The notes below the pieces were generated by a model. That model saw only the letters and a list, made by a program, of their open reading frames with translations, did not search any database and had not been told where the DNA came from. A program made the position numbers and the translations under genes. Of a stretch of DNA of 64,000 nucleotides, positions 1 through 64,000 are shown in pieces (within the stretch, counting starts at the first letter, position 1; each line of letters begins with the position of its first letter). Source of the stretch: an uncultured Spirochaetaceae bacterium (GTDB lineage Bacteria > Spirochaetota > Spirochaetia > Sphaerochaetales > Sphaerochaetaceae); NCBI GenBank assembly GCA_944389505.1, contig CALXMP010000001.1, forward strand, positions 62,001 through 126,000, read 5' to 3'.

Positions 1-424
1 ACTGAATATCCGTATGCCTTGGGAAGACAATAAGAGCTCCCCTCTTCTTTTCCACAAGGATATTGCACGCATTGAGAATTGAATCAATCTGATCGCTTGT
101 CGTCTGACCACCTATCCTGAACAGCCTCGATTTCCTGGTGAATGATGATGAGAATGCTCTCCTGAGCTCTGGATGATAGAATACGCATATGAGCATCAGG
201 AACGGCACAAGGAGCGTTCTCATTATGCTTGTCAGGACATCGAGTTTGAGGACATAGCATAGGAGATAGATCACGAGAAGGCCGAAGATAAAGCCAATCA
301 CCTCCGTGGCCTTCGTATCTGACAGAGCAATATAGACTCTGTAGATCGCAAATGTGAGAACAGCGACCTCTACAGCCATTCTTATATAATCGCCAACACT
401 AAGCTCTGCAAGAATAGAGAACAC
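1..424 (-). CDS. cdaA: Diadenylate cyclase CdaA, N-terminal part (3' end outside window)
   Basis: The frame opens with GTG at 424 and runs off the left edge. The readable 141 residues have three hydrophobic segments and then the start of a DAC domain, including the motifs HPELRRAF and RGALIVFPR typical of CdaA-type c-di-AMP synthases. The family makes cyclic di-AMP from two ATP at the membrane. A good Shine-Dalgarno (GGAG, 431-434) sits 6 nt before the GTG and overlaps the last codons of glpK, whose stop (428-430) is 3 nt upstream, so the genes are probably co-transcribed. The catalytic DGA and RHR motifs lie beyond the edge and could not be checked. An ATG at 426-428 is out of frame. Confidence 0.85.
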   Translation of the reverse strand, partial: MFSILAELSVGDYIRMAVEVAVLTFAIYRVYIALSDTKATEVIGFIFGLLVIYLLCYVLKLDVLTSIMRTLLVPFLMLICVFYHPELRRAFSSSFTRKSRLFRIGGQTTSDQIDSILNACNILVEKKRGALIVFPRHTDIQ

Positions 425-427
425 CCA

Positions 428-1933
428 TCACTCCTTATCAGGCTCGATCCAGTCAAGAGTACGGCTCACTGCCTTCTTCCAGCATCGTAGCTTATTCTGC
501 CTTTCCTTGTCATCCATGAGAGGCAGCCATCTCATCTGTTCTTTCCAATATGGCCTCAGCGATTCCTCATCCTTCCATATCCCTGTAGTGATTCCCGCAG
601 CATATGCAGCCCCAAGGCACGTCGTCTCATTTATCCTTGGACGCATCACCGGTATATTCATTATATCGGCCTGGAAAGCCATGAGCGGAACAGAGTTCGT
701 CATGCCACCGTCGGCTTTCAGGACAGGAATCTTAACCCCGCTATCCATCTCCATCGCATCCTTCAGATCATTTGCCTGGAATGCGGCAGCTTCGAGGACA
801 GCCCTGCATATATGGTTTCTGGTAGCGTACCCGGTAAGTCCTGCAATAACACCGCGGGCGTTGCTCTGCCAGTAAGGAGCAAAGAGTCCGGAGAAAGCCG
901 GTACGATATATACACCACCGCAATCAGGCACCTCATCTGCAAGGCTATCGAGTTCCTGCGGAGTTGAGACAAGATGAAGGTTATCCCTGACCCATTGCAC
1001 AAGCGAACCCGCGACTGCTACAGAGCCTTCAAGCGCATATCTGGGCTTTTCGCCTTCCCGGTAATATGCAACAGTCGTCAGGAGCCCATGCCTGGATACG
1101 CAAGGCTCCGTTCCTATGTTCGTAAGCATGAAGCAACCGGTACCATATGTGCATTTGGACTCGCCTGGAGAGAAGCAGGCCTCGCCGAAGAGAGCCGCCT
1201 GCTGATCGCCGAGTATGCCTGCTACGGGAACAGATGCACCCAGCGGCCCCTCAGGATCCGTATATCCGTATATCCTCCCGATTGAAGGAACAATGTCAGG
1301 AAGCATCGAGCGGGAAATGCCAGTCAGCGACAGCATCTCATCATCCCATTCCAGGGAATGGATATCCATAAGCATGTAGCGCGATGCATTTGTCGCGTCT
1401 GTCACAGGCGTACCACCGGTAAGCCTTGCGACAAGGTAGCTGTCCATCGTGCCGAATACAATCTTACCGGCCTCTGCCGCCTTCCTTACCTTGGGGACAT
1501 TATCGAGAAGCCAGCGGATCTTGGATGCTGAGAAATACGGAGAATAAAGAAGCCCGGTCTTCTCTCTGAGCTTCTCCTCCGGGAAACGCTCCCTCAGCCC
1601 ATCGATATATGCACTGCCACGGAGATCCTGCCAGACTATCCCATGATAGCAGGGCTCTCCTGTCTCCCTGCTGAAAGGTATCACGGTCTCTCTTTGATTA
1701 GTTATCCCGATAGCTGAAAGATCCTCACCGGAAAGCCCAGCAGCTGAGAGCGCTTCCTTTATCACAGCAGACGTATTTGCCCAGATCTCCTCCGCATCAT
1801 GCTCAACCCAGCCCGGGCGAGGACAGATCTGCTTATGTTCCTTCTGCGCGGATGACACTACAGTGCCGTCACTTGTGAATATCATGAAACGGGTACTGGT
1901 AGTACCCTGATCAATAGCACCGATATACTTCAT
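428..1933 (-). CDS. glpK: Glycerol kinase
   Basis: The 501-residue protein has the usual GlpK length (E. coli 502). It starts with the phosphate-binding motif AIDQGTTSTR and keeps the FGGY-kinase layout, including DGGMTNS and GAAYAAG near the C-terminus. The family phosphorylates glycerol to sn-glycerol 3-phosphate in the cytoplasm. No Shine-Dalgarno precedes the ATG. An extended -10 (TGC TATAAT, 1940-1948) ends 6 nt before it, so the gene probably has its own leaderless promoter in the 26-nt gap after the DUF1537 kinase. No glycerol facilitator or glycerol-3-phosphate dehydrogenase gene is nearby. Other FGGY kinases are possible but the match to GlpK is very good. Confidence 0.95.
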   Translation of the reverse strand: MKYIGAIDQGTTSTRFMIFTSDGTVVSSAQKEHKQICPRPGWVEHDAEEIWANTSAVIKEALSAAGLSGEDLSAIGITNQRETVIPFSRETGEPCYHGIVWQDLRGSAYIDGLRERFPEEKLREKTGLLYSPYFSASKIRWLLDNVPKVRKAAEAGKIVFGTMDSYLVARLTGGTPVTDATNASRYMLMDIHSLEWDDEMLSLTGISRSMLPDIVPSIGRIYGYTDPEGPLGASVPVAGILGDQQAALFGEACFSPGESKCTYGTGCFMLTNIGTEPCVSRHGLLTTVAYYREGEKPRYALEGSVAVAGSLVQWVRDNLHLVSTPQELDSLADEVPDCGGVYIVPAFSGLFAPYWQSNARGVIAGLTGYATRNHICRAVLEAAAFQANDLKDAMEMDSGVKIPVLKADGGMTNSVPLMAFQADIMNIPVMRPRINETTCLGAAYAAGITTGIWKDEESLRPYWKEQMRWLPLMDDKERQNKLRCWKKAVSRTLDWIEPDKE

Positions 1934-1939
1934 TCTTCA

Positions 1940-1948
1940 ATTATAGCA
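1940..1948 (-). promoter_or_regulatory. Extended -10 promoter of glpK, start codon at +1
   Basis: Minus strand reads TGC TATAAT, then TGAAGA, then ATG. The consensus -10 ends 6 nt before the start codon and the TGn extension is present. No -35 is recognisable at 16-18 bp. Confidence 0.6.
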
Positions 1949-1959
1949 CACGATTGCCA

Positions 1960-3189
1960 TCATTCCTGAAGAGCATCGCTGAAGAACGATTTCCCTCCGA
2001 AGTTCCCTGATTTCAGCGCAAACCCGATCCCATCGGAATACATCCAGGAAACACCGGGGGCTATCTCACGCCCGATGCTGAATGCGGAAAGGTCTGCCGC
2101 TCTTACGACAGAGCCAGAAGTCTCACCGCCTCCTACGATGAATCTGTCATAGCCTGCGGCGATGAATTTCCTTGTCAGCGCAGCAAAGAGCGATTCCGTC
2201 AGTGCCGCTATATCCACATCGGGGTAGCGGGCATCCTGTGCCTTAACCTCATCCGGGCTTTTCGTCGAATAGATCATAGGAGGATAATCACAAGAGGAGC
2301 CTCCTGCCTCACGTACCAGCTCATCTGCATATGCATCAAGACCGGCAAGGCATTTCTCGACTGATACTGGTATCATAAGCGCTCCAGTCTTTCTGTACTC
2401 CGCAACCTGCTCATTCGATGCAGCCGAACAGGAGCCGGAGAATATTATCCTCCTCCGGCCGGTACCTGCCGCCTCGGAAGACCTGAACCCTTTTCCGCCG
2501 GAGAATACCCTGGCAAGCATCCCTGTGAGCGCAGATCCACCGGTCATCAGCCTGAGGTCTCTGAATGTCTCTGCAATGATCAGGACATCCCCGTCATCGA
2601 CAGCATCGACGATTGCACAGCCTTCGGTCCTGCTGAATATATCCCCGGCCTTGCCGCTCCTGAGATCATCCTGGGTAATGAGGCTTACAGGGAATGAGGA
2701 CTGCCTCCTGAGGATATCAGGGAGGAAACTGTCCTTCATAGGATTCAGAGGATGATAGCGCATAGGGGATTCACCAAGGGGAACGCCTTTAACGTAGAGT
2801 ATGCCATCCTTGACCGTCCTGCCATTAACTGGCAGCGAAGGGACTGCTATTGTTGAGGAAACGCCAAGCTCCTTCATAAGAGCCCCCATTATCGGCCCGA
2901 TATTCCCCTTATCGGTCGAATCGAATGTGGAGCAGTACTTGAAGTAGAAGGTTCCGCACCCGGCTTCTCTGAGCGCTCTGGCAGCATCAACAGCCTGCCT
3001 CGAAGCCTCGTCTGGATCTATAGACCTGATCTGCAGGGCAATAACGCATGCTCCGTCATCTGGAAGCGCCTTGAGCTTATCAACAGAAGGAATGCCGCTG
3101 AACAGCATCGTCTCCATACCATTGTTCCTGATGAATCCCGCCGCATCGAGTCCGCCAGTAAAATCATCTGCAATCACACCAAGTCTCAT
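1960..3189 (-). CDS. Four-carbon acid sugar kinase family protein (DUF1537)
   Basis: The 409-residue protein opens with GVIADDFTGGLDAAG, the signature of the DUF1537 N-terminal domain. Its C-terminal half has VGGGETSGSV and ends with GNFGGKSFF, typical of the nucleotide-binding domain. Characterised members (OtnK, DtnK) phosphorylate tetronic acids such as erythronate or threonate. No aldolase or dehydrogenase partner is adjacent, so the substrate cannot be named. The start is set by GGAGGAGAT just before the ATG. It lies between the GntR regulator (41 nt upstream) and glpK (26 nt downstream) on the same strand, which suggests regulation by that GntR protein. Confidence 0.85.
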   Translation of the reverse strand: MRLGVIADDFTGGLDAAGFIRNNGMETMLFSGIPSVDKLKALPDDGACVIALQIRSIDPDEASRQAVDAARALREAGCGTFYFKYCSTFDSTDKGNIGPIMGALMKELGVSSTIAVPSLPVNGRTVKDGILYVKGVPLGESPMRYHPLNPMKDSFLPDILRRQSSFPVSLITQDDLRSGKAGDIFSRTEGCAIVDAVDDGDVLIIAETFRDLRLMTGGSALTGMLARVFSGGKGFRSSEAAGTGRRRIIFSGSCSAASNEQVAEYRKTGALMIPVSVEKCLAGLDAYADELVREAGGSSCDYPPMIYSTKSPDEVKAQDARYPDVDIAALTESLFAALTRKFIAAGYDRFIVGGGETSGSVVRAADLSAFSIGREIAPGVSWMYSDGIGFALKSGNFGGKSFFSDALQE

Positions 3190-3230
3190 ATATCTCCTCC
3201 TATTCCCCTATTCCAGTAATTATATGTCCG

Positions 3231-3947
3231 TTACTTCGTATGCACATCAAGAATATGCTCCATCATATAGTGCTCCGCATCATCGGGATTTCTTTCCTTT
3301 ATAGCCTCAAGGATCTTCTCATGATACCAGACTGCTCTGTATATCCTCGTCTCAGGAGACCGCTTCCCGTTGTCGCCAGACAGCGAAGTGAATATGAACT
3401 TCCGGAATGACCCGATAATCGAATACATGGAAGCCTCCATGATGCTGTTATGGGCAGCCCTGGCAACATCCATGTGGAAAGCAGCATCGAAATCCGACTG
3501 CATAGAGGCCTCTGAAGAGCTGGAAAGTCCTTCAACGCTCTTCTCCATCGCTGCGATATCCTCAGCGCTTGCCCGTTCAGCCGCAAGGCGTACCGTACCG
3601 CATTCGAACATCTTGCGGAATTCAAGCAGATCAGAGAACTCAGCAGCCTTGAGTGTAGCGTCAAGCGTCATCGATCTTGATATCGTATCCTTGTCGTTGA
3701 CATAGGTTCCGCGCTTCGTCCTCGTAATAAAGCCAAGAGCTTCCAGCTCCTTGTATGCATCGCGGAGCGTCCCCCTTCCCACCCCAAGCTGGCTGCAGAA
3801 GGCAAGCTCATTCGGGAAGATGAATCCTGCAGGCAGCGTCTCAGAGAGAATCATCTCCTTGAGTCTGGATGAAAGAATGCTGGATGCGTTCGGATTCTCC
3901 GCAAATCTGAGACTGTCTAGCAGAGTGCTGTTCATCTTTCCTTCCAT
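3231..3947 (-). CDS. GntR/FadR-type (FCD) transcriptional regulator
   Basis: The 238-residue protein has an N-terminal winged helix (about residues 20-80, with GVGRGTLRDAYKELEALGFI) and an all-helical FCD effector domain with conserved acidic and histidine residues. Family members usually sense small carboxylates. The start is supported by GGGGAGG 6 nt before the ATG. An operator matching the FCD-family consensus TNGTNNNACNA lies at 3972-3982, just before this gene, and a near copy lies next to the divergent binding-protein gene, so it probably controls itself, the binding protein and the DUF1537 kinase. The ligand is unknown; a four-carbon sugar acid is a guess from context. Confidence 0.9.
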   Translation of the reverse strand: MEGKMNSTLLDSLRFAENPNASSILSSRLKEMILSETLPAGFIFPNELAFCSQLGVGRGTLRDAYKELEALGFITRTKRGTYVNDKDTISRSMTLDATLKAAEFSDLLEFRKMFECGTVRLAAERASAEDIAAMEKSVEGLSSSSEASMQSDFDAAFHMDVARAAHNSIMEASMYSIIGSFRKFIFTSLSGDNGKRSPETRIYRAVWYHEKILEAIKERNPDDAEHYMMEHILDVHTK

Positions 3948-3971
3948 ATGACGCCTCCCCGGGATATACTG

Positions 3972-3982
3972 TTGTCTAACAA
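3972..3982. promoter_or_regulatory. GntR/FCD operator, gntR side
   Basis: TTGTCTAACAA matches TNGTNNNACNA at every fixed position. It is the core of a longer perfect inverted repeat: ACTGTTG (3968-3974), 5-bp spacer, CAACAGT (3980-3986). It lies just downstream of the predicted gntR -10. Confidence 0.7.
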
Positions 3983-3990
3983 CAGTTCAT

Positions 3991-4020
3991 ATTTTCAGAC
4001 TTAAAATCAGATTCTGTCAA
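3991..4020 (-). promoter_or_regulatory. Predicted promoter of gntR
   Basis: On the minus strand, a perfect -35 TTGACA (4015-4020) is followed 18 bp later by GAAAAT (3991-3996), a 4/6 match to the -10. The operator at 3972-3982 covers the expected start of transcription. Confidence 0.45.
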
Positions 4021-4083
4021 GCAAAATCATCAATACAGTAATATGTTGGATTTTATGGGCATAATACTATAAAAATTTATCGC

Positions 4084-4112
4084 TTGACATATCGTATAAC
4101 ACCATCAAGAAT
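4084..4112 (+). promoter_or_regulatory. Predicted promoter of the TctC-like gene
   Basis: A perfect -35 TTGACA (4084-4089), a 17-bp spacer and AAGAAT (4107-4112, 4/6) place transcription start near 4119, just before the operator at 4127. Confidence 0.5.
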
Positions 4113-4126
4113 TAATTTTAGGAGAG

Positions 4127-4137
4127 TTGTTAGACAT
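4127..4137. promoter_or_regulatory. GntR/FCD operator, binding-protein side
   Basis: TTGTTAGACAT matches TNGTNNNACNA at all fixed positions except the last. It lies about 8 bp after the predicted transcription start of the TctC-like gene, where a bound repressor would block transcription. Confidence 0.55.
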
Positions 4138-4177
4138 CTTACATGATGCAACAATACAAAAAGGAGACCGAATTTAT

Positions 4178-5167
4178 ATGAAGAAGAAAGGCGCAATTGT
4201 TCTCATGCTTCTGCTTGCTGCATTTACAGTATATGCAAATGGAGCGAATGAAAATGGTGATGGCACATTCACCCCGAATAGAGACGTAACATGGACTGTA
4301 ACATCAAGTCCGGGTGGTGGATCTGACATCTTCACGCAGGAAATCAAGAGCATAATGATAGAACAGGGCATCACTGATGCTAATCTCGTCATCGATTATG
4401 TAACAGATGGCGGCGGAGAGATCGGAAGACTCAATGTATCGAGGACACAGGCAGGTCCCAGAGCTGACCATACCCTCCTTACCTTCAATTCAGGCGATCT
4501 GATGCCGATGTGCCTCAACACTGATCGCCGTCTTCAGGATTTCACACCTATCGCGCTTATGGCTATCGACAACCATCTTCTCCTCTGTGGACAGAACTCC
4601 CCATACGATGACTGGCAGAAGATCGTAGATGCGCTCGATGCTGGAAAGAGAATCGTAATCGGTGGATCCAAGGGTGATGATATCGAGACATACAAGGAGC
4701 TTCTCAAAGAGCTCGGAGTCGAAGAGGAACAGCTTGCGTATATCACATATGATGCAACATCAGGTGCTATCACAGCGCTTCTCGGAGGCCATGTCGATAT
4801 CGTTCTTGGAAAGCCCGCATCATGTGAGCAGTACATCCTCGCAGAAAGAATTTTCCCTGTAGTAGGTCTTTCGGAAGAGAGGTTCACATCGGACATCCTG
4901 AAGGATATGCCGACCATCACCGAATATGGCTACAACCCAGTCGATGTTCCTAACTGGCGCGGTGTTGCAGGACCTAAGGAAATGAGCGAAGCAGCAGCCG
5001 ATTACTGGTCAGAATGCCTCAGACAGGTCTCCGAGACAGAGGACTGGAAGGTAAATTACCTCGAGCGCAACAGCCTTATTCCGATGTATCTCGACAGAGA
5101 GCAGACATATGAATATATGAATCAGTTCCAGGTAGACTTCCTCAAGAAGATCGGAAAGGATGCATAA
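4178..5167 (+). CDS. Tripartite tricarboxylate transporter (TctC/Bug family) substrate-binding protein
   Basis: The protein has about 329 residues. A signal peptide (MKKKGAIVLM, hydrophobic core, likely cut after VYA) leads into a Bug-type fold with SSPGGGSD, the carboxylate-binding loop of TctC proteins. It should be periplasmic. The start at 4178 is chosen because the signal peptide begins there and AAGGAG lies 12 nt upstream; an upstream in-frame TTG at 4127 would sit inside the operator. The TctA and TctB membrane subunits are absent from the window, so this is an orphan binding protein. The divergent GntR regulator and shared operators suggest it handles the regulator's ligand. Confidence 0.85.
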   Translation: MKKKGAIVLMLLLAAFTVYANGANENGDGTFTPNRDVTWTVTSSPGGGSDIFTQEIKSIMIEQGITDANLVIDYVTDGGGEIGRLNVSRTQAGPRADHTLLTFNSGDLMPMCLNTDRRLQDFTPIALMAIDNHLLLCGQNSPYDDWQKIVDALDAGKRIVIGGSKGDDIETYKELLKELGVEEEQLAYITYDATSGAITALLGGHVDIVLGKPASCEQYILAERIFPVVGLSEERFTSDILKDMPTITEYGYNPVDVPNWRGVAGPKEMSEAAADYWSECLRQVSETEDWKVNYLERNSLIPMYLDREQTYEYMNQFQVDFLKKIGKDA

Positions 5168-5191
5168 GCAATCAGGGACAGCATAGTTCAT

Positions 5192-5221
5192 GCGGGGAAG
5201 TAAGATGCTTCCCCGCTTTCT
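5192..5221 (+). terminator. Rho-independent terminator after the TctC-like gene
   Basis: Inverted repeat GCGGGGAAG (5192-5200), 7-nt loop, CTTCCCCGC (5208-5216), followed by TTTCTTT. It sits in the short gap between converging genes and could also serve the M16 peptidase gene. Confidence 0.85.
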
Positions 5222-8110
5222 TTATGAGGGTAAGCTCTTCGAGGAGAATCCCAGAGCAGATGCCGATACAGCGTCCTTTGATGTTATGACAGCGATATGG
5301 TTATCGGCAACGGACTTGGAGAATCTTTCTGCGGCAGCCTCTATGTCATCAATTGTCAGAGCAAGTATGGACTCAAGCATTTTCTCCCTCTCATCATCGT
5401 TTATTCTGTAGACAATCCTGCGAATATCGACAAGAGACTTGACCGCAGGAGCCATCGGCTTCACTCCCTTGGAAAGCTCCCCTATCACCGCATCGGAAAG
5501 ACTATCCTCTGTGATATCAGCAGTAAGGGCTGAGGAGAGAAAATCGGAAACTGTACCGTCGAGGCGCGGATCACGGTAGGAATAGGAGGACCATATCCTC
5601 TCGATGTAGTCCAGATAGGCTCCGACACCGTATGCTCCCCCCTGCTCCCTGACAAGCTTCCAGAGCGATGTCGAGGAGAGGATTGAGAGATAGATCTTAT
5701 CGCTTGCTGCTTTATCAGAGGACATGGCTGCGCCTTTCCCGGAAATACCGACAAATGAGACATCCGTAGATGCTGTGTATGCCATCCTGGCGGGAAGCGA
5801 AGGCACCTCATGTCGGATCCGGGATAGGCTTTTCCCTTCAGGGATCGATAATGCAAACTCAGAAGCTGCACGCCATGCTGTGTCCATATCGCTATCCTCT
5901 GCTGTTATGTGCAAGAGCATGCGGTTCCGGGTTATCGCCTTCCTGCCTGAAGCTGCGATACGCCCAGAGAGAACATAGATATCCGAGGAGAGCATATCCT
6001 TCACTATGTACCAGCATGTCATGCCGGAAATCCTCTCTCCGATATACAGCGATGGCGAGAATGATTCAGCGGCAGCGCTCATAGCATATGTATGGCCGCT
6101 GGATATCGAGCTGGACTGGAAGTCGGTGGATATATCTGTAAGCGCGGCCTTTATCCTTTCCTCCGTTATACCGCAGGAAAGGAAGAGCTTCCTTAGAAGA
6201 TCAAGCCCATCCTTCTCAAGACCGGGAAGCGACTTCAGGCGCGCTGTCAGGAATACCTTCTCGTTTCCCTCGGAATCCGAACCGGATTCAAGGTAGAAGG
6301 CATACCCTCCTGACACGAACCTGAGCTCTGTCTGGAACTCAGGATAATCCATACCATCCGCCCCGCACATTGAAAGAAGGCGGGCAAAGATATTCAGAGC
6401 ATCCAGCTCCTCATATGTGAAATCAGAGACATCGAAGAGTATATCGGTATATACAATCCCGCCTGTCATCATCGGCATCAGATATATACCTTCCTTCTGG
6501 CTGTGCTTTATACGACTGATGCGGTGAGGAAGATCATCCACAGACAGCCGGGGAATAAGCGAAAGAGCATCGGCCGGATCGGGCGTCTGCTGGAAACGGA
6601 TGAACGCCTCCTCGTCTTTCTGGCTGTACGCTCCCTTCCTCCTCTCCAGCTCCTCTGCTAGCGTGCTGCGGATGCTCTCCGAATAGGAAGGATCCTTACT
6701 GATCACAGCAAGAAGCCTATGGTTATTCTCTATAAGGTTCTCCTCAATCCAGTCTTCGAAGAATCTGGGGTTCTCCTCCCATTCTCTCCTGATGCCAGCA
6801 ATGATACCAGAAGCGGAAAGCATCTTTTCCGGATCAGTGCCAAAGGTCAGTGCCTTCTCCGCCTGGAAGAAGAGCCTCATTCCCATTGGCATGCCTGCAG
6901 GAATCTCCCTTATGGAGAACTCCATCCTCCTGATCGCTGCCTCTATGGCTTTCCTGTCAAATCCATCGCGGACAATCGTCCTGAGCGTATCCATGATGAA
7001 TGACTCTATTCTGTCAGCATCGGCTTCATCCGACCCGGAGAAACCTGCGGAAAAGGTCAGTTCCCTGTAGCTCGAACTCATTCCGCTCTCCGTGGAAAGA
7101 TCCGTTCCGAGATCCGATTCAGATATTGCTTTGTAAAGAGGACAGCCCGGAGAGCCAAGGAGGATATCGACAATTAGCGACAGCAACGTGCTGTTTCCAG
7201 GCTCTGCATTATCACCAAGAAGCCACGATACCATTACAGTAGACCCAGAATCGCCATTCTCGGCGCCAGAGCGTGCATAATGCTTTTTCGGGGCGGTCCA
7301 CCTTGGAGTCAGTCCGCAGCGCTCTACCTTGGCCCCGCTATCCCTGTTCTTAAGATACTCCTCATCGAGCATCCTCAGCTTTTCTTCCAGAGAGATATCC
7401 CCATAGAGGAACAGCATCATATTGCTGGGAACATAGAAGTGCCTGTATTCCTCGGTATATTCATCGTACTCCAGCGATGCAATCTCCCGGCAGTCCCCTC
7501 CCGACTCATATCTGTAGGGAGATGAGCCGAAAAGCGGCTTTATAGCCTCTGATGACACAACGGATTCGTGTTCGGACATAACACCGAGCATCTCAGAGAA
7601 CACAACGCCCTCGAAATGCAGCCCGCCCTCCGATGACATCCTTATTCCTTCCTGCATGAAGGTCTCCTTCCTGAGGAGTGGATCGAAGACAGCATCGGTA
7701 TAGACCGAGAAGATATTGTCGAAATCCTTGACAACGGTAGAGGCGGCAGGAAAGTATGTCCGGTCAACACCTGTCAGCGCATTCAAGAATGTATTAGGAC
7801 TGTTGCGGACAAGGAGCATGAAGGGATCCTTCACGGGATACTTCCTGCTTCCGGCAAGAGCCGTATGCTCGATGATATGGCTTATGCCCTTCCCCGATGA
7901 AGGCGGGGTATATATGGCATATGAGAAGAATCTCTCGCTATCATCATTAAGGACAGCATAGACCTGAAAGCCCGTCCTATGCTCAAGAAGGACGCTTTCC
8001 GCCCTATAGTCATCTATTCTGCCAACGTGCTTCACCGTAAAGCCGTAGAGTGTATCGCCTGCTCTGAAATCCATAGCCAAACAGTACATTGCCTTCCTGC
8101 CCTTTGACAA
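5222..8110 (-). CDS. M16C-family (insulinase/PreP-type) zinc metallopeptidase
   Basis: The 962-residue protein has the length of presequence protease-type peptidases. The inverted zinc motif HIIEH is at residues 78-82, followed by AGSRKYPVKDPF and NTFLNALT, hallmarks of M16C. The far C-terminal half has GGAYGVGAY, the substrate-binding motif of the second half. There is no signal peptide, so it probably degrades peptides in the cytoplasm. TTG at 8110 is preferred because GGAGG (8118-8122) lies 7 nt upstream; in-frame ATGs at 8089 and 8074 are alternatives. It is divergent from nfo with only 28 bp between the starts. Confidence 0.9.
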   Translation of the reverse strand: MSKGRKAMYCLAMDFRAGDTLYGFTVKHVGRIDDYRAESVLLEHRTGFQVYAVLNDDSERFFSYAIYTPPSSGKGISHIIEHTALAGSRKYPVKDPFMLLVRNSPNTFLNALTGVDRTYFPAASTVVKDFDNIFSVYTDAVFDPLLRKETFMQEGIRMSSEGGLHFEGVVFSEMLGVMSEHESVVSSEAIKPLFGSSPYRYESGGDCREIASLEYDEYTEEYRHFYVPSNMMLFLYGDISLEEKLRMLDEEYLKNRDSGAKVERCGLTPRWTAPKKHYARSGAENGDSGSTVMVSWLLGDNAEPGNSTLLSLIVDILLGSPGCPLYKAISESDLGTDLSTESGMSSSYRELTFSAGFSGSDEADADRIESFIMDTLRTIVRDGFDRKAIEAAIRRMEFSIREIPAGMPMGMRLFFQAEKALTFGTDPEKMLSASGIIAGIRREWEENPRFFEDWIEENLIENNHRLLAVISKDPSYSESIRSTLAEELERRKGAYSQKDEEAFIRFQQTPDPADALSLIPRLSVDDLPHRISRIKHSQKEGIYLMPMMTGGIVYTDILFDVSDFTYEELDALNIFARLLSMCGADGMDYPEFQTELRFVSGGYAFYLESGSDSEGNEKVFLTARLKSLPGLEKDGLDLLRKLFLSCGITEERIKAALTDISTDFQSSSISSGHTYAMSAAAESFSPSLYIGERISGMTCWYIVKDMLSSDIYVLSGRIAASGRKAITRNRMLLHITAEDSDMDTAWRAASEFALSIPEGKSLSRIRHEVPSLPARMAYTASTDVSFVGISGKGAAMSSDKAASDKIYLSILSSTSLWKLVREQGGAYGVGAYLDYIERIWSSYSYRDPRLDGTVSDFLSSALTADITEDSLSDAVIGELSKGVKPMAPAVKSLVDIRRIVYRINDDEREKMLESILALTIDDIEAAAERFSKSVADNHIAVITSKDAVSASALGFSSKSLPS

Positions 8111-8132
8111 GAAGATGCCTCCATCTTATCTT
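8104..8132 (+). promoter_or_regulatory. Promoter of nfo, start codon at +1
   Basis: Perfect -35 TTGACA (8104-8109), 17-bp spacer, -10 TATCTT (8127-8132), then 6 nt to the ATG at 8139. The -35 lies inside the start of the divergent peptidase gene. Confidence 0.7.
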
Positions 8133-8138
8133 TTCCAT

Positions 8139-8978
8139 ATGCTTTACATAGGTCCACATGTTTCAATAGCGAAGGATATAAGTCTAGCTCCGGAGAGAGC
8201 GCATGAACTTGGAGCAACTGGTTTTGCAATCTTCACAAAGAACCAGCGCGTATGGAGAGCTGCGCCGCTATCGGAAGAAAGCATTGCCTCGTTCAGAAAT
8301 ACAATCATGAAGTATGGCTACACTCCCCGATCGATACTCCCGCATGCGGGTTATCTAATAAACCCAGCCAGTCCGGACAAGGAGCTATGGGAGAAGTCCC
8401 TTGGGCTTTTCCTCGACGAGGCAGCAAGGACCGTATCGCTCTCGCTGGATACGATCAATATACATCCCGGAGCATATAAGGAGGGATCCAAGGAGGAAGG
8501 CATAAAGCGTTCTGCCGCCATGATGGATGAAGTACTGGATCGTACTCCCGGCCTCCGGATAGCCATAGAGAACACAGCAGGGGCCGGAACGATACTCGGC
8601 TCATCATTCGAGGAGCTCGATGCGCTTCTCTCTGCAGCGAAGGAGAAGGACAGAATCGGCTTCACGCTCGACACTGCGCATTTATTCGGAAGTGGATACG
8701 ACGTCGCTTCAGATCCCGATGGTGTACTCGATGCATTCGCCTCACGCTTCGGGAGCGGCAAGCTCTATGGAATGCACCTGAACGATTCAAAGGTTCCCCT
8801 AGGATCCCATAAGGACAGGCATGAGAGCATCGGAAAAGGTCTTATCGGGAGAGATGCATTCCTTGCTATAGTGAAGCGTACGGATGTACAGAACATTCCT
8901 CTGGTACTTGAGACGATAGACGAATCCCTCTGGAAAGAAGAGGTAAGCCTGCTGCTCAGTGCGGGATCAGATTCTTGA
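8139..8978 (+). CDS. nfo: Endonuclease IV (AP endonuclease)
   Basis: The protein has 279 residues; E. coli Nfo has 285. It begins MLYIGPHVS and keeps the metal-binding segments NIHPGAY, IENTAG, TLDTAHLF, HLNDSK and HKDRHESIGKG. The family cleaves DNA at abasic sites using three zinc ions. The start at 8139 fits the family N-terminus; an upstream in-frame ATG at 8115 would add eight unrelated residues. No Shine-Dalgarno is present and the promoter geometry places +1 at this ATG, so the mRNA is probably leaderless. The 3' end overlaps the converging lipoprotein gene by 12 bp. Confidence 0.95.
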   Translation: MLYIGPHVSIAKDISLAPERAHELGATGFAIFTKNQRVWRAAPLSEESIASFRNTIMKYGYTPRSILPHAGYLINPASPDKELWEKSLGLFLDEAARTVSLSLDTINIHPGAYKEGSKEEGIKRSAAMMDEVLDRTPGLRIAIENTAGAGTILGSSFEELDALLSAAKEKDRIGFTLDTAHLFGSGYDVASDPDGVLDAFASRFGSGKLYGMHLNDSKVPLGSHKDRHESIGKGLIGRDAFLAIVKRTDVQNIPLVLETIDESLWKEEVSLLLSAGSDS

Positions 8979-10316
8979 GAGAATCATACCTGCTGCGACA
9001 GAAGCACTCCGCGTAAGGGCATTATCCTCAGCCTCTTCCTTTGTGCTGCCTCTTGCAACAGCGGAGGAGGACTGCTCATATGCTGATTCAGGCTGTGTTT
9101 TATCGACAAGAAGGACACGGGCATCGGACCTTGCAGCCCACCCAGATGCAATCGGGGATGTATCCGTTATACCGATGCGGAACAGAACGAAGTATCTTCC
9201 CTCCGGATACCTTGTGAGCATATTGATATAAACGCCCTCGTCATCATCGCCGCTTGCCTTTGCCACAAGATAATCCGCTCCGACGCTGCTGACCACAGAG
9301 GATAGCATCCCGTAGGCATTATCGCCTGCAACGACATTGCCATTCTCATCATAGAAGGCAACGCCTATGACAGTCTCATCGGCAGGATATGCCATATATC
9401 CTTCTGTCCTGTATGATATCCCCCTCTCGCTGAACAGTCTGTAGAAATCATCCATGAATCCACCAGGGGCCTTCTGCTCAATCTCCCTCATGGCATCCAA
9501 TGGAAGGGAGACTGAGAATATCACATCGGACTGCCGTATCGTATAGGGATCGGTCACAGTGAACACGAAACGCCCTCTGCTGTCTGTCTGGCACGTCACG
9601 GTAGCACGTTCCCTCTCTCCATCTGCATTTATGCGCTCATAGGATGCATCGATCTTTCCCGATATGATGTATGGATGGAATATACCCTTGGTACGCTTCG
9701 CAATCACCTCTCCATCCCTGTTTACATCCAGCTCGATATTGCCAAGATACCCCATAGCAGTCTGGAGGATGGAATCAGGAGAGAGTGATGCATCTTCAAC
9801 AGGCCCTTCAAGAGAGACTGCAAGAGCCCTGAGTGTCTCTGCAAGCGCTTCTGTATCCTCGTTGGCACGGTATCTGTCACCGGCACTGCCAAGGTGGTTC
9901 CTTATCGACTCCTCGCGCTCGAGCATCATCACATACTCTTCGCTCATCATGGAATTGTATGAGGACTCTGGTGTAACGACTGCAACATAGCACTCATATC
10001 CATTGCCGGAAACCGTTGAAAACTCCGAATTTATATATGTTCCCAGCTCTGCTATGCCATCGGTGCTTACAAGCTCCCTGAGATAGTAAGGAGAAAGATC
10101 ATACCCTATTCCAACACTCATCGATGCAAGCGCATCATCAAGCGCTGCGGTGCGGGCCTCTGTCGCATTCTCTCCATAGCCATGGCCAATGAAGACAAGA
10201 GAGCCGAATATCATGGGAGGACGGCGTATCCAGTCAGGGCCGTTCTCGTTCTGCCCTGTTATGCAGGAGGCAAGCAGCAGAGTGATGAATAGGACAAGAA
10301 TGATATTTCTTTTCAG
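8967..10316 (-). CDS. Lipoprotein of unknown function, apparent CTG start
   Basis: The reading frame is open upstream of the first ATG (10214), back to a TGA two codons before a CTG at 10314-10316. Starting there gives 449 residues with a lipoprotein signal: M-K-R-N, a hydrophobic core, then LLLASC with the lipid-anchored Cys at 18. GGGAGG lies 6 nt before the CTG. The CTG overlaps the upstream stop codon as CTGA, like the usual ATGA coupling. The segment after the signal (GENATEARTAALDDALASM) resembles LPP20-type surface lipoproteins, but this is only a resemblance. Starting at ATG 10214 would remove the signal sequence. Confidence 0.75.
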   Translation of the reverse strand: MKRNIILVLFITLLLASCITGQNENGPDWIRRPPMIFGSLVFIGHGYGENATEARTAALDDALASMSVGIGYDLSPYYLRELVSTDGIAELGTYINSEFSTVSGNGYECYVAVVTPESSYNSMMSEEYVMMLEREESIRNHLGSAGDRYRANEDTEALAETLRALAVSLEGPVEDASLSPDSILQTAMGYLGNIELDVNRDGEVIAKRTKGIFHPYIISGKIDASYERINADGERERATVTCQTDSRGRFVFTVTDPYTIRQSDVIFSVSLPLDAMREIEQKAPGGFMDDFYRLFSERGISYRTEGYMAYPADETVIGVAFYDENGNVVAGDNAYGMLSSVVSSVGADYLVAKASGDDDEGVYINMLTRYPEGRYFVLFRIGITDTSPIASGWAARSDARVLLVDKTQPESAYEQSSSAVARGSTKEEAEDNALTRSASVAAGMILSRI

Positions 10317-11269
10317 AAGTCACCTCCCATTCCAATCATAAGCATATGCTCTCCCTGGATATTCTCATATCCTATCCTCCAGAAGAACGAAGGGGTTGCC
10401 CTGTGTTCATAGAAGACGGAGAACCTGCCCTTCCAGTCAAATCCCGAAGGACCTCCTCCCAGAAGAATTGCAGCATCGGCACCGATTCTGCCATCTTCTA
10501 TCAGTGTAAAGCTTACCGACGGGAATATCCTGTGGATATCCAGGAAGGCCTCAAGTCCGATGCCACCATACCAGTACATAGCGCCATCATCATACCTGAA
10601 GAGGAAGGAGACAAGAGGGACAAATGGATAAATAAGATCCGTTCTCCCGAAGGAGAGCGATCCCGTCATATCCACGCTGGGGAATGAGAATCCCATCGCC
10701 GCCGATCCGAACATCGTCCATTCACCTTCGCTCTCCAATGATATCCCCGGGAAGGGGTTATCAAGGAAGATGGGGGAAAGAACATACACGCCAGGATAGC
10801 TATCGGAAATCTCGAAGACACCGCGCAGCCTGCCATCCGCATCGATGGCATCAAGCCTCGTTCCACGCCTGTAATACTCATCGGAGAGGAATGAGAAGGA
10901 ACCTTTATGGATGTAATCCAGCCTTAGTCCGGACGACAATAGCGATTCCTCGTAATAAAGCAGCGACACTATCTCAGCCTCGATAGCATCAGAAAGCTCC
11001 TCTCTGTCGTGTCCTACAGCATTGATCTCTGTATCCGTCCCATTGAACCCGATTGAAAAGGAGCCGTGGATCATATCCGGGAAGTAGCTGTCATCCTCAC
11101 TGTATGAGGAGATTGAGATATCAAGATTCCCCCTTCCCGCTGTGCTTTCATCGACAGCCCTTCCTATAGCCGCCATCGCATAATCCGGGAAAGAACCATC
11201 GGATGTTATCGTGCTTGCATATAGCGTAGATACAAGCATAATGGCAATCAGAGCAGCAATCCTTCTCAT
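10313..11269 (-). CDS. Exported protein of unknown function, possible outer-membrane beta-barrel
   Basis: The 318-residue protein has a cleavable signal peptide (MRRIAALIAIMLVSTLYAS). Its C-terminal half is rich in alternating hydrophobic and aromatic strands with glycine turns (FWRIGYENIQG, GMGGDF) and ends in phenylalanine, as outer-membrane barrels often do. It starts with an ATGA overlap to pepT (11266-11269) and ends in a CTGA overlap with the next lipoprotein, so the three genes are translationally coupled. No family was recognised. Confidence 0.75.
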   Translation of the reverse strand: MRRIAALIAIMLVSTLYASTITSDGSFPDYAMAAIGRAVDESTAGRGNLDISISSYSEDDSYFPDMIHGSFSIGFNGTDTEINAVGHDREELSDAIEAEIVSLLYYEESLLSSGLRLDYIHKGSFSFLSDEYYRRGTRLDAIDADGRLRGVFEISDSYPGVYVLSPIFLDNPFPGISLESEGEWTMFGSAAMGFSFPSVDMTGSLSFGRTDLIYPFVPLVSFLFRYDDGAMYWYGGIGLEAFLDIHRIFPSVSFTLIEDGRIGADAAILLGGGPSGFDWKGRFSVFYEHRATPSFFWRIGYENIQGEHMLMIGMGGDF

Positions 11270-12474
11270 GCATCCCCCTTTGCTATGGCGAGCACAAGCT
11301 CAAGACTGCGCTCCATCGATTCAAGAGCAATCCACTCTGAGAGGGAGTGGAGATTATGTCCGCCCGTGAAGATATCAGGGGAAGCAATGCCATGGCTTGC
11401 AAGATGGGCCCCATCGGTTCCGCCTCGCACCATATTCTCAGAAATAGCCAATCCTATCGAATCCGCAGCCCTCCTGAGCCTTTCCATTGCATATGGATGG
11501 GATGCTACCGTACCGGCAAAATTCGAGTAATTCTGCTCAATCACGCACTCCGTCTCCGTACCATAGATAAGATCTGCACTATTTACGATGGCTTTCAGGA
11601 TATTCTCTCTCCTCTGCAGTCCATCACTATGGAAATCACGCATGATCACAAAAAGCTCGGCACTCTCCGCTGTACCTGACATACTCATAACAGCAAAGAA
11701 TCCCTCTTCTCCAGAAGAAGACTCTGCCCTCTCGCCCCCTGGCAGGGCCTGGGCTATGAAAGCTGCAGCCTGAAGCGCATTCCTCATCACCCCCTTCGCC
11801 GATCCGGGATGGACAGCCCTGCCCCTGATCCTTACCGAGGCCGATGATGCATTGAAACAGCCTATATCGATAATCCCTTCCTCGGTGCCATCGACTGTGT
11901 AGCAGACAGATGCATTCATATGCTCATAGGGAAATCTATCCAGGCTATGGCCTGTCTCCTCATCTGGAGTGAAGTATACTTCGATATCAGGATGGGAGAT
12001 TGATGGATCCGATGCAAGGATTGAAAGCATCTCCATGATAATAGCTATCCCAGCCTTATCATCAGAGCCCAGCAATGTTGTTCCATCGGAGGTCACGACC
12101 GTACCGTCCTTATAACGGATAAGATCAGGATTCTCCTCTGTACTGATGGTTATACCGCTAAGAGCTATATCCTGGCCATTATAGGGGGAATGGACAACGG
12201 GCTTCACGCCATTGCCAGGGACATCGTCGGCTGTATCGACATGGGCCATGAATGCGATGCTTTCCCCAGTCATGTTTCCAGCAAGACGGCCCTGCAGAAC
12301 ACTCTCAGGGCCATAATATGTGCTGCATCCAAGCTCCTCAAGCTCAGAGCGGAGCAGCATCATCAATTCCTCCTGTCCTGACGTCGAAGGACGGACCGAG
12401 CCTGCCAGCTGGCTGTTGCTCATTGTATCTATCTGGACATATCTGAGGAATCTTCCGAGAAGCGTGCTAGCCAT
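11266..12474 (-). CDS. pepT: Peptidase T (tripeptide aminopeptidase, M20B)
   Basis: The 402-residue protein matches the family length. Zinc-site motifs are AHVDTADD, LGSDDKAG and TPDEETGHS, and ALPGGERAE-like and RGGTDGAHL segments lie in the expected order. The family removes the N-terminal residue of tripeptides in the cytoplasm. The ATG at 12474 has no Shine-Dalgarno; an extended -10 (TGG CATAAT) ends 6 nt before it, so it probably heads a leaderless transcript that includes the two envelope genes downstream. Confidence 0.93.
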   Translation of the reverse strand: MASTLLGRFLRYVQIDTMSNSQLAGSVRPSTSGQEELMMLLRSELEELGCSTYYGPESVLQGRLAGNMTGESIAFMAHVDTADDVPGNGVKPVVHSPYNGQDIALSGITISTEENPDLIRYKDGTVVTSDGTTLLGSDDKAGIAIIMEMLSILASDPSISHPDIEVYFTPDEETGHSLDRFPYEHMNASVCYTVDGTEEGIIDIGCFNASSASVRIRGRAVHPGSAKGVMRNALQAAAFIAQALPGGERAESSSGEEGFFAVMSMSGTAESAELFVIMRDFHSDGLQRRENILKAIVNSADLIYGTETECVIEQNYSNFAGTVASHPYAMERLRRAADSIGLAISENMVRGGTDGAHLASHGIASPDIFTGGHNLHSLSEWIALESMERSLELVLAIAKGDA

Positions 12475-12480
12475 GCTGCT

Positions 12481-12489
12481 ATTATGCCA
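12481..12489 (-). promoter_or_regulatory. Extended -10 promoter of pepT, start codon at +1
   Basis: Minus strand reads TGG CATAAT, then AGCAGC, then ATG. The hexamer is a 5/6 match with the TGn extension; no convincing -35 was seen. Confidence 0.55.
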
Positions 12490-12513
12490 CAGAGCCCATG
12501 CACAGGGAAGCTC

Positions 12514-13356
12514 TCAGATCGTGAACTCATATTTCTCCAGCATAGGCTTCACATCATTCACGATATTGAAGAGCGTGAATACCCCAAGGATAACCCCGGT
12601 GAGTACGGGAGACCTGTTAAGAGCTGTACCGATGCTTATCATGGAGGAAGCAAGCATCCATGAGGCGGTCGGCTCAGTAGTGACATCCTCCAGCCATTGC
12701 TCGAACGTCTCTGCAATGTCACCGGACCGGTAATACTCAACAACAGCCATTATCGTGGTGGCAAGCACACCTGCGGCAATCGCAACAGCCGATGCTGCAG
12801 CAACCTTGCCCCAGAATATCATATCGGGAACAAAAGAATACACGACAGCCGCAGTCAGCAGTACAGCACTCTTTATGACGAGGGTCTTAAGATCCTCAAG
12901 GAATGCCTCCTGCTGCTCTGGGGACATAAGCCGTGCCTTAGGCATAGCCGCATCATAGAGTCTTGTCTCCAGCTCCATGACCTGTTCCCTGATCTTCGCG
13001 ATTTCCCGCCCCGGAGCAAGGATTTCTGCCGCCTTGAATACCTCCTCAGCATCTTCGTAGGCAGATGTCTCAAGGCAGAATTCCAGGTACTCCACCCCGT
13101 TCTCCTCCTCCAGCGCCCTTGTGGCAATCTCATAGCCATCAGCATCTGCAAGCATTGAGACATCAGGAAGATCGGCTGAGATATATTCCCTCACAAGGGA
13201 AAGATTCTCATCTATCACCCGGCCTGCTGCTGATGTGAGCGCTCTTGAATCGATACCGCCAGGACCGGTTCCTGGAAGTGCGCATGAGACGGCGAGAGTA
13301 GCTGCTATGAGAAGCAGTGCCACACATTTGTCAAAATAGATTCTGGCTTCTTTCAT
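12514..13356 (-). CDS. Lipoprotein with C-terminal membrane segments, unknown function
   Basis: The 280-residue protein has a lipoprotein signal (LAVSC, Cys 25). A helical, charged region covers about residues 40-165. It is followed by at least two strongly hydrophobic segments (about 165-185 and 190-215, including AAASAVAIAAGVLATTIMA) and a last hydrophobic stretch near 245-265. A lipid anchor plus internal membrane helices is unusual. The start has AGGAGG in front. It lies upstream of pepT on the same strand and 15 nt after the gene at 13372. No family was recognised. Confidence 0.7.
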   Translation of the reverse strand: MKEARIYFDKCVALLLIAATLAVSCALPGTGPGGIDSRALTSAAGRVIDENLSLVREYISADLPDVSMLADADGYEIATRALEEENGVEYLEFCLETSAYEDAEEVFKAAEILAPGREIAKIREQVMELETRLYDAAMPKARLMSPEQQEAFLEDLKTLVIKSAVLLTAAVVYSFVPDMIFWGKVAAASAVAIAAGVLATTIMAVVEYYRSGDIAETFEQWLEDVTTEPTASWMLASSMISIGTALNRSPVLTGVILGVFTLFNIVNDVKPMLEKYEFTI

Positions 13357-13371
13357 ATATTTCCTCCTGAA

Positions 13372-13878
13372 TCAGATAGTGAATCCCGCAATCAGCGATA
13401 TCCTGAATTTCGAATACTGGGGTATAGCTTCCCTTAGCTCGGCAAGCCTTGCTTCCTCCGATGAGAAGACATCCGTGAATGATATCCGGGGTTCCAGATA
13501 GAAGTATGGGAATTCAATAGTCCACCCGATCATTGCCTCGGAAAAGAAGATGAGGTTATCATCAGGGGCCTCAATCCCCCAGAACACTCCGAATCTGAGA
13601 AGTGATACTCCTGCATAGAAACCCAAGCCCTCAAACGGATAGACAGATACGGCAAGTCCGGCCTCAAGGAAATCCAGATCGTAATCATATGAATGGGAAT
13701 AGCGCACAGGCAGAGATACTCTTATGCTGCCGTAACGGTATGCAGCCTCCGCATCAAGGCGCAGTGAGGGATAGAATGATGAATCGACACATCTGAGATC
13801 AACACCTGCCTGCCATGTGGAAGACCATATGCCATGTGCCATAAGAACCATGATTGCTATCGCCAAAAGCTTTCTCAT
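13372..13878 (-). CDS. Small exported beta-rich protein, possible outer-membrane barrel
   Basis: The 168-residue protein has a signal peptide (MRKLLAIAIMVLMAHGIWS). The mature part alternates aromatic and polar residues in short strands (YRYGSIRVSLPVRYSHSYD, LGFYAGVSLLRFGVFW) and ends in RISLIAGFTI. This pattern fits a small eight-stranded barrel. No Shine-Dalgarno precedes the ATG; CATCCT at the leaderless -10 position is a poor hexamer. Family unknown. Confidence 0.65.
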   Translation of the reverse strand: MRKLLAIAIMVLMAHGIWSSTWQAGVDLRCVDSSFYPSLRLDAEAAYRYGSIRVSLPVRYSHSYDYDLDFLEAGLAVSVYPFEGLGFYAGVSLLRFGVFWGIEAPDDNLIFFSEAMIGWTIEFPYFYLEPRISFTDVFSSEEARLAELREAIPQYSKFRISLIAGFTI

Positions 13879-13939
13879 GGTTCAAGGATGGATCAGCTGA
13901 AGCCTCAGGATAAGAGGCAGAAGCGGTCAGATTATCTAC

Positions 13940-14422
13940 TCAGCTGTCCCAGCCAAGCGCTCCACGGAGCTCGCTCTCCCTGCTCTGGATTGCATTCGAT
14001 ACGAACTTCTGAGGCTCCTCATGGCCATTGAGCGTCAATGAAATGCCTTTATGGAATCCATCGACCTTTCCAAGGCTGTATTCAGAAATCTCCGGAACAG
14101 AGCATGACCAGGCGATACTCACCCCGCCCTTTGCCCCTTTCCTTGAATAGAAGATAACCTCGGATGAAGTTATCGTAAGAGCACCGGGGATGAGTGTTGT
14201 GCTATCAGGAGTAATCATCGATGCCCGGACGAACATGAAGCTTTCAGTGCCCCTCTGCTTCCTTACCATCTTCTCCGTCACAACCGAGGAGATGACATAG
14301 TAGACAGCAACAAGCGGTATCTCCACAGCCATCAGCGGCCATATGATCATTCCCTTGAATGAAGCATAGTAAACGAAGGCAGCGAACACAGCCAGAATGA
14401 GGAAAAGTACAGCACGCTTCAC
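13940..14422 (-). CDS. Small membrane protein of unknown function, possible PH-like domain
   Basis: The 160-residue protein starts at GTG with GAGGTG 8 nt upstream. Two hydrophobic helices (about residues 4-20 and 26-47) are followed by a soluble region with SSEVIFYSRKG and GISLTLNGHEEPQKFV, a strand pattern like small PH/GRAM-type domains; this is inferred by eye only. It is the upstream gene of the series running down to pepT's neighbours, with 61 bp before the next gene. Confidence 0.6.
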   Translation of the reverse strand: MKRAVLFLILAVFAAFVYYASFKGMIIWPLMAVEIPLVAVYYVISSVVTEKMVRKQRGTESFMFVRASMITPDSTTLIPGALTITSSEVIFYSRKGAKGGVSIAWSCSVPEISEYSLGKVDGFHKGISLTLNGHEEPQKFVSNAIQSRESELRGALGWDS

Positions 14423-14541
14423 TTGAAGACACCTCTGAAAAGCAGAATTTCACGGGAATTTTAGCATCTGATGAAGAAATCTGCTACTGCGCATTGGCAG
14501 AAACGGGGACTTAGAGCGTATAGAATTCAAGGAGGCAATGG

Positions 14542-16587
14542 ATGATAAGATTGCTGACAACACTTATGCTGGCTATCTCGCTCCTGGCACTGCCATCATG
14601 CGAAGAGCCAAAAACACATGGAACGATGAGGATCAATCTCGAGCAGGGAACGAGATCCATAGTTCCATCCGGCTACCCACTTGAGGTAGAAGAATACAGA
14701 ATCACAGGCGAAGGGCCACAGGGTGCTGACTTCGAAGTAAAGACAGAACGCACCTCGATAACAATCGAAGGTCTTATCGCTGGTGAATGGATTCTGGAAG
14801 CAGAGGGCATGAATTCCCATGGCGATGTGCTTGTGCGCGGCGATACGGTATTCGCATTCTCTGCATCGAATCCGAGTACAACCATCACACTCGATGAGCT
14901 GATTGGAACAGGCTCTCTGAAGGTAACTCTGGAGTGGGATCCATCGCTCATCGTAGGAAATGCGGAGGTTGAGCTCTCTATCAGACCACAGTATGGCTCT
15001 GATACAGAGAAGTTCCTTACCCTATCATCAATCAATGAGGCAGCAGGTACGGCATCGTACAGCGGCAGTGGTTATGATGCAGGTTCCTATGTACTTTCCG
15101 CAAAACTCTATGACAGCGGCATCCTTGTCGCAGGAAGTGCGGAGGCTGTACGGATTGCCGGAGACCAGGAATCGGATGGAAAGATTGTATTCGACCTGAA
15201 CAAAAACCCTACTGAACCCGGGACTCTTGAGATCATCAACAGCACAGGAGTCCCGGTGACTTTCACGATCGAAGGCATAGATGATACTGTCGAAGCCGAT
15301 ACCGAGATATCAGTGAGTCTTGTCTCCTCAGCAGACAGCGTGGAGAACTACCAGGTCTCCTGGTACCTGAATGGCGAGAAGCTGGGGGAAGGATCCACAC
15401 TTAAGCTCACGCCATCACTCGGCGTACATCGTCTTGATGCCGTTGCCTCATCGTCCCTTATCGGATCGACCAGCAGTGCGACTGTGAACTTCGAGGCTGT
15501 GACATCCGTAGCGGAAGGAGTACCAAACCAGGGAGGCATCGTACGCGACGGGACAGGCGGGCTGAATCTCGGATCAGACACCCTCGTACACTTCATGCCG
15601 AATGGCAACCTCATGATATTCTCTAACGAGGACAGAACAGTCCAGATCGGCAGAATACTCAGGAACAGCATCACCATAGAGCATGAGATGAGCTTCTCAA
15701 GCCTTGGGATTACAGGTACTGTATCGACATTCGCCGTGGATGAATACAGCTCCAGCGTGTACAAGGTGCTTGTTGGAGTGAATAATCCGTTCGCAGTGAA
15801 GCTGTATAACTACAGCCCGTCGAACCACTCTATGACAAAAGCTGTCGAGGCCAATGCATCACATATGCATATAGACCATACAGCTGAGCAGGATGTAGCC
15901 CCGGTCTATTGCGATCATGCAGCGATTGCATTGAAGATGGACAATTCGGGAATCATCGTTGTCATGGACAGGGACAGGAAGTATATGAACTACATCCTCT
16001 TCCGGCTTGATGAGACCTCTCCGGAGGATTTCGTAATCACAAACCGCTCTGTCATGGGGCTGTCTGAGAATGGAATCATTCCTTATCTCATGACGAATTC
16101 CAAGGATGGCTATGCCTTTGCCGCTCCGCAGCTGTACAATGTGATCCTGAAATATAAGGATGCGCAGGGTTCTCTGTCGGAAGGCTTCATCGAGTTCGCA
16201 GCTGATGAATTCGTGGATACACCTACCGGACTTGCATTCATATCCGATTCGACGATGCTTGTCCAGACGAGCGAGTATCTTACTGTAATCGAGCAGGAAT
16301 CGGCATCGCACTGGATACGGAAGAATAGCGAGATTATGGACAGCCCGAGCACATCCGGACTCTCATCCTCTTCGGACTACAAGTATGCATACTACATCAA
16401 TCAGACAAATGATGAACTTGTAACGCTTGCAATCGTTGATTCCGGCCAGAGCTATACAGAGATAGCACGTACACCTCTTGAGCTTGACGGAGCCGATACG
16501 ATCGCAATCTCACCAAGCGGTGTGAACATGGTGCTCATGGATGAGAGCAATCCTGATTCTCTTGCGATAATGCGCATAAAGCGCTGA
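14542..16587 (+). CDS. Large lipoprotein, beta-sandwich plus propeller-like region, unknown function
   Basis: The 681-residue protein has a lipoprotein signal (LALPSC, Cys 20). About residues 28-325 look like repeated beta-sandwich units (ITIEGLIAGEWILEAEG; VSWYLNGEKLGEGSTLKL is PKD-like). About 335-681 hold repeated strand blocks with display-like phrases (FMPNGNLMIFSNED, GLAFISDSTMLVQTSEY, TIAISPSGVNMVLMD) that suggest a beta-propeller. The start follows AAGGAGG by 6 nt. It is monocistronic, with a strong terminator at 16595. It is likely exposed on the cell envelope; function unknown. Confidence 0.8.
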   Translation: MIRLLTTLMLAISLLALPSCEEPKTHGTMRINLEQGTRSIVPSGYPLEVEEYRITGEGPQGADFEVKTERTSITIEGLIAGEWILEAEGMNSHGDVLVRGDTVFAFSASNPSTTITLDELIGTGSLKVTLEWDPSLIVGNAEVELSIRPQYGSDTEKFLTLSSINEAAGTASYSGSGYDAGSYVLSAKLYDSGILVAGSAEAVRIAGDQESDGKIVFDLNKNPTEPGTLEIINSTGVPVTFTIEGIDDTVEADTEISVSLVSSADSVENYQVSWYLNGEKLGEGSTLKLTPSLGVHRLDAVASSSLIGSTSSATVNFEAVTSVAEGVPNQGGIVRDGTGGLNLGSDTLVHFMPNGNLMIFSNEDRTVQIGRILRNSITIEHEMSFSSLGITGTVSTFAVDEYSSSVYKVLVGVNNPFAVKLYNYSPSNHSMTKAVEANASHMHIDHTAEQDVAPVYCDHAAIALKMDNSGIIVVMDRDRKYMNYILFRLDETSPEDFVITNRSVMGLSENGIIPYLMTNSKDGYAFAAPQLYNVILKYKDAQGSLSEGFIEFAADEFVDTPTGLAFISDSTMLVQTSEYLTVIEQESASHWIRKNSEIMDSPSTSGLSSSSDYKYAYYINQTNDELVTLAIVDSGQSYTEIARTPLELDGADTIAISPSGVNMVLMDESNPDSLAIMRIKR

Positions 16588-16594
16588 AAATGAA

Positions 16595-16632
16595 AGCCAT
16601 CGGGCGTCAACCCGATGGCTCTATCTTTTTTC
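16595..16632 (+). terminator. Rho-independent terminator after the large lipoprotein gene
   Basis: Perfect 10-bp stem AGCCATCGGG / CCCGATGGCT (16595-16620) with a 6-nt loop, followed by a T-run at 16626-16632. It may also end the converging hydrogenase transcript. Confidence 0.9.
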
Positions 16633-16644
16633 AGAATAACGGAA

Positions 16645-18390
16645 TCACTGCTTATAGACAGGCACCTGGACGTACTCTGTATGGAGCAGGTGATGTGCTT
16701 TCTCCGAAAGAGGCTCACCAAGGTAGTCCGCATAGATCTTCTTGATGGAAGGATTCTGATGCGAGCACCTCTTAACAGACTTCTCATCATCTGTATAGAG
16801 TCCCTCGGTTCTCTCCTCACGGACCTTATCATCGGTACCATATGGCTGTCCGCCGCCTGCGATGCATCCGCCACGGCATGCCATGATCTCAATGAAATCA
16901 AGATCGCTCTCGCGTCCTGCTGCCTTATCTTCCTTGATCTTATCAAGAAGAGCCTTAGCAGAGCCCATGCCATGGACTATGGCAACACGGATCTTCTTTC
17001 CGTCAACATCGACCTCACCGCGCTTGACGTTGTCGAGGCCACGGACAAGCTTGATCTCAGGATCGGAAAGCTCCTTGCCTGTAAGACCGAAGTAAGCCGT
17101 TCTTATTGCAGCCTCCATAACACCACCGGTTACACCGAAGATCGTTGCAGCTCCTGTGTATTCTCCGATAGGATCATCTGCCTCTGAATCCGGGAGATTG
17201 GAGAAGTCAAGACCGCGCGAAGCAATAAGCCTTGCAATCTCACGTGTTGTGAGGACAAGATCGACATCACGCTCTCCAGAGGATGATGCATGCTCTCCAT
17301 CACGTGTTATCTCAGCCTTCTTCGCAGTACATGGCATGATAGCAACGGAATAGATATTCTTCTTGTCTATGCCGCTCTTCTCGCTCCAGTATGTCTTTGT
17401 GACAGCTCCCTGCATCATCATCGGGCTCTTTGCCGATGAGAGGTTATCAAGAAGCTCTGGATAGTACTTCTCTGCATAATCCACCCAACCAGGGCAGCAG
17501 GAAGTAATCTGAGGCATTACACCGCCATTCTTAATCCTGTCAAGAAGCTCATAGCCCTCTTCCATGATTGTAAGATCAGCACCGAAGTTCGTATCGAAGA
17601 CGTAGTCGATACCAATGCGGCGGAGTGCTGTATAGAGCTTCTTAGTGGAAATCTCACCTGGCTTAAGGCCGAACTCCTCACCGATTGCGACTCTGACAGC
17701 AGGAGCAATCTGGACAGCAACGACCTTATCAGGATCAGCAATGGCCTTCATGAGATCCCTTGTGTGATCCTGCTCATAGATAGCGCCTACAGGACAATGC
17801 GTGATGCACTGACCGCACTTGATGCATGGGCTGTCATTGAGAGGAAGATGCGCAGCAGGGCTCATCGTTGTCTTATCGCCACGGCCGATGAACTCAAGGG
17901 CATATACACCCTGAAGACCCTGGCATACCTGAACACAGCGTCCGCACTTGATGCACTTCTCAGGATCAAGAACAATGGCTCCGGTAGAGCGGTCCTTCTT
18001 ATCCTCCGCAAGGCGGATCTCGAATGGCTGCTCTCTTACACCATACTCTATAGCAAGCTTCTGGAGCTCACACTTGTTGTTCTTCGTGCAGAGCAGGCAT
18101 GAGGAAGGATGGGTGCTCATCGTGAGCTCAAGGATAGTCCTTCTGACCTCATAGAGATCATGATCATGGGTAATGATCTTCATACCCTCTGCAGCTGGCG
18201 TTGAGCATGCGCGGAGGATTTTCTTGGAGCCCTCCTGCTTGCATACGCACAGTCCGCACGAACCGAACGGCTTAAGATCCGGATGATAGCAGAGCGTCGG
18301 GATCTTTATGCCGGCTTTTCTGGCAGCCTCAAGGACGGTTGTTCCCTCTGCTACCTCTACATCTATTCCCTGTACAGTAAGATGAATCAT
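16645..18390 (-). CDS. hydA: [FeFe]-hydrogenase catalytic subunit (NAD-linked, HydA)
   Basis: The 581-residue protein reads in order: a [2Fe-2S] domain (CGLCVC), the His-Cys segment (HPSSCLLC), two [4Fe-4S] clusters (CIKCGRCVQVC, CIKCGQCITHC), then the H-cluster motifs TSCCPGW, MPCTAKKAE and MACRGGCIAGGGQP, and a small-subunit tail. It interconverts protons and H2, taking electrons through HydB. The start at 18390 is fixed by GGAGGA just upstream; a TTG at 18414 lies inside hydB. It is the last gene of the five-gene operon. Confidence 0.95.
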   Translation of the reverse strand: MIHLTVQGIDVEVAEGTTVLEAARKAGIKIPTLCYHPDLKPFGSCGLCVCKQEGSKKILRACSTPAAEGMKIITHDHDLYEVRRTILELTMSTHPSSCLLCTKNNKCELQKLAIEYGVREQPFEIRLAEDKKDRSTGAIVLDPEKCIKCGRCVQVCQGLQGVYALEFIGRGDKTTMSPAAHLPLNDSPCIKCGQCITHCPVGAIYEQDHTRDLMKAIADPDKVVAVQIAPAVRVAIGEEFGLKPGEISTKKLYTALRRIGIDYVFDTNFGADLTIMEEGYELLDRIKNGGVMPQITSCCPGWVDYAEKYYPELLDNLSSAKSPMMMQGAVTKTYWSEKSGIDKKNIYSVAIMPCTAKKAEITRDGEHASSSGERDVDLVLTTREIARLIASRGLDFSNLPDSEADDPIGEYTGAATIFGVTGGVMEAAIRTAYFGLTGKELSDPEIKLVRGLDNVKRGEVDVDGKKIRVAIVHGMGSAKALLDKIKEDKAAGRESDLDFIEIMACRGGCIAGGGQPYGTDDKVREERTEGLYTDDEKSVKRCSHQNPSIKKIYADYLGEPLSEKAHHLLHTEYVQVPVYKQ

Positions 18391-18400
18391 CGCTCTCCTC

Positions 18401-20188
18401 CTAGTGAATCTCAATTGCGCCGAACTTACATGTTTCTTTGCAGACGCCGCACTTTATACAGACATTGCCATTGATCTTATGAGGCTTCTTGACCTCTCCG
18501 GAAATAGCACCTACAGGGCACTTCCTTGCACAAGCCGTACATCCGATGCACTTTGAGGTATTGATCTCATAGCTGATCAGCTTCTTGCACTTTCCAGACG
18601 GGCACTTCTTGTCCTGGATATGGGCCTCATACTCATGCGGGAAATACCTGAGCGATGAAAGGACAGGATTAGGAGCTGTCTGGCCAAGGGCACAGAGAGA
18701 ACCGATCTGCATAGCCTTTGCAATCTGATGGATCTGCTCGATATCCTTCTCCTCGCCCTTGCCCTGGGTGATCTTCTCAAGGATGTTGCAGAGACTCTTT
18801 CCGCCGATACGGCATGGAGCACACTTTCCGCAGGACTCATCAACTGTGAAGTTGAGGTAGAACTTAGCTACGTCGACGATACAGTCATCCTCGTCCATTA
18901 CAATCATTCCACCGGAACCCATCATGGAACCGATTCTCTGGAGTCCGCCGAAATCGATAGGCGTATCGAGGTTCTCCTCTGTGATAACACCGCCGGAAGG
19001 ACCGCCGGTCTGCACAGCCTTGAACTTCTTGCCATGGGCGATTCCGCCGCCGATATCATATACGATCTCGCGGAGCGTTGTTCCCATAGGAACCTCTACA
19101 AGACCAGAGTTGCAGATCTTGCCTGTGAGGGCGAATACCTTTGTTCCATGGCTATCCTCGGTACCGATGGATGCGAACCACTCGCCGCCGTTATCGATGA
19201 TCTGAGGGATATTTGCCCATGTCTCAACATTGTTGATGACAGTCGGCTTGCCCCAGAGACCCTTGTTAGCCGGGAATGGCGGACGTGGCTGAGGCATACC
19301 CCTGTGTCCTTCGATGGACTGGAGAAGAGCAGTTTCCTCTCCGCAGACGAATGCGCCAGCGCCGAGTCTGATCTCGATATCATAATCAAAGCCTGAGCCA
19401 AGGATATCCTTGCCAAGAAGGCCATACTCCCTAGCCTGCTTCATAGCGACTTCAAGGCGGTGGATTGCGAGAGGATACTCCGCACGGATGTAGATATAGC
19501 CATGCTGGGCACCGATAGTGCGTCCACAGATCGTCATTGCCTCAAGGACGGAATGCGGATCGCCTTCGAGCGTTGAACGATCCATGTAAGCACCCGGATC
19601 GCCTTCATCAGCATTGCAGACAACGAACTTCTCGTCGCCCTCGGCAACCTTTGTGAAGTTCCACTTCATCCATGTCGGGAAACCTGCACCGCCGCGGCCT
19701 CTGAGACCTGCGACCTTGAGCTCATTGATGACATCATCCGGAGTCATCTCAAAGAGAACCTTCTCAAGAGCCTTGTATCCGCCAGCTGCGATATATTCAT
19801 CGATATTCTCAGGATCGATCGATCCGCAGTTGCGGAGTACGATTCTCTTCTGCTTCTGATAGAACTTGATGTCCTCGACTTCCTCGTAAGCCTTTCTTGG
19901 AGCCTTGTTGTAAAGAAGCCTTGTCACTTCGCGGCCCTTGACCACATGCTCGGCAATAAGCTCCTTGGCATCCTCAGGCTTGACCTGGACATAGAATGAA
20001 TCCTCAGGAAGGATCTTGACAATCGGGCCCTGCTCGCAGAATCCGAAGCATCCTGTCTTGATTACCTGGACCTGATCTGCGACGCCCTGATTCTGGGCCT
20101 CATCGATAAGAGCATGATAGATCTGATCGGAGCGTGAGGATTCGCATCCCGTGCCTCCGCAGACAAGAATATAGTTCTTGAATCCCAT
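18401..20188 (-). CDS. hydB: NADH-binding hydrogenase subunit (NuoF-like, HydB)
   Basis: The 595-residue protein has an N-terminal thioredoxin-like [2Fe-2S] domain (GGTGC, TGCFGFC), a NuoF core with the NAD/FMN loops GLRGRGGAGFPT and ADEGDPGAYMDR, the [4Fe-4S] site ESCGKCAPCR, and a C-terminal two-cluster ferredoxin (CIGCTACARKC, CIKCGVCKETC). This is the standard electron-input subunit of NAD-dependent, possibly bifurcating, [FeFe]-hydrogenases. The start at 20188 follows GAGGAG; it lies 4 nt after the ferredoxin-like gene and 10 nt before hydA. Confidence 0.95.
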   Translation of the reverse strand: MGFKNYILVCGGTGCESSRSDQIYHALIDEAQNQGVADQVQVIKTGCFGFCEQGPIVKILPEDSFYVQVKPEDAKELIAEHVVKGREVTRLLYNKAPRKAYEEVEDIKFYQKQKRIVLRNCGSIDPENIDEYIAAGGYKALEKVLFEMTPDDVINELKVAGLRGRGGAGFPTWMKWNFTKVAEGDEKFVVCNADEGDPGAYMDRSTLEGDPHSVLEAMTICGRTIGAQHGYIYIRAEYPLAIHRLEVAMKQAREYGLLGKDILGSGFDYDIEIRLGAGAFVCGEETALLQSIEGHRGMPQPRPPFPANKGLWGKPTVINNVETWANIPQIIDNGGEWFASIGTEDSHGTKVFALTGKICNSGLVEVPMGTTLREIVYDIGGGIAHGKKFKAVQTGGPSGGVITEENLDTPIDFGGLQRIGSMMGSGGMIVMDEDDCIVDVAKFYLNFTVDESCGKCAPCRIGGKSLCNILEKITQGKGEEKDIEQIHQIAKAMQIGSLCALGQTAPNPVLSSLRYFPHEYEAHIQDKKCPSGKCKKLISYEINTSKCIGCTACARKCPVGAISGEVKKPHKINGNVCIKCGVCKETCKFGAIEIH

Positions 20189-20192
20189 AGCA

Positions 20193-20564
20193 CTACTCCT
20201 CATGACCGATGACAAGATCGTCAACGGCTTTTCCACCTTCGAGATGCTCCGCTACGATGCGGACAGCATCATCCTTGCCGACATTGCCGTATACAGTCAG
20301 ACCCTCACCTGGCTTGAAAACCTCAACAACAGGCTCAGGACGGCCTTCTACAGCGCCAGTCTGTGTAATAATCACATTATCGAGTCCTCTCTTCTCGACT
20401 TCATCTGCGATAGTGTTGAGGACAAGCTTGGCACCCTTCTCGATTCCGGATGTGCCCATCGCGACAACTACATGGACAGTGCGTCCGTGGATATCGCGCT
20501 TCTTCAGATTCTTTTCCTCGCGCTCCCTTATAGCGTGAAGATCGGAAAGCGAAAGCTTAGCCAT
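20193..20564 (-). CDS. Ferredoxin-like hydrogenase operon protein lacking all cysteines
   Basis: The 123-residue protein aligns by eye with the thioredoxin-fold [2Fe-2S] proteins that occupy this position in hydrogenase operons: VVVAMGTSGIEKGAK corresponds to the usual GMGTCGIAAGA, and TQTGAVEGRPEP to TGCxGxC..EP. Every cluster ligand is replaced and the protein contains no cysteine, so it cannot bind a [2Fe-2S] cluster in the usual way. The frame is intact and well translated (AAGGAGAG upstream). It probably remains as a structural or docking subunit while HydB's own N-terminal domain carries the cluster. Confidence 0.85.
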   Translation of the reverse strand: MAKLSLSDLHAIREREEKNLKKRDIHGRTVHVVVAMGTSGIEKGAKLVLNTIADEVEKRGLDNVIITQTGAVEGRPEPVVEVFKPGEGLTVYGNVGKDDAVRIVAEHLEGGKAVDDLVIGHEE

Positions 20565-20582
20565 AAATCTCTCTCCTTACTT

Positions 20583-21056
20583 TTACCCTTGCCTCTCGAT
20601 ATAAGCCCTGAAGGCCCTTATCCCTGAAGCATCGGAGGGAAATGCATCTTCCCTTCTAAGATCATCCGTCGAGAATCTCTTTTCCACTCCGGATGACCGT
20701 ATGCTGACCCATACATCAGGATTTCTCAGGAAGACCGGAAGCAATGCATGGAACAGATCTCCGAAGCTTCCATCATCTTCAACTCTGAATCTGAGCTGGG
20801 TATATCCTTCTCCTCGTGTTAAGCTGCAGCGTCCGCGCGATGCCTCCCATATGATTGACAGACCGCGTCCGCGCCCTTTGCCCTTGGTTGTTGCTCCCTC
20901 AGGAAATGGATCACCTTCGATCACCCACTCCCCGTCATCAAGGATCTCTATCATCCAGATCCCTCCCTCATCTTCAGCCAAGGCCTTTATTATTCCGGCC
21001 CCTGCCTCAGTGCTGTTCTCTACAGCTTCCAGGACAAGATCTGCCACACTGTGCAT
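20583..21056 (-). CDS. Histidine-kinase-like ATPase domain protein of the hydrogenase operon
   Basis: The 157-residue protein has a GHKL ATP-binding fold: N-box VLEAVENSTEAG (about residues 8-19), G1 box LDDGEW and G2 glycine-rich GKGRGRGLSII. About residues 100-157 lie outside this core and were not recognised. No kinase dimerisation domain is present, so it resembles anti-sigma-type ATPases. Such a gene is common between nuoE and hydB in hydrogenase operons, where its role is not settled. Its ATG shares a base with the nuoE-like stop (TGATG), showing translational coupling. Confidence 0.8.
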   Translation of the reverse strand: MHSVADLVLEAVENSTEAGAGIIKALAEDEGGIWMIEILDDGEWVIEGDPFPEGATTKGKGRGRGLSIIWEASRGRCSLTRGEGYTQLRFRVEDDGSFGDLFHALLPVFLRNPDVWVSIRSSGVEKRFSTDDLRREDAFPSDASGIRAFRAYIERQG

Positions 21057-21520
21057 CAGGCGAATTTATCGAGTATGCCTGATATCTGGTTCTTGGCAAC
21101 CTTTCCGAAGACCTCTCCTGAGATTGTCATAACAGGAGCAAGACCGCAGCATCCGACGCAGCGTACTGCTTCAAGTGAGAACTTGCCGTCCTCGGTCAGT
21201 CCGCCAACACCGAGCCCGAGCTCTTTGCCAAGCTCTTCGATGATGATATCCCCGCCCTTGAGATAGCAGGCGGTGCCCAGGCATACCTGGATGTTGTACT
21301 TACCCGGTTTGTTGAGCTTGAAGAAGTGGTAGAAAGTAAGAACTCCCCAGATTGTAGCAAGGGGAATTCCGAGCTGTCTGGATACCTCATCAGCAGCTTC
21401 CCTCGACACATATCCGAACTCTTCCTGGACACGGTGAAGGATCATGATGAGATTGCCTGGCTTGTCTTTCCATTCTGCCAGATACGCATTCAGCTCATCC
21501 GAGAATATGTTCTGAGCCAT
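21056..21520 (-). CDS. NuoE-like [2Fe-2S] hydrogenase subunit (HydC)
   Basis: The 154-residue protein matches the NuoE/HydC family: helical N-terminus with GYVSREAADEVSRQLGIPL, then the ligands CLGTAC and CVGCCG of a thioredoxin-fold [2Fe-2S] cluster. It passes electrons between HydB and the rest of the complex. The start at 21520 is set by AGGAGGG 6 nt upstream; an upstream in-frame start at 21607 gives an AT-rich non-homologous tail. It is the first gene of the hydrogenase operon, facing rex. Confidence 0.93.
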   Translation of the reverse strand: MAQNIFSDELNAYLAEWKDKPGNLIMILHRVQEEFGYVSREAADEVSRQLGIPLATIWGVLTFYHFFKLNKPGKYNIQVCLGTACYLKGGDIIIEELGKELGLGVGGLTEDGKFSLEAVRCVGCCGLAPVMTISGEVFGKVAKNQISGILDKFA

Positions 21521-21687
21521 AAGCCCTCCTTTGTCATTCGCTAAGATTTTACTGAATTGGTTTATAGTTTGCAATAAAACAACGTATTTTTTCATAAAAG
21601 AACGCATAAAGCATTGAAGGCTTTCATATTTATAGCTACACTCTCTTAAATAATATTACTATAATCACATTTATTTGGAGATTAAAC

Positions 21688-22329
21688 ATGAACAGCGATA
21701 TGCTTATCAGGATAACAAGGTATTACAGGGCTCTTAATCGTCTTAGAGCCATTGGATTAGAGAAAGTATTCGCACACAACCTTTCCGATGCGGCAGGGGT
21801 ATCCGCAGCTGTTGTCAGGAAGGACTTCTCGATTCTCTCCATCCATGGCCAGAAAAGGGGCGGATATGAGATAACAGACCTCATAGAGAAGCTCAGCGCC
21901 ATACTCGGCAAAGGCGATCCGCAGAATGTAATAGTCGTCGGCTGCGGAAGGATAGGAAAAGCACTTATGCACTATTCAGGGTTCGAACCGGATGGCATCC
22001 GCGTTGTGGCGGGTTTCGATACAGATCCTGTCGTTTATTCCGATGTCTCCCATCCCGTCCCTGTCTATCCTCTGTCAAGGCTTGAGGAGGTAATCGAAGC
22101 ACTTGAGGTCAAAGTTGCCATAATAACGGTTCCTGAAGCATCTGCTGCGGACACCGCAGAAAAGCTCATCGATGCAGGAATAAAGGGGATACTCAATTTC
22201 TCACCAATAACGCTGAGGGCAAAACCCGCATCAGACGGAGAGACGCCTTGCGTTATACACAACATAAACATAGCGCTTGAGCTGGAGCAGATCTTCTATC
22301 AGCTGCAGTTCCCTGATGCAATCAGATAA
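21688..22329 (+). CDS. rex: Redox-sensing transcriptional repressor Rex
   Basis: The 213-residue protein has an N-terminal winged helix (YYRALNRLRA, SDAAGVSAAVVRKDFS) and a Rossmann domain with VVGCGRIGKAL, then AGFDTDP. Rex releases DNA when the NADH/NAD ratio rises and typically controls fermentation and hydrogenase genes, which fits the divergent hydrogenase operon. GGAG lies 8 nt before the ATG and TATAAT at 21660-21665 is a likely -10. A clear Rex operator was not found by eye in the 167-bp gap. It ends exactly where the converging ogg gene ends. Confidence 0.93.
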   Translation: MNSDMLIRITRYYRALNRLRAIGLEKVFAHNLSDAAGVSAAVVRKDFSILSIHGQKRGGYEITDLIEKLSAILGKGDPQNVIVVGCGRIGKALMHYSGFEPDGIRVVAGFDTDPVVYSDVSHPVPVYPLSRLEEVIEALEVKVAIITVPEASAADTAEKLIDAGIKGILNFSPITLRAKPASDGETPCVIHNINIALELEQIFYQLQFPDAIR

Positions 22330-23073
22330 TCATCCCTTCTGACGTATCCATGAGAAGAGGTACTGCTGCGACAGTGCCTCATATGGATGGAAGTACGAAG
22401 GATCCTTATCAGGGTAATACTCCTTCATGACCTTCTTCATCCACACATCAAGGGGAAAACCCTCCCTTCTCTGATACGAAAATATGAGTATGCATGAAGC
22501 GACCTTCGGCCCTATCCCCTTTATTGTCTGGAGCGCATCCATTGCATCATCGAACGAGAGTGAATCAATAGTATCGAGAAGGGCTGCCTTCCTGACAGCG
22601 TCGATTATGAAAGGAGCACGGAATCCGACTCCAAGAGCGCGGAGGGAATCCTCATCGGCAGATGCGAGCTCAGATGGTGACGGGAATGAGTATTTCCCTG
22701 GCTCAACCTCATGCCCATAACGTTCAGAAAGCCTATGGTACAGTCCTGTGATACGCTTTATATTGTTGTTCTGGGAGAGTATGAAGGAGATTGTGGTGAG
22801 GAAGTGGTCCTGATGCAGAAGCCTTATAAGCCCGGATGACTCCACTGCTTCTCTGAGTATGCTGTCTTTTGCAGCAATCTCCTCCCTAGCCTTCTGATAA
22901 TCGTATCCAAGATCGAAATAGTCATACAGGAATGGGTCGGAAGCCGCATCCTCGAGCGTTCTTATCCTCACAACCCTTTCGTCGAGAACGGCCCAGAAAC
23001 TGCCATCCTCATCCTCTGTCCAGCTGAACGACTGCCCTCCGAGAAGGGTCTCCCTGAGATTCTCTTCAATCAT
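22330..23073 (-). CDS. ogg: 8-oxoguanine DNA glycosylase/AP lyase (OGG1-like)
   Basis: The 247-residue protein has an N-terminal domain starting with LLGGQSFSW, a helical core with SQNNNIKRITGLY, the helix-hairpin-helix IKGIGPKVASCI and PLDVWMKKVM with the catalytic aspartate, as in HhH-GPD glycosylases of the OGG1 type. It should remove oxidised guanine and nick the DNA. The start at 23073 fits the family N-terminus; an in-frame TTG at 23124 has no Shine-Dalgarno. An extended -10 (TGC AATAAT) ends 7 nt before the ATG, so the mRNA may be leaderless. Confidence 0.85.
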   Translation of the reverse strand: MIEENLRETLLGGQSFSWTEDEDGSFWAVLDERVVRIRTLEDAASDPFLYDYFDLGYDYQKAREEIAAKDSILREAVESSGLIRLLHQDHFLTTISFILSQNNNIKRITGLYHRLSERYGHEVEPGKYSFPSPSELASADEDSLRALGVGFRAPFIIDAVRKAALLDTIDSLSFDDAMDALQTIKGIGPKVASCILIFSYQRREGFPLDVWMKKVMKEYYPDKDPSYFHPYEALSQQYLFSWIRQKG

Positions 23074-23080
23074 AGGGATG

Positions 23081-23089
23081 ATTATTGCA
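23081..23089 (-). promoter_or_regulatory. Extended -10 promoter of ogg
   Basis: Minus strand reads TGC AATAAT, then 7 nt (CATCCCT), then ATG. This is a 5/6 hexamer with the TGn extension; the spacing is one base longer than in the main leaderless set. Confidence 0.4.
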
Positions 23090-23124
23090 ATAGATCGGGA
23101 GGATAGCAATATATTGATCGGCAA

Positions 23125-24084
23125 TCAGAAAGAGGAGAACTTCGCGGAGACCGCGAAATGATCGGAATATCCCATCCCGGTCGATACATCGTATGCCAAT
23201 GGACGGCCAAGGATATCCTTCGCCTCGAATGGCATGACAACGGAGGAACTGCTATATTCCAGTCCTCTGCCATCAAGCGCTCTCCAGTCGACGATGATGT
23301 TATCGAAAAAGTACCATGTCCCCTGATATGAATATGTCCCTGCAGCCGCTGTCTCCTCACTATCCAGAAATGGTGAATAGAAGACTGTATCGGAGGCAAG
23401 TCCAGGATCCCCTGTGATTCTCAAAGGGACACTCTCTATTCCCGAGGAAGGATACTCAGCCATTCCCTTCTCCGGATAACGCGGATCGGCATTGAAATCC
23501 CCGGCCGCAATCACGATATCCTCATCAGCGTCAGCCATCAATGCCATGAGATGCCCGAACTGCTGGTATCTTATATCCTCGCTGCTGCCCTCAAGCCTGC
23601 TTCTTGCATGTATTCCGAAGACGCGTATCGTCCCAGATGCCGTATTGAAGGTCAGATCAAGCATGGCACGCTCTCCCCCTGCGCTGTGGATGGCACTTGA
23701 CTCCGGGGCGATACGTGATATGAATCCCACGGACAAGGGAACGGTACCGTCAGAAGCAAGTCCGTAGAACTGATACCCCTTCTTCCTCAGCCCTGCTTCA
23801 AGCAGATCATTGAGCACCACGGCGCTCTCCACCTCAGAAAGGATAATGACATCGGAATCCATATTCCTTGCTATGAAGACTGCGGTATCCTTTACCCTAT
23901 CGAGATAGCGTTCCTGCGTATAGCCGTCGCTTTTCCGGAATCCATCATACTCCCATCCGTCATCTGTTCCATCGAAGAAGAGATACATGTTGTATGCACT
24001 TATAGTGAATAGATGCAGGTCCGCATCAGGACCGCAGGAGAGGATAAGGGGAAGACAGAACAGATAGACGAATAGGAGCTTCAT
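23125..24084 (-). CDS. Endonuclease/exonuclease/phosphatase-family lipoprotein
   Basis: The 319-residue protein has a lipoprotein signal (LILSC, Cys 17) and an EEP fold: LSEVES (metal-binding Glu), FGIHARSR, AAGDFNADPRYPEKG and the C-terminal GYSDHFAVSA catalytic histidine. Members cleave phosphodiester or phosphomonoester bonds; a surface or periplasmic nuclease or phosphatase is likely. The start at 24084 is chosen because the signal peptide begins there; longer forms would bury it. A clear Shine-Dalgarno is absent. It ends just before ogg. Confidence 0.85.
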   Translation of the reverse strand: MKLLFVYLFCLPLILSCGPDADLHLFTISAYNMYLFFDGTDDGWEYDGFRKSDGYTQERYLDRVKDTAVFIARNMDSDVIILSEVESAVVLNDLLEAGLRKKGYQFYGLASDGTVPLSVGFISRIAPESSAIHSAGGERAMLDLTFNTASGTIRVFGIHARSRLEGSSEDIRYQQFGHLMALMADADEDIVIAAGDFNADPRYPEKGMAEYPSSGIESVPLRITGDPGLASDTVFYSPFLDSEETAAAGTYSYQGTWYFFDNIIVDWRALDGRGLEYSSSSVVMPFEAKDILGRPLAYDVSTGMGYSDHFAVSAKFSSF

Positions 24085-24190
24085 GGAATAATAACGTCCT
24101 GAATGCCGTCCTCTGCCAACTTCTGCGCAAAGATTCCCAGATTTTTCCAAGTAAAGCTGTCAGGAAGGCCGGTCTAGGGCGTATATATTA

Positions 24191-24217
24191 CAGGAGCAGC
24201 CATGATGCATGCTCCTG
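24191..24217. repeat. Inverted repeat before the Rpn-type nuclease gene
   Basis: CAGGAGCA (24191-24198), 11-nt spacer, TGCTCCTG (24210-24217), a perfect 8-bp stem ending just before the Shine-Dalgarno AAGGAGG (24218-24224). It may be an mRNA hairpin in the leader or the boundary of an inserted module. Confidence 0.55.
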
Positions 24218-24227
24218 AAGGAGGCCT

Positions 24228-25079
24228 ATGGAGCTTATCAGCAGGAAGGAGAAGATGGAGATAATCAGGGATATCACGCTCGAGGATGATATCTTCTTCT
24301 CGAAATGCCTTGACGGGAGCAATGAGTGCGCATCCCTCATGCTCCGCATAATACTCGGGCGCGATGACCTCGAGGTCACGAGGACTGAGACCCAGAAATG
24401 GATGCAGAGCGTCCTCAGCCATTCTGTCAGGCTCGACGTGTACGCGACCGACAGGGACGGGAACCTCTACGACATAGAGATCCAGAAGGAGGATGACGGG
24501 GCGCCTGCAAGGAGGGCAAGATACTACAGCTCCATGATCGATGCCTCAGCACTCGGCAAAGGAGCGGGATACGGCAGCCTCCCGGAGACCTATGTGATCT
24601 TCCTGACAAGGGGCGATGCCCTCGGGCATGGCAGGGCCCTGTGCAGGATAGACCGCTATCTGGATGGAGGATGGGAGCCCTTCGGGGATGGGGCGCATAT
24701 GGTGTACGCAAGCTCGATGCTTGCTGACGAGGGGACGGAGCTCGGGCACCTCATGCATGACCTGAGGTGTGCCAATCCCGGGGAGATGCACTATAATGAG
24801 CTAAGGGAAAGAGTGGCTTATTTCAAGGATGACACGGAGGGAGCAGAGGAGATGTCGAGCGTATTCGAGGAAATACTTCAGAGGAAGATCCAGCAGACAA
24901 GGGAAGAGAGCCTTCTGAAAGGCGAGGCCGATGGACTTAAGAAAGGACGGACAGAGGGACGCCAGGAAGTTGCCAGGAGCATGGTAGCTGATGGTTCCAT
25001 ACCGCTTTCCAAGATCGCAGAATTCTCCGGGCTTACGCTTGAAGAGGTAGAAAGCATCAGGGAGAGCATGCAGGCATAA
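24228..25079 (+). CDS. Rpn-family/PD-(D/E)XK nuclease (transposase-like)
   Basis: The 283-residue protein has the Rpn/PDDEXK_2 core: RLDVYATDRDGNLYDIEIQK supplies the D...ExQ active site (about residues 74-93), followed by RRARYYSSM. The tail is a charged helical segment with KGEADGLKKGRTEGRQEV, typical of the family, and a short HTH-like end. Characterised relatives make DNA breaks and promote recombination. The gene is clearly more GC-rich than its neighbours, is on the opposite strand and is bracketed by inverted repeats, which suggests recent acquisition. ATG 24255 is an alternative start. Confidence 0.85.
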   Translation: MELISRKEKMEIIRDITLEDDIFFSKCLDGSNECASLMLRIILGRDDLEVTRTETQKWMQSVLSHSVRLDVYATDRDGNLYDIEIQKEDDGAPARRARYYSSMIDASALGKGAGYGSLPETYVIFLTRGDALGHGRALCRIDRYLDGGWEPFGDGAHMVYASSMLADEGTELGHLMHDLRCANPGEMHYNELRERVAYFKDDTEGAEEMSSVFEEILQRKIQQTREESLLKGEADGLKKGRTEGRQEVARSMVADGSIPLSKIAEFSGLTLEEVESIRESMQA

Positions 25080-25083
25080 ATAA

Positions 25084-25112
25084 TGGGGCTAAGGTCCGGA
25101 CCTATTGCCCCA
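25084..25112 (+). terminator. Terminator-like hairpin after the Rpn gene
   Basis: TGGGGC and AGGTCC pair with GGACCT and GCCCCA across a small internal loop, followed by GTTTAACT. The T-run is short. Confidence 0.6.
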
Positions 25113-25133
25113 GTTTAACTACAGCAGGAGTCA

Positions 25134-25703
25134 TCAGAGCTCAGATCTGCTAAGCACTATCCTTGAAAGAATTCCATAGGCCTTTGCCTCTTCGGCAGAC
25201 ATCCAGTAATCGCGCTCAGTATTGGCCTCGACCTCATCCCTTGTCTTCCCTACTGCATCAGCAATCACCTGATCAAGCTTATGCCGAAGCTGCTCAATCT
25301 TCTCAGCATAAATTGCAACATCGATAGCTACACCTTTGAGCTGGGAAAGCGGCTGATGAATGAGGAATGTCGAATCAGGGAAAGCCACTCTCCTCTCAAC
25401 GGGAACCGAGAGATAGATAAGGGCAGCTGCAGATGCAACAAGTCCCATCGCTATGACAGTCACAGGTGAATTGACGAACCTGATCATATCGTAGATCGCA
25501 AAACCGGAATCAACATCACCGCCTGGGCTGTTGATATAAACATATATCGGATCGGATGACTCGCTGTCGAGGACAAGCATCTGGCGGGCGAACTCATCAG
25601 CCCTGTCTCTGTTTATCTCCCCGGAGATCATCACAGTACGTGTCTTCAGCAGTCTGTCATTGAGACTTGGATCCGGCTTGTATTCATTCTTATCGTTTTC
25701 CAT
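25134..25703 (-). CDS. clpP: ATP-dependent Clp protease proteolytic subunit
   Basis: The 189-residue protein has the ClpP catalytic triad: Ser 91 in GLVASAAAL, His 116 in FLIHQPL and Asp 165 in TERDYWMSAEEA. It forms the barrel that degrades unfolded proteins with ClpX or ClpA/C. No Clp ATPase gene is adjacent, so this may be one of two ClpP copies, as in many spirochaetes. No Shine-Dalgarno is seen; TATATT ends 7 nt before the ATG. It lies 44 nt downstream of recX. Confidence 0.93.
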   Translation of the reverse strand: MENDKNEYKPDPSLNDRLLKTRTVMISGEINRDRADEFARQMLVLDSESSDPIYVYINSPGGDVDSGFAIYDMIRFVNSPVTVIAMGLVASAAALIYLSVPVERRVAFPDSTFLIHQPLSQLKGVAIDVAIYAEKIEQLRHKLDQVIADAVGKTRDEVEANTERDYWMSAEEAKAYGILSRIVLSRSEL

Positions 25704-25710
25704 AGCTAGG

Positions 25711-25716
25711 AATATA
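25711..25716 (-). promoter_or_regulatory. Possible -10 of clpP, near-leaderless
   Basis: TATATT (5/6) is followed by 7 nt (CCTAGCT) and the ATG. No good -35 was found. Confidence 0.35.
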
Positions 25717-25747
25717 CCCTAAAGAGAGACAAAAGGAAAGGAAGCCG

Positions 25748-26170
25748 TCATTCTTCCTGCATCGCTGCTCTTATCTCGCTATCCCGGAAACCCTTTCTAA
25801 GAAGCATGGCTCTTGCTCCATCATGCCCTTTCTTCGCAACAAGCCCATCTGCATAGCTCCGGAGAAACGGCAGGTACTCCTCATCGTCCCAGAACTCGGA
25901 GAGAACAGTTTCCACGATATCTGATGCGACACCTTTCTCCCGGAGCCTCATTCTGAGAATGGGCCTGCCTTCCGGGTTCCGCCTCATCCGCGAACGCACA
26001 TAAGCATATGCAAAGCGCCTGTCAGAGAGGCTGTTCTCGGAAATAAGCTTGCTAATAGTCTCAGCAATCTCAGTATCATCATAGCCCTTTGCCGTGAGCT
26101 TGCACTCTATCTCCTTTGCTGAATGCTCCCTCATTGCAAGAAGCTTCAATGCCCTGTCATATGCTGTCAT
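25748..26170 (-). CDS. recX: Regulatory protein RecX
   Basis: The 140-residue protein shows the three-helix RecX repeats: MREHSAKEIECKLTAKGYDD, LSDRRFAYAYVRSR followed by GRPILRMRLREKG, and a third copy ending GARAMLLRKGFRDSEI. RecX binds RecA filaments and limits their activity. recA is not in the window. The ATG has no usable Shine-Dalgarno and an extended -10 (TGC TAGAAT) ends 6 nt before it, just beyond the rpsI terminator, so it is a separate leaderless transcript reading toward clpP. Confidence 0.88.
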   Translation of the reverse strand: MTAYDRALKLLAMREHSAKEIECKLTAKGYDDTEIAETISKLISENSLSDRRFAYAYVRSRMRRNPEGRPILRMRLREKGVASDIVETVLSEFWDDEEYLPFLRSYADGLVAKKGHDGARAMLLRKGFRDSEIRAAMQEE

Positions 26171-26176
26171 ACTCCG

Positions 26177-26185
26177 ATTCTAGCA
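26177..26185 (-). promoter_or_regulatory. Extended -10 promoter of recX, start codon at +1
   Basis: Minus strand reads TGC TAGAAT, then CGGAGT, then ATG (5/6 hexamer with TGn extension). The -35 region would overlap the T-run of the rpsI terminator. Confidence 0.55.
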
Positions 26186-26201
26186 GATGCCCGGGGCAAA
26201 T

Positions 26202-26228
26202 AAAAAGGACTGCCATTCCGACAGTCCC
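26202..26228 (-). terminator. Rho-independent terminator of the rplM-rpsI operon
   Basis: On the minus strand GGACTG pairs with CAGTCC across a 9-nt loop (26207-26227) and is followed by TTTTT (26202-26206). Confidence 0.85.
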
Positions 26229-26248
26229 ATACCGCAATGAGAAGCTCC

Positions 26249-26665
26249 TTATCTCTTGGAGAACTGGAAGCGCCTTCTTGCGCCCTTCTGGCCATACTTC
26301 TTTCTCTCGACCATTCTTGGGTCTCTTGTCATGAAGCCAGCCTCATGAAGAGCATGGCGATAGTTCTCATCATAGTTGACGAGAGCTCTTGCAAGACCAT
26401 GTCTGCATGCCTCTGCCTGTGAGCAGATTCCACCGCCAGCGACTGTGATGACAAGATCGTACTTGCCCTGAGTCTCTGTGACTTCAAATGGCTGTACAAC
26501 CTTTGCTGCATTGATAGCATCGACGAAATAGACTGCGATGTCCTTTCCGTTGATTGTCACCTTGCCGTTTCCATCGCGGAGATAGACTCTTGCGACGGAA
26601 GTCTTACGGCGACCTACGCCGTGGCCAAGATTGATATTCTTATTTCCTTCATTCTTCGTAGCCAT
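26249..26665 (-). CDS. rpsI: 30S ribosomal protein S9
   Basis: The 138-residue protein has GRRKTSVARVYLRDGNG near the N-terminus and the classic basic C-terminus ending in FSKR, whose tail reaches the ribosomal P site. The start follows GGAGAGG. It lies 11 nt after rplM, the usual L13-S9 pair, and is followed by a strong terminator. Confidence 0.97.
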   Translation of the reverse strand: MATKNEGNKNINLGHGVGRRKTSVARVYLRDGNGKVTINGKDIAVYFVDAINAAKVVQPFEVTETQGKYDLVITVAGGGICSQAEACRHGLARALVNYDENYRHALHEAGFMTRDPRMVERKKYGQKGARRRFQFSKR

Positions 26666-26676
26666 ATCGCCTCTCC

Positions 26677-27105
26677 TTAAATCTCAACAGCTATCGGCTT
26701 CTGTGCCATGTGCGGGTGCTCTGCTCCAGCATAGATCTTCACGTTTGTGAAGAGCTTTCTGCCAAGCCTTCCATGAGGAAGCATTCCCTTGATAGCATGC
26801 TCCATCGGATAAGTAGGCTTTCTCTGGAGCATCTTCTCAAGAGATTCAGCCTTGAGTCCGCCTGGATACATTGAGTGGCGATAATAAATCTTATCTTCCA
26901 TCTTATTACCGGTGACGCTAGCCTTGGCTGCATTGATGATGATCACGTAGTCGCCCATATCCTGGTGCGGTACATACTCAACCTTATTCTTGCCTCTGAG
27001 GATCCTTGCTGCAGCAACAGCTACACGGCCAAGGTTCTTGCCCTCTGCATCGATCAGATACCACTTCTTCTCGATGGACTGAGGTTTAACGAAAATAGTC
27101 TTCAT
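26677..27105 (-). CDS. rplM: 50S ribosomal protein L13
   Basis: The 142-residue protein matches L13: LGRVAVAAARILRGKNK, then DYVIIINAAK and the C-terminal HGRLGRKLF and AGAEHPHMAQKP. The start follows AGGAAGG. It is first in the rplM-rpsI operon and has a structured leader of about 240 nt, which suggests control at the RNA level. Confidence 0.97.
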   Translation of the reverse strand: MKTIFVKPQSIEKKWYLIDAEGKNLGRVAVAAARILRGKNKVEYVPHQDMGDYVIIINAAKASVTGNKMEDKIYYRHSMYPGGLKAESLEKMLQRKPTYPMEHAIKGMLPHGRLGRKLFTNVKIYAGAEHPHMAQKPIAVEI

Positions 27106-27346
27106 AAATCAACCTTCCTGTTTATTCTCCAAGGAATGAATCCTTCCTGCTTACGCAGGCACGCCGGTCCAGCCAGGAGGACCACAGAACAGGGTTCACC
27201 GAATCCATAAGGCTCCAGGAAGGAACAGACTCTCCGGGGAAAGGAAGTATTCTGAAGATTTCTCTTCGGTATCTGTACCAGCCAGGATCAATCCCGATGG
27301 ATATCCCTGCTCTGCTTTACGCGAGAGCATGCAGAAAACTGCACGA
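27106..27346 (-). promoter_or_regulatory. Structured 5' leader of rplM-rpsI
   Basis: Non-coding stretch of about 240 nt between the predicted transcription start and the rplM ATG. On the minus strand it holds several hairpins: GGTCC/GGACC, then CCTGC-GTAA-GCAGG (27146-27159) with a GNRA tetraloop, then AAGGA/TCCTT just before the Shine-Dalgarno. Leaders of this kind in other bacteria bind an r-protein to control their own operon. No match to a specific known L13 leader can be claimed. Confidence 0.5.
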
Positions 27347-27352
27347 TTTGGC

Positions 27353-27382
27353 ATTATATAGAATTAGGGGCAGGAATGTAAA
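27353..27382 (-). promoter_or_regulatory. Promoter of the rplM-rpsI operon
   Basis: -35 TTTACA (27377-27382, 5/6), 18-bp spacer, consensus -10 TATAAT (27353-27358). Expected start is near 27346. Confidence 0.65.
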
Positions 27383-27396
27383 GAGTATACTCCACC

Positions 27397-28848
27397 TTAC
27401 AGCGATTCTGCGATTGCCCGTCTTATTCCCTTCCTGTCTATTGCAGATAGGCATGCCTTCACCTTGCAGATGAATACGCCATCCGTCAGCATATTCTCAG
27501 ATAGTCCTGCAATGCGGAAAAATGCTACAGGATCTGAAGCCGCTGCAAGGAGCTCGTTGCATTTCGGATCATCGATCGGCATATGGTTCCCTTTCTCATC
27601 CAGATGGATGTAAAAATGGTTCCATAGCGCAAGCGCCATAATCACATGATCCATCGTCAGTCCGCTTGCCATCCCCTCCTCCAGAGGCCGGAGTATCGCA
27701 TTCGATATCTTCTTGGATCCATCCGAAGCCAGACGCAGCAATGTATCGGCAATATATTGGTTGGAGAATCTGGAGATAAGATCATCTTCATATGCCGGTA
27801 TATCAACACCGGGGACCTCAGGGAGAGTCGCTGCAATCTCCGGCATGTAGTAATCGCGGATGAACTCTCTGACAACAGGATCCATGGCCGCCTCATGAAC
27901 CATCCTGTGGCCCATCATATATGACGGATATGAAAGAGCGGAATGAGATCCATTCAGCAGTCTGATCTTCATAAGCTCATATGGTCTCACATCCTTAACG
28001 ACCAGAGCTCCCGCCTTGGAGAAATCAGGGATGGCAGTGCATGCAGAATCCTCTATCACCCACTGCATGAAGCTCTCGCAGTGCACAGAACAGCTATCCT
28101 CCAGATCATATTCAGCTTTCAGCCTGCTGATGTCATCAGGACCTGTTCCTGGAGTGATTCTGTCGACCATCGTGCAGGGGAAAGCAATACATTCCTCAAT
28201 CCAGCTTGCAATGTCTGGATACTTTCTCCTGCAGAACTGAAGTATGCAAGCCCTGAGCATCTTCCCATTCTCCGGGACATTGTCACAGCTCATTATAGTG
28301 ACTGGACACTTTTCCTTATATCTTTCTGAAAGTGCTTTGGAGAGGCATCCTATCGCTGTCTCCGGAGGATCAGAGGATTCCAGATTGTGGATTATCCGGG
28401 GATTATCCCAGTCTATGCTGCCGACATCATCACGATAGCAGTATCCCTTTTCTGTGATTGTCAGCGTGATAAGCTTTGTATCAGGAGATGACAATACTCT
28501 GGAAACTGTACCCGGATCATCCGAAAGGTTCGCATAGCCGATTACAGGCCCATTGATACGCAGTTCTTCTGTCCCGTCAGGTGAGATTGACAGCACGCTG
28601 TACAGGTAATCCTGCTCCCTGAAATCATCGATGAAGGCCCTATCCGACGGGATTATATCAACCTCGAAGACACCTCCATCATATGCTCCGCTCCTTAGGA
28701 GCATGTCCAGGTATGTCAGGAAATGAGAGCGATGGAAATGGCCCATCCCGATATGGACTATCGATGGTTTGAGCGCTCCTCTGTCATAGGAGGGAACGCT
28801 TATCCCCTTCTTCTTCAATGAATCTAGCGATCTATCCGAGATAATCAT
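27397..28848 (-). CDS. Mannitol/fructuronate dehydrogenase-family oxidoreductase
   Basis: The 483-residue protein belongs to the long-chain polyol dehydrogenases. It has IVHIGMGHFHRSH near residue 30, FPCTMVDRITP in the middle and KIRLLNGSHSAL, the KxxxxNxxH catalytic motif. Candidates are fructuronate reductase (UxaB/UxuB), mannonate or mannitol 5-dehydrogenase, all NAD(P)H-linked. The length favours a fructuronate reductase-type enzyme, but no hexuronate genes are adjacent. The start at 28848 fits the family; an ATG at 28872 is also possible. It follows the UvrD/PcrA helicase gene by 49 nt. Confidence 0.85.
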   Translation of the reverse strand: MIISDRSLDSLKKKGISVPSYDRGALKPSIVHIGMGHFHRSHFLTYLDMLLRSGAYDGGVFEVDIIPSDRAFIDDFREQDYLYSVLSISPDGTEELRINGPVIGYANLSDDPGTVSRVLSSPDTKLITLTITEKGYCYRDDVGSIDWDNPRIIHNLESSDPPETAIGCLSKALSERYKEKCPVTIMSCDNVPENGKMLRACILQFCRRKYPDIASWIEECIAFPCTMVDRITPGTGPDDISRLKAEYDLEDSCSVHCESFMQWVIEDSACTAIPDFSKAGALVVKDVRPYELMKIRLLNGSHSALSYPSYMMGHRMVHEAAMDPVVREFIRDYYMPEIAATLPEVPGVDIPAYEDDLISRFSNQYIADTLLRLASDGSKKISNAILRPLEEGMASGLTMDHVIMALALWNHFYIHLDEKGNHMPIDDPKCNELLAAASDPVAFFRIAGLSENMLTDGVFICKVKACLSAIDRKGIRRAIAESL

Positions 28849-28897
28849 TTCCTGCTTATCATACAGCAGCATTGCCAGAATCTGTGAAATTTCTTCC

Positions 28898-31099
28898 TCA
28901 GATCTTCTCCAGCGCAGCGAATGCTTCAATGAATTTTGCAGTCCTGCCCTTGAATGCAACTGTCAGGACACGCCTGTCCTTTGCCAGTTCGGTTATCTCG
29001 GTTATCTGCCCTTCCCCATATTCCTTGCTGCGGACTCTGTCTCCCGCCTTAAATGATCCATGGGCGTTCTTTGCCTCAGGCTTCTTCTTGATGACCTTAA
29101 CGCCAATCCCTTTCGCCCATGCTGGCTGAGATGAGACATATGTCCTGGGTTTATAGGAGAAACTCCTTCCGAAATAATCCTCGGGCTCTTCATTCCTGTT
29201 TCTGCCCTTTATCGCATCGACCTCACCTGCAAGGAGATTCTCCGGTATCTCTGCAAGGAACCGGGATGGCGTCTGGTATTCCGTACGCCCCCACATCGAG
29301 CGGCGGGATGCAAATGAAAGATAGAGAGAACGTCTTGCACGGGTCATTGCAACATACAGGATTCTTCTCTCCTCTTCCTCTGCTTTGGATATCTCGCTGT
29401 TCCGCCCTGGGATGATATCATCCTCGAGCCCGACAGCGAATACACGGCTGAACTCCAGTCCCTTCGTATTATGCATTGTCATCAGCGTAACACCGGGCTG
29501 ATCACGGGGATCTTTGTCGCCGAGCGTTGTAGTATCCAGGGTAAGTTTCTCAAGGAATTCAATGAGATCCTCACGCCCGGATCCAGCTTCCGACAAAGCA
29601 GATACAAGCGCACCGAGGTTTCCGATCTTCGCCTCGCGGATGGTCCTGTCCGGCTCGCTGTTATAAAGATCATACAGCCCTGCGTTCTCAAGACCTTTCT
29701 TCAGTATGTCTCCCAGGTTCTCATCATCATCCAGTGAAGCCGAAGCCGTATCCCAGGCAGAGAGAAATAGCCTGGCACCCTCCCCTGCTGCTCCTCCTGT
29801 TGATGCGGCAAATGCACGAAGGCCCTCCATGAGGTCATCTCCATATGAGAGTATCTTCGCTATCTTAGCCTCTCCAAGTCCTCTGGAAGGCTTGTTTATG
29901 ATCCTCCTGAATGAGACGGTATCATGGTGATTCATAAGCAGGTAAAGGAACGCAAGGGCATCCTTAACCTCCTCCCTGTCATAGAATCTCAGGGCACCGA
30001 TTACCTTATAAGGAATCTTCCTGTCGGTGAAAATCTGCTCAAAAATCTGTGACTGGGCATTTGTCCTGTACAATACCGCGGTATTGTCATAATCACCGAA
30101 GCCTTTAATAAGATCAGCAATACGCTCACCCTCCTCCCTTCCATCTGAGGAAGCGAGAACGGACGGCTTGGGTCCTCTGAGTCCTTCAGCACTTATGAGC
30201 TCTTTCTTATGCCTCTGCTTGTTGTGTGCTATGAGAGCTGCTGCAGGAGCAAGAATCTCAGATGTCGATCTGTAGTTCTTCTCAAGCCTTATCGCACGGA
30301 CATTATCAAATGATCCTGCGAATGTAAGGATATTGTCGATATCAGCACCTCTGAAGGAATATATCGACTGATCATCATCGCCAACGACTGTGAGCCTGGT
30401 CTCCGGGGTTATGAGCGCACGCAGCATCCTGAACTGTATCCTGTTCGAATCCTGATACTCATCGACAAGAACCATCCTGAAACGCCTCTGCATCTCAGTC
30501 CTTGTCTCCTCGTCATTCTCAAGAAGCCATGTGCTTTTGAGTATGAGATCAGCGAAATCAGCATTGCCGGATGCAGCAAGCGCTTCCTCATATCTCTGGA
30601 AAATCGATGGAAGATCGAAATCGGGCAAGAGCTCTGTCAATCCCGGCGAATCGGGAGTCATCCCCCTATCCTTAGCCTTCGATATGGCCTTCTGCACCTG
30701 CCTGAGATCCTTCTTCTCAAGCTTCACGCATGATGATAGCAGCTGGAGCGAATCGTCATCGTCATATATGCAGAAGGACGGAGAAAGCCCTGCCTTCATC
30801 CCGAAGCGCCTAAGGATATATGCCCCGAAAGAATGGAATGTCCTCATCTCCATTCCCGAAAGATCTGTGTCAGGAAGGGTATCGGCAATACGCGACCTCA
30901 TCTCCTCGGCAGCTCTATTCGTGAATGTAACAGCAAGGATCTGATACGGCCTGTATATGCCTTCCGAAACGGCATAAGCGATCTTCTGGGTTATCGTTCT
31001 TGTCTTGCCAGAGCCTGCACATGCAAGGATTAGAAGATTATGGTTGAAATCGCGGACAGCCTCACGCTGTTCATCGTTGAGCATGGAGAAATCAAACAA
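28898..31099 (-). CDS. UvrD/PcrA-type superfamily 1 DNA helicase
   Basis: The 733-residue protein has all SF1A motifs: CAGSGKTRTI (Walker A), TFTNRAAEEM, VDEYQDSNRIQF (motif II), GDDDQSIYSFRGAD, NYRST, TMHNTKGLEF and VAMTRAR, and ends with a PcrA-like C-terminal domain. It unwinds DNA 3'-5' in repair and replication restart. TTG at 31099 is the likely start: GAGGGG lies upstream and the frame overlaps the rimO stop by 8 bp. Whether it is UvrD, PcrA or Rep by function cannot be decided here. Confidence 0.93.
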   Translation of the reverse strand: MFDFSMLNDEQREAVRDFNHNLLILACAGSGKTRTITQKIAYAVSEGIYRPYQILAVTFTNRAAEEMRSRIADTLPDTDLSGMEMRTFHSFGAYILRRFGMKAGLSPSFCIYDDDDSLQLLSSCVKLEKKDLRQVQKAISKAKDRGMTPDSPGLTELLPDFDLPSIFQRYEEALAASGNADFADLILKSTWLLENDEETRTEMQRRFRMVLVDEYQDSNRIQFRMLRALITPETRLTVVGDDDQSIYSFRGADIDNILTFAGSFDNVRAIRLEKNYRSTSEILAPAAALIAHNKQRHKKELISAEGLRGPKPSVLASSDGREEGERIADLIKGFGDYDNTAVLYRTNAQSQIFEQIFTDRKIPYKVIGALRFYDREEVKDALAFLYLLMNHHDTVSFRRIINKPSRGLGEAKIAKILSYGDDLMEGLRAFAASTGGAAGEGARLFLSAWDTASASLDDDENLGDILKKGLENAGLYDLYNSEPDRTIREAKIGNLGALVSALSEAGSGREDLIEFLEKLTLDTTTLGDKDPRDQPGVTLMTMHNTKGLEFSRVFAVGLEDDIIPGRNSEISKAEEEERRILYVAMTRARRSLYLSFASRRSMWGRTEYQTPSRFLAEIPENLLAGEVDAIKGRNRNEEPEDYFGRSFSYKPRTYVSSQPAWAKGIGVKVIKKKPEAKNAHGSFKAGDRVRSKEYGEGQITEITELAKDRRVLTVAFKGRTAKFIEAFAALEKI

Positions 31100-32405
31100 T
31101 GAGAACCCCCTCGAGATCGATTCCTCTCACATTCGATACACCAATCTTCACAACATCCCCGCTTTCCATACCGCGTCCCATTATGACTGTAAGTCCATCG
31201 ACATCAGGAGCCTGGGCATAGATTCTTCCGATAGCAAGATCCTCACCTTCAACCTTCTCTTCGATAATAGCCTTATACTCCTTACCTATGAATCGTCTCA
31301 GACGCTTTGCTGTTATCTCCTCCTGAATAGACTCAAGCTCCTTCTGCCAGACAGCAGCCTTCTTATGGGCTTTCAGATGCTCCTTCTCTCCCCTCATATC
31401 ATAAGCAGGAGTATCCTCCTCCCTTGAATAGAGGAAGGACCCCATCCAATCGAACTCAGCTTCCCTGACGAATCTTTTGAGCTCCTCAAAGGCTTCTTCA
31501 TCCTCTCCGGGGAATCCAAGCATCAATGTTGTGCGTATCACAGAATCAGGAAGCGCATCGCGGATTGAACGAACGAGCGCTGTATATATTTCCCTGTCGC
31601 CTGTGCGTCCCATGCCTCGGAGAACCTTCCTGTCCGCATGCTGGAATGGGATATCGAAATAAGGAAGTATCTTTGCCCTATCCCGGGTAAGCTCCACAAG
31701 CCCTTCGGGGAATGTATCGGGATGGATATAAAGCATCCTCAGCACAAAGTCCCCGTCAAGGGATGAGAGCTTATCCATCAACGGCACGAACATCTGCTTA
31801 CCATATATATCAAGGCCATATGCCCCCAGATCCTGGGCTATCACATTGATCTCATATACACCGGATGCGATAAGTCTCTCAGCTTCCTTTATGATCTTCT
31901 CCATCGGCCTCGATCTGAGAGGACCTCTGATGAGCGGTATAGCACAGTATGCACAGCGATGATTGCAGCCCTCGCTTATCTTCAGATACGCACTGCCTTT
32001 GTATCCTAGAAGTTCCTTCCTGTCATCACGCTCCCTGTCTGGATCTGGATACTCAGGTATCAGAATCCTATCTGCTTTTCCGCTGAGCACTTCGGGGAAA
32101 AGGGAAAGATCATGATTGCCGAATATCGCATCGGCCTCATCAAGTTCCATCTCCCTGCCATAGCGCTCCGCAAGACAACCTGCAAGGATTATCCTTGCAT
32201 TGGGATTGGCCTCTTTCAGAGAGAAGAACGTGTCTATCGACTCTGTCTTTGCGCTCTCGATAAAACCACATGTATTGACGACAATAACATCAGCAGAGGC
32301 AGGATCATCGGTCTTTTCATAGCCGTTCTCCTCCGCATATGTCAGAAGTATCTCGGAATCAACCTGGTTCTTGGCACAGCCAAGGCTCTCAATATATATC
32401 TTCAC
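31092..32405 (-). CDS. rimO: Ribosomal protein S12 methylthiotransferase RimO
   Basis: The 437-residue protein has an N-terminal MTTase domain (KIYIESLGCAKNQVDSE, NTCGFI, AGCLAERYG), the radical SAM motif CNHRCAYCAIP and a C-terminal TRAM domain. RimO adds a methylthio group to an aspartate of ribosomal protein S12. The start is GTG at 32405 with no Shine-Dalgarno; a promoter (TTGTCT, 17 bp, TAAAGT) ends 6 nt before it, so the mRNA is probably leaderless. Confidence 0.93.
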   Translation of the reverse strand: MKIYIESLGCAKNQVDSEILLTYAEENGYEKTDDPASADVIVVNTCGFIESAKTESIDTFFSLKEANPNARIILAGCLAERYGREMELDEADAIFGNHDLSLFPEVLSGKADRILIPEYPDPDRERDDRKELLGYKGSAYLKISEGCNHRCAYCAIPLIRGPLRSRPMEKIIKEAERLIASGVYEINVIAQDLGAYGLDIYGKQMFVPLMDKLSSLDGDFVLRMLYIHPDTFPEGLVELTRDRAKILPYFDIPFQHADRKVLRGMGRTGDREIYTALVRSIRDALPDSVIRTTLMLGFPGEDEEAFEELKRFVREAEFDWMGSFLYSREEDTPAYDMRGEKEHLKAHKKAAVWQKELESIQEEITAKRLRRFIGKEYKAIIEEKVEGEDLAIGRIYAQAPDVDGLTVIMGRGMESGDVVKIGVSNVRGIDLEGVLIV

Positions 32406-32411
32406 GCCTTG

Positions 32412-32440
32412 ACTTTAGCCTAAAGACAGAGGACAGACAA
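32412..32440 (-). promoter_or_regulatory. Promoter of rimO, start codon at +1
   Basis: -35 TTGTCT (32435-32440), 17-bp spacer, -10 TAAAGT (32412-32417), 6 nt, GTG at 32405. It overlaps the oppositely directed promoter at 32423-32451. Confidence 0.5.
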
Positions 32441-32451
32441 GGCGGTATCAT
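32423..32451 (+). promoter_or_regulatory. Promoter of the SprT-DUF2786 gene, start codon at +1
   Basis: -35 AAGACA (32423-32428, 4/6), 17-bp spacer, -10 TATCAT (32446-32451, 5/6), 6 nt, ATG at 32458. It is interleaved with the rimO promoter. Confidence 0.5.
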
Positions 32452-32457
32452 ACCCAC

Positions 32458-33468
32458 ATGGACCGGACAATACGCGCAAGCGGCAGCATGATAGATAAAC
32501 AAATAGGAAAACTCTGGGATCTATATAAGGATAAAACAGCAAAGCTGCATATCCAGCCACAGATTGTTTCCGTTATACTTGCGGTTCCCAGCCTGTCAGG
32601 AAATATACTTGCGATGTTCCGTCCGGAGGATAAGGCTATCGCAATAATAGAGGATGTCCTTATCAGCAATCCAGAGGATATGGAGAATATATTCCTCCAT
32701 GAGCTTGCCCATGCGCTCGACTGGTATCTATACAAGTCATCCGGCCATGGACAGACTTTCAGAGAATGCTGCCGCATGCTTGGAGCTCTGCCTGAATTCT
32801 CAAGAAGCCATGTACGGCTATCGATAGACAAACAGAACTCAAGGAGAGAGAAGATTAAGAAGCTGATGGCTCTCTCATCCTCTCCTTTTGAGAATGAAGC
32901 AGCAGAAGCGATAAAGAAGGCCCAGAAACTGATGATTGAGGGCAACATCCCACCAGAGGTGGATGATAAAAGAATCTACACAGCCGATCTCTATGAGGCA
33001 AAGCGCCTGCCCTTCTGGACAAGGGAACTTGCATGGTATGCCAGCTCATCCAGCGGAGTGTACAATGTCATAATCCCAGGAAATGAATCCAGGATTATCA
33101 CAGTGCATGGAAGCGTCGAGGAGATAGAGCTTGCGCTGTATATCTTCGACTACGTTGTCTCTGCGGCAGACCGTGAGATAAAGGCGATGAGGGCAAAGGG
33201 GAAGAGCATATCAAAAGGTAGCTTCATATGCGGTGCTGTCGATGTTCTATCTGAAAAAACAAAAGGAACAGCAGAAGAGAAAGCACTCATGGTAATAAGC
33301 AAGGATAATGAAAAGCTTGCAAAGGAGCTTATCTACAACACTGTGAAGATACGCCGGACATACGCCCATACCTCAATTAATACCTCAAGCTACAACCTCG
33401 GCCATGACTTCGGCAGCAGGCTTGATATAAAGAGAGGCATCAGAATAAAGCAGATTGAAGAGGACTGA
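32458..33468 (+). CDS. SprT-like metalloprotease domain fused to DUF2786
   Basis: The 336-residue protein has HELAHALDW (an HExxH zinc site, about residues 81-89) in a SprT-like domain, as in DNA-protein crosslink proteases. It is followed by IKKLMALSSSPFENEAAEA (from about 135), the DUF2786 signature, and a C-terminal mixed region ending in charged residues. The combined domains in one protein are seen directly; their shared role is not known. It is divergent from rimO with a 52-bp gap and has no Shine-Dalgarno. Phage and mobile elements often carry such proteins. Confidence 0.75.
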   Translation: MDRTIRASGSMIDKQIGKLWDLYKDKTAKLHIQPQIVSVILAVPSLSGNILAMFRPEDKAIAIIEDVLISNPEDMENIFLHELAHALDWYLYKSSGHGQTFRECCRMLGALPEFSRSHVRLSIDKQNSRREKIKKLMALSSSPFENEAAEAIKKAQKLMIEGNIPPEVDDKRIYTADLYEAKRLPFWTRELAWYASSSSGVYNVIIPGNESRIITVHGSVEEIELALYIFDYVVSAADREIKAMRAKGKSISKGSFICGAVDVLSEKTKGTAEEKALMVISKDNEKLAKELIYNTVKIRRTYAHTSINTSSYNLGHDFGSRLDIKRGIRIKQIEED

Positions 33469-33537
33469 ATAAAAATCCAAATGAAACCAGCAAGGAATTA
33501 GAATCCTGCTATTGAAACATGAAATTCATTGGAAAAC

Positions 33538-33574
33538 AAATAATTGGCCCCAGAAACCACAGAGCCAACTATTT
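33538..33574. terminator. Bidirectional terminator-like hairpin between converging genes
   Basis: AAATAATTGGC (33538-33548) pairs with GCCAACTATTT (33564-33574) with one mismatch and a 15-nt loop, in the gap between the SprT fusion gene and the FAD oxidoreductase gene. Confidence 0.5.
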
Positions 33575-33632
33575 GTATCTAATACCTAATTTCAGAAGTT
33601 ACAAATTAAACATATAAGAAAATTCAATTAGG

Positions 33633-34994
33633 CTAGCACAATCCAAGATGCTGTTGTAATTCCTTCATCGGCACATCACAAACAGGGACATCATATTTAA
33701 TTGACAAAGCTGCAGCAATTCCAGCTGCCGTGCCAGTTGTTACACAAGCAGGCTGATTCCTCAAATGCTTATGAGCAAGGAAATCACAAGAAACATTCCG
33801 GCCTGCCACTAAAATATTGGTTGATTTTTCTGGGACTAGAATTCTGTAAGGTATCTCAAAACTTACCATTTGAGCCACTGCCTCTCTAACTGAATAATCA
33901 TTTGATGATCCCTCATTTCCATCAGGAGAATGACCTTCTCCCTTCTGCCCCAGTGTTTGCCGTCCATGACAATATCCAATACAATCATCATAATGGTTAT
34001 TATCAATAATATCCTTTTCTGTCATAACAAGATTACCGATAATCCGTCGAGTGTCTCTGACGCCAACAATCTGTCCACTGCTAATCAGGAAGACATCTTT
34101 CATTCCTGGAATAAATTTTCGCATGAACTCCATCAGCTTTGACTGCTGATTATGTGATTCGACTATTGCCCTATTTATATCAGCATTGTTAGTTCCATCA
34201 CAATCATAGATGCGAATTGTATTTATCGTTGCTGTTTTTCTATCAACAAACATCGATTCAATACGGAAATAATTGCATGAATCATAAAGATATCCCTGTC
34301 TCTTGGCTTCTTCAACTAATGAAAAGAAGCCAAAAATACGAATTTCTCCTGTTTCTAAGTTCACACAATATTGATTAGGATCCACAGAAAATTCGGAAGG
34401 ATTATTTTGCACATATTCCAAAAACGTCTGGCAATCTATTCCACCAACTGTAAACAGCAATGTTACTGGACGCATTTTAGAATCTTCTTCCCTTCCTTTC
34501 ATAAATCTATATCCAGCAAAATTACAAATATCACCATCCCCCGTAGCATCAACAATACGTTTGCATTTTATGATTCCAAGTCCTGACTTATTTGCAACAA
34601 TAATTCCTGCAATTGTTTGTCTCTCCCGAAAAACATCACAAATCCAGGTATCAAGCATTAGAGAAACATTAGCCTCATTAAGCATTGCAAACATTTCATT
34701 TATGCAGACCTCCGCATCAAATGGCACCGTCTCACCTTCAACGGCGGCTCCCTTTGCAATTAGGCGATCAAATAATTCTTTAGCCAACCCTTCACAAAAA
34801 TAGTAAGGGGTATAAAAAAGATTCATCGCACCTGCCGTGGCTATTCCTCCGACAACCTGCAATCTTTCAATGAGACATACGTTATAGCCTTCCCGTCCTG
34901 CAGAAATAGCAGCAGCAACACCAGCCATACCAGCACCTGCAATTGCTATATCATACTCACCCAATACGGGCAATTCTTTATCATATCTATACAT
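33633..34994 (-). CDS. FAD-dependent oxidoreductase (PF12831-like)
   Basis: The 453-residue protein starts with a dinucleotide-binding fold (IAIAGAGMAGVAAA), then GGIATAGAMN and RIVDATGDGDICNFAGYRF, typical of the FAD_oxidored family, and ends with the second FAD segment VAGRNVSCDFLAH and a TGTAAGIAAAL helix. Substrates in this family vary widely and cannot be inferred. The start at 34994 follows AAAAGGAGG. It is the last gene of the AT-rich operon behind the two permeases, so it probably oxidises the imported compound or a product of it. Confidence 0.85.
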   Translation of the reverse strand: MYRYDKELPVLGEYDIAIAGAGMAGVAAAISAGREGYNVCLIERLQVVGGIATAGAMNLFYTPYYFCEGLAKELFDRLIAKGAAVEGETVPFDAEVCINEMFAMLNEANVSLMLDTWICDVFRERQTIAGIIVANKSGLGIIKCKRIVDATGDGDICNFAGYRFMKGREEDSKMRPVTLLFTVGGIDCQTFLEYVQNNPSEFSVDPNQYCVNLETGEIRIFGFFSLVEEAKRQGYLYDSCNYFRIESMFVDRKTATINTIRIYDCDGTNNADINRAIVESHNQQSKLMEFMRKFIPGMKDVFLISSGQIVGVRDTRRIIGNLVMTEKDIIDNNHYDDCIGYCHGRQTLGQKGEGHSPDGNEGSSNDYSVREAVAQMVSFEIPYRILVPEKSTNILVAGRNVSCDFLAHKHLRNQPACVTTGTAAGIAAALSIKYDVPVCDVPMKELQQHLGLC

Positions 34995-35011
34995 GGAATA
35001 CCTCCTTTTGA

Positions 35012-35827
35012 TCACTCTTTTACAGCACCTGCTGTGAGTCCTTTGATAAAATCCTTCTGTAAGAACTGGAATATGATTGTTACTGGCAGCATCGCAATGC
35101 AGGCTGCAGCCATAACAGTACCCCACCTTATTTCACTGGTTTCCATAATGAATTCTGCAATCTTGACAGGTAAAGTCTTATTTCTGCCTGACATAATAAC
35201 TGATGAATATAAATATTCATTCCAGGATGTAATCAATGTATATGTCATTATTGAAGCAATTCCAGGACCAGATAATGGAATGATAATTGCTGTAAAAATC
35301 CTCCAATATCCTGCACCATCAATAGTTGCACATTCATCAATTGATTTAGGAACGGTATCCATATATCCCTTTAGAAGCCAGATTCCATAAGGAACCGTAA
35401 ATGTCAAATGTGCAATAATCAATCCCGGATACTTATTTATTAATCCCAAGTTGCCAATTATAAGATAGAGAGGCAAAACAAGAAGTATCGAGGGAAACAT
35501 ATATGTAAAAATCGTAATCTTGCTAAGCGCATTCTTTAGTGGATATTTAAATCTGGATAAGCTAAACGCAGCTGTAGTAACCGCAAATAGGTTTATTATC
35601 ATTGTCCCAATAGCAACAATAATACTGTTAAGTATATTTCCTGTAATTGGTGTTATAGTAAAGACCTCTTCATACCACTGCAATGTAAATTCAGTCGGTA
35701 TAAACTGATACTTTGCCTGGAAAATCTCTTCAGAAGGTTTAAATGAGGTGAATATAATATTCACAATCGGAAAGATTATAATCAAGCAAAGTATAATTAA
35801 AACAACAAAACGCAATACCTTGTTCAT
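35012..35827 (-). CDS. ABC sugar transporter permease (MalG-type)
   Basis: The 271-residue protein has six predicted membrane helices and the EAA loop ECATIDGAGYWRIFTAIIIPL, which docks the ATPase. It is one of two CUT1-type permeases. It starts immediately after its partner (35828) with AGAAGGAGG overlapping the partner's end. No ATP-binding subunit gene is present in the locus, so a shared ATPase elsewhere is expected. Confidence 0.92.
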   Translation of the reverse strand: MNKVLRFVVLIILCLIIIFPIVNIIFTSFKPSEEIFQAKYQFIPTEFTLQWYEEVFTITPITGNILNSIIVAIGTMIINLFAVTTAAFSLSRFKYPLKNALSKITIFTYMFPSILLVLPLYLIIGNLGLINKYPGLIIAHLTFTVPYGIWLLKGYMDTVPKSIDECATIDGAGYWRIFTAIIIPLSGPGIASIMTYTLITSWNEYLYSSVIMSGRNKTLPVKIAEFIMETSEIRWGTVMAAACIAMLPVTIIFQFLQKDFIKGLTAGAVKE

Positions 35828-36703
35828 TTAATCCTCCTTCTCAATCAACTTGAAATAAAACCCACTCATTACCACCAGGAAAAAGAAAATAACCATTGCA
35901 ATTGAAGCGGCCTCTCCGAACTTATATGCACCAAAAGATCTTTGATAAACATAAATTGGCAATGTCTCAGTTGCAAAAGCTGGGCCACCTCTGGTCATGA
36001 GCCAAACAAGATCATAATCATTGAAAACCCATATCGTTCTGAAAAGAACAATGATTGCAATGAGCTTTCGTAGATAAGGCAAAGTAATATGAAATAGCTG
36101 ATTGAACCAAGAAGCTCCATCTATAATTGCAGCTTCGTAAAGTTCCTTGGGAACAGACTGCAACGCTGCAATAAAACTAACCATCAAAAGAGGGAATCCT
36201 CTCCATATGCTTACAGCCATTACCGAGGGCAATGCAAGTGCGGTATCTGCGAGGAAAGCAACCCTACCATCAGTAATATTAAGCAACTCAAGGAGATAAG
36301 TAATTACTCCCCATCTCTCATGAAGCATCATTCTCCAAGCAAGAGCTGTAACAACAGTAGGCAAAATCCAAGGAAGAAGAAAAATAGATCTTATAATACC
36401 GATTCCTGCATATTCTTTATTTAAAAGCAAAGCTATTCCAAATGCCAGAATGCACTGTCCGGCAAGAGTACCTATTGTATAGAAAATAGTTCTACCTAAT
36501 GCTGCCCAGAAAGTCTGATCGGCAAATAAGGAAATGTAGTTTCCAATCCCATTAAATAATGTCTTCTTTGTGAACCAATTATAATCAAAAAAACTTAATA
36601 CTATTGTGTATATGAATGGATATAGAACAAAACAAAGGAATACAGCTATTGAAGGCAGCAAAAATAAATAACCGATCTTTGCTTCTCTGGTAAGTCGATG
36701 CAT
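35828..36703 (-). CDS. ABC sugar transporter permease (MalF/UgpA-type)
   Basis: The 291-residue protein has six membrane helices and the EAA loop ELYEAAIIDGASWFNQLFHI. It opens with LFLLPSIAVFLCFVLYPF, typical of CUT1 permeases. The start follows AAGGAGAA. It lies between the binding protein (73-nt gap) and its permease partner. The gene is AT-rich compared with the window average. Confidence 0.92.
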   Translation of the reverse strand: MHRLTREAKIGYLFLLPSIAVFLCFVLYPFIYTIVLSFFDYNWFTKKTLFNGIGNYISLFADQTFWAALGRTIFYTIGTLAGQCILAFGIALLLNKEYAGIGIIRSIFLLPWILPTVVTALAWRMMLHERWGVITYLLELLNITDGRVAFLADTALALPSVMAVSIWRGFPLLMVSFIAALQSVPKELYEAAIIDGASWFNQLFHITLPYLRKLIAIIVLFRTIWVFNDYDLVWLMTRGGPAFATETLPIYVYQRSFGAYKFGEAASIAMVIFFFLVVMSGFYFKLIEKED

Positions 36704-36776
36704 TAGAATGTTCTCCTTGATTTCAATGGAGGAGCTGCCAAATTTATTTTCTGACAGCTCCTATATATACTTATGA

Positions 36777-38153
36777 TTACTCGTTATATCCATCTATTGG
36801 ATAATTGAATTCTTCCATTACATCCTTCATATTTGAATCAATATATTCCATAGTCTCTTCCAAGGACCAATTGTTGAAAAGATAATTCTGCACAGCATCA
36901 CTAAGGAAAAGCTGAGAAGAAATCTGACCCGCAACAATTGAAGGACCAGCTTCAAAACCTACTCTTCGTGCAGTAGGGAGTGCGTACTCAAAGAGATATT
37001 CAATCTCATCCTTAAACATTTCCGTAATAGGATCACTATAGAACACATCTGATTCAAGCACACTCTTCTGCAAAGGAAGGTTATATACAGGGCGGGCAGC
37101 ACAAGCGATTGAAATATTCTCAGGTTCAAAGAAGAATTCAATCCACTTATCTATTGCATCCTTCTTCGTCTCATATGCCCCAGCCGTAATACTCCAAGCC
37201 CAGATTCCTGCATCATGATATGGAGGATATTCCTCTCCATCCGGACCAACTGGATGAACCATTACACTCAGATTCTTAAGCATATCCGGATTTACTTCAC
37301 TAGCTACACCTATATCTCCACCCCAGGAAGAAGTAAAAACAACTTCGCCATTAGCCATTGCCGTACGATAATCAACCCACATCCAATTGCTAACACCTGC
37401 TGGCATCATTCCGTTATCATTTAGTTTCTTCAGATATAAGAGTGCATCTTCAACTTTTTTACGCTCTGATGGGATATCAAGCAGATAAGCTCCATTTTCT
37501 TCATCAAAGAAATTGCAGCCATTAGCATTACTCCAAATACAGAGCTGCTGATATGCGGCCTCACGGGCTAAAGCCATTCCCATAGCAGTATAACCTTGAT
37601 CCTTGACAAGTTCACATACCTCATAAAGATCATCCCAAGTTCGTATTGAATCAGGATCAATTCCTAAATCATTGAGAATGTCTGCTCTATACCATATTGC
37701 ATTGATATTCATAGAGAATGGAATTCCCCAAACATTACCATCTCTTGTTCTGCATGAATCGATTGAAGCTTTTCCAGAAACAAAATCCGTTCCTGTAGGA
37801 TCAATTGCAGAAAGGACATCATTCATAGGAGCAAGCATTCCCTGATAATACATCCAGGCAACCTCTGATTGATCACAAAGCACCATATCAGGGTAATCCC
37901 CTGAAGTAACTGAAGTCATCATTCTTGTGTACCAATCTTTATGAGATACATATTCTACAGTGACCTCAATATCAGGATTCTCCGCCTGAAACGCTTCAAT
38001 TATCTTCTGATGTGCCTGCTGATCAGCGGTTGTAGTAAGAGCTGTCCAGAATGTAAGATGTGTTTTTCCTTCGGATTCATTAGTTCCACTTGCAAAAACG
38101 GTCAACACAGAAATTAGCAAAATAAAAACAACCAGTGTTCCTCTCTTTTTCAT
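36777..38153 (-). CDS. ABC sugar-binding protein, CUT1 type
   Basis: The 458-residue protein has a signal peptide (MKKRGTLVVFILLISVLTVFASG) without a lipobox cysteine, so it is probably soluble in the periplasm. LTFWTALTTTADQQAHQKI and IEVTVEYVSHKDWYTRM are typical of family 1 solute-binding proteins. Its ligand is likely a sugar or sugar derivative but cannot be named. The start follows AAAGGAGG. It is second in the operon, 35 nt after the Gcl-like gene. Confidence 0.9.
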   Translation of the reverse strand: MKKRGTLVVFILLISVLTVFASGTNESEGKTHLTFWTALTTTADQQAHQKIIEAFQAENPDIEVTVEYVSHKDWYTRMMTSVTSGDYPDMVLCDQSEVAWMYYQGMLAPMNDVLSAIDPTGTDFVSGKASIDSCRTRDGNVWGIPFSMNINAIWYRADILNDLGIDPDSIRTWDDLYEVCELVKDQGYTAMGMALAREAAYQQLCIWSNANGCNFFDEENGAYLLDIPSERKKVEDALLYLKKLNDNGMMPAGVSNWMWVDYRTAMANGEVVFTSSWGGDIGVASEVNPDMLKNLSVMVHPVGPDGEEYPPYHDAGIWAWSITAGAYETKKDAIDKWIEFFFEPENISIACAARPVYNLPLQKSVLESDVFYSDPITEMFKDEIEYLFEYALPTARRVGFEAGPSIVAGQISSQLFLSDAVQNYLFNNWSLEETMEYIDSNMKDVMEEFNYPIDGYNE

Positions 38154-38188
38154 AGTAAAACCCTCCTTTTGTTTTGCTATGTCTAAAT

Positions 38189-39856
38189 CTAGAACCTATT
38201 TATATGCGCGATATCATTGCCCATATCGCAGTTCTGATAATCATCGACAAAGACCTCAACGATATAAGGCTTGCCGCTTTCCTTTGCTCTCTGCATTGCA
38301 GGTTCAAGTTCTGAATACTCAAAGACTCTTTCTGCCTGGCAGCCAAATCCCTCTGCTACCTTGCGGTAATCGATGAATCCGTATTTATTTTCCTTGAGAG
38401 CAACCTCATACTCGTATTTGTAAGCACCTTTCTGATTCTGCCGGATAAGGCCAAGATAGGCATTGTTGACGATGACAACGACTATCGGAAGGTCATATCT
38501 CTTGACAGCAGCGAGCTCTTCCACCATGAAGGTGAATCCGAAATCTCCCATCATACATACAGCCTGCTTCTTGCCAGCACCGATGCTTGCACCCATTGCA
38601 GCAGGAATATCGAAACCAAGAGTTCCTGCACCGCCGCTTGGAAGATAAATCCTAGGCTTACTGATTCTCTGAAGCTGTCCACTCCAGATCTGGGTGATGC
38701 CACATCCTGTTGTATAGAGACAATCGTCTCCAAATACTTTATTAACCATAAGGAAAACATCACGAGGATCGATAATCTCACCCTCTCCCTTATACTTACG
38801 GTCTGAAGCCTTCTTAAGCGATGGGATATCAGCAACTCTGGGAGATCCTTTTCTCTGTCCTCCCTTCTCTGATTCTTTGATAAGAGCCTCTACAGCAGTC
38901 AGTGCATCGGACTCAATTGCGATTACAGGAGTAATGAGCTTTCCAAGTTCTTTAGGATCCACATCGATATGGATGAACTTCCTATCACCCTTGTAAACAG
39001 CCATATTTCCTGTATGTCTATCGGTGAATCTGCAGCCGATACCAAGAACGACATCTGAATCAAGGAAAATCTCATTACCGGAAGATGTTGCTCCGACCTG
39101 TATACCGACCTGTCCTGCATTAAGAGGATGATTTTCTGGCAAACCTCCCTTTGCCATGTATGTGGTAACAACAGGAATCTGCATGATCTCTGCAAACCTG
39201 ACGAGCTGCTTCTCTGCGTGCGCAAGAATCACGCCTCCTCCCATGATGATTATCGGATTCTCTGCTTTATCAAGAAGATCAACAGCTTCCTTAATCTTTG
39301 TTAAATCAGGCTCTTTTCTCACAACAGGCTTCGGCTGATATGCATCAAGATCAAAATCAATCTCAGACGTCTGTACATCGAGAGGAATATCAAGAAGAAC
39401 AGGTCCCATTCTGCCTTCACGAGCTGTCCAGATAAGGTCCTGCATTATCTCTCCGATCTTCTCGGGTTCTGTAATACAGACAGCTTTCTTTACTACAGGG
39501 GAAGCAATCGCCACGATATCAACACACTGGAAGGCATCCATTCCAAGCTGAGCCCTTACAGCCTGTCCTGTGATTGCGAAAAGCGGCATCGAATCTATTT
39601 TTGCTGTATAAAGACCTGTAACAAAGTTTGTTGCACCTGGACCAGAGGTACAGATTGCAAGAGCCATCTTGCCAGAGGATCTGAAATATCCATCAGCAGC
39701 ATGGACTACAGCTTCTTCATGCCTCATGATGTGATGCTTGATCGGCGAATCTGCCAGATATTTATATACACCATTGATTCCCGCTCCTGGGATACCGAAA
39801 GCATCAGTGATGCCCTCTTTCTCTAAAATCCTTACAACAGCTTCTGCAACCTGCAT
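38189..39856 (-). CDS. Gcl-like thiamine-diphosphate enzyme (glyoxylate carboligase/acetolactate synthase family)
   Basis: The 555-residue protein tracks E. coli Gcl closely: GITDAFGIPGAGIN, AFQCVDIVAIASPVVKKAV, IPLDVQTSEIDFDLDAY, CRFTDRHTG, NNAYLGLIRQ and a C-terminal MGNDIAHINRF-like end. It differs at one key site: RHEEAVVHAADGY carries a glutamate (residue 47) where Gcl has valine, restoring the canonical ThDP-activating Glu. It could therefore be a carboligase with a different acceptor, or an acetolactate synthase-like enzyme. ATG 39856 follows AGAGAGG by 5 nt; GTG 39862 is a poorer start. It is first in the operon. Confidence 0.85.
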   Translation of the reverse strand: MQVAEAVVRILEKEGITDAFGIPGAGINGVYKYLADSPIKHHIMRHEEAVVHAADGYFRSSGKMALAICTSGPGATNFVTGLYTAKIDSMPLFAITGQAVRAQLGMDAFQCVDIVAIASPVVKKAVCITEPEKIGEIMQDLIWTAREGRMGPVLLDIPLDVQTSEIDFDLDAYQPKPVVRKEPDLTKIKEAVDLLDKAENPIIIMGGGVILAHAEKQLVRFAEIMQIPVVTTYMAKGGLPENHPLNAGQVGIQVGATSSGNEIFLDSDVVLGIGCRFTDRHTGNMAVYKGDRKFIHIDVDPKELGKLITPVIAIESDALTAVEALIKESEKGGQRKGSPRVADIPSLKKASDRKYKGEGEIIDPRDVFLMVNKVFGDDCLYTTGCGITQIWSGQLQRISKPRIYLPSGGAGTLGFDIPAAMGASIGAGKKQAVCMMGDFGFTFMVEELAAVKRYDLPIVVVIVNNAYLGLIRQNQKGAYKYEYEVALKENKYGFIDYRKVAEGFGCQAERVFEYSELEPAMQRAKESGKPYIVEVFVDDYQNCDMGNDIAHINRF

Positions 39857-39907
39857 ATGCACCTCTCTGGTTTTAATTTTAAAAATTAGGTTTTACTTTC
39901 TAACACA

Positions 39908-39936
39908 ATCATCAAACCACAATTTCATTATGTCAA
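39908..39936 (-). promoter_or_regulatory. Predicted promoter of the Gcl-like/ABC operon
   Basis: Minus strand: perfect -35 TTGACA (39931-39936), 17-bp spacer, GATGAT (39908-39913, 4/6). Confidence 0.45.
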
Positions 39937-40181
39937 GAAAATATTTCAAAATTTAATAATCGATTTTGAAGATTAAAATAAGAAAGAGGATTTGCATTCT
40001 TTATGCCAGAAATTAACTATTTAGAACAGTCAGAACCATGATTTCCATTAACAATAGAAAAGAAAGGAACCAAAAAACGTTTAGATCCTGTAGAAGCAAA
40101 TTGTGTTTATCACTAAAATACTCTTGGAAACAATGATGATAATTTCAAAATTAAAAATTATATTTTAAATAATAAAATTTA

Positions 40182-40210
40182 TTTACAATAAATCCTATTC
40201 ACAATAGAAT
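40182..40210 (+). promoter_or_regulatory. Predicted promoter of iclR
   Basis: -35 TTTACA (40182-40187, 5/6), 17-bp spacer, -10 TAGAAT (40205-40210, 5/6). The ATG follows 20 nt later with its own Shine-Dalgarno. Confidence 0.6.
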
Positions 40211-40230
40211 GGCTCTATAAGAGGGATTCT

Positions 40231-41010
40231 ATGAATGATAGCGTAAAGAAGAACCAATCTCTGAAGAAGGCACTTGATATACTCGAAGTAATGGTTGATC
40301 TGACAGCACCGGCGCGCCTGCAGGATATAGCGCAGAAGGCAGACATGTCTCCAAGCACAGTGCTTAGATTTCTCAATACTTTTATCGATTTTGGCTATGC
40401 TAAGCAGGATCCGGATACATCGCTTTATTATCTGACGCTGAAGCTTGCAGACCTAGGAAACAGGAATAGGATCAACTATCCATTCCAGGGATCCCTACGG
40501 AAATATATCAAGGATATTGCTACACATTTCAACGAATCCTCCTCTCTGTGCATCGAAGACAATATGCAGATGGTATACATCGCAACAGAAGAAGGCCCGG
40601 CACATATGCTTCAGACGCTTTCAAGAATCGGACGCATTGCTCCTATGCATTCCACAGGCGTTGGCAAAATCTTCCTCACGCAATACTCGGATACAAAGCT
40701 CGATGAGCTTGTGAAGAAAAGAGGGCTGACAAAACTTACAGAGAAGACAATAACATCACTCCCAGAACTGAAAGCCGAAATCGATAAGGTCAGGAAACAG
40801 GGATATGCCGTTGATGAAGAGGAATGTGAAATCGGTGTACGCTGTGTTGCAGTCCCAATAAAGGAATATTCTGGAAAGATTGTAGCAGCAATGAGTATAT
40901 CAGCCCCAATTACCCGTCTGACATATGAAAGGACAAATGAAATCATAAAATACCTTCTTGACCTGAGCGCGCAGGCCTCTGCAGAACTAGGATATAAAAG
41001 CTTGGGATGA
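40231..41010 (+). CDS. IclR-family transcriptional regulator
   Basis: The 259-residue protein has an N-terminal winged helix (LQDIAQKADMSPSTVLRFLNT, about residues 30-55) and a C-terminal IclR effector domain with STGVGKIFL, EECEIGVRCVAVPI and MSISAPITRLT. The start follows GAGGGA. It is divergent from the Gcl-like gene, and IclR proteins such as AllR control glyoxylate metabolism elsewhere, so it very probably controls the Gcl-like/ABC/FAD operon. It is closer to window-average composition than the operon it faces. Confidence 0.92.
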   Translation: MNDSVKKNQSLKKALDILEVMVDLTAPARLQDIAQKADMSPSTVLRFLNTFIDFGYAKQDPDTSLYYLTLKLADLGNRNRINYPFQGSLRKYIKDIATHFNESSSLCIEDNMQMVYIATEEGPAHMLQTLSRIGRIAPMHSTGVGKIFLTQYSDTKLDELVKKRGLTKLTEKTITSLPELKAEIDKVRKQGYAVDEEECEIGVRCVAVPIKEYSGKIVAAMSISAPITRLTYERTNEIIKYLLDLSAQASAELGYKSLG

Positions 41011-41076
41011 AATGATGACTCTCACAAATCCCGAGCATCAGCATTCATCACTACAGCATCTTTTCAGGAGAATGCC

Positions 41077-41114
41077 ATTCCATAAAGGAATATCTTAATG
41101 GAATCGGTTTTATT
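41077..41114 (+). terminator. Possible terminator after iclR
   Basis: ATTCCAT (41077-41083) pairs with ATGGAAT (41098-41104) and is followed by CGGTTTTATT. A second inverted repeat, GGAAAGG/CCTTTCC (41123-41152), lies between this and the converging GH120 gene. Confidence 0.4.
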
Positions 41115-41161
41115 GACAGGCAGGAAAGGCCCATCGGATGATGAACCTTTCCCTGCATTAG

Positions 41162-43138
41162 TCAAAGAGGAAGCTTTGCCGAATCTTCTGAGCTGAATGG
41201 GCCTGGAAGCGGTTTATCAGGACGCTTGATGCCATGATAGTCTGTATCGAAGACTATGGATGAGCCATCCGGGTTCTCAAACCTCTCCTCGGCCTGCATT
41301 GCGATGCCAAGATCCTCGGTTGCTATTACTTTTGCCATCTTTGTCCTTATGTTCTGCACAATCTCTGGATTGATAAAGATCTTTCCCTCTTTCGCCTCGT
41401 ATAGAGGAGCAGGAACAGCATCAATAATCTCTGCATTCTCCCTGTTCATGGGCTTTGCGCTGCCGAAATACACATTGCCTCCGGCATATACAGGGAAATG
41501 ATCATAGTACCGCTGTCTGTCCTCTGCGATTCTCTCTCCGGATGCACGCCTGAATCTCTCCAGATATGATTCCTCATCTGGGTAGTCATTGAATGGTATC
41601 GTACCATCGAGAAGCCCTAGTCTTTCCTTTCTTTTGCGATAGCCCTCTGAAGGGATGAAGATATTTCCATAAAACCTGTCATCGCCGTGAGGGAATGTCA
41701 TGAAGCCCATGATGGCCGTGTCATGAGGAAGATGATAAGGCGTATATCTCGGATTGTCGGTCCGCCCATTATTCGTACCTGCACCAACGCTGGTGAATGG
41801 TCCTGCAATAAGATTATTTATGACAGCAATGCCCTGTGCTGCGATCTTGAATGGGAATGGAGAGAGCATGATATTGCTGTCGACCGTTGTCGGGCCATGG
41901 CTAACCTCTATGAAGAGATCCTCCGAAGGATCCTCCTCTGGATACCGGGCAGCGACATCCTCAGGAAGCCCATTGCAATAGAACAGGTTGCCTGTGACCC
42001 TTGTTCCCTGAGCCTGCCAATCAAGCCAGAGACCACGGAAACAGTGATGGATCCTGTTTGAACGGATCACTGTATCAATAGCAGCATGGAGCTTTATTCC
42101 CGCTATCTCAGCCCCATGAAGCTCTCCCATGGAGTTGATACTCCATATCTCATTATTCTCAATGAGGGAGAATGCACCTCCCATATGCCCTACGATACCG
42201 GTCTGCCCGCAGTCATGGATACGGCAATTCCGGACGATATGAGACCCAACCAGTTCCTTTCTCCAGCCTTCGAGATACGCCTGGCACACAGCTTCCCGCT
42301 CGGTCTGCGTTCCATCCTTTAGCAAGAAACGCGTCCATTTGTTCTCATTGTTCTCCTGAAGATACTTTCCAAGCGATATGCCGGAACAGCGCGAATAGGA
42401 TATCTCGCAGTTCTCAATAATCCAGCCCCTGCTCCAATGGGGACCTACCATGCCGTCCTGAAAAGCAGTAGGAGGAGCCCACGTCGTTGCAGCCTTCGTG
42501 AATTCCACTCCCGAAAGAGTGATGTATCCAACACCTGTCTTTGACGGGAAGAAGCACCTGCGCCTTACGTTGATCTCCACATTAGCGCTATCCGGATCTG
42601 TGCCGCGGAAATCAGCGTATATGACTGTGGTATAATCCCGGACCTCTGCATACCATCTGTATAGTGCAGCCTCCCTGTCCCATGCATGCGGAGATGGCTC
42701 ATCGGAAAAGAGCTCCTCCAGCGATCCCGCCTCATACAAGGCTTTGCCATTGAGATAGACTCCGCCTGCATGATAGCCATGCTCACCTTTCCATCCTGTC
42801 AGCCAGTCTCCGTATATAGCCTCTGCAAATGGATTGTAGCTTCCGAAGAGCGAGTTGCTGACCTCTAGCGAGAATACTGTGCCATCATATCTCTGCCAGC
42901 CTTTGGCCACTTCAGCACCTGTCACAGTCACAGTACCGGGAATCGCTGCACGATAGATAATCCTTGCATCCTCCCTGCCTCCTCTTGGAGGATCGATATA
43001 TTCCCTGTATATACCCGGCATGATAGTCACAATATCGCCAGGCGTTGCATATGCTGCAGCCTCAGCTATCCTCCCAAAAGGAAGATCAGCTGTTCCATTT
43101 CCATCTATTGATGCTTCTGAAGAGACAAAATACTCCAT
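41162..43138 (-). CDS. GH120 beta-xylosidase (right-handed beta-helix glycosidase)
   Basis: The 658-residue protein follows the GH120 enzyme XylC of Thermoanaerobacterium closely: PRGGREDARIIYRA, GDWLTGW, VEINVRRRCFFPSKTG, TWAPPTAFQDG, HEIAGIKLHAAID-like AEIAGIKLHAAID, and both catalytic acids, Asp 373 in GLWLDWQAQGTR and Glu 411 in LFIEVSHGP. It should release xylose from xylo-oligosaccharides. No signal peptide is present, so it works in the cytoplasm on imported sugars, and the ABC importer nearby is a candidate source. The start follows AAAGGAG; a promoter TTGCTT, 17 bp, GATAAT (43161-43189) is plausible. Confidence 0.88.
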   Translation of the reverse strand: MEYFVSSEASIDGNGTADLPFGRIAEAAAYATPGDIVTIMPGIYREYIDPPRGGREDARIIYRAAIPGTVTVTGAEVAKGWQRYDGTVFSLEVSNSLFGSYNPFAEAIYGDWLTGWKGEHGYHAGGVYLNGKALYEAGSLEELFSDEPSPHAWDREAALYRWYAEVRDYTTVIYADFRGTDPDSANVEINVRRRCFFPSKTGVGYITLSGVEFTKAATTWAPPTAFQDGMVGPHWSRGWIIENCEISYSRCSGISLGKYLQENNENKWTRFLLKDGTQTEREAVCQAYLEGWRKELVGSHIVRNCRIHDCGQTGIVGHMGGAFSLIENNEIWSINSMGELHGAEIAGIKLHAAIDTVIRSNRIHHCFRGLWLDWQAQGTRVTGNLFYCNGLPEDVAARYPEEDPSEDLFIEVSHGPTTVDSNIMLSPFPFKIAAQGIAVINNLIAGPFTSVGAGTNNGRTDNPRYTPYHLPHDTAIMGFMTFPHGDDRFYGNIFIPSEGYRKRKERLGLLDGTIPFNDYPDEESYLERFRRASGERIAEDRQRYYDHFPVYAGGNVYFGSAKPMNRENAEIIDAVPAPLYEAKEGKIFINPEIVQNIRTKMAKVIATEDLGIAMQAEERFENPDGSSIVFDTDYHGIKRPDKPLPGPFSSEDSAKLPL

Positions 43139-43199
43139 TCACCGCTCCTTTTCAGAGGCAATTATCCATCCATGCAATGCAGGAAGCAAGGATAATCTC

Positions 43200-43228
43200 T
43201 TCACTGTAATATTAAGGATTCCTATAAT
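43200..43228 (+). promoter_or_regulatory. Promoter of aroA, start codon at +1
   Basis: -35 TTCACT (43200-43205, 4/6), 17-bp spacer, consensus -10 TATAAT (43223-43228), then 6 nt to ATG 43235. There is no Shine-Dalgarno. Confidence 0.65.
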
Positions 43229-43234
43229 AGCCGT

Positions 43235-44491
43235 ATGATAAGAATCACACCGGCCAGGCCTTCCGGGACAATCGAAGTGCCGGCCTCGAAAAGCCAGACG
43301 ATAAGAGCCTTCCTTATCGCCTATTTCTCAGGAGAGATGAGCATAATCCGCCATCCGCTGATCTCATCGGATACCCAGTCATGCATCGATGCCATCAGAA
43401 CGTTAGGCGCGAAAGTATCATTCAGCCAGGATATGTCAACAGCATACGTCGATGCTGGGGATATCCATCTTCCGGAAAGCATAGAGATTGATGCTGGCAA
43501 TAGCGGAACGACTGAGTATCTGCTTCTTCCAATGGCAGCATCGCTTGGCATACCGGTGACCATCACCGGTGATGAGCAGCTGAGAAGACGCCCGCTTGGA
43601 CCTCTTGCAGATGCGCTCGCCGCTCTTGGAGCCAGTATCAAATGCAATGATGGTAAGCCTCCCGTAACGATAAAAGGTCCTTTATCAGGAGGAAAGGCAT
43701 CGATTGAATGCAGGACAAGCCAGTACCTCTCGGGACTTCTCCTCGGCTCGGCACTTGCCAAGGGCGATACAGTCATAGACTGCCCTCTCCTCTTTGAGAA
43801 GCCATATGTATCACTTACGCTGGGATGGCTCGACAGACAGGGAATCGAATATACGATCAGCGATGATTACATGCACTCAGAGATCAAGGGCGGACAGCGC
43901 TATCATGGCTTCGATGAGTACATCACCGGCGATTACTCCTCAGCTTCGTTCTTCTTTGCGATGGCAGCAATGGCAGGAACAGCCATCACAGTAAAAGGCC
44001 TGGACAGGAATGATGCACAGGGAGACAAAGCTATCCTCGATATCCTGCAGGAAATGGGCTGCATGGTCTCATGGGAAGGGAATGCGGTAACGGTAAGAGG
44101 CCCAGAGAGGCTGACAGGAGGAACATTCGACCTGAATGCCATTCCCGATACTCTCCCGATCCTTGCAGTCACTGCAGCAGCTGCGGAGGGTACAACGAAG
44201 CTTACCAATGTACCTCAGGCAAGGATAAAGGAGACTGACAGGATAAAATCCATGCATGAGAATCTCTCAGCACTCGGAGTCGAGTGCGAAGAGGAATACG
44301 ATGGTCTCATAATCCATGGCAGAGGCCATGTCGATGGAGGCAGTGTAAAGGGATTCGGAGACCATAGGATAATAATGGCAATGGCATCGCTGTCAGCTGC
44401 GGCTGCCGATGATATAATAATCGATAATGAAGAGGCGGCGGCAGTTACTTTCCCGTCATTCTTCAGGCTATTCGATTCAATAAGGAAATAG
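43235..44491 (+). CDS. aroA: 3-phosphoshikimate 1-carboxyvinyltransferase (EPSP synthase)
   Basis: The 418-residue protein has VPASKSQTIRAFL, IDAGNSGTTEYLL, RRPLGPLADAL, KETDRIKSM and GFGDHRIIMAMA, all diagnostic. The enzyme joins phosphoenolpyruvate to shikimate 3-phosphate in aromatic amino-acid synthesis. No Shine-Dalgarno precedes ATG 43235; the promoter places transcription start on it. It heads a tight four-gene operon: threonine aldolase follows after 2 nt. Confidence 0.96.
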   Translation: MIRITPARPSGTIEVPASKSQTIRAFLIAYFSGEMSIIRHPLISSDTQSCIDAIRTLGAKVSFSQDMSTAYVDAGDIHLPESIEIDAGNSGTTEYLLLPMAASLGIPVTITGDEQLRRRPLGPLADALAALGASIKCNDGKPPVTIKGPLSGGKASIECRTSQYLSGLLLGSALAKGDTVIDCPLLFEKPYVSLTLGWLDRQGIEYTISDDYMHSEIKGGQRYHGFDEYITGDYSSASFFFAMAAMAGTAITVKGLDRNDAQGDKAILDILQEMGCMVSWEGNAVTVRGPERLTGGTFDLNAIPDTLPILAVTAAAAEGTTKLTNVPQARIKETDRIKSMHENLSALGVECEEEYDGLIIHGRGHVDGGSVKGFGDHRIIMAMASLSAAAADDIIIDNEEAAAVTFPSFFRLFDSIRK

Positions 44492-44493
44492 AG

Positions 44494-45504
44494 ATGTACG
44501 ACCTTAGATCTGATACTTTCACAAAGCCGACCGAAGCAATGAGGAAGGCTATGTACAGCGCGGAAGTCGGGGATGATGTATACGGAGAGGACCCGACTGT
44601 CGAGAGGCTCCAGAGAATGGCGGAGGAGATAACTGGCAAGGAACGCTCGCTGGTTGTCTCATCAGGATGCATGGGAAACCTTATTCCTCTCATGATAAAA
44701 GGCGGCAAGGGTATGGAGGTCCTCACATCAGGCTATTCACATATCGTCAACCATGAGATCGGAGCTGTATCATCGCTTGGAGGGACACTGCCGGTAATCA
44801 TCCCATCAGACCACGGAATCATGAAGGCTGATGAGATAGCAAAGCACATCCATGGCTATGCCTATGATATGTCAGAGAGCGCCATCATAGAGACAGAGAA
44901 CACCACATCCGGCATTGTATACCCTATTGATGAGCTCAGAAGCATCAGAAAGCTTGCTGACAGCAATAATCTCTGGGTCCATATGGATGGAGCCAGGATA
45001 TTCAATGCATCTGTCGAATCGGGTATAAGCGTCAGGGAGTATGCTGAAACAGCTTCAGACATCACATTCTGTCTCTCGAAAGGACTGGGATGCCCTGCAT
45101 TCTCGATTCTCTCCGGGGATAAGGACTTCATCGAGAAGGCGAAGAGACTCCGTAAGCTCCTCGGAGGTGGCATGAGGCAGATTGGAATACTTGCTGCGGC
45201 AGGCATATACGCCCTTGAGAACAATGTGGCAAGGCTGAAGGATGACCATGAGCACCGTGCTGCGATATCAGAGGCACTGGCAAGAACCAGCTGGGCAGAT
45301 ATCGAGATATCGGCAACGAACATGATATTCTTCCGTTCCGACTACAATATGGACAGCATCGTAGCAGCTTTCAGAAGGAAAGGAGTCCTATTCCTCAAGG
45401 AAGGCGATATGGGAAGAATCGTACTGAGTCTGAATATCAGCGATGAGGATACCAAAGAAATCGTAAAGATAATCGAGAACATGGATCCGGAGGAGTTCGT
45501 ATGA
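44494..45504 (+). CDS. Low-specificity L-threonine aldolase
   Basis: The 336-residue PLP enzyme starts with YDLRSDTFTKPT, has GDDVYGEDPTV, HMDGARIFNA and the PLP lysine in CLSKGLGCPAFS. The family splits L-threonine and allo-threonine into glycine and acetaldehyde. It lies 2 nt after aroA and its stop overlaps the next start by 4 nt (ATGA). Close relatives such as beta-eliminating lyases are possible. Confidence 0.9.
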   Translation: MYDLRSDTFTKPTEAMRKAMYSAEVGDDVYGEDPTVERLQRMAEEITGKERSLVVSSGCMGNLIPLMIKGGKGMEVLTSGYSHIVNHEIGAVSSLGGTLPVIIPSDHGIMKADEIAKHIHGYAYDMSESAIIETENTTSGIVYPIDELRSIRKLADSNNLWVHMDGARIFNASVESGISVREYAETASDITFCLSKGLGCPAFSILSGDKDFIEKAKRLRKLLGGGMRQIGILAAAGIYALENNVARLKDDHEHRAAISEALARTSWADIEISATNMIFFRSDYNMDSIVAAFRRKGVLFLKEGDMGRIVLSLNISDEDTKEIVKIIENMDPEEFV

Positions 45505-46268
45505 GCACTGTCCTGGCGGTTGCAACAGGAACTGGCAACAGTCTATTCGCTGCAGACAGGATAGGTCATGACTATCTATTCTTCGCAGAGGATCTCATCA
45601 GCGGCAAGGCTGTCTTCCCTGATGATATGGACAGGCTCGGGATCATATTCCCTGTATATTGCGGCGGCATACCATCCGCAATACAGCATCTTGTAAGCGA
45701 TGTCCTTGCAGAGAGGGATAATTCCGCTCTTGGATATATCTTCGCGGTCGCAACAAACGGTGGACTTCCGATGAATGCCCTCAGCGATCTGGACAGAGAG
45801 CTTCAGGACCATGGGCTTGCCATGTCATATGGAGCTGCAGTCAGGATGCCCGATGCCTACCTTCCTCTTCAGAAGAAGGCTGTAAGCAATGACAAGGCCA
45901 GGGAAATCGCAGCAAAGGCTGAGGAGAAGCTCAGAATCATCGCAGAGGAGATTGAAAGCGAGAAGATAGAGCTTCCAGGAAAGGGACTGCTGTTCCGCAC
46001 CGTAAGGCGTTTTTCCAGGATGGCATCTACCCCGCGCCAGAACGGCAAGCTCCGTATCGATAGCTCGAAGTGCACGCATTGCCGGACCTGTCTCAGGATA
46101 TGCCCACAGGGGAATATCAGGGAGGAAGGAGGCGGTATTGTGTTTGGAAACAGCTGCATATCCTGTTTCGCGTGCTATCATAGATGCCCGGAAGGAGCTA
46201 TCTCCTATCCTGGAGCAATAGGACAATACAAGGGTCTTGTAGAGACCTCAAGACTCATAAGGAGGTAA
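45501..46268 (+). CDS. EFR1-family ferredoxin (flavodoxin-like plus two [4Fe-4S] clusters)
   Basis: The 255-residue protein has a flavodoxin-like domain (ATGTGNSLFAADRI, IFPVYCGGIP) and a C-terminal bicluster ferredoxin (CTHCRTCLRIC near residue 190, CISCFACYHRC near 215). It should be a soluble electron carrier in anaerobic metabolism; the FMN loop is only partly conserved. It starts in an ATGA overlap with the threonine aldolase gene and ends 3 nt before malY. Confidence 0.88.
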   Translation: MSTVLAVATGTGNSLFAADRIGHDYLFFAEDLISGKAVFPDDMDRLGIIFPVYCGGIPSAIQHLVSDVLAERDNSALGYIFAVATNGGLPMNALSDLDRELQDHGLAMSYGAAVRMPDAYLPLQKKAVSNDKAREIAAKAEEKLRIIAEEIESEKIELPGKGLLFRTVRRFSRMASTPRQNGKLRIDSSKCTHCRTCLRICPQGNIREEGGGIVFGNSCISCFACYHRCPEGAISYPGAIGQYKGLVETSRLIRR

Positions 46269-46271
46269 TCA

Positions 46272-47495
46272 ATGGATTTCTCAAAGGCTGCAGACAGAAG
46301 GCATACGAACAGCATCAAATGGGATAGCACTGCTATCGAGAATATATCATCGAACCCGGATGCAGAGCCATTCTGGGTTGCGGATATGGACTTCCCCACC
46401 GATCCAAACATTGCAGAGACAGGAAGGAAGGTAGCGGAGACGGGAATCTATGGCTATCCATCCTTCCCTCTTCTCACAGCGAAAGCCTCCGAATGGCAGA
46501 GGAAGAAGCACAGATGGGATGTCCCTGCAGAGGATATATCATTCGCGATGGGACTGCTGCATGGAATAGCATCCTGCATGGATCTCTTCACGCAGAAGGG
46601 CGATACAATCCTTGTTCCTACCCCGGCTTACAGACCTTTCAGGGAGATTACGGAGAACCAGGGCCGTGTGATGGTAGACCATGAACTCGGATATGATCAT
46701 GCGACGGCATCATTCTATCTTGATAGGGAACGCTTCAGGAAGGACGCGGAGAAATCGAAATGCATCCTCTTCTGCTCTCCTCATAATCCATCGGGCATTG
46801 TCTTCTCCGAAGAGGAACTCCGCTTTGTGCTTGAGACTGCAAAGGAGCTCGGAATTCTCGTCATAAGCGATGAAATACACTCAGATCTAGTACACCCGGG
46901 GAAGAAGCATATTCCTATGAATAAGGTCAATGAGACAATAGGTGCAGACTGCATAACGCTTTTTGCCCCTTCAAAGACCTTCAATATCGCAGGTGAGCAC
47001 TCCGCATTCGTCGTATTCTCATCAGAGGAAATGCGGGATACGTTCAGGAAGAGAGAGCATGCGATGAGGCTCGATGAGCCAAGCATAGTGATCGGAGAGC
47101 TTGCATCCAGCGCCTATGAGCATGGGCTTGAGTACAATAATGAGCTCTGCGCATACCTTGGCGATAATGTAAGGAAAATCGATGAATTCCTCAAAGCATC
47201 GAACTCTGGAATGAAGATGGTCAATGCAGAGGCATCGTTCGTCGCATTCCTCGACTGCATCGATGTATATGACAAAGTGAAGGCAGAGGTCGAAGCCCAT
47301 CCTGAAAAGTACACAGGCGGAAAAGGCGGCGGCATCCTCTCCAGGTTCTTCGGCGTGAATGCTTCAGTAGCTGTCAACGATGGGACGTGGTTCGGCGACC
47401 AGTGGGGCCGCTTCGTCCGCTTCAACTATGGAACTTCGATGGAAAGAGTCCTTGGAGGTCTTACGAGGATGACAGAAGCTCTGAAAGCTCTCTGA
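46272..47495 (+). CDS. MalY/PatB-family PLP-dependent C-S lyase/aminotransferase
   Basis: The 407-residue protein has the class I/II aminotransferase fold: FWVADMDFPTDP at the start, CSPHNPSGIVFS, VISDEIHSDL and APSKTFNIAGEH with the PLP lysine. This is the MalY/PatB pattern, usually cystathionine beta-lyase. The start follows AAGGAGG. It is the last gene of the aroA operon and its 3' end overlaps the converging addA gene by 35 bp. Confidence 0.92.
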   Translation: MDFSKAADRRHTNSIKWDSTAIENISSNPDAEPFWVADMDFPTDPNIAETGRKVAETGIYGYPSFPLLTAKASEWQRKKHRWDVPAEDISFAMGLLHGIASCMDLFTQKGDTILVPTPAYRPFREITENQGRVMVDHELGYDHATASFYLDRERFRKDAEKSKCILFCSPHNPSGIVFSEEELRFVLETAKELGILVISDEIHSDLVHPGKKHIPMNKVNETIGADCITLFAPSKTFNIAGEHSAFVVFSSEEMRDTFRKREHAMRLDEPSIVIGELASSAYEHGLEYNNELCAYLGDNVRKIDEFLKASNSGMKMVNAEASFVAFLDCIDVYDKVKAEVEAHPEKYTGGKGGGILSRFFGVNASVAVNDGTWFGDQWGRFVRFNYGTSMERVLGGLTRMTEALKAL

Positions 47496-50400
47496 CATTC
47501 CCTTCCCTGTCCCATACCGGACCGGGTTCCATGGATCTTGAATAAAGAAGCATTCCATAACACTCCATACCATAGAGGCCTCCGATGGCCTCTATGTATT
47601 TCATCACCTGATCCTTATGCACATCAGGAAGCATCATCCTGTCCGTCTTGAAATCGATGACAAGCATAAAGGATGGATGGAAGATGACAAGGTCTGCAGA
47701 GCCTTCGACAACAGCATCCCCATCAGGGTAGTAGAAACGAAGCTCGCTCTCAGCCTTCATTCCCTGAATCGCTTTGCTGAACAGATCAGAGGACCTGAAG
47801 CGGCTGGCTATTGAGATTGCCTCCTTCCTCAGAGACTCCTCTATCCCGGAAGGAATGCCTGGAAGCGCAGGGAACACGGGCTCTCTGTCCACCGCAGCGG
47901 CTTCCATTGCCTCATGCACCATCGTGCCAAACTGCGTATAGAGGCTATATTCCCTGATAACATCATCGGAATCGAATGCAGGAAGCGGCGTCCCAGCTCC
48001 ATCCAGGGAGATATCATCGGCAGAACCTGAAGCTGCAATCCTCCTTTGACCAGCTTCTCCCCTCTGGTAGACAGGGGCATCATACCAGGAAGAGCTGTCA
48101 TTGCGATGCCTTGATGCGAAAAGCTCCGATGCATCGATGATGGGTATCGTCTCCTCCTCCAGCCCTGATACCGCTGAATACATACCATATAGCGAAGAGG
48201 CCATGCCCCTCTTTTCGCTGGCAGTCACAAGAAGATGGCATGAGGCCCGCGTCAGAGCAACATAGAGAACTCTTTTCTTCTCAGCCCTTTCCCGTCTTGC
48301 CCTTGCCATATTCAGGAACATCGTATAAGGATGGGCAGCACCTTGGTTCCGCGGATCGACCATCATGAATGGATGGCTGCCGCTGAACGATGAGAGAGTA
48401 TTGCGCTCTGTCTGCCCGCTTCCTCCCCGTGCAGCATCCGAGACAATCACTATAGGGAACTGAAGCCCTTTTGACTTATGTATGCTCATTATATGGACTG
48501 CATCGCTGGTAAAGTGCTGAACTGCAGCCTCCGGAAGCTTATCGGGGCTTCCAATCAGAGGACGGAGCGAATCAAGGAAGACCGGAAGAGACTTTCCTCT
48601 TTCATCAGCCCTCTCCGCCGCTGCCCAGATATATGAGAAGTGCTCCTCGTAGACGGCAAGAGCTGGATCGGAGACAAGATATGAATGATAGCCGCTTCTG
48701 TAGTAGATAGTATCAAGGATTTCGGTGATCCTTCTGCGCCCCGTCATATCCCGGGCCTCTTCATAGAGCTTTCTGAGATTCCCGAATGCAATCCTGTCGT
48801 TTTCGCTTCTGAACGATGGCTCACGGCTGAATGCCATGAATGACTCATTCTCCCCATCTGTCCAGTCTGCAAGGAACATCAGCCCTTCATCAGATATCCT
48901 GGCAAATGGAGAACGGAGAAGCGCAAGGTACATTGCTTTATCATCAGGGTATACAAGAAGCGTGAGGAATGCAAAAAGATCATAGGCAAGCCCCTCAATC
49001 GCTACAGATGCGCTCTCGACAACGGTATATGGTATGCCGCGAAGACGGAAAACGCGTTCAAAAGGAAGCTGTGATTTAGTTGTCTGCAGCAGAAGTGCTA
49101 TATCGGAGAAGCGAGGAGTTCTCACACCTCCATTGCCATCTGGGACCTCATAGCCGCTTCCGCTGACCATTGAGAGTATCTCAGAAGCTACCCAGTATGC
49201 CTCACTATCCTCCGGGCCTGCGGGATTCTCGGGGACCTCCTGCTCCTTAGGAACGATTGCCATGCATATTCTGGGAGTGATTCCAGGAATAGCATTCCTG
49301 CTGTCTATAGAGGCAAAATCCGCCTCGAACGATGCATATGGGATGCCTGACATCGATTCGATTATATCCTCACCATCCATATCTTCATCCCTTAGAGAGA
49401 AGATAGGATCGAACACCTTGTTGAAGTGTTCGATGAGAGCTGGTTCTGATCGGTAGTTCATCGAAAGCGTAAGATACTCTCCGCCCATTCTCTCTATATC
49501 CGAGCGAAGGGATCTGAACACCGAGACATCGGCACCCCTGAAATAGTATATCGACTGCTTATCATCGCCGACGAAGAAGAGCTTCGAGGGATCAATATCC
49601 TCAGGGCGCGGGATTGAGGAATAATGCTTTCCCGGCTTGGCGGAAAGAAGATACAGAAGATCCCTCTGCCCGCCGTTATTATCCTGGAATTCATCGACCA
49701 TTATGTACCTGAAAAGCGAAGCATAGTAATTGCGTACAGACTCATTGGAAAGCAGAATGGCCCTTGCCAGAGCTTCTGTATCATGGAACGAAAGAGAGGA
49801 ATAGAGGCGCTTCACCTCCTGCACGCGCTTTATGAATCTCTCTATAAGCTCCGAGACAGATGCAGCATAATCCTTTGATGAAAGAACAGCCTCCGCAGTT
49901 GCAACCCTCTCCCTGAGAGGGCGGTAGACATTCTTTATGAAAGAGGATAGCTCCTTATCTGCCTTGCGTCTCAGCTGCGTGAGGGGGAAGTCTGGGGCGA
50001 CGCCACCCTTTTCCCTGTATCCGGATATGAATCCAGCTATCGCATCATGGAGTTTTGAATCGGGATCGGCATCATTCAGGCGCTCAAGTTCATCCAGCGC
50101 TGAGAGAAATGGCTTTATCGCCTTGCTGGAGACAAGAGAGCTGTAGATTCTATAGCCCTCCATGTTCCCCCCTGATGTGAAATCGGTAAGTATATCGGTA
50201 TGCTCTGACGCAATGGAGGAAAGAAATGAGCGTATCTCATCCTCGGAGTACGACGCTGAAAGGCATGCAAAGGCCTCATCAAGCGAACTATCGGAGGAAA
50301 GCTCATCGAAGACCGACATTATGATATCATCGGCCTCATCATCTTCCATGATGGAGAAATCGCGCATAATCCCATATTTCAGGGAATCCGTCCGTGCAAT

Positions 50401-50739
50401 CTCGCCCCAGAAGGAATCCATAGTGGAGATGTGCGCCTTCGGAAAGCGTGAAGAGAGCTCCGATGCTATATACTCATCCCTCTCTGCCGCATACGACAGA
50501 AGGGAGTAGATACGCTCATACATCTCCGCAGCGGCCTTCCTCGTGAATGTAAGCGTAAGAATCTCATCAGCATGTGCCTTATGCTCTATCACAAGCCGGG
50601 CAAAGCGGAGGGAGAGCACAGTGGTCTTTCCAGACCCCGCTCCAGCTGAGACAATCGCAGCTCTGTCAGCATCGACAGCTGCACGCTGTTCAGGGGAAAG
50701 CTTTATATCCTTTTCTGCAAGCAGTTCACTGAATGTCAT
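47461..50739 (-). CDS. ATP-dependent helicase/nuclease subunit AddA-like
   Basis: The 1092-residue protein is an SF1 helicase: SAGAGSGKTT (residues 31-40), TFTRKAAAEMYERI, MVDEFQDNN, GDDKQSIYYFRGADV, MNYRSEP, SIHKSKGLQFP and YVALTRA. The C-terminal part has a RecB-type nuclease with EGSADLVIFHPSFMLVIDFKTD. With AddB it resects broken DNA for recombination. Start 50739 shares ATGA with the addB stop; an upstream in-frame start at 50790 lies inside addB. It is adjacent to addB, as in other bacteria. Confidence 0.9.
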   Translation of the reverse strand: MTFSELLAEKDIKLSPEQRAAVDADRAAIVSAGAGSGKTTVLSLRFARLVIEHKAHADEILTLTFTRKAAAEMYERIYSLLSYAAERDEYIASELSSRFPKAHISTMDSFWGEIARTDSLKYGIMRDFSIMEDDEADDIIMSVFDELSSDSSLDEAFACLSASYSEDEIRSFLSSIASEHTDILTDFTSGGNMEGYRIYSSLVSSKAIKPFLSALDELERLNDADPDSKLHDAIAGFISGYREKGGVAPDFPLTQLRRKADKELSSFIKNVYRPLRERVATAEAVLSSKDYAASVSELIERFIKRVQEVKRLYSSLSFHDTEALARAILLSNESVRNYYASLFRYIMVDEFQDNNGGQRDLLYLLSAKPGKHYSSIPRPEDIDPSKLFFVGDDKQSIYYFRGADVSVFRSLRSDIERMGGEYLTLSMNYRSEPALIEHFNKVFDPIFSLRDEDMDGEDIIESMSGIPYASFEADFASIDSRNAIPGITPRICMAIVPKEQEVPENPAGPEDSEAYWVASEILSMVSGSGYEVPDGNGGVRTPRFSDIALLLQTTKSQLPFERVFRLRGIPYTVVESASVAIEGLAYDLFAFLTLLVYPDDKAMYLALLRSPFARISDEGLMFLADWTDGENESFMAFSREPSFRSENDRIAFGNLRKLYEEARDMTGRRRITEILDTIYYRSGYHSYLVSDPALAVYEEHFSYIWAAAERADERGKSLPVFLDSLRPLIGSPDKLPEAAVQHFTSDAVHIMSIHKSKGLQFPIVIVSDAARGGSGQTERNTLSSFSGSHPFMMVDPRNQGAAHPYTMFLNMARARRERAEKKRVLYVALTRASCHLLVTASEKRGMASSLYGMYSAVSGLEEETIPIIDASELFASRHRNDSSSWYDAPVYQRGEAGQRRIAASGSADDISLDGAGTPLPAFDSDDVIREYSLYTQFGTMVHEAMEAAAVDREPVFPALPGIPSGIEESLRKEAISIASRFRSSDLFSKAIQGMKAESELRFYYPDGDAVVEGSADLVIFHPSFMLVIDFKTDRMMLPDVHKDQVMKYIEAIGGLYGMECYGMLLYSRSMEPGPVWDREGNVRELSELLSSS

Positions 50740-53267
50740 CGTATGCTGAACCTCCTTCTGCATATTCCCCTGTACAGGCAGCCCTGGCAATTCTCATCTG
50801 AGGATATAGCCTCCCACCTTCCGTTCTTTATTCCCTCTGCATCCGCGGAAAGCCTGTGGAGGATATCACCATCGCCATCATCAAGGCTTACCTCTGAGAA
50901 GGCACAGTCACGGAGCGTCACAAAGAATGCCTTCTCCGGATAGACAGGGGAACCAGTCTCTGCAAGAAGTCTGTAGATATAGAACTGGAGTCCCTTTCTC
51001 TCCCTGTCTGCAGCGCTGAACCGCCTGCCCTTCTTATAATCGAAGAGAATTCCTTTGCCCTCCTCATCCACAGCTATCCTGTCAATAATCCCATAGATGG
51101 AGAAGCCAAGCTCCGGAAAATCCCTCTGGAGCTTCTCCTCAAGCCCGAAGCCCGGTATCGGGGATGATATTCCATTCATCCTGACAGCTGCTTCTATGAG
51201 ATTATCCAGATACATCGATCTAAGGTAGCTGATAAGTATCCCAGAAGGTCTTGTCGAGGACTTTCTCATCTCCCTGATCTCTCCATCCTCGAACCTCTTT
51301 CCGTCCTTCCAGAGCGCCATCTCCTCATCAAACAGGACCGGTATCCGGCTTTCAGGGAATCTCCCTCCTTCCTTATAGAACCTCTCCATCACCGAATGCA
51401 GCCTTGAGCCTATCTCAAGATGATCCATCGTCTCAGGTGTATAGGGACGGAGCTCTGACAATGAGAACCGATACTGGAGTGCATGCATATACGGGCAGTG
51501 CTCATAGCTGTCTGCCGATGAGAATGACAGTCTTAAGGGTTTTCCAAGCCTGAGGCCCTTGCCGCTGTATGTCACATCGTCAGCGTAATCCCTCTCATCA
51601 AGCGATGCATATACCGCATTCATATATCCATCGCGCTGGAGCGGATAAATCATGCCCGATGGCATCCTGCACTCACTCCTCCATGGATCTTCCACTGGAA
51701 GAACTGCATCATCACGGTCAAGAATCATCAGAGGAAGCATTGTCCCGCTGTATGTTTCAGAGGAAGCACTGAGAGTGAGCGTACCACTCATCGCCTGATA
51801 CGCTCTGAGGATATCTTCGGTTATCTCCCTCTCCTCCCGCTTCTCCGACAGCTCATAATCGGAAAGGAAGGATGCATCCCTGACGGTCCTGCCGCACTCC
51901 TCCTCATTGAGGGCAATCATGAAGCGGTACTTTACAGGTATCGCAGCATCCTGCCCGAATGGATATACGCGTATTCCATCCTTCTTCGTCTTCGGTACAT
52001 AGCGTCTATTGCCAAGGTACTCTATGAAAAGAGGGAATAGCGGTACATCCAGCCTGAATCCTGCGTTCTCTGCAGCCTCTACCCTTGAAAGGAAAAGTGA
52101 GAGCTCATTCATGGCAAAGGAATAGACCTCTGCATCCTCATCGCGCAAAGAGAACTCCTCAGGGACAAAGAGCAGCGATGAGATTGCATGCACAAGGGGA
52201 ACGATCTTTCCCGGACGTTTTTCAGCCATAAGGCTATCAAGGAGCTTTCTGAACCCGGCATATATCCTCCCTCCAGCCTCTTCTGGGATCTTCATATATC
52301 TGTCGCTGCGGATATCAGGGGCGGATGTTATCGCATCCTCGACTGCCCTGTATATGAAATGGCGGAGCGTATCCGGAGATGAGAAAGGCATGGAAGGATC
52401 AAGAAGCAGGGCCTTCAGAGCATTCAGAGAATAGGATGTATCGTAGATATCCCTGAGCATAGAGAAGAACTTCCCTGATGATGAATCAAGCGGTGATGAG
52501 CCGGAGACAAAGCGCAGCGGGATATCATGCAGGAATGACTCCCCCTCTAGATATGGAGTCAGACGCTCCGGATCCGATGCTGTGATTATGATATCCGAGA
52601 AGGGCACGCCATCATCCAGCAGCTTTCTGATTGCTATGAAGAGAGCTCTCAGCTCCTCCTTCTCCGTATGGTAAAGAGAGAGCCTTCCGCTTACAGGAGG
52701 AAAATCATCAGCCATGATGATACCGGGGACGCCGGAGAGCGCCTCGGCAAGTTTCCACTCCTTTGGAAAGGCTGATGGCATCACAAGAGCATAGGATCGC
52801 CCTGTGTCATGTATATCGAAATCTGAGAATGTCCGGTCACTGAGCGATGATGCGTCAAGGAATGAACGGTAGCAGCTGTCTATCAGAAGGATATCATGCA
52901 CTGCATCGGAGTTCCTGATTGAGACCTTTCCAGCCTCTGCTATGCTTCCAAGCATCCGCCCTATCGTACCGGAGAGCCTTGACCTGAGCTCTGGATGATC
53001 TGGAGATGCGAAATACCTGAGCTTATCTCCCATCCGGGAAGATGCATATGATGCGAATATCAGCTTATCGGCATCGGAAGCCTCTGCAGTCCCGCCATCA
53101 TGGTAGAACTGCTCTGCGAATCTATCGAAAGCTATGACAGATGAAGCAAGGATGCCCTTCTTCCTTTCGAGGACATAGCTAACGGAGAATGCGCGGGCGC
53201 TCTCCTCTGTTGGGAAAACGAGGATCAGATTCTGATCCACCATCCTATAGAGATCTTCCAGAACCAT
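50736..53267 (-). CDS. AddB-like exonuclease with Fe-S cluster motif
   Basis: The 843-residue protein has an inactive helicase-like N-terminal part and a C-terminal PD-(D/E)XK nuclease: GIIDRIAVDEEGKGILFDYKKG. Cysteines in EHCPYMHAL and CQGCLYRGIC fit the AddB-type [4Fe-4S] fold. It partners AddA in double-strand break processing. ATG 53267 has no Shine-Dalgarno; an extended -10 (TGG TAGAAT) ends 6 nt before it, suggesting a leaderless transcript. The N-terminal half is weakly conserved, so the AddB name rests on context and the nuclease domain. Confidence 0.85.
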   Translation of the reverse strand: MVLEDLYRMVDQNLILVFPTEESARAFSVSYVLERKKGILASSVIAFDRFAEQFYHDGGTAEASDADKLIFASYASSRMGDKLRYFASPDHPELRSRLSGTIGRMLGSIAEAGKVSIRNSDAVHDILLIDSCYRSFLDASSLSDRTFSDFDIHDTGRSYALVMPSAFPKEWKLAEALSGVPGIIMADDFPPVSGRLSLYHTEKEELRALFIAIRKLLDDGVPFSDIIITASDPERLTPYLEGESFLHDIPLRFVSGSSPLDSSSGKFFSMLRDIYDTSYSLNALKALLLDPSMPFSSPDTLRHFIYRAVEDAITSAPDIRSDRYMKIPEEAGGRIYAGFRKLLDSLMAEKRPGKIVPLVHAISSLLFVPEEFSLRDEDAEVYSFAMNELSLFLSRVEAAENAGFRLDVPLFPLFIEYLGNRRYVPKTKKDGIRVYPFGQDAAIPVKYRFMIALNEEECGRTVRDASFLSDYELSEKREEREITEDILRAYQAMSGTLTLSASSETYSGTMLPLMILDRDDAVLPVEDPWRSECRMPSGMIYPLQRDGYMNAVYASLDERDYADDVTYSGKGLRLGKPLRLSFSSADSYEHCPYMHALQYRFSLSELRPYTPETMDHLEIGSRLHSVMERFYKEGGRFPESRIPVLFDEEMALWKDGKRFEDGEIREMRKSSTRPSGILISYLRSMYLDNLIEAAVRMNGISSPIPGFGLEEKLQRDFPELGFSIYGIIDRIAVDEEGKGILFDYKKGRRFSAADRERKGLQFYIYRLLAETGSPVYPEKAFFVTLRDCAFSEVSLDDGDGDILHRLSADAEGIKNGRWEAISSDENCQGCLYRGICRRRFSIR

Positions 53268-53273
53268 GAGTGG

Positions 53274-53282
53274 ATTCTACCA
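53274..53282 (-). promoter_or_regulatory. Extended -10 promoter of addB, start codon at +1
   Basis: Minus strand reads TGG TAGAAT, then CCACTC, then ATG. It lies inside an inverted repeat CCACC/GGTGG next to the psp1 stop codon. No good -35 was seen. Confidence 0.55.
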
Positions 53283-53289
53283 CCGGAAC

Positions 53290-54321
53290 TCAGGTGGAGA
53301 AAAGCTCTTCCTGATACTCCTCGGATACTTCCCAGTATCCTGTATCGCTATTGAAGCCCACCTCATCAAACGGAATGGAGATGGTACGTCCCTCGCTGGC
53401 TGAAAGCGTAATCTTCCTTGAGAGTATATTGATCTCGCTGACGCGCCAGAGCTCCCTGTCCAGCTTGATCCTTGTTCCCTCAGGCGGACAGGCGGCCTTC
53501 TCCTCCATATAGTAGTCATACTCATATGCCAGACAGCAGAGAAGCCTGCCGCATGGACCGGAGATCTTCATCGAATTCAGGGAGAGATTCTGCTCCTTCG
53601 CCATCTTTATCGTTACAGGATCCATCTCACGTGTGATTGAATGGCAGCAGTAATCCCTGCCGCATACCGAGAGTCCTCCGATCAGCCTCGATTCATCGCG
53701 GACACCAATCTGCCTGAGCTCTATACGCATTCTGAAGACAGATACAAGATCCTTCACCAGCTCGCGGAAATCAACACGTTCCTCCGCCGTGAAGAAGAAT
53801 ATGACCTTGGGCTCTCCCAGGAGAAAATGGGTTGTGACCAGCTTCATCCCGAGATTATGCTTCTTTATCTTCTCCCTGCAGATTCTCAGCGCATACTCTT
53901 CCTTATCGCTGTTCTCCGCATAGCGGGCCATCTCAGCGGGTGTTGCCAGATGATCGATCCATGATACATCACCGTCCACCCTTATCTTCTCAGGCTCCCT
54001 TGAGATCTGGCAATGGAAGCATCCATCGCACTGATGCTGCCCATCCTCCTGCTGATACCTCACATCATCCTCTTCGGATTCTCCCCCGAAATGCAGGCAG
54101 GCTCCCTTTACATCGCTGTATCCGGGGACGTATGTCTGGCCGGGTACAGGAGCTGGTCCCACAACAAGGCCAAGATCAAGGCCGAAACGCGTATCATACA
54201 TAACAGGAGTACCCCCGTACAGCACGCTGTCCCAGGCACATAGGGAAACATCGTTATACGATGGGTTCTTCACAACATATACATAGGCGTAATCATCGCT
54301 AGGCGCCGTATTCTTCTTCAT
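53290..54321 (-). CDS. PSP1/RicT-family protein
   Basis: The 343-residue protein has the PSP1 core: VVGPAP near 55, CGRDYCCHSITREM, NSMKISGPCGRLLCCLAYEYDYY and a Cys-rich QCDGCFHCQIS insertion. In Bacillus the relative RicT joins the Y-complex that supports mRNA maturation by RNase Y; an rny gene lies in the same window. Start follows GGAGG. It lies 45 bp from the SpiroCoCo gene. Whether the Cys residues bind a cluster here is not known. Confidence 0.9.
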   Translation of the reverse strand: MKKNTAPSDDYAYVYVVKNPSYNDVSLCAWDSVLYGGTPVMYDTRFGLDLGLVVGPAPVPGQTYVPGYSDVKGACLHFGGESEEDDVRYQQEDGQHQCDGCFHCQISREPEKIRVDGDVSWIDHLATPAEMARYAENSDKEEYALRICREKIKKHNLGMKLVTTHFLLGEPKVIFFFTAEERVDFRELVKDLVSVFRMRIELRQIGVRDESRLIGGLSVCGRDYCCHSITREMDPVTIKMAKEQNLSLNSMKISGPCGRLLCCLAYEYDYYMEEKAACPPEGTRIKLDRELWRVSEINILSRKITLSASEGRTISIPFDEVGFNSDTGYWEVSEEYQEELFST

Positions 54322-54366
54322 ATTCCTCCAAAACTACCACGAAGGACCTATAGTAGCAATAATCCC

Positions 54367-56259
54367 CTACTCATCGTCCTCGGAGAGATCGACCTCCTCA
54401 ACGCTTCCTGTGAAGATATCATCGGGGAATTCATCAATCATATCTTCAGGTTTCTTCTTAGGCTCCTCAGCTTTCTTCTCTGCCTTCTTCGCCTCATTCT
54501 CCTTCTTCAGGTTGGAGATCTGCAGCTTGAGGCGTACCAAGGCCGCTTCCTCATTTATCCTGAGAGCCTTCTGCTCTTCCATGTCGCTCTTGAGCCTGTC
54601 GAGCTCCTTATTCCTTTCCTCGATCTCCGCATCAAGGCGTCCGCGATCCTGCTGGGCGGAGAAGAGCTCTTCCCTGGTCGATGTTATCTGCTCCGAGAGC
54701 GCGGAGAGCTGCTCCTCGGACATATGGATCTTCCCATCGAGTTCCTGAAGTCTCTCAACAGCCGCCTTTATCCTCGACTGCTCTCCTTCGGAAAGCATAG
54801 CGATTGTCTCACGGGTCTCTCCGACTCTGTCAGCAAGATCCTTGATGAATGCATCACCATCTCCCTTTATGCGGGCAAAGCTGTCATCAACAGATGCAAG
54901 AAGCTCATCGAAGCTCTTCGATATAGCATCATGCGAAGAACTGACGAATGCATTCCTGTCAGCATCCAGCCCTTCCCTGGCCTCGGCAATCCTGGACAGA
55001 GCCTCCTCGACAACGAGCTTGGTGTTGCTCTCAGCCTCTGCGGCATCGTTCTTCATGCCATCGAGCATAGCCGTAAGCCCGGATTCATCTGCCTGGATCT
55101 TTGTCTGGAAGGAGGACAGTATCTCATCAAGCTCCTCTTCCTTGCTCTTTACGGAAGCGGTGAAATTCGAGAGCGCATTGTCAGCAAAAGCCGAAAGCTC
55201 CGTCTTCTTCCCATCTATCTCGCCTGAAATTCTGGTAGCAAGAGCATCAGCATCATCGGAAAGAAGCGCCTTCCTTCTCTCGATATCATCAGCCTGGGAC
55301 TTCGAAAGCTCATCAAGCTCTCCTCTAAGCTCCTCGAACGACCTGCCGATTTCAGCTCTGCAGTCCTCAGCATGGGCAGAAAGCGAATTCTTTGCTTCTT
55401 CAGCCCCCGTCCTGAGTGTCTCGGAAGCAGCATCGGCGTCGCTTCTGAGTTCCTCTGCTGCATTCCTCATCCTATCCAGATCGGAATCGAGAGAAGCAAG
55501 CATGGACTCAAGTCCTGCCTTGCCTTCCTCAAGCGACTTGAGGATATCAGAGCGCCTTGTCTCTATATCGGAAGCAGAAGCCTCTGTCTTCCTGGCCTCC
55601 TCTGCAAGATAGGCCTCGAAATCAGAACGCTCAGATGCAACGAAATCGGAGAACTGCTGTCTGAATCTCTCGAGCGATACAGAGAACTCCTGAAGCATAT
55701 CCTGATTCGCGTTGCGCTGATTCTCAGAAGCGGCCTTGAGGCTTTCCTCTGTAGACGATACGAGCCTCACATACTCCGCCTTCATATCCTGCATCTGATC
55801 GGTAAGCCTGTCTGAATCGGCCTGGAACGCACGGACGAACTCATCCACGGACTCCGCCTTCCTTACCTCGTCCTGCACAGCCTGTATTCTGGCCTCAGCC
55901 TGATCGGTTGCGACCCGAAGCTTCTCAAGTGCATTCTTGTAACTGACGCATACGCTCTGGAGCGCTGCGAGATCACGGCTGTGCTCAGAGAGCGTCTCCA
56001 GCCCTTCCGCAACCTGCCTTACCATATCAGAGGCCTCTCCCGTCTTTGCCTCGACATTCTGCAGCGTATCCCGCCCCAGCGTTGTGACACGCTCGACAGT
56101 CGCAGAGACCTCATTCCTGAACGCCTGTATCTGGTCATTGACCATCTTCACGGTACGGCTGTTCTTGCTGCGCTTTTTCATGATGAGCATAATTATGAGA
56201 TTGATAAGCACCGAAAGCGCTACCGCCAGAATAATCGACAGAACAGGAATTTCAGTCAT
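54367..56259 (-). CDS. SpiroCoCo-type membrane-anchored coiled-coil protein
   Basis: The 630-residue protein has one N-terminal membrane helix (about residues 5-27) and then almost continuous heptad-rich coiled coil with few prolines and many Ala, Glu, Ser and Asp. It ends in a basic patch (KKENEAKKAEKKAEEPKKKPED) and an acidic tail. This matches the SpiroCoCo family named in NCBI annotation, found in spirochaetes. A role in cell shape or envelope organisation is only a suggestion. Start follows AAAGGAG 8 nt upstream. HAD, der and ptsI lie upstream. Confidence 0.85.
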   Translation of the reverse strand: MTEIPVLSIILAVALSVLINLIIMLIMKKRSKNSRTVKMVNDQIQAFRNEVSATVERVTTLGRDTLQNVEAKTGEASDMVRQVAEGLETLSEHSRDLAALQSVCVSYKNALEKLRVATDQAEARIQAVQDEVRKAESVDEFVRAFQADSDRLTDQMQDMKAEYVRLVSSTEESLKAASENQRNANQDMLQEFSVSLERFRQQFSDFVASERSDFEAYLAEEARKTEASASDIETRRSDILKSLEEGKAGLESMLASLDSDLDRMRNAAEELRSDADAASETLRTGAEEAKNSLSAHAEDCRAEIGRSFEELRGELDELSKSQADDIERRKALLSDDADALATRISGEIDGKKTELSAFADNALSNFTASVKSKEEELDEILSSFQTKIQADESGLTAMLDGMKNDAAEAESNTKLVVEEALSRIAEAREGLDADRNAFVSSSHDAISKSFDELLASVDDSFARIKGDGDAFIKDLADRVGETRETIAMLSEGEQSRIKAAVERLQELDGKIHMSEEQLSALSEQITSTREELFSAQQDRGRLDAEIEERNKELDRLKSDMEEQKALRINEEAALVRLKLQISNLKKENEAKKAEKKAEEPKKKPEDMIDEFPDDIFTGSVEEVDLSEDDE

Positions 56260-56272
56260 CAGAGCACTCCTT

Positions 56273-56959
56273 TCAAAGCATTTCCCTCCGGAATCCATCC
56301 CAGGAAGAGAACACTGTATCAGCTATACTATACACCTTGCGGCGGGAAGTAGAAATAAGCGCGGACCTCAGTCCTGCATTATGGGCCCCTGCAATATCCT
56401 TGGATTCGCTATCCCCGACATACAGAACCTGATGTGGTTCAAGCCCGAGCGCGTCGAGCATGACGCGAAAAGGAACAGGGGAAGGCTTGAGATGGCCGGA
56501 ATCCTCTGCGGAGGCGATGTAGCTGAAATACTCCTCAACCCCCAGTGCTTTCAGCTTGACTCCTATAGGAAAATCTGACAGAACCGCAAGCTCATATCCA
56601 GATGAGGCTTCCTCCATGAATTCATGCATACCTGGAAATGGCTTTATTGAGCTGAAAAGCTTTTCCCAGGGCTTCCTGAACACATGCTGTTCCTTATCTA
56701 TAAAGGCATGGAGGGAATCCTCGCTGCCATAAAGCATCAGGCATTCCCTCCTCTGAAGTTCTTCTAGACTGCCAGCCGGCATCTCCGCTAAGCCATCCTC
56801 CCTGCGTATCCTGCGGCGCATGGCGTTATAGCGCATGGCGAACGGAAGATGCAGGACGGATGCTGCGGCAAGACGGATGTCCATCTGCCACTTAGGGTAC
56901 AATGTGCCATCGATATCGAAGGCAATGGCCTTGATCCCCCATTCCTTAGCCTTTCCCAT
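56273..56959 (-). CDS. HAD-superfamily hydrolase
   Basis: The 228-residue protein begins AIAFDIDGTLYPKWQM (motif I DxDGT), has a helical cap, AVLSDF (motif II), HLKPSPVPF (motif III lysine) and VGDSESKDIAGAHNAG (motif IV). It is a subfamily IA phosphatase; the substrate is unknown. The start at 56959 follows AAAGGAAGAG and overlaps the der 3' end by 14 bp, so the longer in-frame upstream opening is inside der. 13 nt separate it from the SpiroCoCo gene. Confidence 0.88.
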   Translation of the reverse strand: MGKAKEWGIKAIAFDIDGTLYPKWQMDIRLAAASVLHLPFAMRYNAMRRRIRREDGLAEMPAGSLEELQRRECLMLYGSEDSLHAFIDKEQHVFRKPWEKLFSSIKPFPGMHEFMEEASSGYELAVLSDFPIGVKLKALGVEEYFSYIASAEDSGHLKPSPVPFRVMLDALGLEPHQVLYVGDSESKDIAGAHNAGLRSALISTSRRKVYSIADTVFSSWDGFRREML

Positions 56960-58496
56960 TGCTCTTCCTTTTCTGCTTCTGGTTACGGACAATCTTCTCT
57001 GCCCGCTCCCTTTCCTTACCCATTCTTGCTTTGCCTCCGGGCTTCCTTGAAGTACCGCCCTTGGCATTGCCTTTGGAGGAGTTCATAACCTTGCGGATCT
57101 CCCTCTCGGTCTTCGAAGGCCCCCTCTCATTCAGGCTTGGATTACGGCGGCGCTCCCTGAGAGAAATCTCGACAGGGACATTGCTGAAGCCGAAATCACG
57201 GCGGATCATATTCTTCAGGTACGAGACATATGTCTCAGGGAATCCATGGATGCGGTTCACGAAGAACAGGAAGCGCACAGGTGCTGCCGAAACCTGGGTA
57301 CCATAAAGCACCTTGAAATGGCCAGCGACACCGCGCGGCGGCTCATTGTCCTTCGTCCACTCCGCAAGAGCAGTGTTCAGGGCAGAGGTATCGACCCTCT
57401 TCTGCAGCTGCTTCCAAACGCTCCATACAGTATCGAGCAGCTTGCCGATATCCGAACCGTTGAGAGCGGATATAGGCTGGAGCGGAGCGAATGAAAGTAT
57501 AGGAAAGAGGAACCTGACGCGATCCTTTATCGCCTCGATCTCATTCGGTATGCCCTTGAGAAGATCCATCTTGTTCAGGACAAGAACAACGCCCTTCCCT
57601 CTTCTGACTATCAGGTTCGCGATCTTCTTATCCTGCTCAGAAAGCCCTTCTGTTATATCGATCATCAGCAGAACGACATCAGCATCATCTATGGTCTTTA
57701 TCGCCCTGTTGACAGAATAGTACTCGACATCCTCATCGACCTTGCTCTTGCGCCTTATTCCGGCGGTATCGAGAACTGTATACTCAGTACCCTTGTATAT
57801 GAATGTACCACGCATGACATCACGCGTCGTTCCGGCAATCGGGGATACGATTGATATCTCACGCCCTGTAAGAAGATTCATCAGCGTGCTCTTTCCCGTA
57901 TTCGGCTTTCCAAGTATCGCAAGCTTTATCGACTCAGGCTCCTCGGGAATCTCCTCAACCGGCTCGAGATCGAGCATGCCGAGAAGCGTATCCTCGAGTT
58001 CCTCTATTCCTAGTCCATGGGCTGCAGATATACCCACAACACGCTGGTATCCATATGAGAAGAAGTTCCAGACAAGATCGTCACGGGATATATCATCGAC
58101 CTTGTTCACAACCAGCACGACTTTATCGGCATAGGGACGGAGCGTATCGATGAGCATCTGGTCCTCTCTCGTCACATCCATGCAGTCCATAAGGAATATG
58201 ATTGCATCGCTGATTCCAAGAAGGGAGAGCGACTTATCGCTCACCTCAAAATCGAGTCCTTCCTTATCCAGCTTGACACCGCCGGAGTCAACGAGCGTGA
58301 CAGGGTTGTTGGACAGCAGCCATCTCTCAGGAATCGGATCGCGAGTGACTCCCGGAGTCGGATCTGTGATGGCCCTCCGCTTCCCGATAAGCCTGTTGAA
58401 CAGCGTGGACTTACCTACATTCGGGCGTCCGATGATGGAGATAAGAGGGAGCGTACTATCTATATCTGCTTTATTTCTGATATCAAGCTTTTCCAT
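56946..58496 (-). CDS. der: Ribosome-assembly GTPase Der (EngA)
   Basis: The 516-residue protein has two tandem G domains (GRPNVGKS near residue 23, GKPNTGKS near 195) with DTAGIRRK and NKVD/NKMD, then a KH-like domain and an unusually long basic tail (KRKSNGKG). Der helps assemble the 50S subunit. Its start overlaps the ptsI 3' end by 14 bp with no obvious Shine-Dalgarno, so translation is probably coupled. Confidence 0.95.
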   Translation of the reverse strand: MEKLDIRNKADIDSTLPLISIIGRPNVGKSTLFNRLIGKRRAITDPTPGVTRDPIPERWLLSNNPVTLVDSGGVKLDKEGLDFEVSDKSLSLLGISDAIIFLMDCMDVTREDQMLIDTLRPYADKVVLVVNKVDDISRDDLVWNFFSYGYQRVVGISAAHGLGIEELEDTLLGMLDLEPVEEIPEEPESIKLAILGKPNTGKSTLMNLLTGREISIVSPIAGTTRDVMRGTFIYKGTEYTVLDTAGIRRKSKVDEDVEYYSVNRAIKTIDDADVVLLMIDITEGLSEQDKKIANLIVRRGKGVVLVLNKMDLLKGIPNEIEAIKDRVRFLFPILSFAPLQPISALNGSDIGKLLDTVWSVWKQLQKRVDTSALNTALAEWTKDNEPPRGVAGHFKVLYGTQVSAAPVRFLFFVNRIHGFPETYVSYLKNMIRRDFGFSNVPVEISLRERRRNPSLNERGPSKTEREIRKVMNSSKGNAKGGTSRKPGGKARMGKERERAEKIVRNQKQKRKSNGKG

Positions 58497-60195
58497 ATTG
58501 CTCAGTGAATTCCTTCAATGCGGCCTCTACCGATACCGCATCCGGAAGTGAGAGTACATGATTTACAAAACGGGTGCAACTGCCCTTGTCGAGAAGCCTT
58601 ATCCTGCGTCTTGCCTCAAGGATGGAATGGGCGGACATCGAGAGCTCATCGAAGCCCATACCGACGAGAATCGGAAGGTACTCAGTCTCACCTGCCATCT
58701 CACCGCACATCGATACCTGTATGCCCTTTGCCTTGGCTGAATCGACAACGTGCTTGATCAGCCTGAGTACTGCAGGATGCAGCGGTCTGTAAAGGTATGA
58801 TATCTTCTCATTGCCTCTATCAACAGCAATGGTGTACTGGATAAGGTCATTGGTACCGATCGACATGAAATCAACATAGTCTGCCAGGATATCAGCAGTG
58901 ATGGCGGCGGAAGGAACCTCGATCATTGTTCCGATCTTCATATTCTCATCAAACGGGATACCCTTTTCCCTGCACTCCGCCTTTACCTCCTCTAGGAATG
59001 CAAGGACTTCGCGCAGCTCCTCGGAGCCGGAAATCATCGGAAACATCATCCTCACCGATGGGGATATCGCTGAAGCCCTGAGTATTGATACAAGCTGGCT
59101 GCGGAAGAGCTCCTTATTCTCCATGCAGAACCTCACAGCCCTCCATCCCAGAATCGGATTATCCTCATTTATTCCCATCCCTTCCAGCACCTTGTCGCCA
59201 CCTATATCGTATGTGCGGAATGTGATAGGGCCGTATTCGCTCATTCTCTCCACTGCTTCCTGATAGACATGGTACATCTTATCCCCATCATCAAGATAGG
59301 ACTTCTGAAGGGCAAGAAACTCGGTGCGGAAAAGCCCTATGCCTTCAGCTCCTGATGAGATTGCCCCATCGATTCCCTCCACACCCTCGATGTTGCACAT
59401 GAGCCGGATTCTGAAGCCATCTACCGTCTCGGCAGGAAGTCCTGCCCCTTTCTGGAGATCTGCCTCAGCCCTTGCCGCGGCATCGCAGCGCTTTCTGTAT
59501 TCCGAAAGAACCTTCTTCTGAGGATCGAGGACGGCGGTACCATACTTGCCGTCCATCGCTATCGTCATGCCATTCTCCGCATAGATGGAGAAATCCCCAA
59601 GAGCAAAGACTGCCGGGATATCAGCAGAACGGGAGAGAATCGCGATGTGGCTTGTCTTACCACCCCCATCAAGACAAAGGCCTCTAAGGAATTTCCTATC
59701 GAGTCTGAGAAACTCAGAAGGAAGAAGGTAGTCAGCAACAAGGATTGAAGGCTTTGTGAGGTGGAATGCGGATATCGATTCGCCTGCTATTGCCTCTATC
59801 AGTATGTATCCCGCATCCCTGATATCGCTGGCACGCTCAGTGAAATACCCATCGCCCATCTTATCAAGCATCGAGGCATATTTCTCCGTGGCAGCTTCAA
59901 CCGCCCATGCGGCATTGTAATTCCTTTCCTTGATGTTATCCTTTATCAGTCCGGTATATTCAGGATCGGAAAGCATGGCCCTGAGAGTCATAAGCATGGC
60001 TTTCTCATCCTCGGATGAGACAAGTGTTGCATCAAGGGATGAGAATGCGGAATTCAGGGCAGAGGAGAATACAGCAAGCTCACTGTCGATATCCTCCACA
60101 GTGACGTGCTCCACTCCAAATCCGCTATGCCTCAGGACAGCAGCCTCAGCTATTACTGCCCCTTGCGATACCCCTATGCCTGTCTTCTGGACCAT
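58483..60195 (-). CDS. ptsI: Phosphoenolpyruvate-protein phosphotransferase (PTS Enzyme I)
   Basis: The 570-residue protein has the phosphorylated histidine in GGKTSHIAILSRS, the PEP-binding GIGLFRTEFL, MSIGTNDLIQYT and CGEMAGE. It passes phosphate from PEP to HPr. No HPr or EII gene is in the window, so it may serve regulation or remote PTS genes. ATG 60195 has no Shine-Dalgarno; the promoter (TTGACA, 18 bp, TAGAAT) ends 6 nt before it, suggesting a leaderless transcript that reads into der and beyond. Confidence 0.95.
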   Translation of the reverse strand: MVQKTGIGVSQGAVIAEAAVLRHSGFGVEHVTVEDIDSELAVFSSALNSAFSSLDATLVSSEDEKAMLMTLRAMLSDPEYTGLIKDNIKERNYNAAWAVEAATEKYASMLDKMGDGYFTERASDIRDAGYILIEAIAGESISAFHLTKPSILVADYLLPSEFLRLDRKFLRGLCLDGGGKTSHIAILSRSADIPAVFALGDFSIYAENGMTIAMDGKYGTAVLDPQKKVLSEYRKRCDAAARAEADLQKGAGLPAETVDGFRIRLMCNIEGVEGIDGAISSGAEGIGLFRTEFLALQKSYLDDGDKMYHVYQEAVERMSEYGPITFRTYDIGGDKVLEGMGINEDNPILGWRAVRFCMENKELFRSQLVSILRASAISPSVRMMFPMISGSEELREVLAFLEEVKAECREKGIPFDENMKIGTMIEVPSAAITADILADYVDFMSIGTNDLIQYTIAVDRGNEKISYLYRPLHPAVLRLIKHVVDSAKAKGIQVSMCGEMAGETEYLPILVGMGFDELSMSAHSILEARRRIRLLDKGSCTRFVNHVLSLPDAVSVEAALKEFTEQYGKA

Positions 60196-60201
60196 GGGAT
60201 G

Positions 60202-60231
60202 ATTCTACCCCCGCCTTTACCCATCTGTCAA
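60202..60231 (-). promoter_or_regulatory. Promoter of ptsI, start codon at +1
   Basis: Perfect -35 TTGACA (60226-60231), 18-bp spacer, -10 TAGAAT (60202-60207, 5/6), then CATCCC and ATG. Confidence 0.7.
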
Positions 60232-60250
60232 AGCATGGAAGCGCAATACC

Positions 60251-60279
60251 TTGATGATGGACCAGCATGATTGTAAAAT
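60251..60279 (+). promoter_or_regulatory. Promoter of the GerMN gene, start codon at +1
   Basis: -35 TTGATG (60251-60256, 4/6), 17-bp spacer, -10 TAAAAT (60274-60279, 5/6), then ACCAGC and ATG 60286. Confidence 0.55.
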
Positions 60280-60285
60280 ACCAGC

Positions 60286-60810
60286 ATGTCCGCAAGAAGG
60301 GGTCATATACGATACACAGCCATTGCAGTCACCCTTATAGTAATCCTCATCGCAGTGGCTGCCGCATCCATCCTGCTCAGATTCAGCTCCGTAGCCGCAT
60401 CGCTTGAGCTGGACAGGCATATTATGATGTACCTTGAGGAAAAGGATAGGACAGAGACCTTCCCTATCTGCCTCCATTCTGTATCAGGGCCTGTGATGAC
60501 GGAACGGACAATCAAATGCCCTATCCTAAGCGACAGGCTGCATCTGGCAATGGAAGCTCTGCTTCTCGATGAGACTGCAGAGGATCTTGCAGACGGGCTG
60601 GTCTCATATATACCCGATAGGACAAAGCTCATCGGGATTTCAGTAAAGAATGGATATGCATTCGCGGATTTCTCCAAAGAGCTTTCGGATGCCCCAGAGG
60701 AAGCATTCGAGGAGATAGCTCTCACAATAAAGGCAAATACCGATGCAAAGCATATCCGGATAATGATTGAGGGAATGCTTCTGGATTCAGAGTGTGAAGC
60801 GCTCGATTGA
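60286..60810 (+). CDS. Membrane-anchored GerMN-domain protein
   Basis: The 174-residue protein has one N-terminal membrane helix (about residues 10-32) and an outer GerMN domain with LIGISVKNGYAFADFSKEL and SDAPEEAFEEIALTIKA. GerMN domains occur in envelope and spore proteins of unclear biochemistry. No Shine-Dalgarno is present; the promoter starts at the ATG. It is divergent from ptsI and its 3' end overlaps the converging YmdB gene by 24 bp. Confidence 0.85.
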   Translation: MSARRGHIRYTAIAVTLIVILIAVAAASILLRFSSVAASLELDRHIMMYLEEKDRTETFPICLHSVSGPVMTERTIKCPILSDRLHLAMEALLLDETAEDLADGLVSYIPDRTKLIGISVKNGYAFADFSKELSDAPEEAFEEIALTIKANTDAKHIRIMIEGMLLDSECEALD

Positions 60811-61572
60811 TACAGCCTTGCCTGTAGATGCGTCAGCTGTGATTATAACCCCCTGGATATTGCCTTTGCCATCGGAGACCTCGCTCTTCATCGGAAGCTG
60901 CGTCATCTGGCGCTCAATCGACTTCGCAGGATCAGAACCGATAACTGCATCAAGCACACCGGTAAGACCAAGGTCTGAGATATAGGCAGTCCCGCCCGGG
61001 AGTATCTTCTCATCGGCTGTCTGCACATGTGTATGCGTTCCGACCAGCGCTGTCACCTTGCCATCGAAATAGAATGCAGCTGCTTCCTTCTCCTCTGTGC
61101 TCTCTGCATGGAAATCGACGAAGATGAGCCTGGTCTCCTTCGGGATATTCCTAAGAGCTTCCTGAATGCGCTTCATAGGATCATCGATCGGAGCCATCAT
61201 CATACGCCCCTGGGCATTTATGACAGCAAACGAGAGCGAACCTTTCTTCCTGATTGTATAACCCTTGCCATGGCATGGCTCTGGATAGTTTATAGGACGC
61301 AGGATATCCTCTGCTGAATCAAGCACCGGGATGATATCATCCTTCTGCCAGATATGGTTTCCGCTTGTTATTACATCGATGCCCATTCCCTTGAAAGATC
61401 TGTAATCCTCCGCAGTTATGCCAAATCCACCAGCGGCATTCTCGCCATTGGCAATAACGATATCTATCTTATGCTCTCTGACAAATGAAGAGAGCCCCAG
61501 GAAAAGGGCTCCCATTCCGGCTTTGCCTGAGACATCTCCTATCATCAGAACACGTACCGTATCACTCTTCAC
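60787..61572 (-). CDS. YmdB-type metallophosphoesterase (TIGR00282)
   Basis: The 261-residue protein has the calcineurin-like metal sites GDVSGKAG, NGENAAGGFG, TSGNHIWQ, FHAESTEEK and GTHTHVQTADE. In Bacillus, YmdB is a phosphodiesterase next to rny, as here, where it follows rny after 3 nt. The start is GTG 61572 with GAGGT upstream. Physiological substrate unknown; 2',3'-cAMP is active in vitro for relatives. Confidence 0.92.
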   Translation of the reverse strand: MKSDTVRVLMIGDVSGKAGMGALFLGLSSFVREHKIDIVIANGENAAGGFGITAEDYRSFKGMGIDVITSGNHIWQKDDIIPVLDSAEDILRPINYPEPCHGKGYTIRKKGSLSFAVINAQGRMMMAPIDDPMKRIQEALRNIPKETRLIFVDFHAESTEEKEAAAFYFDGKVTALVGTHTHVQTADEKILPGGTAYISDLGLTGVLDAVIGSDPAKSIERQMTQLPMKSEVSDGKGNIQGVIITADASTGKAVSIERFTL

Positions 61573-61575
61573 AAA

Positions 61576-63108
61576 TTACCTCGCATACTCTGTGAATCTT
61601 GTCTCTCTTATAATCGTGACCTTGATCTTGCCAGGATACCTCAGCTCAGCCTCAATTCTCTCAGCTATGCCCTTCGCGATTGTTCTGGCCTGATCATCTC
61701 CGATCTTCTCGCTGTTCACCATGATTCTGAGCTCTCTGCCTGCCTGGATAGCGAAAGCATTATCGACACCATCGAAGCTCTTTGCGATTCCCTCTAGGGA
61801 TTCAAGGCGCTTGATATAGTTATCGAGGCTCTCACGTCTAGCACCGGGGCGGGCTGCAGAGATTGCATCCGCAACCTGTACGATAACAGACTCTATACAG
61901 CTTGGCTCGACATCATTGTGGTGAGCAAGAACGCAGTTGATGACCCTTGGATCCTCTCCGAGGCGCTTAACAAGCTCACCGCCAATCTCTGCATGGTTGG
62001 CTTCGCTCTCTGTCTCAGCTCCCTTGCCGATATCATGGAGAAGACCACCGCGCTTCGCAATCTCAGGATCCGCACCGACTTCAGAGGCGATCATGCCAGC
62101 AAGTATTGCGACTTCCTTTGAGTGCAGAAGCACATTCTGTCCATAGCTCGTTCTAAAGTGGAGACGACCAAGCGCACGGATCATCTCTGGTCCCATGTTA
62201 TGGATACCGAGATCGAACACGACCTTCTCTCCCTCATCAACGATTACGCGGCCAACTTCCTTAGATACCTTGTTGACAACCTCTTCGATGCGGGCTGGAT
62301 GGATACGTCCGTCCTGGACAAGACGCTCAAGAGCAACCCTTGCAATCTCCTTCCTGACAGGATCGAAACAGGAGATAACAACGGCCTCAGGAGTATCATC
62401 GATGATGATATCAACACCGGTAAGCGTCTCCAGGGTGCGGATATTCCTACCCTCACGCCCAATGATCCTTCCCTTCATCTCATCGCTTGGAAGCGATACA
62501 GAAGCAGTAGTAGTCTCTCCGGAAACCTCTGTGGCAAGACGCTGGATTGATGTCACGATGATATCACGAGCAACCTTATCGGCCTGAATCTGAGCCTCCT
62601 GCTCGATTTTGTTGACATAGACCTGTCCATCATGCTCAGCATCCCTCTTCATCTCCTCGATGATGAGATTCTTTGCTTCCTCACGGGTCATCGATGCAAC
62701 ACGCTCAAGCTCCGAACGCAGATTCTCCATCGTCTCCTCAGCTTCTTTCTCTTTTCTGCCGAGGGCTTCATCTCTCTCTCCAAGCTGCTGCTTTATCTTT
62801 TCAAGCTCTTCCTGCCTATGATCAAGATTTTCCTCTTTCTGCAGAAGCCTCCTCTCGGATTTCTGCAGCTCAAATCGTCTCTCTCTAGCTTCCCGCTCCT
62901 GCTGCTGCTGTTCTTTCAGAAGCTTATCACGGGTTTCAAGGAGGATTTCCCTGGACTGAGCCTCTGCCTTTGAGACAGCCTCATCCGAGATCCTCTGAGC
63001 TTTCTGTTCTGCCGAAGTCAGCTTTGACTTGGCATATATCCAACGGGCTACAACGCCAATTGCAATACCTAAGCATAAACATAGGAGAGAAATCAATAAT
63101 GTTGCCAT
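61576..63108 (-). CDS. rny: Ribonuclease Y
   Basis: The 510-residue protein has an N-terminal membrane helix (MATLLISLLCLCLGIAIG), a long coiled coil rich in Gln and Glu (about residues 30-190), a KH domain with GRIIGREGRNIRTLE and an HD domain with GLLHDIGKG. RNase Y starts mRNA decay at the membrane. The start at 63108 follows GAGGAGG; an upstream in-frame start at 63153 would put residues before the membrane helix. ymdB follows 3 nt later. A perfect TTGACA at 63165-63170 may be a -35, with a poor -10. Confidence 0.95.
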   Translation of the reverse strand: MATLLISLLCLCLGIAIGVVARWIYAKSKLTSAEQKAQRISDEAVSKAEAQSREILLETRDKLLKEQQQQEREARERRFELQKSERRLLQKEENLDHRQEELEKIKQQLGERDEALGRKEKEAEETMENLRSELERVASMTREEAKNLIIEEMKRDAEHDGQVYVNKIEQEAQIQADKVARDIIVTSIQRLATEVSGETTTASVSLPSDEMKGRIIGREGRNIRTLETLTGVDIIIDDTPEAVVISCFDPVRKEIARVALERLVQDGRIHPARIEEVVNKVSKEVGRVIVDEGEKVVFDLGIHNMGPEMIRALGRLHFRTSYGQNVLLHSKEVAILAGMIASEVGADPEIAKRGGLLHDIGKGAETESEANHAEIGGELVKRLGEDPRVINCVLAHHNDVEPSCIESVIVQVADAISAARPGARRESLDNYIKRLESLEGIAKSFDGVDNAFAIQAGRELRIMVNSEKIGDDQARTIAKGIAERIEAELRYPGKIKVTIIRETRFTEYAR

Positions 63109-63308
63109 ATATTCATTCCTCCTCTCTGACTTAATATTCTGATATTGCCCCAAAGCGCCGTAGCTGTCAATGCAGAACTACCTATCCGGGGTTACCTCCA
63201 TACTGTCATCATACATTTTTGGAGCATTATTTAGAACAGAAAACACAGAAACTATATATAATCTTTGCCCTTGGCCATGCCTTAACAAAGTCACTGCCTT
63301 CAATACAA

Positions 63309-63335
63309 ATGCCCGAAGAAATCATCCTCGGGCAT
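63309..63335 (-). terminator. Terminator after the right-edge beta-helix gene
   Basis: Perfect 8-bp inverted repeat ATGCCCGA (63309-63316) and TCGGGCAT (63328-63335) with an 11-nt loop; the minus strand continues TTGTATTG. It separates the beta-helix gene from rny. Confidence 0.6.
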
Positions 63336-63370
63336 CGCATTCTGATTATTGTTAAAGATAAACTTCCCTA

Positions 63371-64000
63371 TCACGTATTTTTCGCAGTAAGTTTCTCTTC
63401 ATTGAGATATGTATTCTCACCCCAATAAGAACGCTCTTTTATAGTTTTTGCATATGCAGAATCACAATCTGCATCAAAAGAGATTCTTGCCGAGTTGCTG
63501 CCGTTGCTGGATATATATACTGTACGTGCATTGGCCCCTGCCTTAACAGTCAGAACGGAGTTCTTAACTATGCAAGATGTATCATATGCATAAGAAGTTC
63601 CTCCCCTGTTTCCAGCAACAAGAGCTGCAAAAGGAACCTCATTCCCAGGCCCCCAATTATCATTAAAATAGTAATTGGATCCTGTATATTTTCCTGTTGT
63701 TGAAATAGTGCTGTTGATAATTTCAGCATTACCGCCTCTGACAACCAGTCCCTGCCGGTCACCCGTGATTTTTGAGTTTCTGATAGTAAGATTACCAGGT
63801 ACATTAATCAGTAATCCACAACTATCATTATCATCTTTTCCTGTTGCAATAAGCTCAGAATCAATAATTTCTATATTAATTGGGATAAATGCACCAGAAT
63901 CGTATTTATTAGCATTTGTTGCAATTGTGTATACGCCATTTGCCCTTATAGTTGAATTATTAATCTTTAATTTAACCCCTGATGGGGTCTCGTTCGTAGA
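63371..64000 (-). CDS. C-terminal part of a surface beta-helix repeat protein (5' end outside window)
   Basis: An open frame runs from the right edge to a TGA at 63371-63373 (209 residues readable). It repeats short strands with conserved Asn and Ser: VKLKINNSTIRANGVY, INIEIIDSELIATGK, LTIRNSKITGDRQGLVV and AEIINSTISTTG, the pattern of a right-handed parallel beta-helix, as in adhesins and polysaccharide lyases. The last part (SYWGENTYLNEEKL) leaves the repeat. The region is AT-rich compared with rny. Function cannot be told from this fragment. Confidence 0.75.
   Translation of the reverse strand, partial: STNETPSGVKLKINNSTIRANGVYTIATNANKYDSGAFIPINIEIIDSELIATGKDDNDSCGLLINVPGNLTIRNSKITGDRQGLVVRGGNAEIINSTISTTGKYTGSNYYFNDNWGPGNEVPFAALVAGNRGGTSYAYDTSCIVKNSVLTVKAGANARTVYISSNGSNSARISFDADCDSAYAKTIKERSYWGENTYLNEEKLTAKNT

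Follow-up and report, generated by a model that had tools for sequence, protein, structure and literature searches.

The small fourth subunit of bifurcating [FeFe]-hydrogenases has been described from several organisms. In Solidesulfovibrio fructosivorans, where the Hnd hydrogenase is described as tetrameric, the subunit HndB is probably without a redox centre (PMC10084766), and for the HydD subunit of Acetobacterium woodii, an extra subunit of about 15 kDa, no cofactor is predicted (PMC6288185). By contrast, HydD of Caldanaerobacter subterraneus, which is present in the purified 325 kDa complex, is predicted to carry one Fe-S cluster (PMC4694547). In all three reports, presence or absence of the cluster was predicted rather than measured (PMC4694547, PMC6288185, PMC10084766). 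In Acetomicrobium mobile, hydD and hisK belong to the operon of a [NiFe] enzyme, yet neither product is found in the purified holoenzyme, and both are taken to serve maturation or regulation (PMC8880783, PMC9304861); a role as a stable subunit is thus not general. A further point of reference is StnB of the Sporomusa Stn transhydrogenase. Two of its ligands were judged from the sequence to be lost (PMC7483475), but a [2Fe-2S] cluster was later modelled by cryo-EM (PMC10482914) and, by elimination of the other sites, should lie in the three-cysteine N-terminal domain. StnB and NfnB carry a three-cysteine motif identical to that of the common form of HydD.

We analysed a 64,000-nucleotide stretch of DNA from an uncultured Spirochaetaceae bacterium, here called the window, which contains a hydrogenase locus with the following features:

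16645..18414, minus strand: HydA, [FeFe]-hydrogenase catalytic subunit, with the H-cluster motifs TSCCP, MPCTAK and EIMACRGGC intact
18401..20188, minus strand: HydB, NuoF-like subunit with FMN/NAD and Fe-S sites (start codon chosen)
20193..20564, minus strand: HydD/HndB homologue, 123 residues, no cysteine (open reading frame, translation, predicted fold)
20340..20357, minus strand: ligand-loop remnant GAVEGR, residues 70-75 of HydD, aligned with the family motif GCxGxC
20439..20459, minus strand: MGTSGIE, residues 36-42 of HydD, aligned with the family motif MGTCGIA, with Ser39 in place of a ligand cysteine
20583..21056, minus strand: GHKL/histidine-kinase-like (HisK-like) ATPase domain protein, 157 residues, matching Pfam HATPase_c below the curated cut-off
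21056..21520, minus strand: HydC, NuoE-like subunit with a thioredoxin-like [2Fe-2S] domain, four ligand cysteines intact
21688..22329, plus strand: gene for the Rex redox-sensing repressor, divergent, upstream of the operon

The minus-strand operon thus runs HydC, ATPase, HydD, HydB, HydA, the same order as hydC-tte0891-hydD-hydB-hydA in C. subterraneus (PMC4694547), with hydD as third gene and rex divergently upstream. No Rex-type palindrome resembling TTGTGA-N6-TCACAA with three or fewer mismatches was found in the divergent hydC/rex promoter region (21500-21740). The hydD frame is uninterrupted and begins with an ATG that has a GGAG ribosome-binding site just 5' of it, and the HydB start codon follows 4 bases past its stop. 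These observations confirm the first-pass annotation in its description of an intact, cysteine-free frame at this operon position. It had further assigned electron transfer to a cluster in the N-terminal domain of HydB, and this site is indeed present, all four ligand cysteines being kept (VCGGTGC, TGCFGFC). HydB also carries HEYEAHIQDKKCPSGKC, two C-terminal 4Fe-4S motifs, the NuoF 4Fe-4S site and the His/Cys hinge, and its best PDB match is HydB of A. woodii (7q4v). The C-terminal ferredoxin domain together with the hinge site points to an enzyme of the electron-bifurcating type. HydA scores above the cut-off of the NCBIfam model for group A6 NADH-dependent hydrogenases; its true start may be internal, near 18390.

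Judged from its sequence, the window protein is a member of HydD/HndB, the small fourth gene product of bifurcating [FeFe]-hydrogenase operons, and not an ordinary ferredoxin. Residues 6-25 are predicted to form an N-terminal helix, followed by a thioredoxin-like domain from about residue 28 to 123, and the relationship to HydD/HndB extends over the full length, helix included. The gene is preceded by nuoE/hydC and the ATPase gene and followed directly by hydB, and the protein falls inside the family in the tree. Helix-bearing homologues in the same operon position occur in spirochaetes, Bacillota, deltaproteobacterial lineages, Synergistetes, Cloacimonadota, Verrucomicrobia and other bacteria; relatives are found in most genomes of the genus and in many families, with E values down to 1e-26 beyond the genus. 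The residues L9, M36-T38, G40, G44-A45, G70, P78 and Y92 are invariant. The protein would correspond to HndB as the small fourth subunit of such a hydrogenase (PMC10084766) and to A. woodii HydD as an extra subunit (PMC6288185), both being compared here by description only. Pfam returned no credible match, PF01257 being unreported at E values up to 1, and the protein, with no cysteine, lacks the four cysteine ligands of PF01257 ferredoxins. The NCBIfam 2Fe-2S ferredoxin model NF041612 matched at 1.8e-7, far under its cut-off. Profile and sequence comparisons relate the protein to the N-terminal domains of NfnB, StnB and HydB and to the Aquifex [2Fe-2S] ferredoxin. An AlphaFold2 model built from a 16-row alignment with relatives (mean pLDDT 81) matched the structures of these four with Z scores of 13-17; for the NfnB domain and the Aquifex ferredoxin, Z was 16-17 at 1.2-1.6 A over 90-92 residues. 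The predicted fold is that of thioredoxin-like [2Fe-2S] ferredoxins, as seen in the match to 1m2a (Z 16, 30% identity). The Aquifex protein binds its cluster via cysteines, whereas the window protein has none. The N-terminal domains of StnB, NfnB and HydB (8oh5, 9bp5, 9n5u, 7q4v; 25-30% identity) share the fold as well but are domains of a flavin subunit with ligand cysteines, unlike the free-standing HydD with its extra N-terminal helix. The original label of a [2Fe-2S] ferredoxin homologue therefore holds for sequence and predicted fold, although the protein belongs to a separate family, HydD/HndB, that usually has three cysteines.

The bare lack of cysteine proves nothing by composition. 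At the cysteine frequency of the ten neighbouring genes (0.63%), the chance of finding none in 123 residues is about 0.46. A chance lack is excluded by the family comparison: at three columns that hold cysteine in 222 of 303 distinct family members, the window HydD has other residues throughout, and one loop residue is deleted. Relative to the HydB ligand pattern, C-x4-C and C-x3-C, the usual HydD lacks the first ligand and has its three cysteines in MGTCGIAAGA and TGCxGxC. The earlier claim that all ligand cysteines had been replaced is thus borne out as a loss, but measured against a family norm of three ligands, not four. In the window protein all three are missing, the GAVEGR loop alone having lost two cysteines and one residue relative to GCxGxC; the three cysteines are a trait of the common form and not family-defining.

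Across the family, cysteines are either all present or all absent. The 303 distinct sequences comprised 222 with three cysteines, 81 with none and no partial form with one or two, and a smaller set of 244 gave the same all-or-none result. Sampling was biased to good matches; the genome-contig scan, of which the best 80 matches were taken, required C or S at the first position of its search pattern. Against this bias we added 59 mostly lower-scoring sequences, 58 of them with three cysteines and one with none. Nearly all HydD sequences from Bacillota samples have three, and a plasmid search yielded four records, with one named three-cysteine member, Parabacteroides distasonis. Such a distribution is in keeping with three residues that function only as a set, most simply as the ligands of one cluster. 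Two side observations concern the cysteine state. At L140, L141, L142 and L143, all from the sister genus, HydD has an additional, fourth cysteine (VVCMGTC), which occupies the first ligand position. L269 has two hydD copies (1501-1860 and 2429-2806), separated by about 570 bases, one with three cysteines and one with none.

We next consider when the cysteines were lost. In a 90-row tree, the window genus, whose named relatives include Candidatus Ornithospirochaeta (L053, L060), formed a single cysteine-free clade (99/99) nested among three-cysteine relatives and joined at 100/98 to its sister genus; every sequence read from the latter carries three or four cysteines. Accordingly, the cysteines were lost once, on the genus stem. 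This agrees with the first-pass view of a loss of ancestral cysteines, and the alignment with relatives that it had proposed for dating the event places it on that stem. It had named membership of a naturally cluster-free family as grounds for refutation; cysteine-free members do exist, but those of the window genus, at least, are derived. The cysteine-free state is common to 38 distinct sequences of the genus and also occurs elsewhere, so that it is not peculiar to the window genome. In a tree of the 244 sequences, with ligand columns excluded, seven state changes were needed, one of them due to the very long branch of L051, and the starred branches alone force three. A loss shared between the window genus and either of two other cysteine-free lineages was rejected (p 0.025 and 0.0015). 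Single common losses for the SAx forms (L162/L163) with L036/L202 (p 0.059) and for all S-x-D forms (p 0.415) were not rejected. Taken together, the phylogeny supports at least two independent losses and suggests about six, the exact count being uncertain.

Apart from the ligand site, the protein was largely preserved. Among conserved columns, taken as those with the same residue in at least 85% of three-cysteine members, most are kept at 92-100% in the genus. The losses are the three cysteines (0%), the glycine between the last two of them (8%) and Ala42 after GI (0%); residues 43, 82 and 107 are partly changed. The first cysteine is replaced by Ser, Ala or Gln, with Ser39 in most members, and the second by residues such as Ser, Ala and Leu; a deletion removes the last ligand column from all 37 aligned sequences. 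Erosion in the genus thus appears largely limited to the ligand site. Median dN/dS was 0.133 in the window genus vs 0.114 in the three-cysteine sister genus, values that are indicative only, as many pairs are near saturation in the NG86 method. Gene neighbourhood is likewise similar in the two states: HydB follows hydD in 66 of 78 cysteine-free (85%) and 132 of 158 three-cysteine cases (84%), and the ATPase gene precedes it in 67 of 79 (85%) vs 115 of 160 (72%). Selection for a structural role had been proposed at the outset. Loss of the ligands with retention of the rest is largely supported and purifying selection is evident (dN/dS about 0.13), while the structural role itself is an interpretation.

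Contacts of HydD are suggested by gene fusions. Two members of the genus carry hydD as an in-frame fusion with the ATPase gene; they represent two lineages, each seen twice in apparently one genome. In another spirochaete, hydD is fused to nuoE. Both kinds of fusion come from metagenome assemblies:

L058, 5518-6378: in-frame ATPase-HydD fusion
L152, 1486-2346: in-frame ATPase-HydD fusion
L021, 1027-1875: in-frame ATPase-HydD fusion
L061, 3222-4070: in-frame ATPase-HydD fusion
L051, 1582-2511: NuoE-HydD fusion, 309 residues, HydD part with three cysteines

These fusions point to contact of HydD with both partners. N-terminal extensions at L036, L093 and L251 were discarded as false fusions that arise from mechanical ORF starts.

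We consider it probable that HydD of the window genus, having lost its cysteines on the genus stem and kept the rest, binds no cluster and retains a role in docking, stability or assembly. The sequences show descent from a three-cysteine protein, with the cysteines and a loop residue lost on that stem while nearly all other conserved residues stayed. The cysteines of the usual form would bind an Fe-S cluster, and the cysteine-free form would bind none and carry no electrons, which would pass through HydC, HydB and HydA, the ligand motifs of all three being intact. If three-cysteine HydD holds a cluster and the window protein cannot, its function must then rest on contacts: as a subunit, it would dock to, stabilise or help to assemble the hydrogenase by binding HydB/HydC and probably also the adjacent ATPase. 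The main rival to this subunit reading, which we favour, is that HydD is a maturation or regulatory factor that acts with the ATPase, its cysteines having been a redox sensor or cluster-delivery site that is now dispensable. The position of A. mobile HydD and HisK outside the holoenzyme, the preceding ATPase gene in most cysteine-free cases and the in-frame fusions in two lineages all speak for such a factor. However, HydD co-purifies with the C. subterraneus complex, Hnd is described as tetrameric and A. woodii HydD as a subunit, and we regard the maturation or regulatory role as rather unlikely.

A second rival, that the family never bound a cluster and the three cysteines serve another purpose, so that no cofactor was lost, draws on the absence of a predicted cofactor in A. 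woodii HydD and HndB (PMC6288185, PMC10084766) and of one of the four classic ligands in nearly all members. It is hard to reconcile with the joint presence or absence of the cysteines over 303 sequences, with the cluster modelled in StnB, located by elimination in a domain with the same motif (PMC10482914), or with the fourth cysteine of the four sister-genus sequences, and is distinctly improbable. Retention of a cluster through serine, aspartate or other ligands might be read from Ser39 in most of the genus and from an aspartate at the last ligand position in some other cysteine-free lineages, but the replacing residues vary and the last ligand column is gone from every aligned genus sequence, leaving very little room for it. 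Least credible of all, to the point of being negligible, is a decaying remnant or assembly artefact: the loss of ligand residues is all that speaks for it, and a pseudogene is rejected by intact frames in every matched genus member, by the cysteine-free state common to 38 distinct sequences, by the low dN/dS and by the conserved residues kept. A cysteine-bearing paralogue that could substitute was not found in the same assembly, the sole other match being the domain of HydB itself.

Extending the subunit reading to the whole family, we propose, tentatively, that HydD could be a two-state subunit that exists either with an unusual three-cysteine [2Fe-2S] site or without a cluster, lineages having passed repeatedly, in all-or-none fashion, from the former state to the latter; the cluster would be optional and the essential work contact with the bifurcating hydrogenase and its ATPase. 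A fourth subunit probably without a redox centre has already been described in HndB and A. woodii HydD; what is new is the repeated all-or-none loss of cysteine in HydD. We found no description of the discrete two-state distribution and repeated selective loss in the limited open-access literature. Published statements on the HydD cofactor conflict, and the existence of both forms suggests why. As all three cysteines were lost throughout the genus while the protein stayed under selection, HydD must have work beyond electron transfer. Cysteine-free lineages with the rest of the protein intact are a natural experiment that separates electron transfer from any other work of HydD, and paired three-cysteine and cysteine-free proteins make the role of the fourth subunit directly testable.

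In the cysteine-free SE-type clade of HydD, the lack of cysteine extends at ten loci to the NuoF-like subunit encoded next, whose thioredoxin-like N-terminal domain (LISIDAGTI...ETGSIG) has none either:

L075, 6836-8428
L087, 6837-7541
L101, 6834-8417
L104, 6825-8402
L105, 6830-8419
L116, 6832-8412
L125, 6827-8416
L213, 2330-3358
L250, 2338-3366
L252, 2330-3364

Several of these ten also have, about 4 kb downstream, another NuoF-like gene that does encode ligand cysteines.

Follow-up and report, generated by a model that had tools for sequence, protein, structure and literature searches.

A structured leader of the rplM-rpsI operon in a family of spirochaetes, with L13 as its proposed ligand

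The rplM-rpsI mRNA of an uncultured Spirochaetaceae bacterium begins with a long structured leader that is probably a ribosomal-protein leader, with L13 as the proposed ligand and control apparently exerted on translation. The regulatory function ascribed to this leader in the original prediction is supported by covariation among the leaders of related genomes, by the conserved position of the promoter and by a covariance model of the leader, whose 7 matches in the class all lie before rplM. Of its elements, a hairpin whose (C)CUUUCCC loop sits on a stem of free sequence is the most conserved and reaches furthest. Positions are those of the window, by which we mean the whole 64,000-nt stretch of DNA analysed, and the features are collected in Table 1.

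The rplM-rpsI locus and the extent of the leader

The names rplM and rpsI follow from the gene families to which we take the two genes to belong. The gene upstream of the leader ends at 27397 and is presumably a dehydrogenase of the mannitol/fructuronate type. A stretch 74% identical to this dehydrogenase region was seen at G000:C5:42317-42568, and in relatives such as L012, L013 and L033 the end of the helicase gene seems, by eye, to abut the leader.

Between 26100 and 28100 there is a single promoter-like site, TTTACA-18-TATAAT, where chance expectation is 2.1. Its position implies a leader of about 241 nt with a start at 27346, in keeping with the TATAAT promoter and the leader of about 240 nt that had been proposed. 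Among 46 leaders of the same genus, the promoter box recurs between -229 and -312 from the ATG in 41 (200 shuffles: mean 0.085, maximum 2), implying leader lengths of 193-276 nt, and was not met in the other 5 at the stringency used. A box kept at a similar distance argues for a transcription start far from the ATG, with the start itself placed from the box, and so speaks against the objection that transcription might begin close to the gene. Among 27 close leaders, mean pairwise identity is 0.83 within the leader, compared with 0.72 for the 90 nt that precede the promoter. In five leaders from other genera (L302, L310, L330, L333, L348), inspection by eye suggests a TAGACA -35 and a TATATT-like -10 in place of TTTACA/TATAAT.

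Table 1. Features of the rplM-rpsI locus and of its leader, in window coordinates
Feature	Coordinates	Strand	Remarks
Terminator-like hairpin with U-rich tail	26206-26228	-	After rpsI; 2 such sites found vs 1.3 expected
rpsI (S9)	26249-26665	-	11 nt after rplM
rplM (L13)	26677-27105	-	Directly downstream of leader
5' leader of rplM-rpsI mRNA	27106-27346	-	241 nt for a start placed 6-7 nt past the -10 box; start inferred
Shine-Dalgarno AGGAAGG	27113-27119	-	Read from the sequence
PL outer 3' strand (GGAG)	27127-27130	-	7 nt before Shine-Dalgarno; 19-leader alignment
CCUGC-GUAA-GCAGG hairpin (GNRA stem of the original prediction)	27146-27159	-	Not conserved
PL inner 3' strand (GCGUG)	27160-27164	-	RNAalifold and 19-leader alignment
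P5 hairpin (GGUCC/GGACC in window)	27166-27183	-	Deleted or nearly so in L030, L031
P1 3' strand (CCCUGUUC)	27187-27194	-	Permutation tests, 22 non-redundant leaders
GGUGA, conserved, before P1 3' strand	27196-27200	-	Alignment of leaders
P2 3' strand (UCUGU)	27225-27229	-	Permutation test, 26 close leaders
P4 hairpin UUCC-UUUCCCC-GGAG	27232-27246	-	Loop 27242-27236 in most conserved element; proposed L13 contact
P3 hairpin GAAGA-GAAA-UCUUC, GNRA loop	27254-27267	-	Stem invariant in 19 leaders
P2 5' strand (ACAGA)	27272-27276	-	Permutation test, 26 close leaders
Junction AUAUCC, conserved, after P1 5' strand	27299-27304	-	GUCU or UUCC variants in divergent leaders
P1 5' strand (GAGCAGGG)	27305-27312	-	Permutation tests, 22 non-redundant leaders
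PL 5' strand of long-range helix (CUCU + CGCGU)	27319-27327	-	5/9 pairs change on both sides
H1, 5' hairpin	27328-27345	-	6 pairs, 4 with both sides changed; pairing in 100% of cells (19 leaders)
Promoter TTTACA-18-TATAAT	27353-27382	-	11/12 consensus bases
Dehydrogenase-like gene	27397-28959	-	Between uvrD-like helicase and rplM leader

rplM could be located in 58 of the 60 relatives and in 130 of the 139 genomes of the family. Leaders were taken from 34 genomes of the window's genus (its own included) and from 54 more of the family, 88 altogether; L340, with a single upstream base, was dropped, leaving 87 leaders and 53 representatives below ~78% identity. The other families of the class contributed leaders from 16 of the 23 genomes having rplM.

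Fold of the leader

Folded alone, the leader has a minimum free energy of -86 kcal/mol (z -1.90, with 7/200 shuffles equally stable); z is -2.34 when 60 coding bases are included. Several stable hairpins had been predicted, and hairpins are present, but stability by itself is weak evidence for structure, modestly better than chance. It is the comparison of leaders that settles the matter.

RNAalifold applied to a MAFFT alignment of 19 close leaders gave 36 pairs, 14 of them changed on both sides. The named structure that was tested consists of H1, PL, P1, P2, P3 and P4, with 32 pairs. In the same 19 leaders, which are sequences from which the structure was suggested, 94.1% of 608 cells are paired, compared with 86.9% for shuffles. 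Both partners have changed in 15 of the pairs, and pairing falls to 22-54% when the partner is slid by 1-3 columns. Four of five measures lie above all 500 shuffles, and the fifth (further pair types) does not.

The strongest structural test is that of P1 across divergent leaders. Forty-six leaders have all three anchors, with anchor-less representatives left out, and reduce to 22 that are non-redundant (14 from the window's genus and 8 from a second genus) and that carry 19 different 5' arms. A 5' arm pairs better with the 3' arm of its own leader than with the 3' arms of other leaders (mean rank 0.038 against an expected 0.5). With equal offset freedom, 120 of 132 cells are paired against 98.1 in permuted sets (sd 3.2, maximum 109, 2000 permutations).

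The mean rank for P2 is 0.145 in 26 of the 27 close leaders (the near-identical L004 was omitted), a generous figure because these leaders are related and are also sequences from which the structure was suggested. Permutation tests of PL are flat (mean rank 0.44 and 0.53), whereas the same helix is good in the 19-leader alignment. A tree-aware all-pairs covariation test of the 27 close leaders, made with our own script and not with R-scape, gave no pair at E <= 0.1. The covariation across relatives that had been named as a check is thus found in P1, in P2 and in the 19-leader structure, with no significant pair in the stricter all-pairs test. Helices H1, P1 and P2 covary, and the long-range PL does so less surely.

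The loop of P3 is GNRA in 26 of the 27 close leaders (GAAA 9, GCAA 10, GCGA 7). A different GNRA stem, said to lie next to the Shine-Dalgarno, fared less well: CCUGC-GUAA-GCAGG is present in the window, but it ends 26 nt before AGGAAGG and is not conserved. Its loop is AUAA in L004, which is near-identical to the window leader, and a larger hairpin occupies its position in 14 of the 19 close leaders. A pseudoknot between CCGAA (27269-27265) and UUCGG (27203-27199), strands that are invariant in close leaders and overlap P3, gained no support (mean rank 0.46 across 22 leaders). Between the 5' hairpin and P1, four divergent leaders of the same genus (L012, L017, L023, L034) have the motif CCUCCACAA(C/U)C, which is absent from the window's group.

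The CUUUCCC loop

The loop sequence CCUUUCCC occurs within the last 240 nt of 31/53 family representatives (100 shuffles: mean 0.41, maximum 2), and with its variants in 36/53 (shuffle mean 0.98, maximum 3). The pattern is missing within 240 nt of rplM in 17 representatives. Five of these have near variants of the loop (L021, L319, L320, L342, L351), and among the remaining 12 are the representatives of g26, g31 and g33, all four in the case of g33. In rplM leaders of other Spirochaetia families, CCUUUCCC was found in 0/16. The stem that carries the loop varies, examples being GUUCCUUCAUCC/GGAGAUAGGAAC in L035 and CUCAGGA/UCCUGAG in L346. Over 36 representatives, one of which (L014) was cut at the wrong copy, the two native flanks pair better with each other than with flanks exchanged between leaders (mean rank 0.24). 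The sequence CCTTTCCCCG is not enriched in the window's own genome (4 places vs 5 for the reversed control). In L325 (g30), a CCUUUCCCCGG hairpin about -290 from rplM has a second TTGACA-like box downstream of it, giving the impression that the leader has been bypassed.

Two candidates for mimicry of rRNA were set aside. The window leader contains TTGATCCTGGCT, presumably as in the 5' end of 16S rRNA, in a variable stretch that is not kept even in L004. The word GAGTCCGAAGAG of L008 is present in the 23S rRNA of G179, but it is the best of 16 words and most leaders lack it in full. CCUUUCCC itself does not lie inside the 16S or 23S rRNA of G179, its complement GGGAAAGG is present there, and no rRNA match was found in the window's own genome or in two others.

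A similar loop is encoded in E. coli, where folding of the rplM leader gives hairpin hp1 a UUUCCC loop. UUCCC or UCCCC stands at a hairpin tip in 12/12 of the closest leaders, those of E. coli and Rahnella and ten others (500 shuffles: mean 2.0, maximum 6), with hp1 assigned by position only in 5 of the 12, where the CCCACGUUAC anchor was not found. The stems beneath these tips vary, with AAAGUUUU, GCACGA and GCAAUGUU as examples. The loop does not extend to 20 more distant gammaproteobacteria, 6 of which show UUCCC or UCCCC vs 3.9 expected, the division into 12 and 20 having been made after looking at the leaders. Across all 32 leaders, UUCCC or UCCCC is present in 18 vs ~5.9 expected, with some of these in the promoter and not in hp1. 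The L13 proteins of L396-L398, ranked just below the 12, are also at 80% identity to that of E. coli; a long loop of L397 contains UCCCC, and L396 and L398 are without the word.

Occurrence of the leader

R1, a covariance model built from the core of the close leaders, has a single match in the genome of the window at E <= 1. Its 7 matches in 297 genomes of the class are all in the same genus and, by coordinates, all just upstream of rplM; 9 other same-genus genomes in that sample, with leaders of divergent groups, have no match. Searched against 51 sources at E <= 5, the model had 33 matches. Of these, 20 were to close leaders and the window, and 8 were weak matches to other rplM leaders (E 2.6e-5 to 4.8). 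The remaining 5, at other places, are at chance level (E 0.08 to 4.9).

Ribosomal-protein leaders are recognised as structured 5' UTR elements consistently located at a ribosomal-protein operon and as structures backed by covariation, and they are bound by an encoded ribosomal protein that lowers expression, the role proposed here for L13. Here, each of the 7 matches precedes rplM, and the structure is backed by the covariation described above, with no single pair significant in the all-pairs test.

The leader corresponds to no family in Rfam 15, which had no match to the window at the gathering score. At E <= 10 only one human family matched the leader, on the other strand (E 0.16), and the loci of 23 relatives had only sub-threshold matches, outside the leader. 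Sub-threshold matches to n00280, a C. difficile sRNA located inside a helicase gene, occur at L021 2750-2849 and also in L011, L015, L022, L033, L301 and L306. These lie outside the leaders, presumably in the coding sequence of the upstream helicase, and so probably reflect protein-coding conservation and not RNA. Scans of genomes and viruses with the pattern CTTTCCCCGG-gap-CGGTGA were too loose to use: the matches listed were of mixed and mostly unrelated taxa, and the one inspected, L115 of a spirochaete, reads as coding.

Ligand and mode of control

We infer both the identity of the ligand (L13 rather than S9 or some other molecule) and the mode of control. L13 in excess over free 23S rRNA would bind P4. 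Binding may then steady the P1/PL fold, closed immediately ahead of the Shine-Dalgarno, and reduce the translation of L13 together with that of the coupled S9. No terminator-like site with a U tail was found inside the leader, which makes translation control seem more likely than attenuation. Attenuation retains some probability, because the terminator in the E. coli leader works without a U run according to Iost & Jain (2019; PMC6736130).

The case for L13 as ligand draws on the loop. The occurrence of one loop on free stems in two unrelated leaders of the same operon is the best evidence here for L13, and it takes the form of a correlation. The UU(U)CCC loop may be a portable L13-recognition element common to the unrelated leaders of the spirochaete family and of enterobacteria with their close relatives, a suggestion that we make tentatively. 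If it is true, L13 leaders that have been called structurally unrelated share a binding code. The common loop also offers a direct and inexpensive way of testing which feature of its mRNA is recognised by L13, a feature not stated in those portions of the E. coli-leader literature that were examined.

A ribosomal-protein leader might instead respond to S9, or to L13 and S9 as a pair. rpsI is the second gene, after rplM, and the ligand is often not encoded by the first gene of an operon (Eckert & Weinberg, 2020, section 7; PMC7247131). Set against this, L13 has been verified as the ligand in E. coli and is assumed to be so in Firmicutes and Bacteroidia (PMC7247131, PMC10931766), and the loop common to our leader and E. 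coli hp1 points to L13. We consider S9, alone or paired with L13, unlikely.

The fold is riboswitch-like in being large and in having conserved motifs (AUAUCC, GGUGA, CUUUCCC) that do not belong to the proposed helices. These features would suit a cis element that senses a signal other than a ribosomal protein, such as a small molecule, growth rate or temperature, or one whose main effect is on mRNA stability. Sensors of metabolites are usually found before other genes as well, whereas R1 stands before rplM at all 7 places in the 297 class genomes, and we give this reading little credence.

That the CUUUCCC loop is an internal anti-Shine-Dalgarno, pairing with the rplM ribosome-binding site, is improbable. 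The loop is pyrimidine and the Shine-Dalgarno purine, and complementary segments can be picked out (CUUCC/GGAAG in the window, CCCUUU/AAAGGG in L012), but across 35 leaders the loop shows no preference for the Shine-Dalgarno of its own leader over foreign ones (mean rank 0.53) and the mean z against shuffles is -0.75. Even less probable is a separate small RNA gene that happens to precede rplM: the element has its own promoter and a compact fold, yet neither a terminator-like site before rplM nor a second promoter-like site was found, and conservation extends into the Shine-Dalgarno. Conservation through recent descent only, with no function, would fit the weak single-sequence fold (z -1.9) and the lack of a significant pair in the all-pairs test, but is scarcely credible given that compensatory changes preserve P1 and P4 in leaders less than ~78% identical to one another.

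Comparison with known L13 leaders

Eckert & Weinberg (2020; PMC7247131) list three structurally distinct L13 leaders, that of E. coli, which is verified, and those of Firmicutes and Bacteroidia, for which L13 is assumed to be the ligand. No word beginning with "spiroch" occurs in its main text. The E. coli rplM leader is described in PMC10931766 as 157 nt long with three hairpins and as repressed by L13. Iost & Jain (2019; PMC6736130) add a long-distance stem and cite another paper for the loss of L13 binding when hp1 is deleted.

The spirochaete leader resembles the E. coli and gammaproteobacterial type in being a long structured leader of the same operon with hairpins and a long-distance stem that joins both ends, in our leader the less certain PL. 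With the leaders of E. coli and its closest relatives it shares, in addition, a hairpin loop of the UU(U)CCC kind (CUUUCCC in P4) above a stem of free sequence. The arrangement of helices differs: hp1 is the first hairpin in E. coli, whereas the loop lies inside P1 and P2 here. Also absent from the window leader are the CCCACGUUAC start and the UCGAAGGG segment found in many gammaproteobacterial leaders.

Like our leader, L13_leader (RF00555, which matches B. subtilis and L. lactis) and L13-Bacteroidia (RF03127) are cis elements before rplM. Unlike it, RF00555 is a model of 60 positions; it matched 0/10 genomes of the family vs 2/14 control genomes, and in the Firmicutes comparison, under strict filters, it was not found in 56 genomes of the order of G404. 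RF03127 is a two-hairpin model of 73 positions that scores 74.9 bits in the Prevotella leader and is absent from the window and from the 23 relatives' loci scanned.

The clostridial regions upstream of rplM in L366, L368 and L370 all contain AGCCCCG, apparently as part of a hairpin loop, at 76-100 nt from the aligned start of the gene. No Rfam family was found in these three loci, which may possibly contain an undescribed clostridial L13 leader.

Among the literature matches listed, there was no L13 leader in spirochaetes and no UUCCC loop code for L13. Within the literature searched, the rplM leader described here would be a fourth leader of the L13 operon, structurally distinct from the three known, and the first described for spirochaetes.
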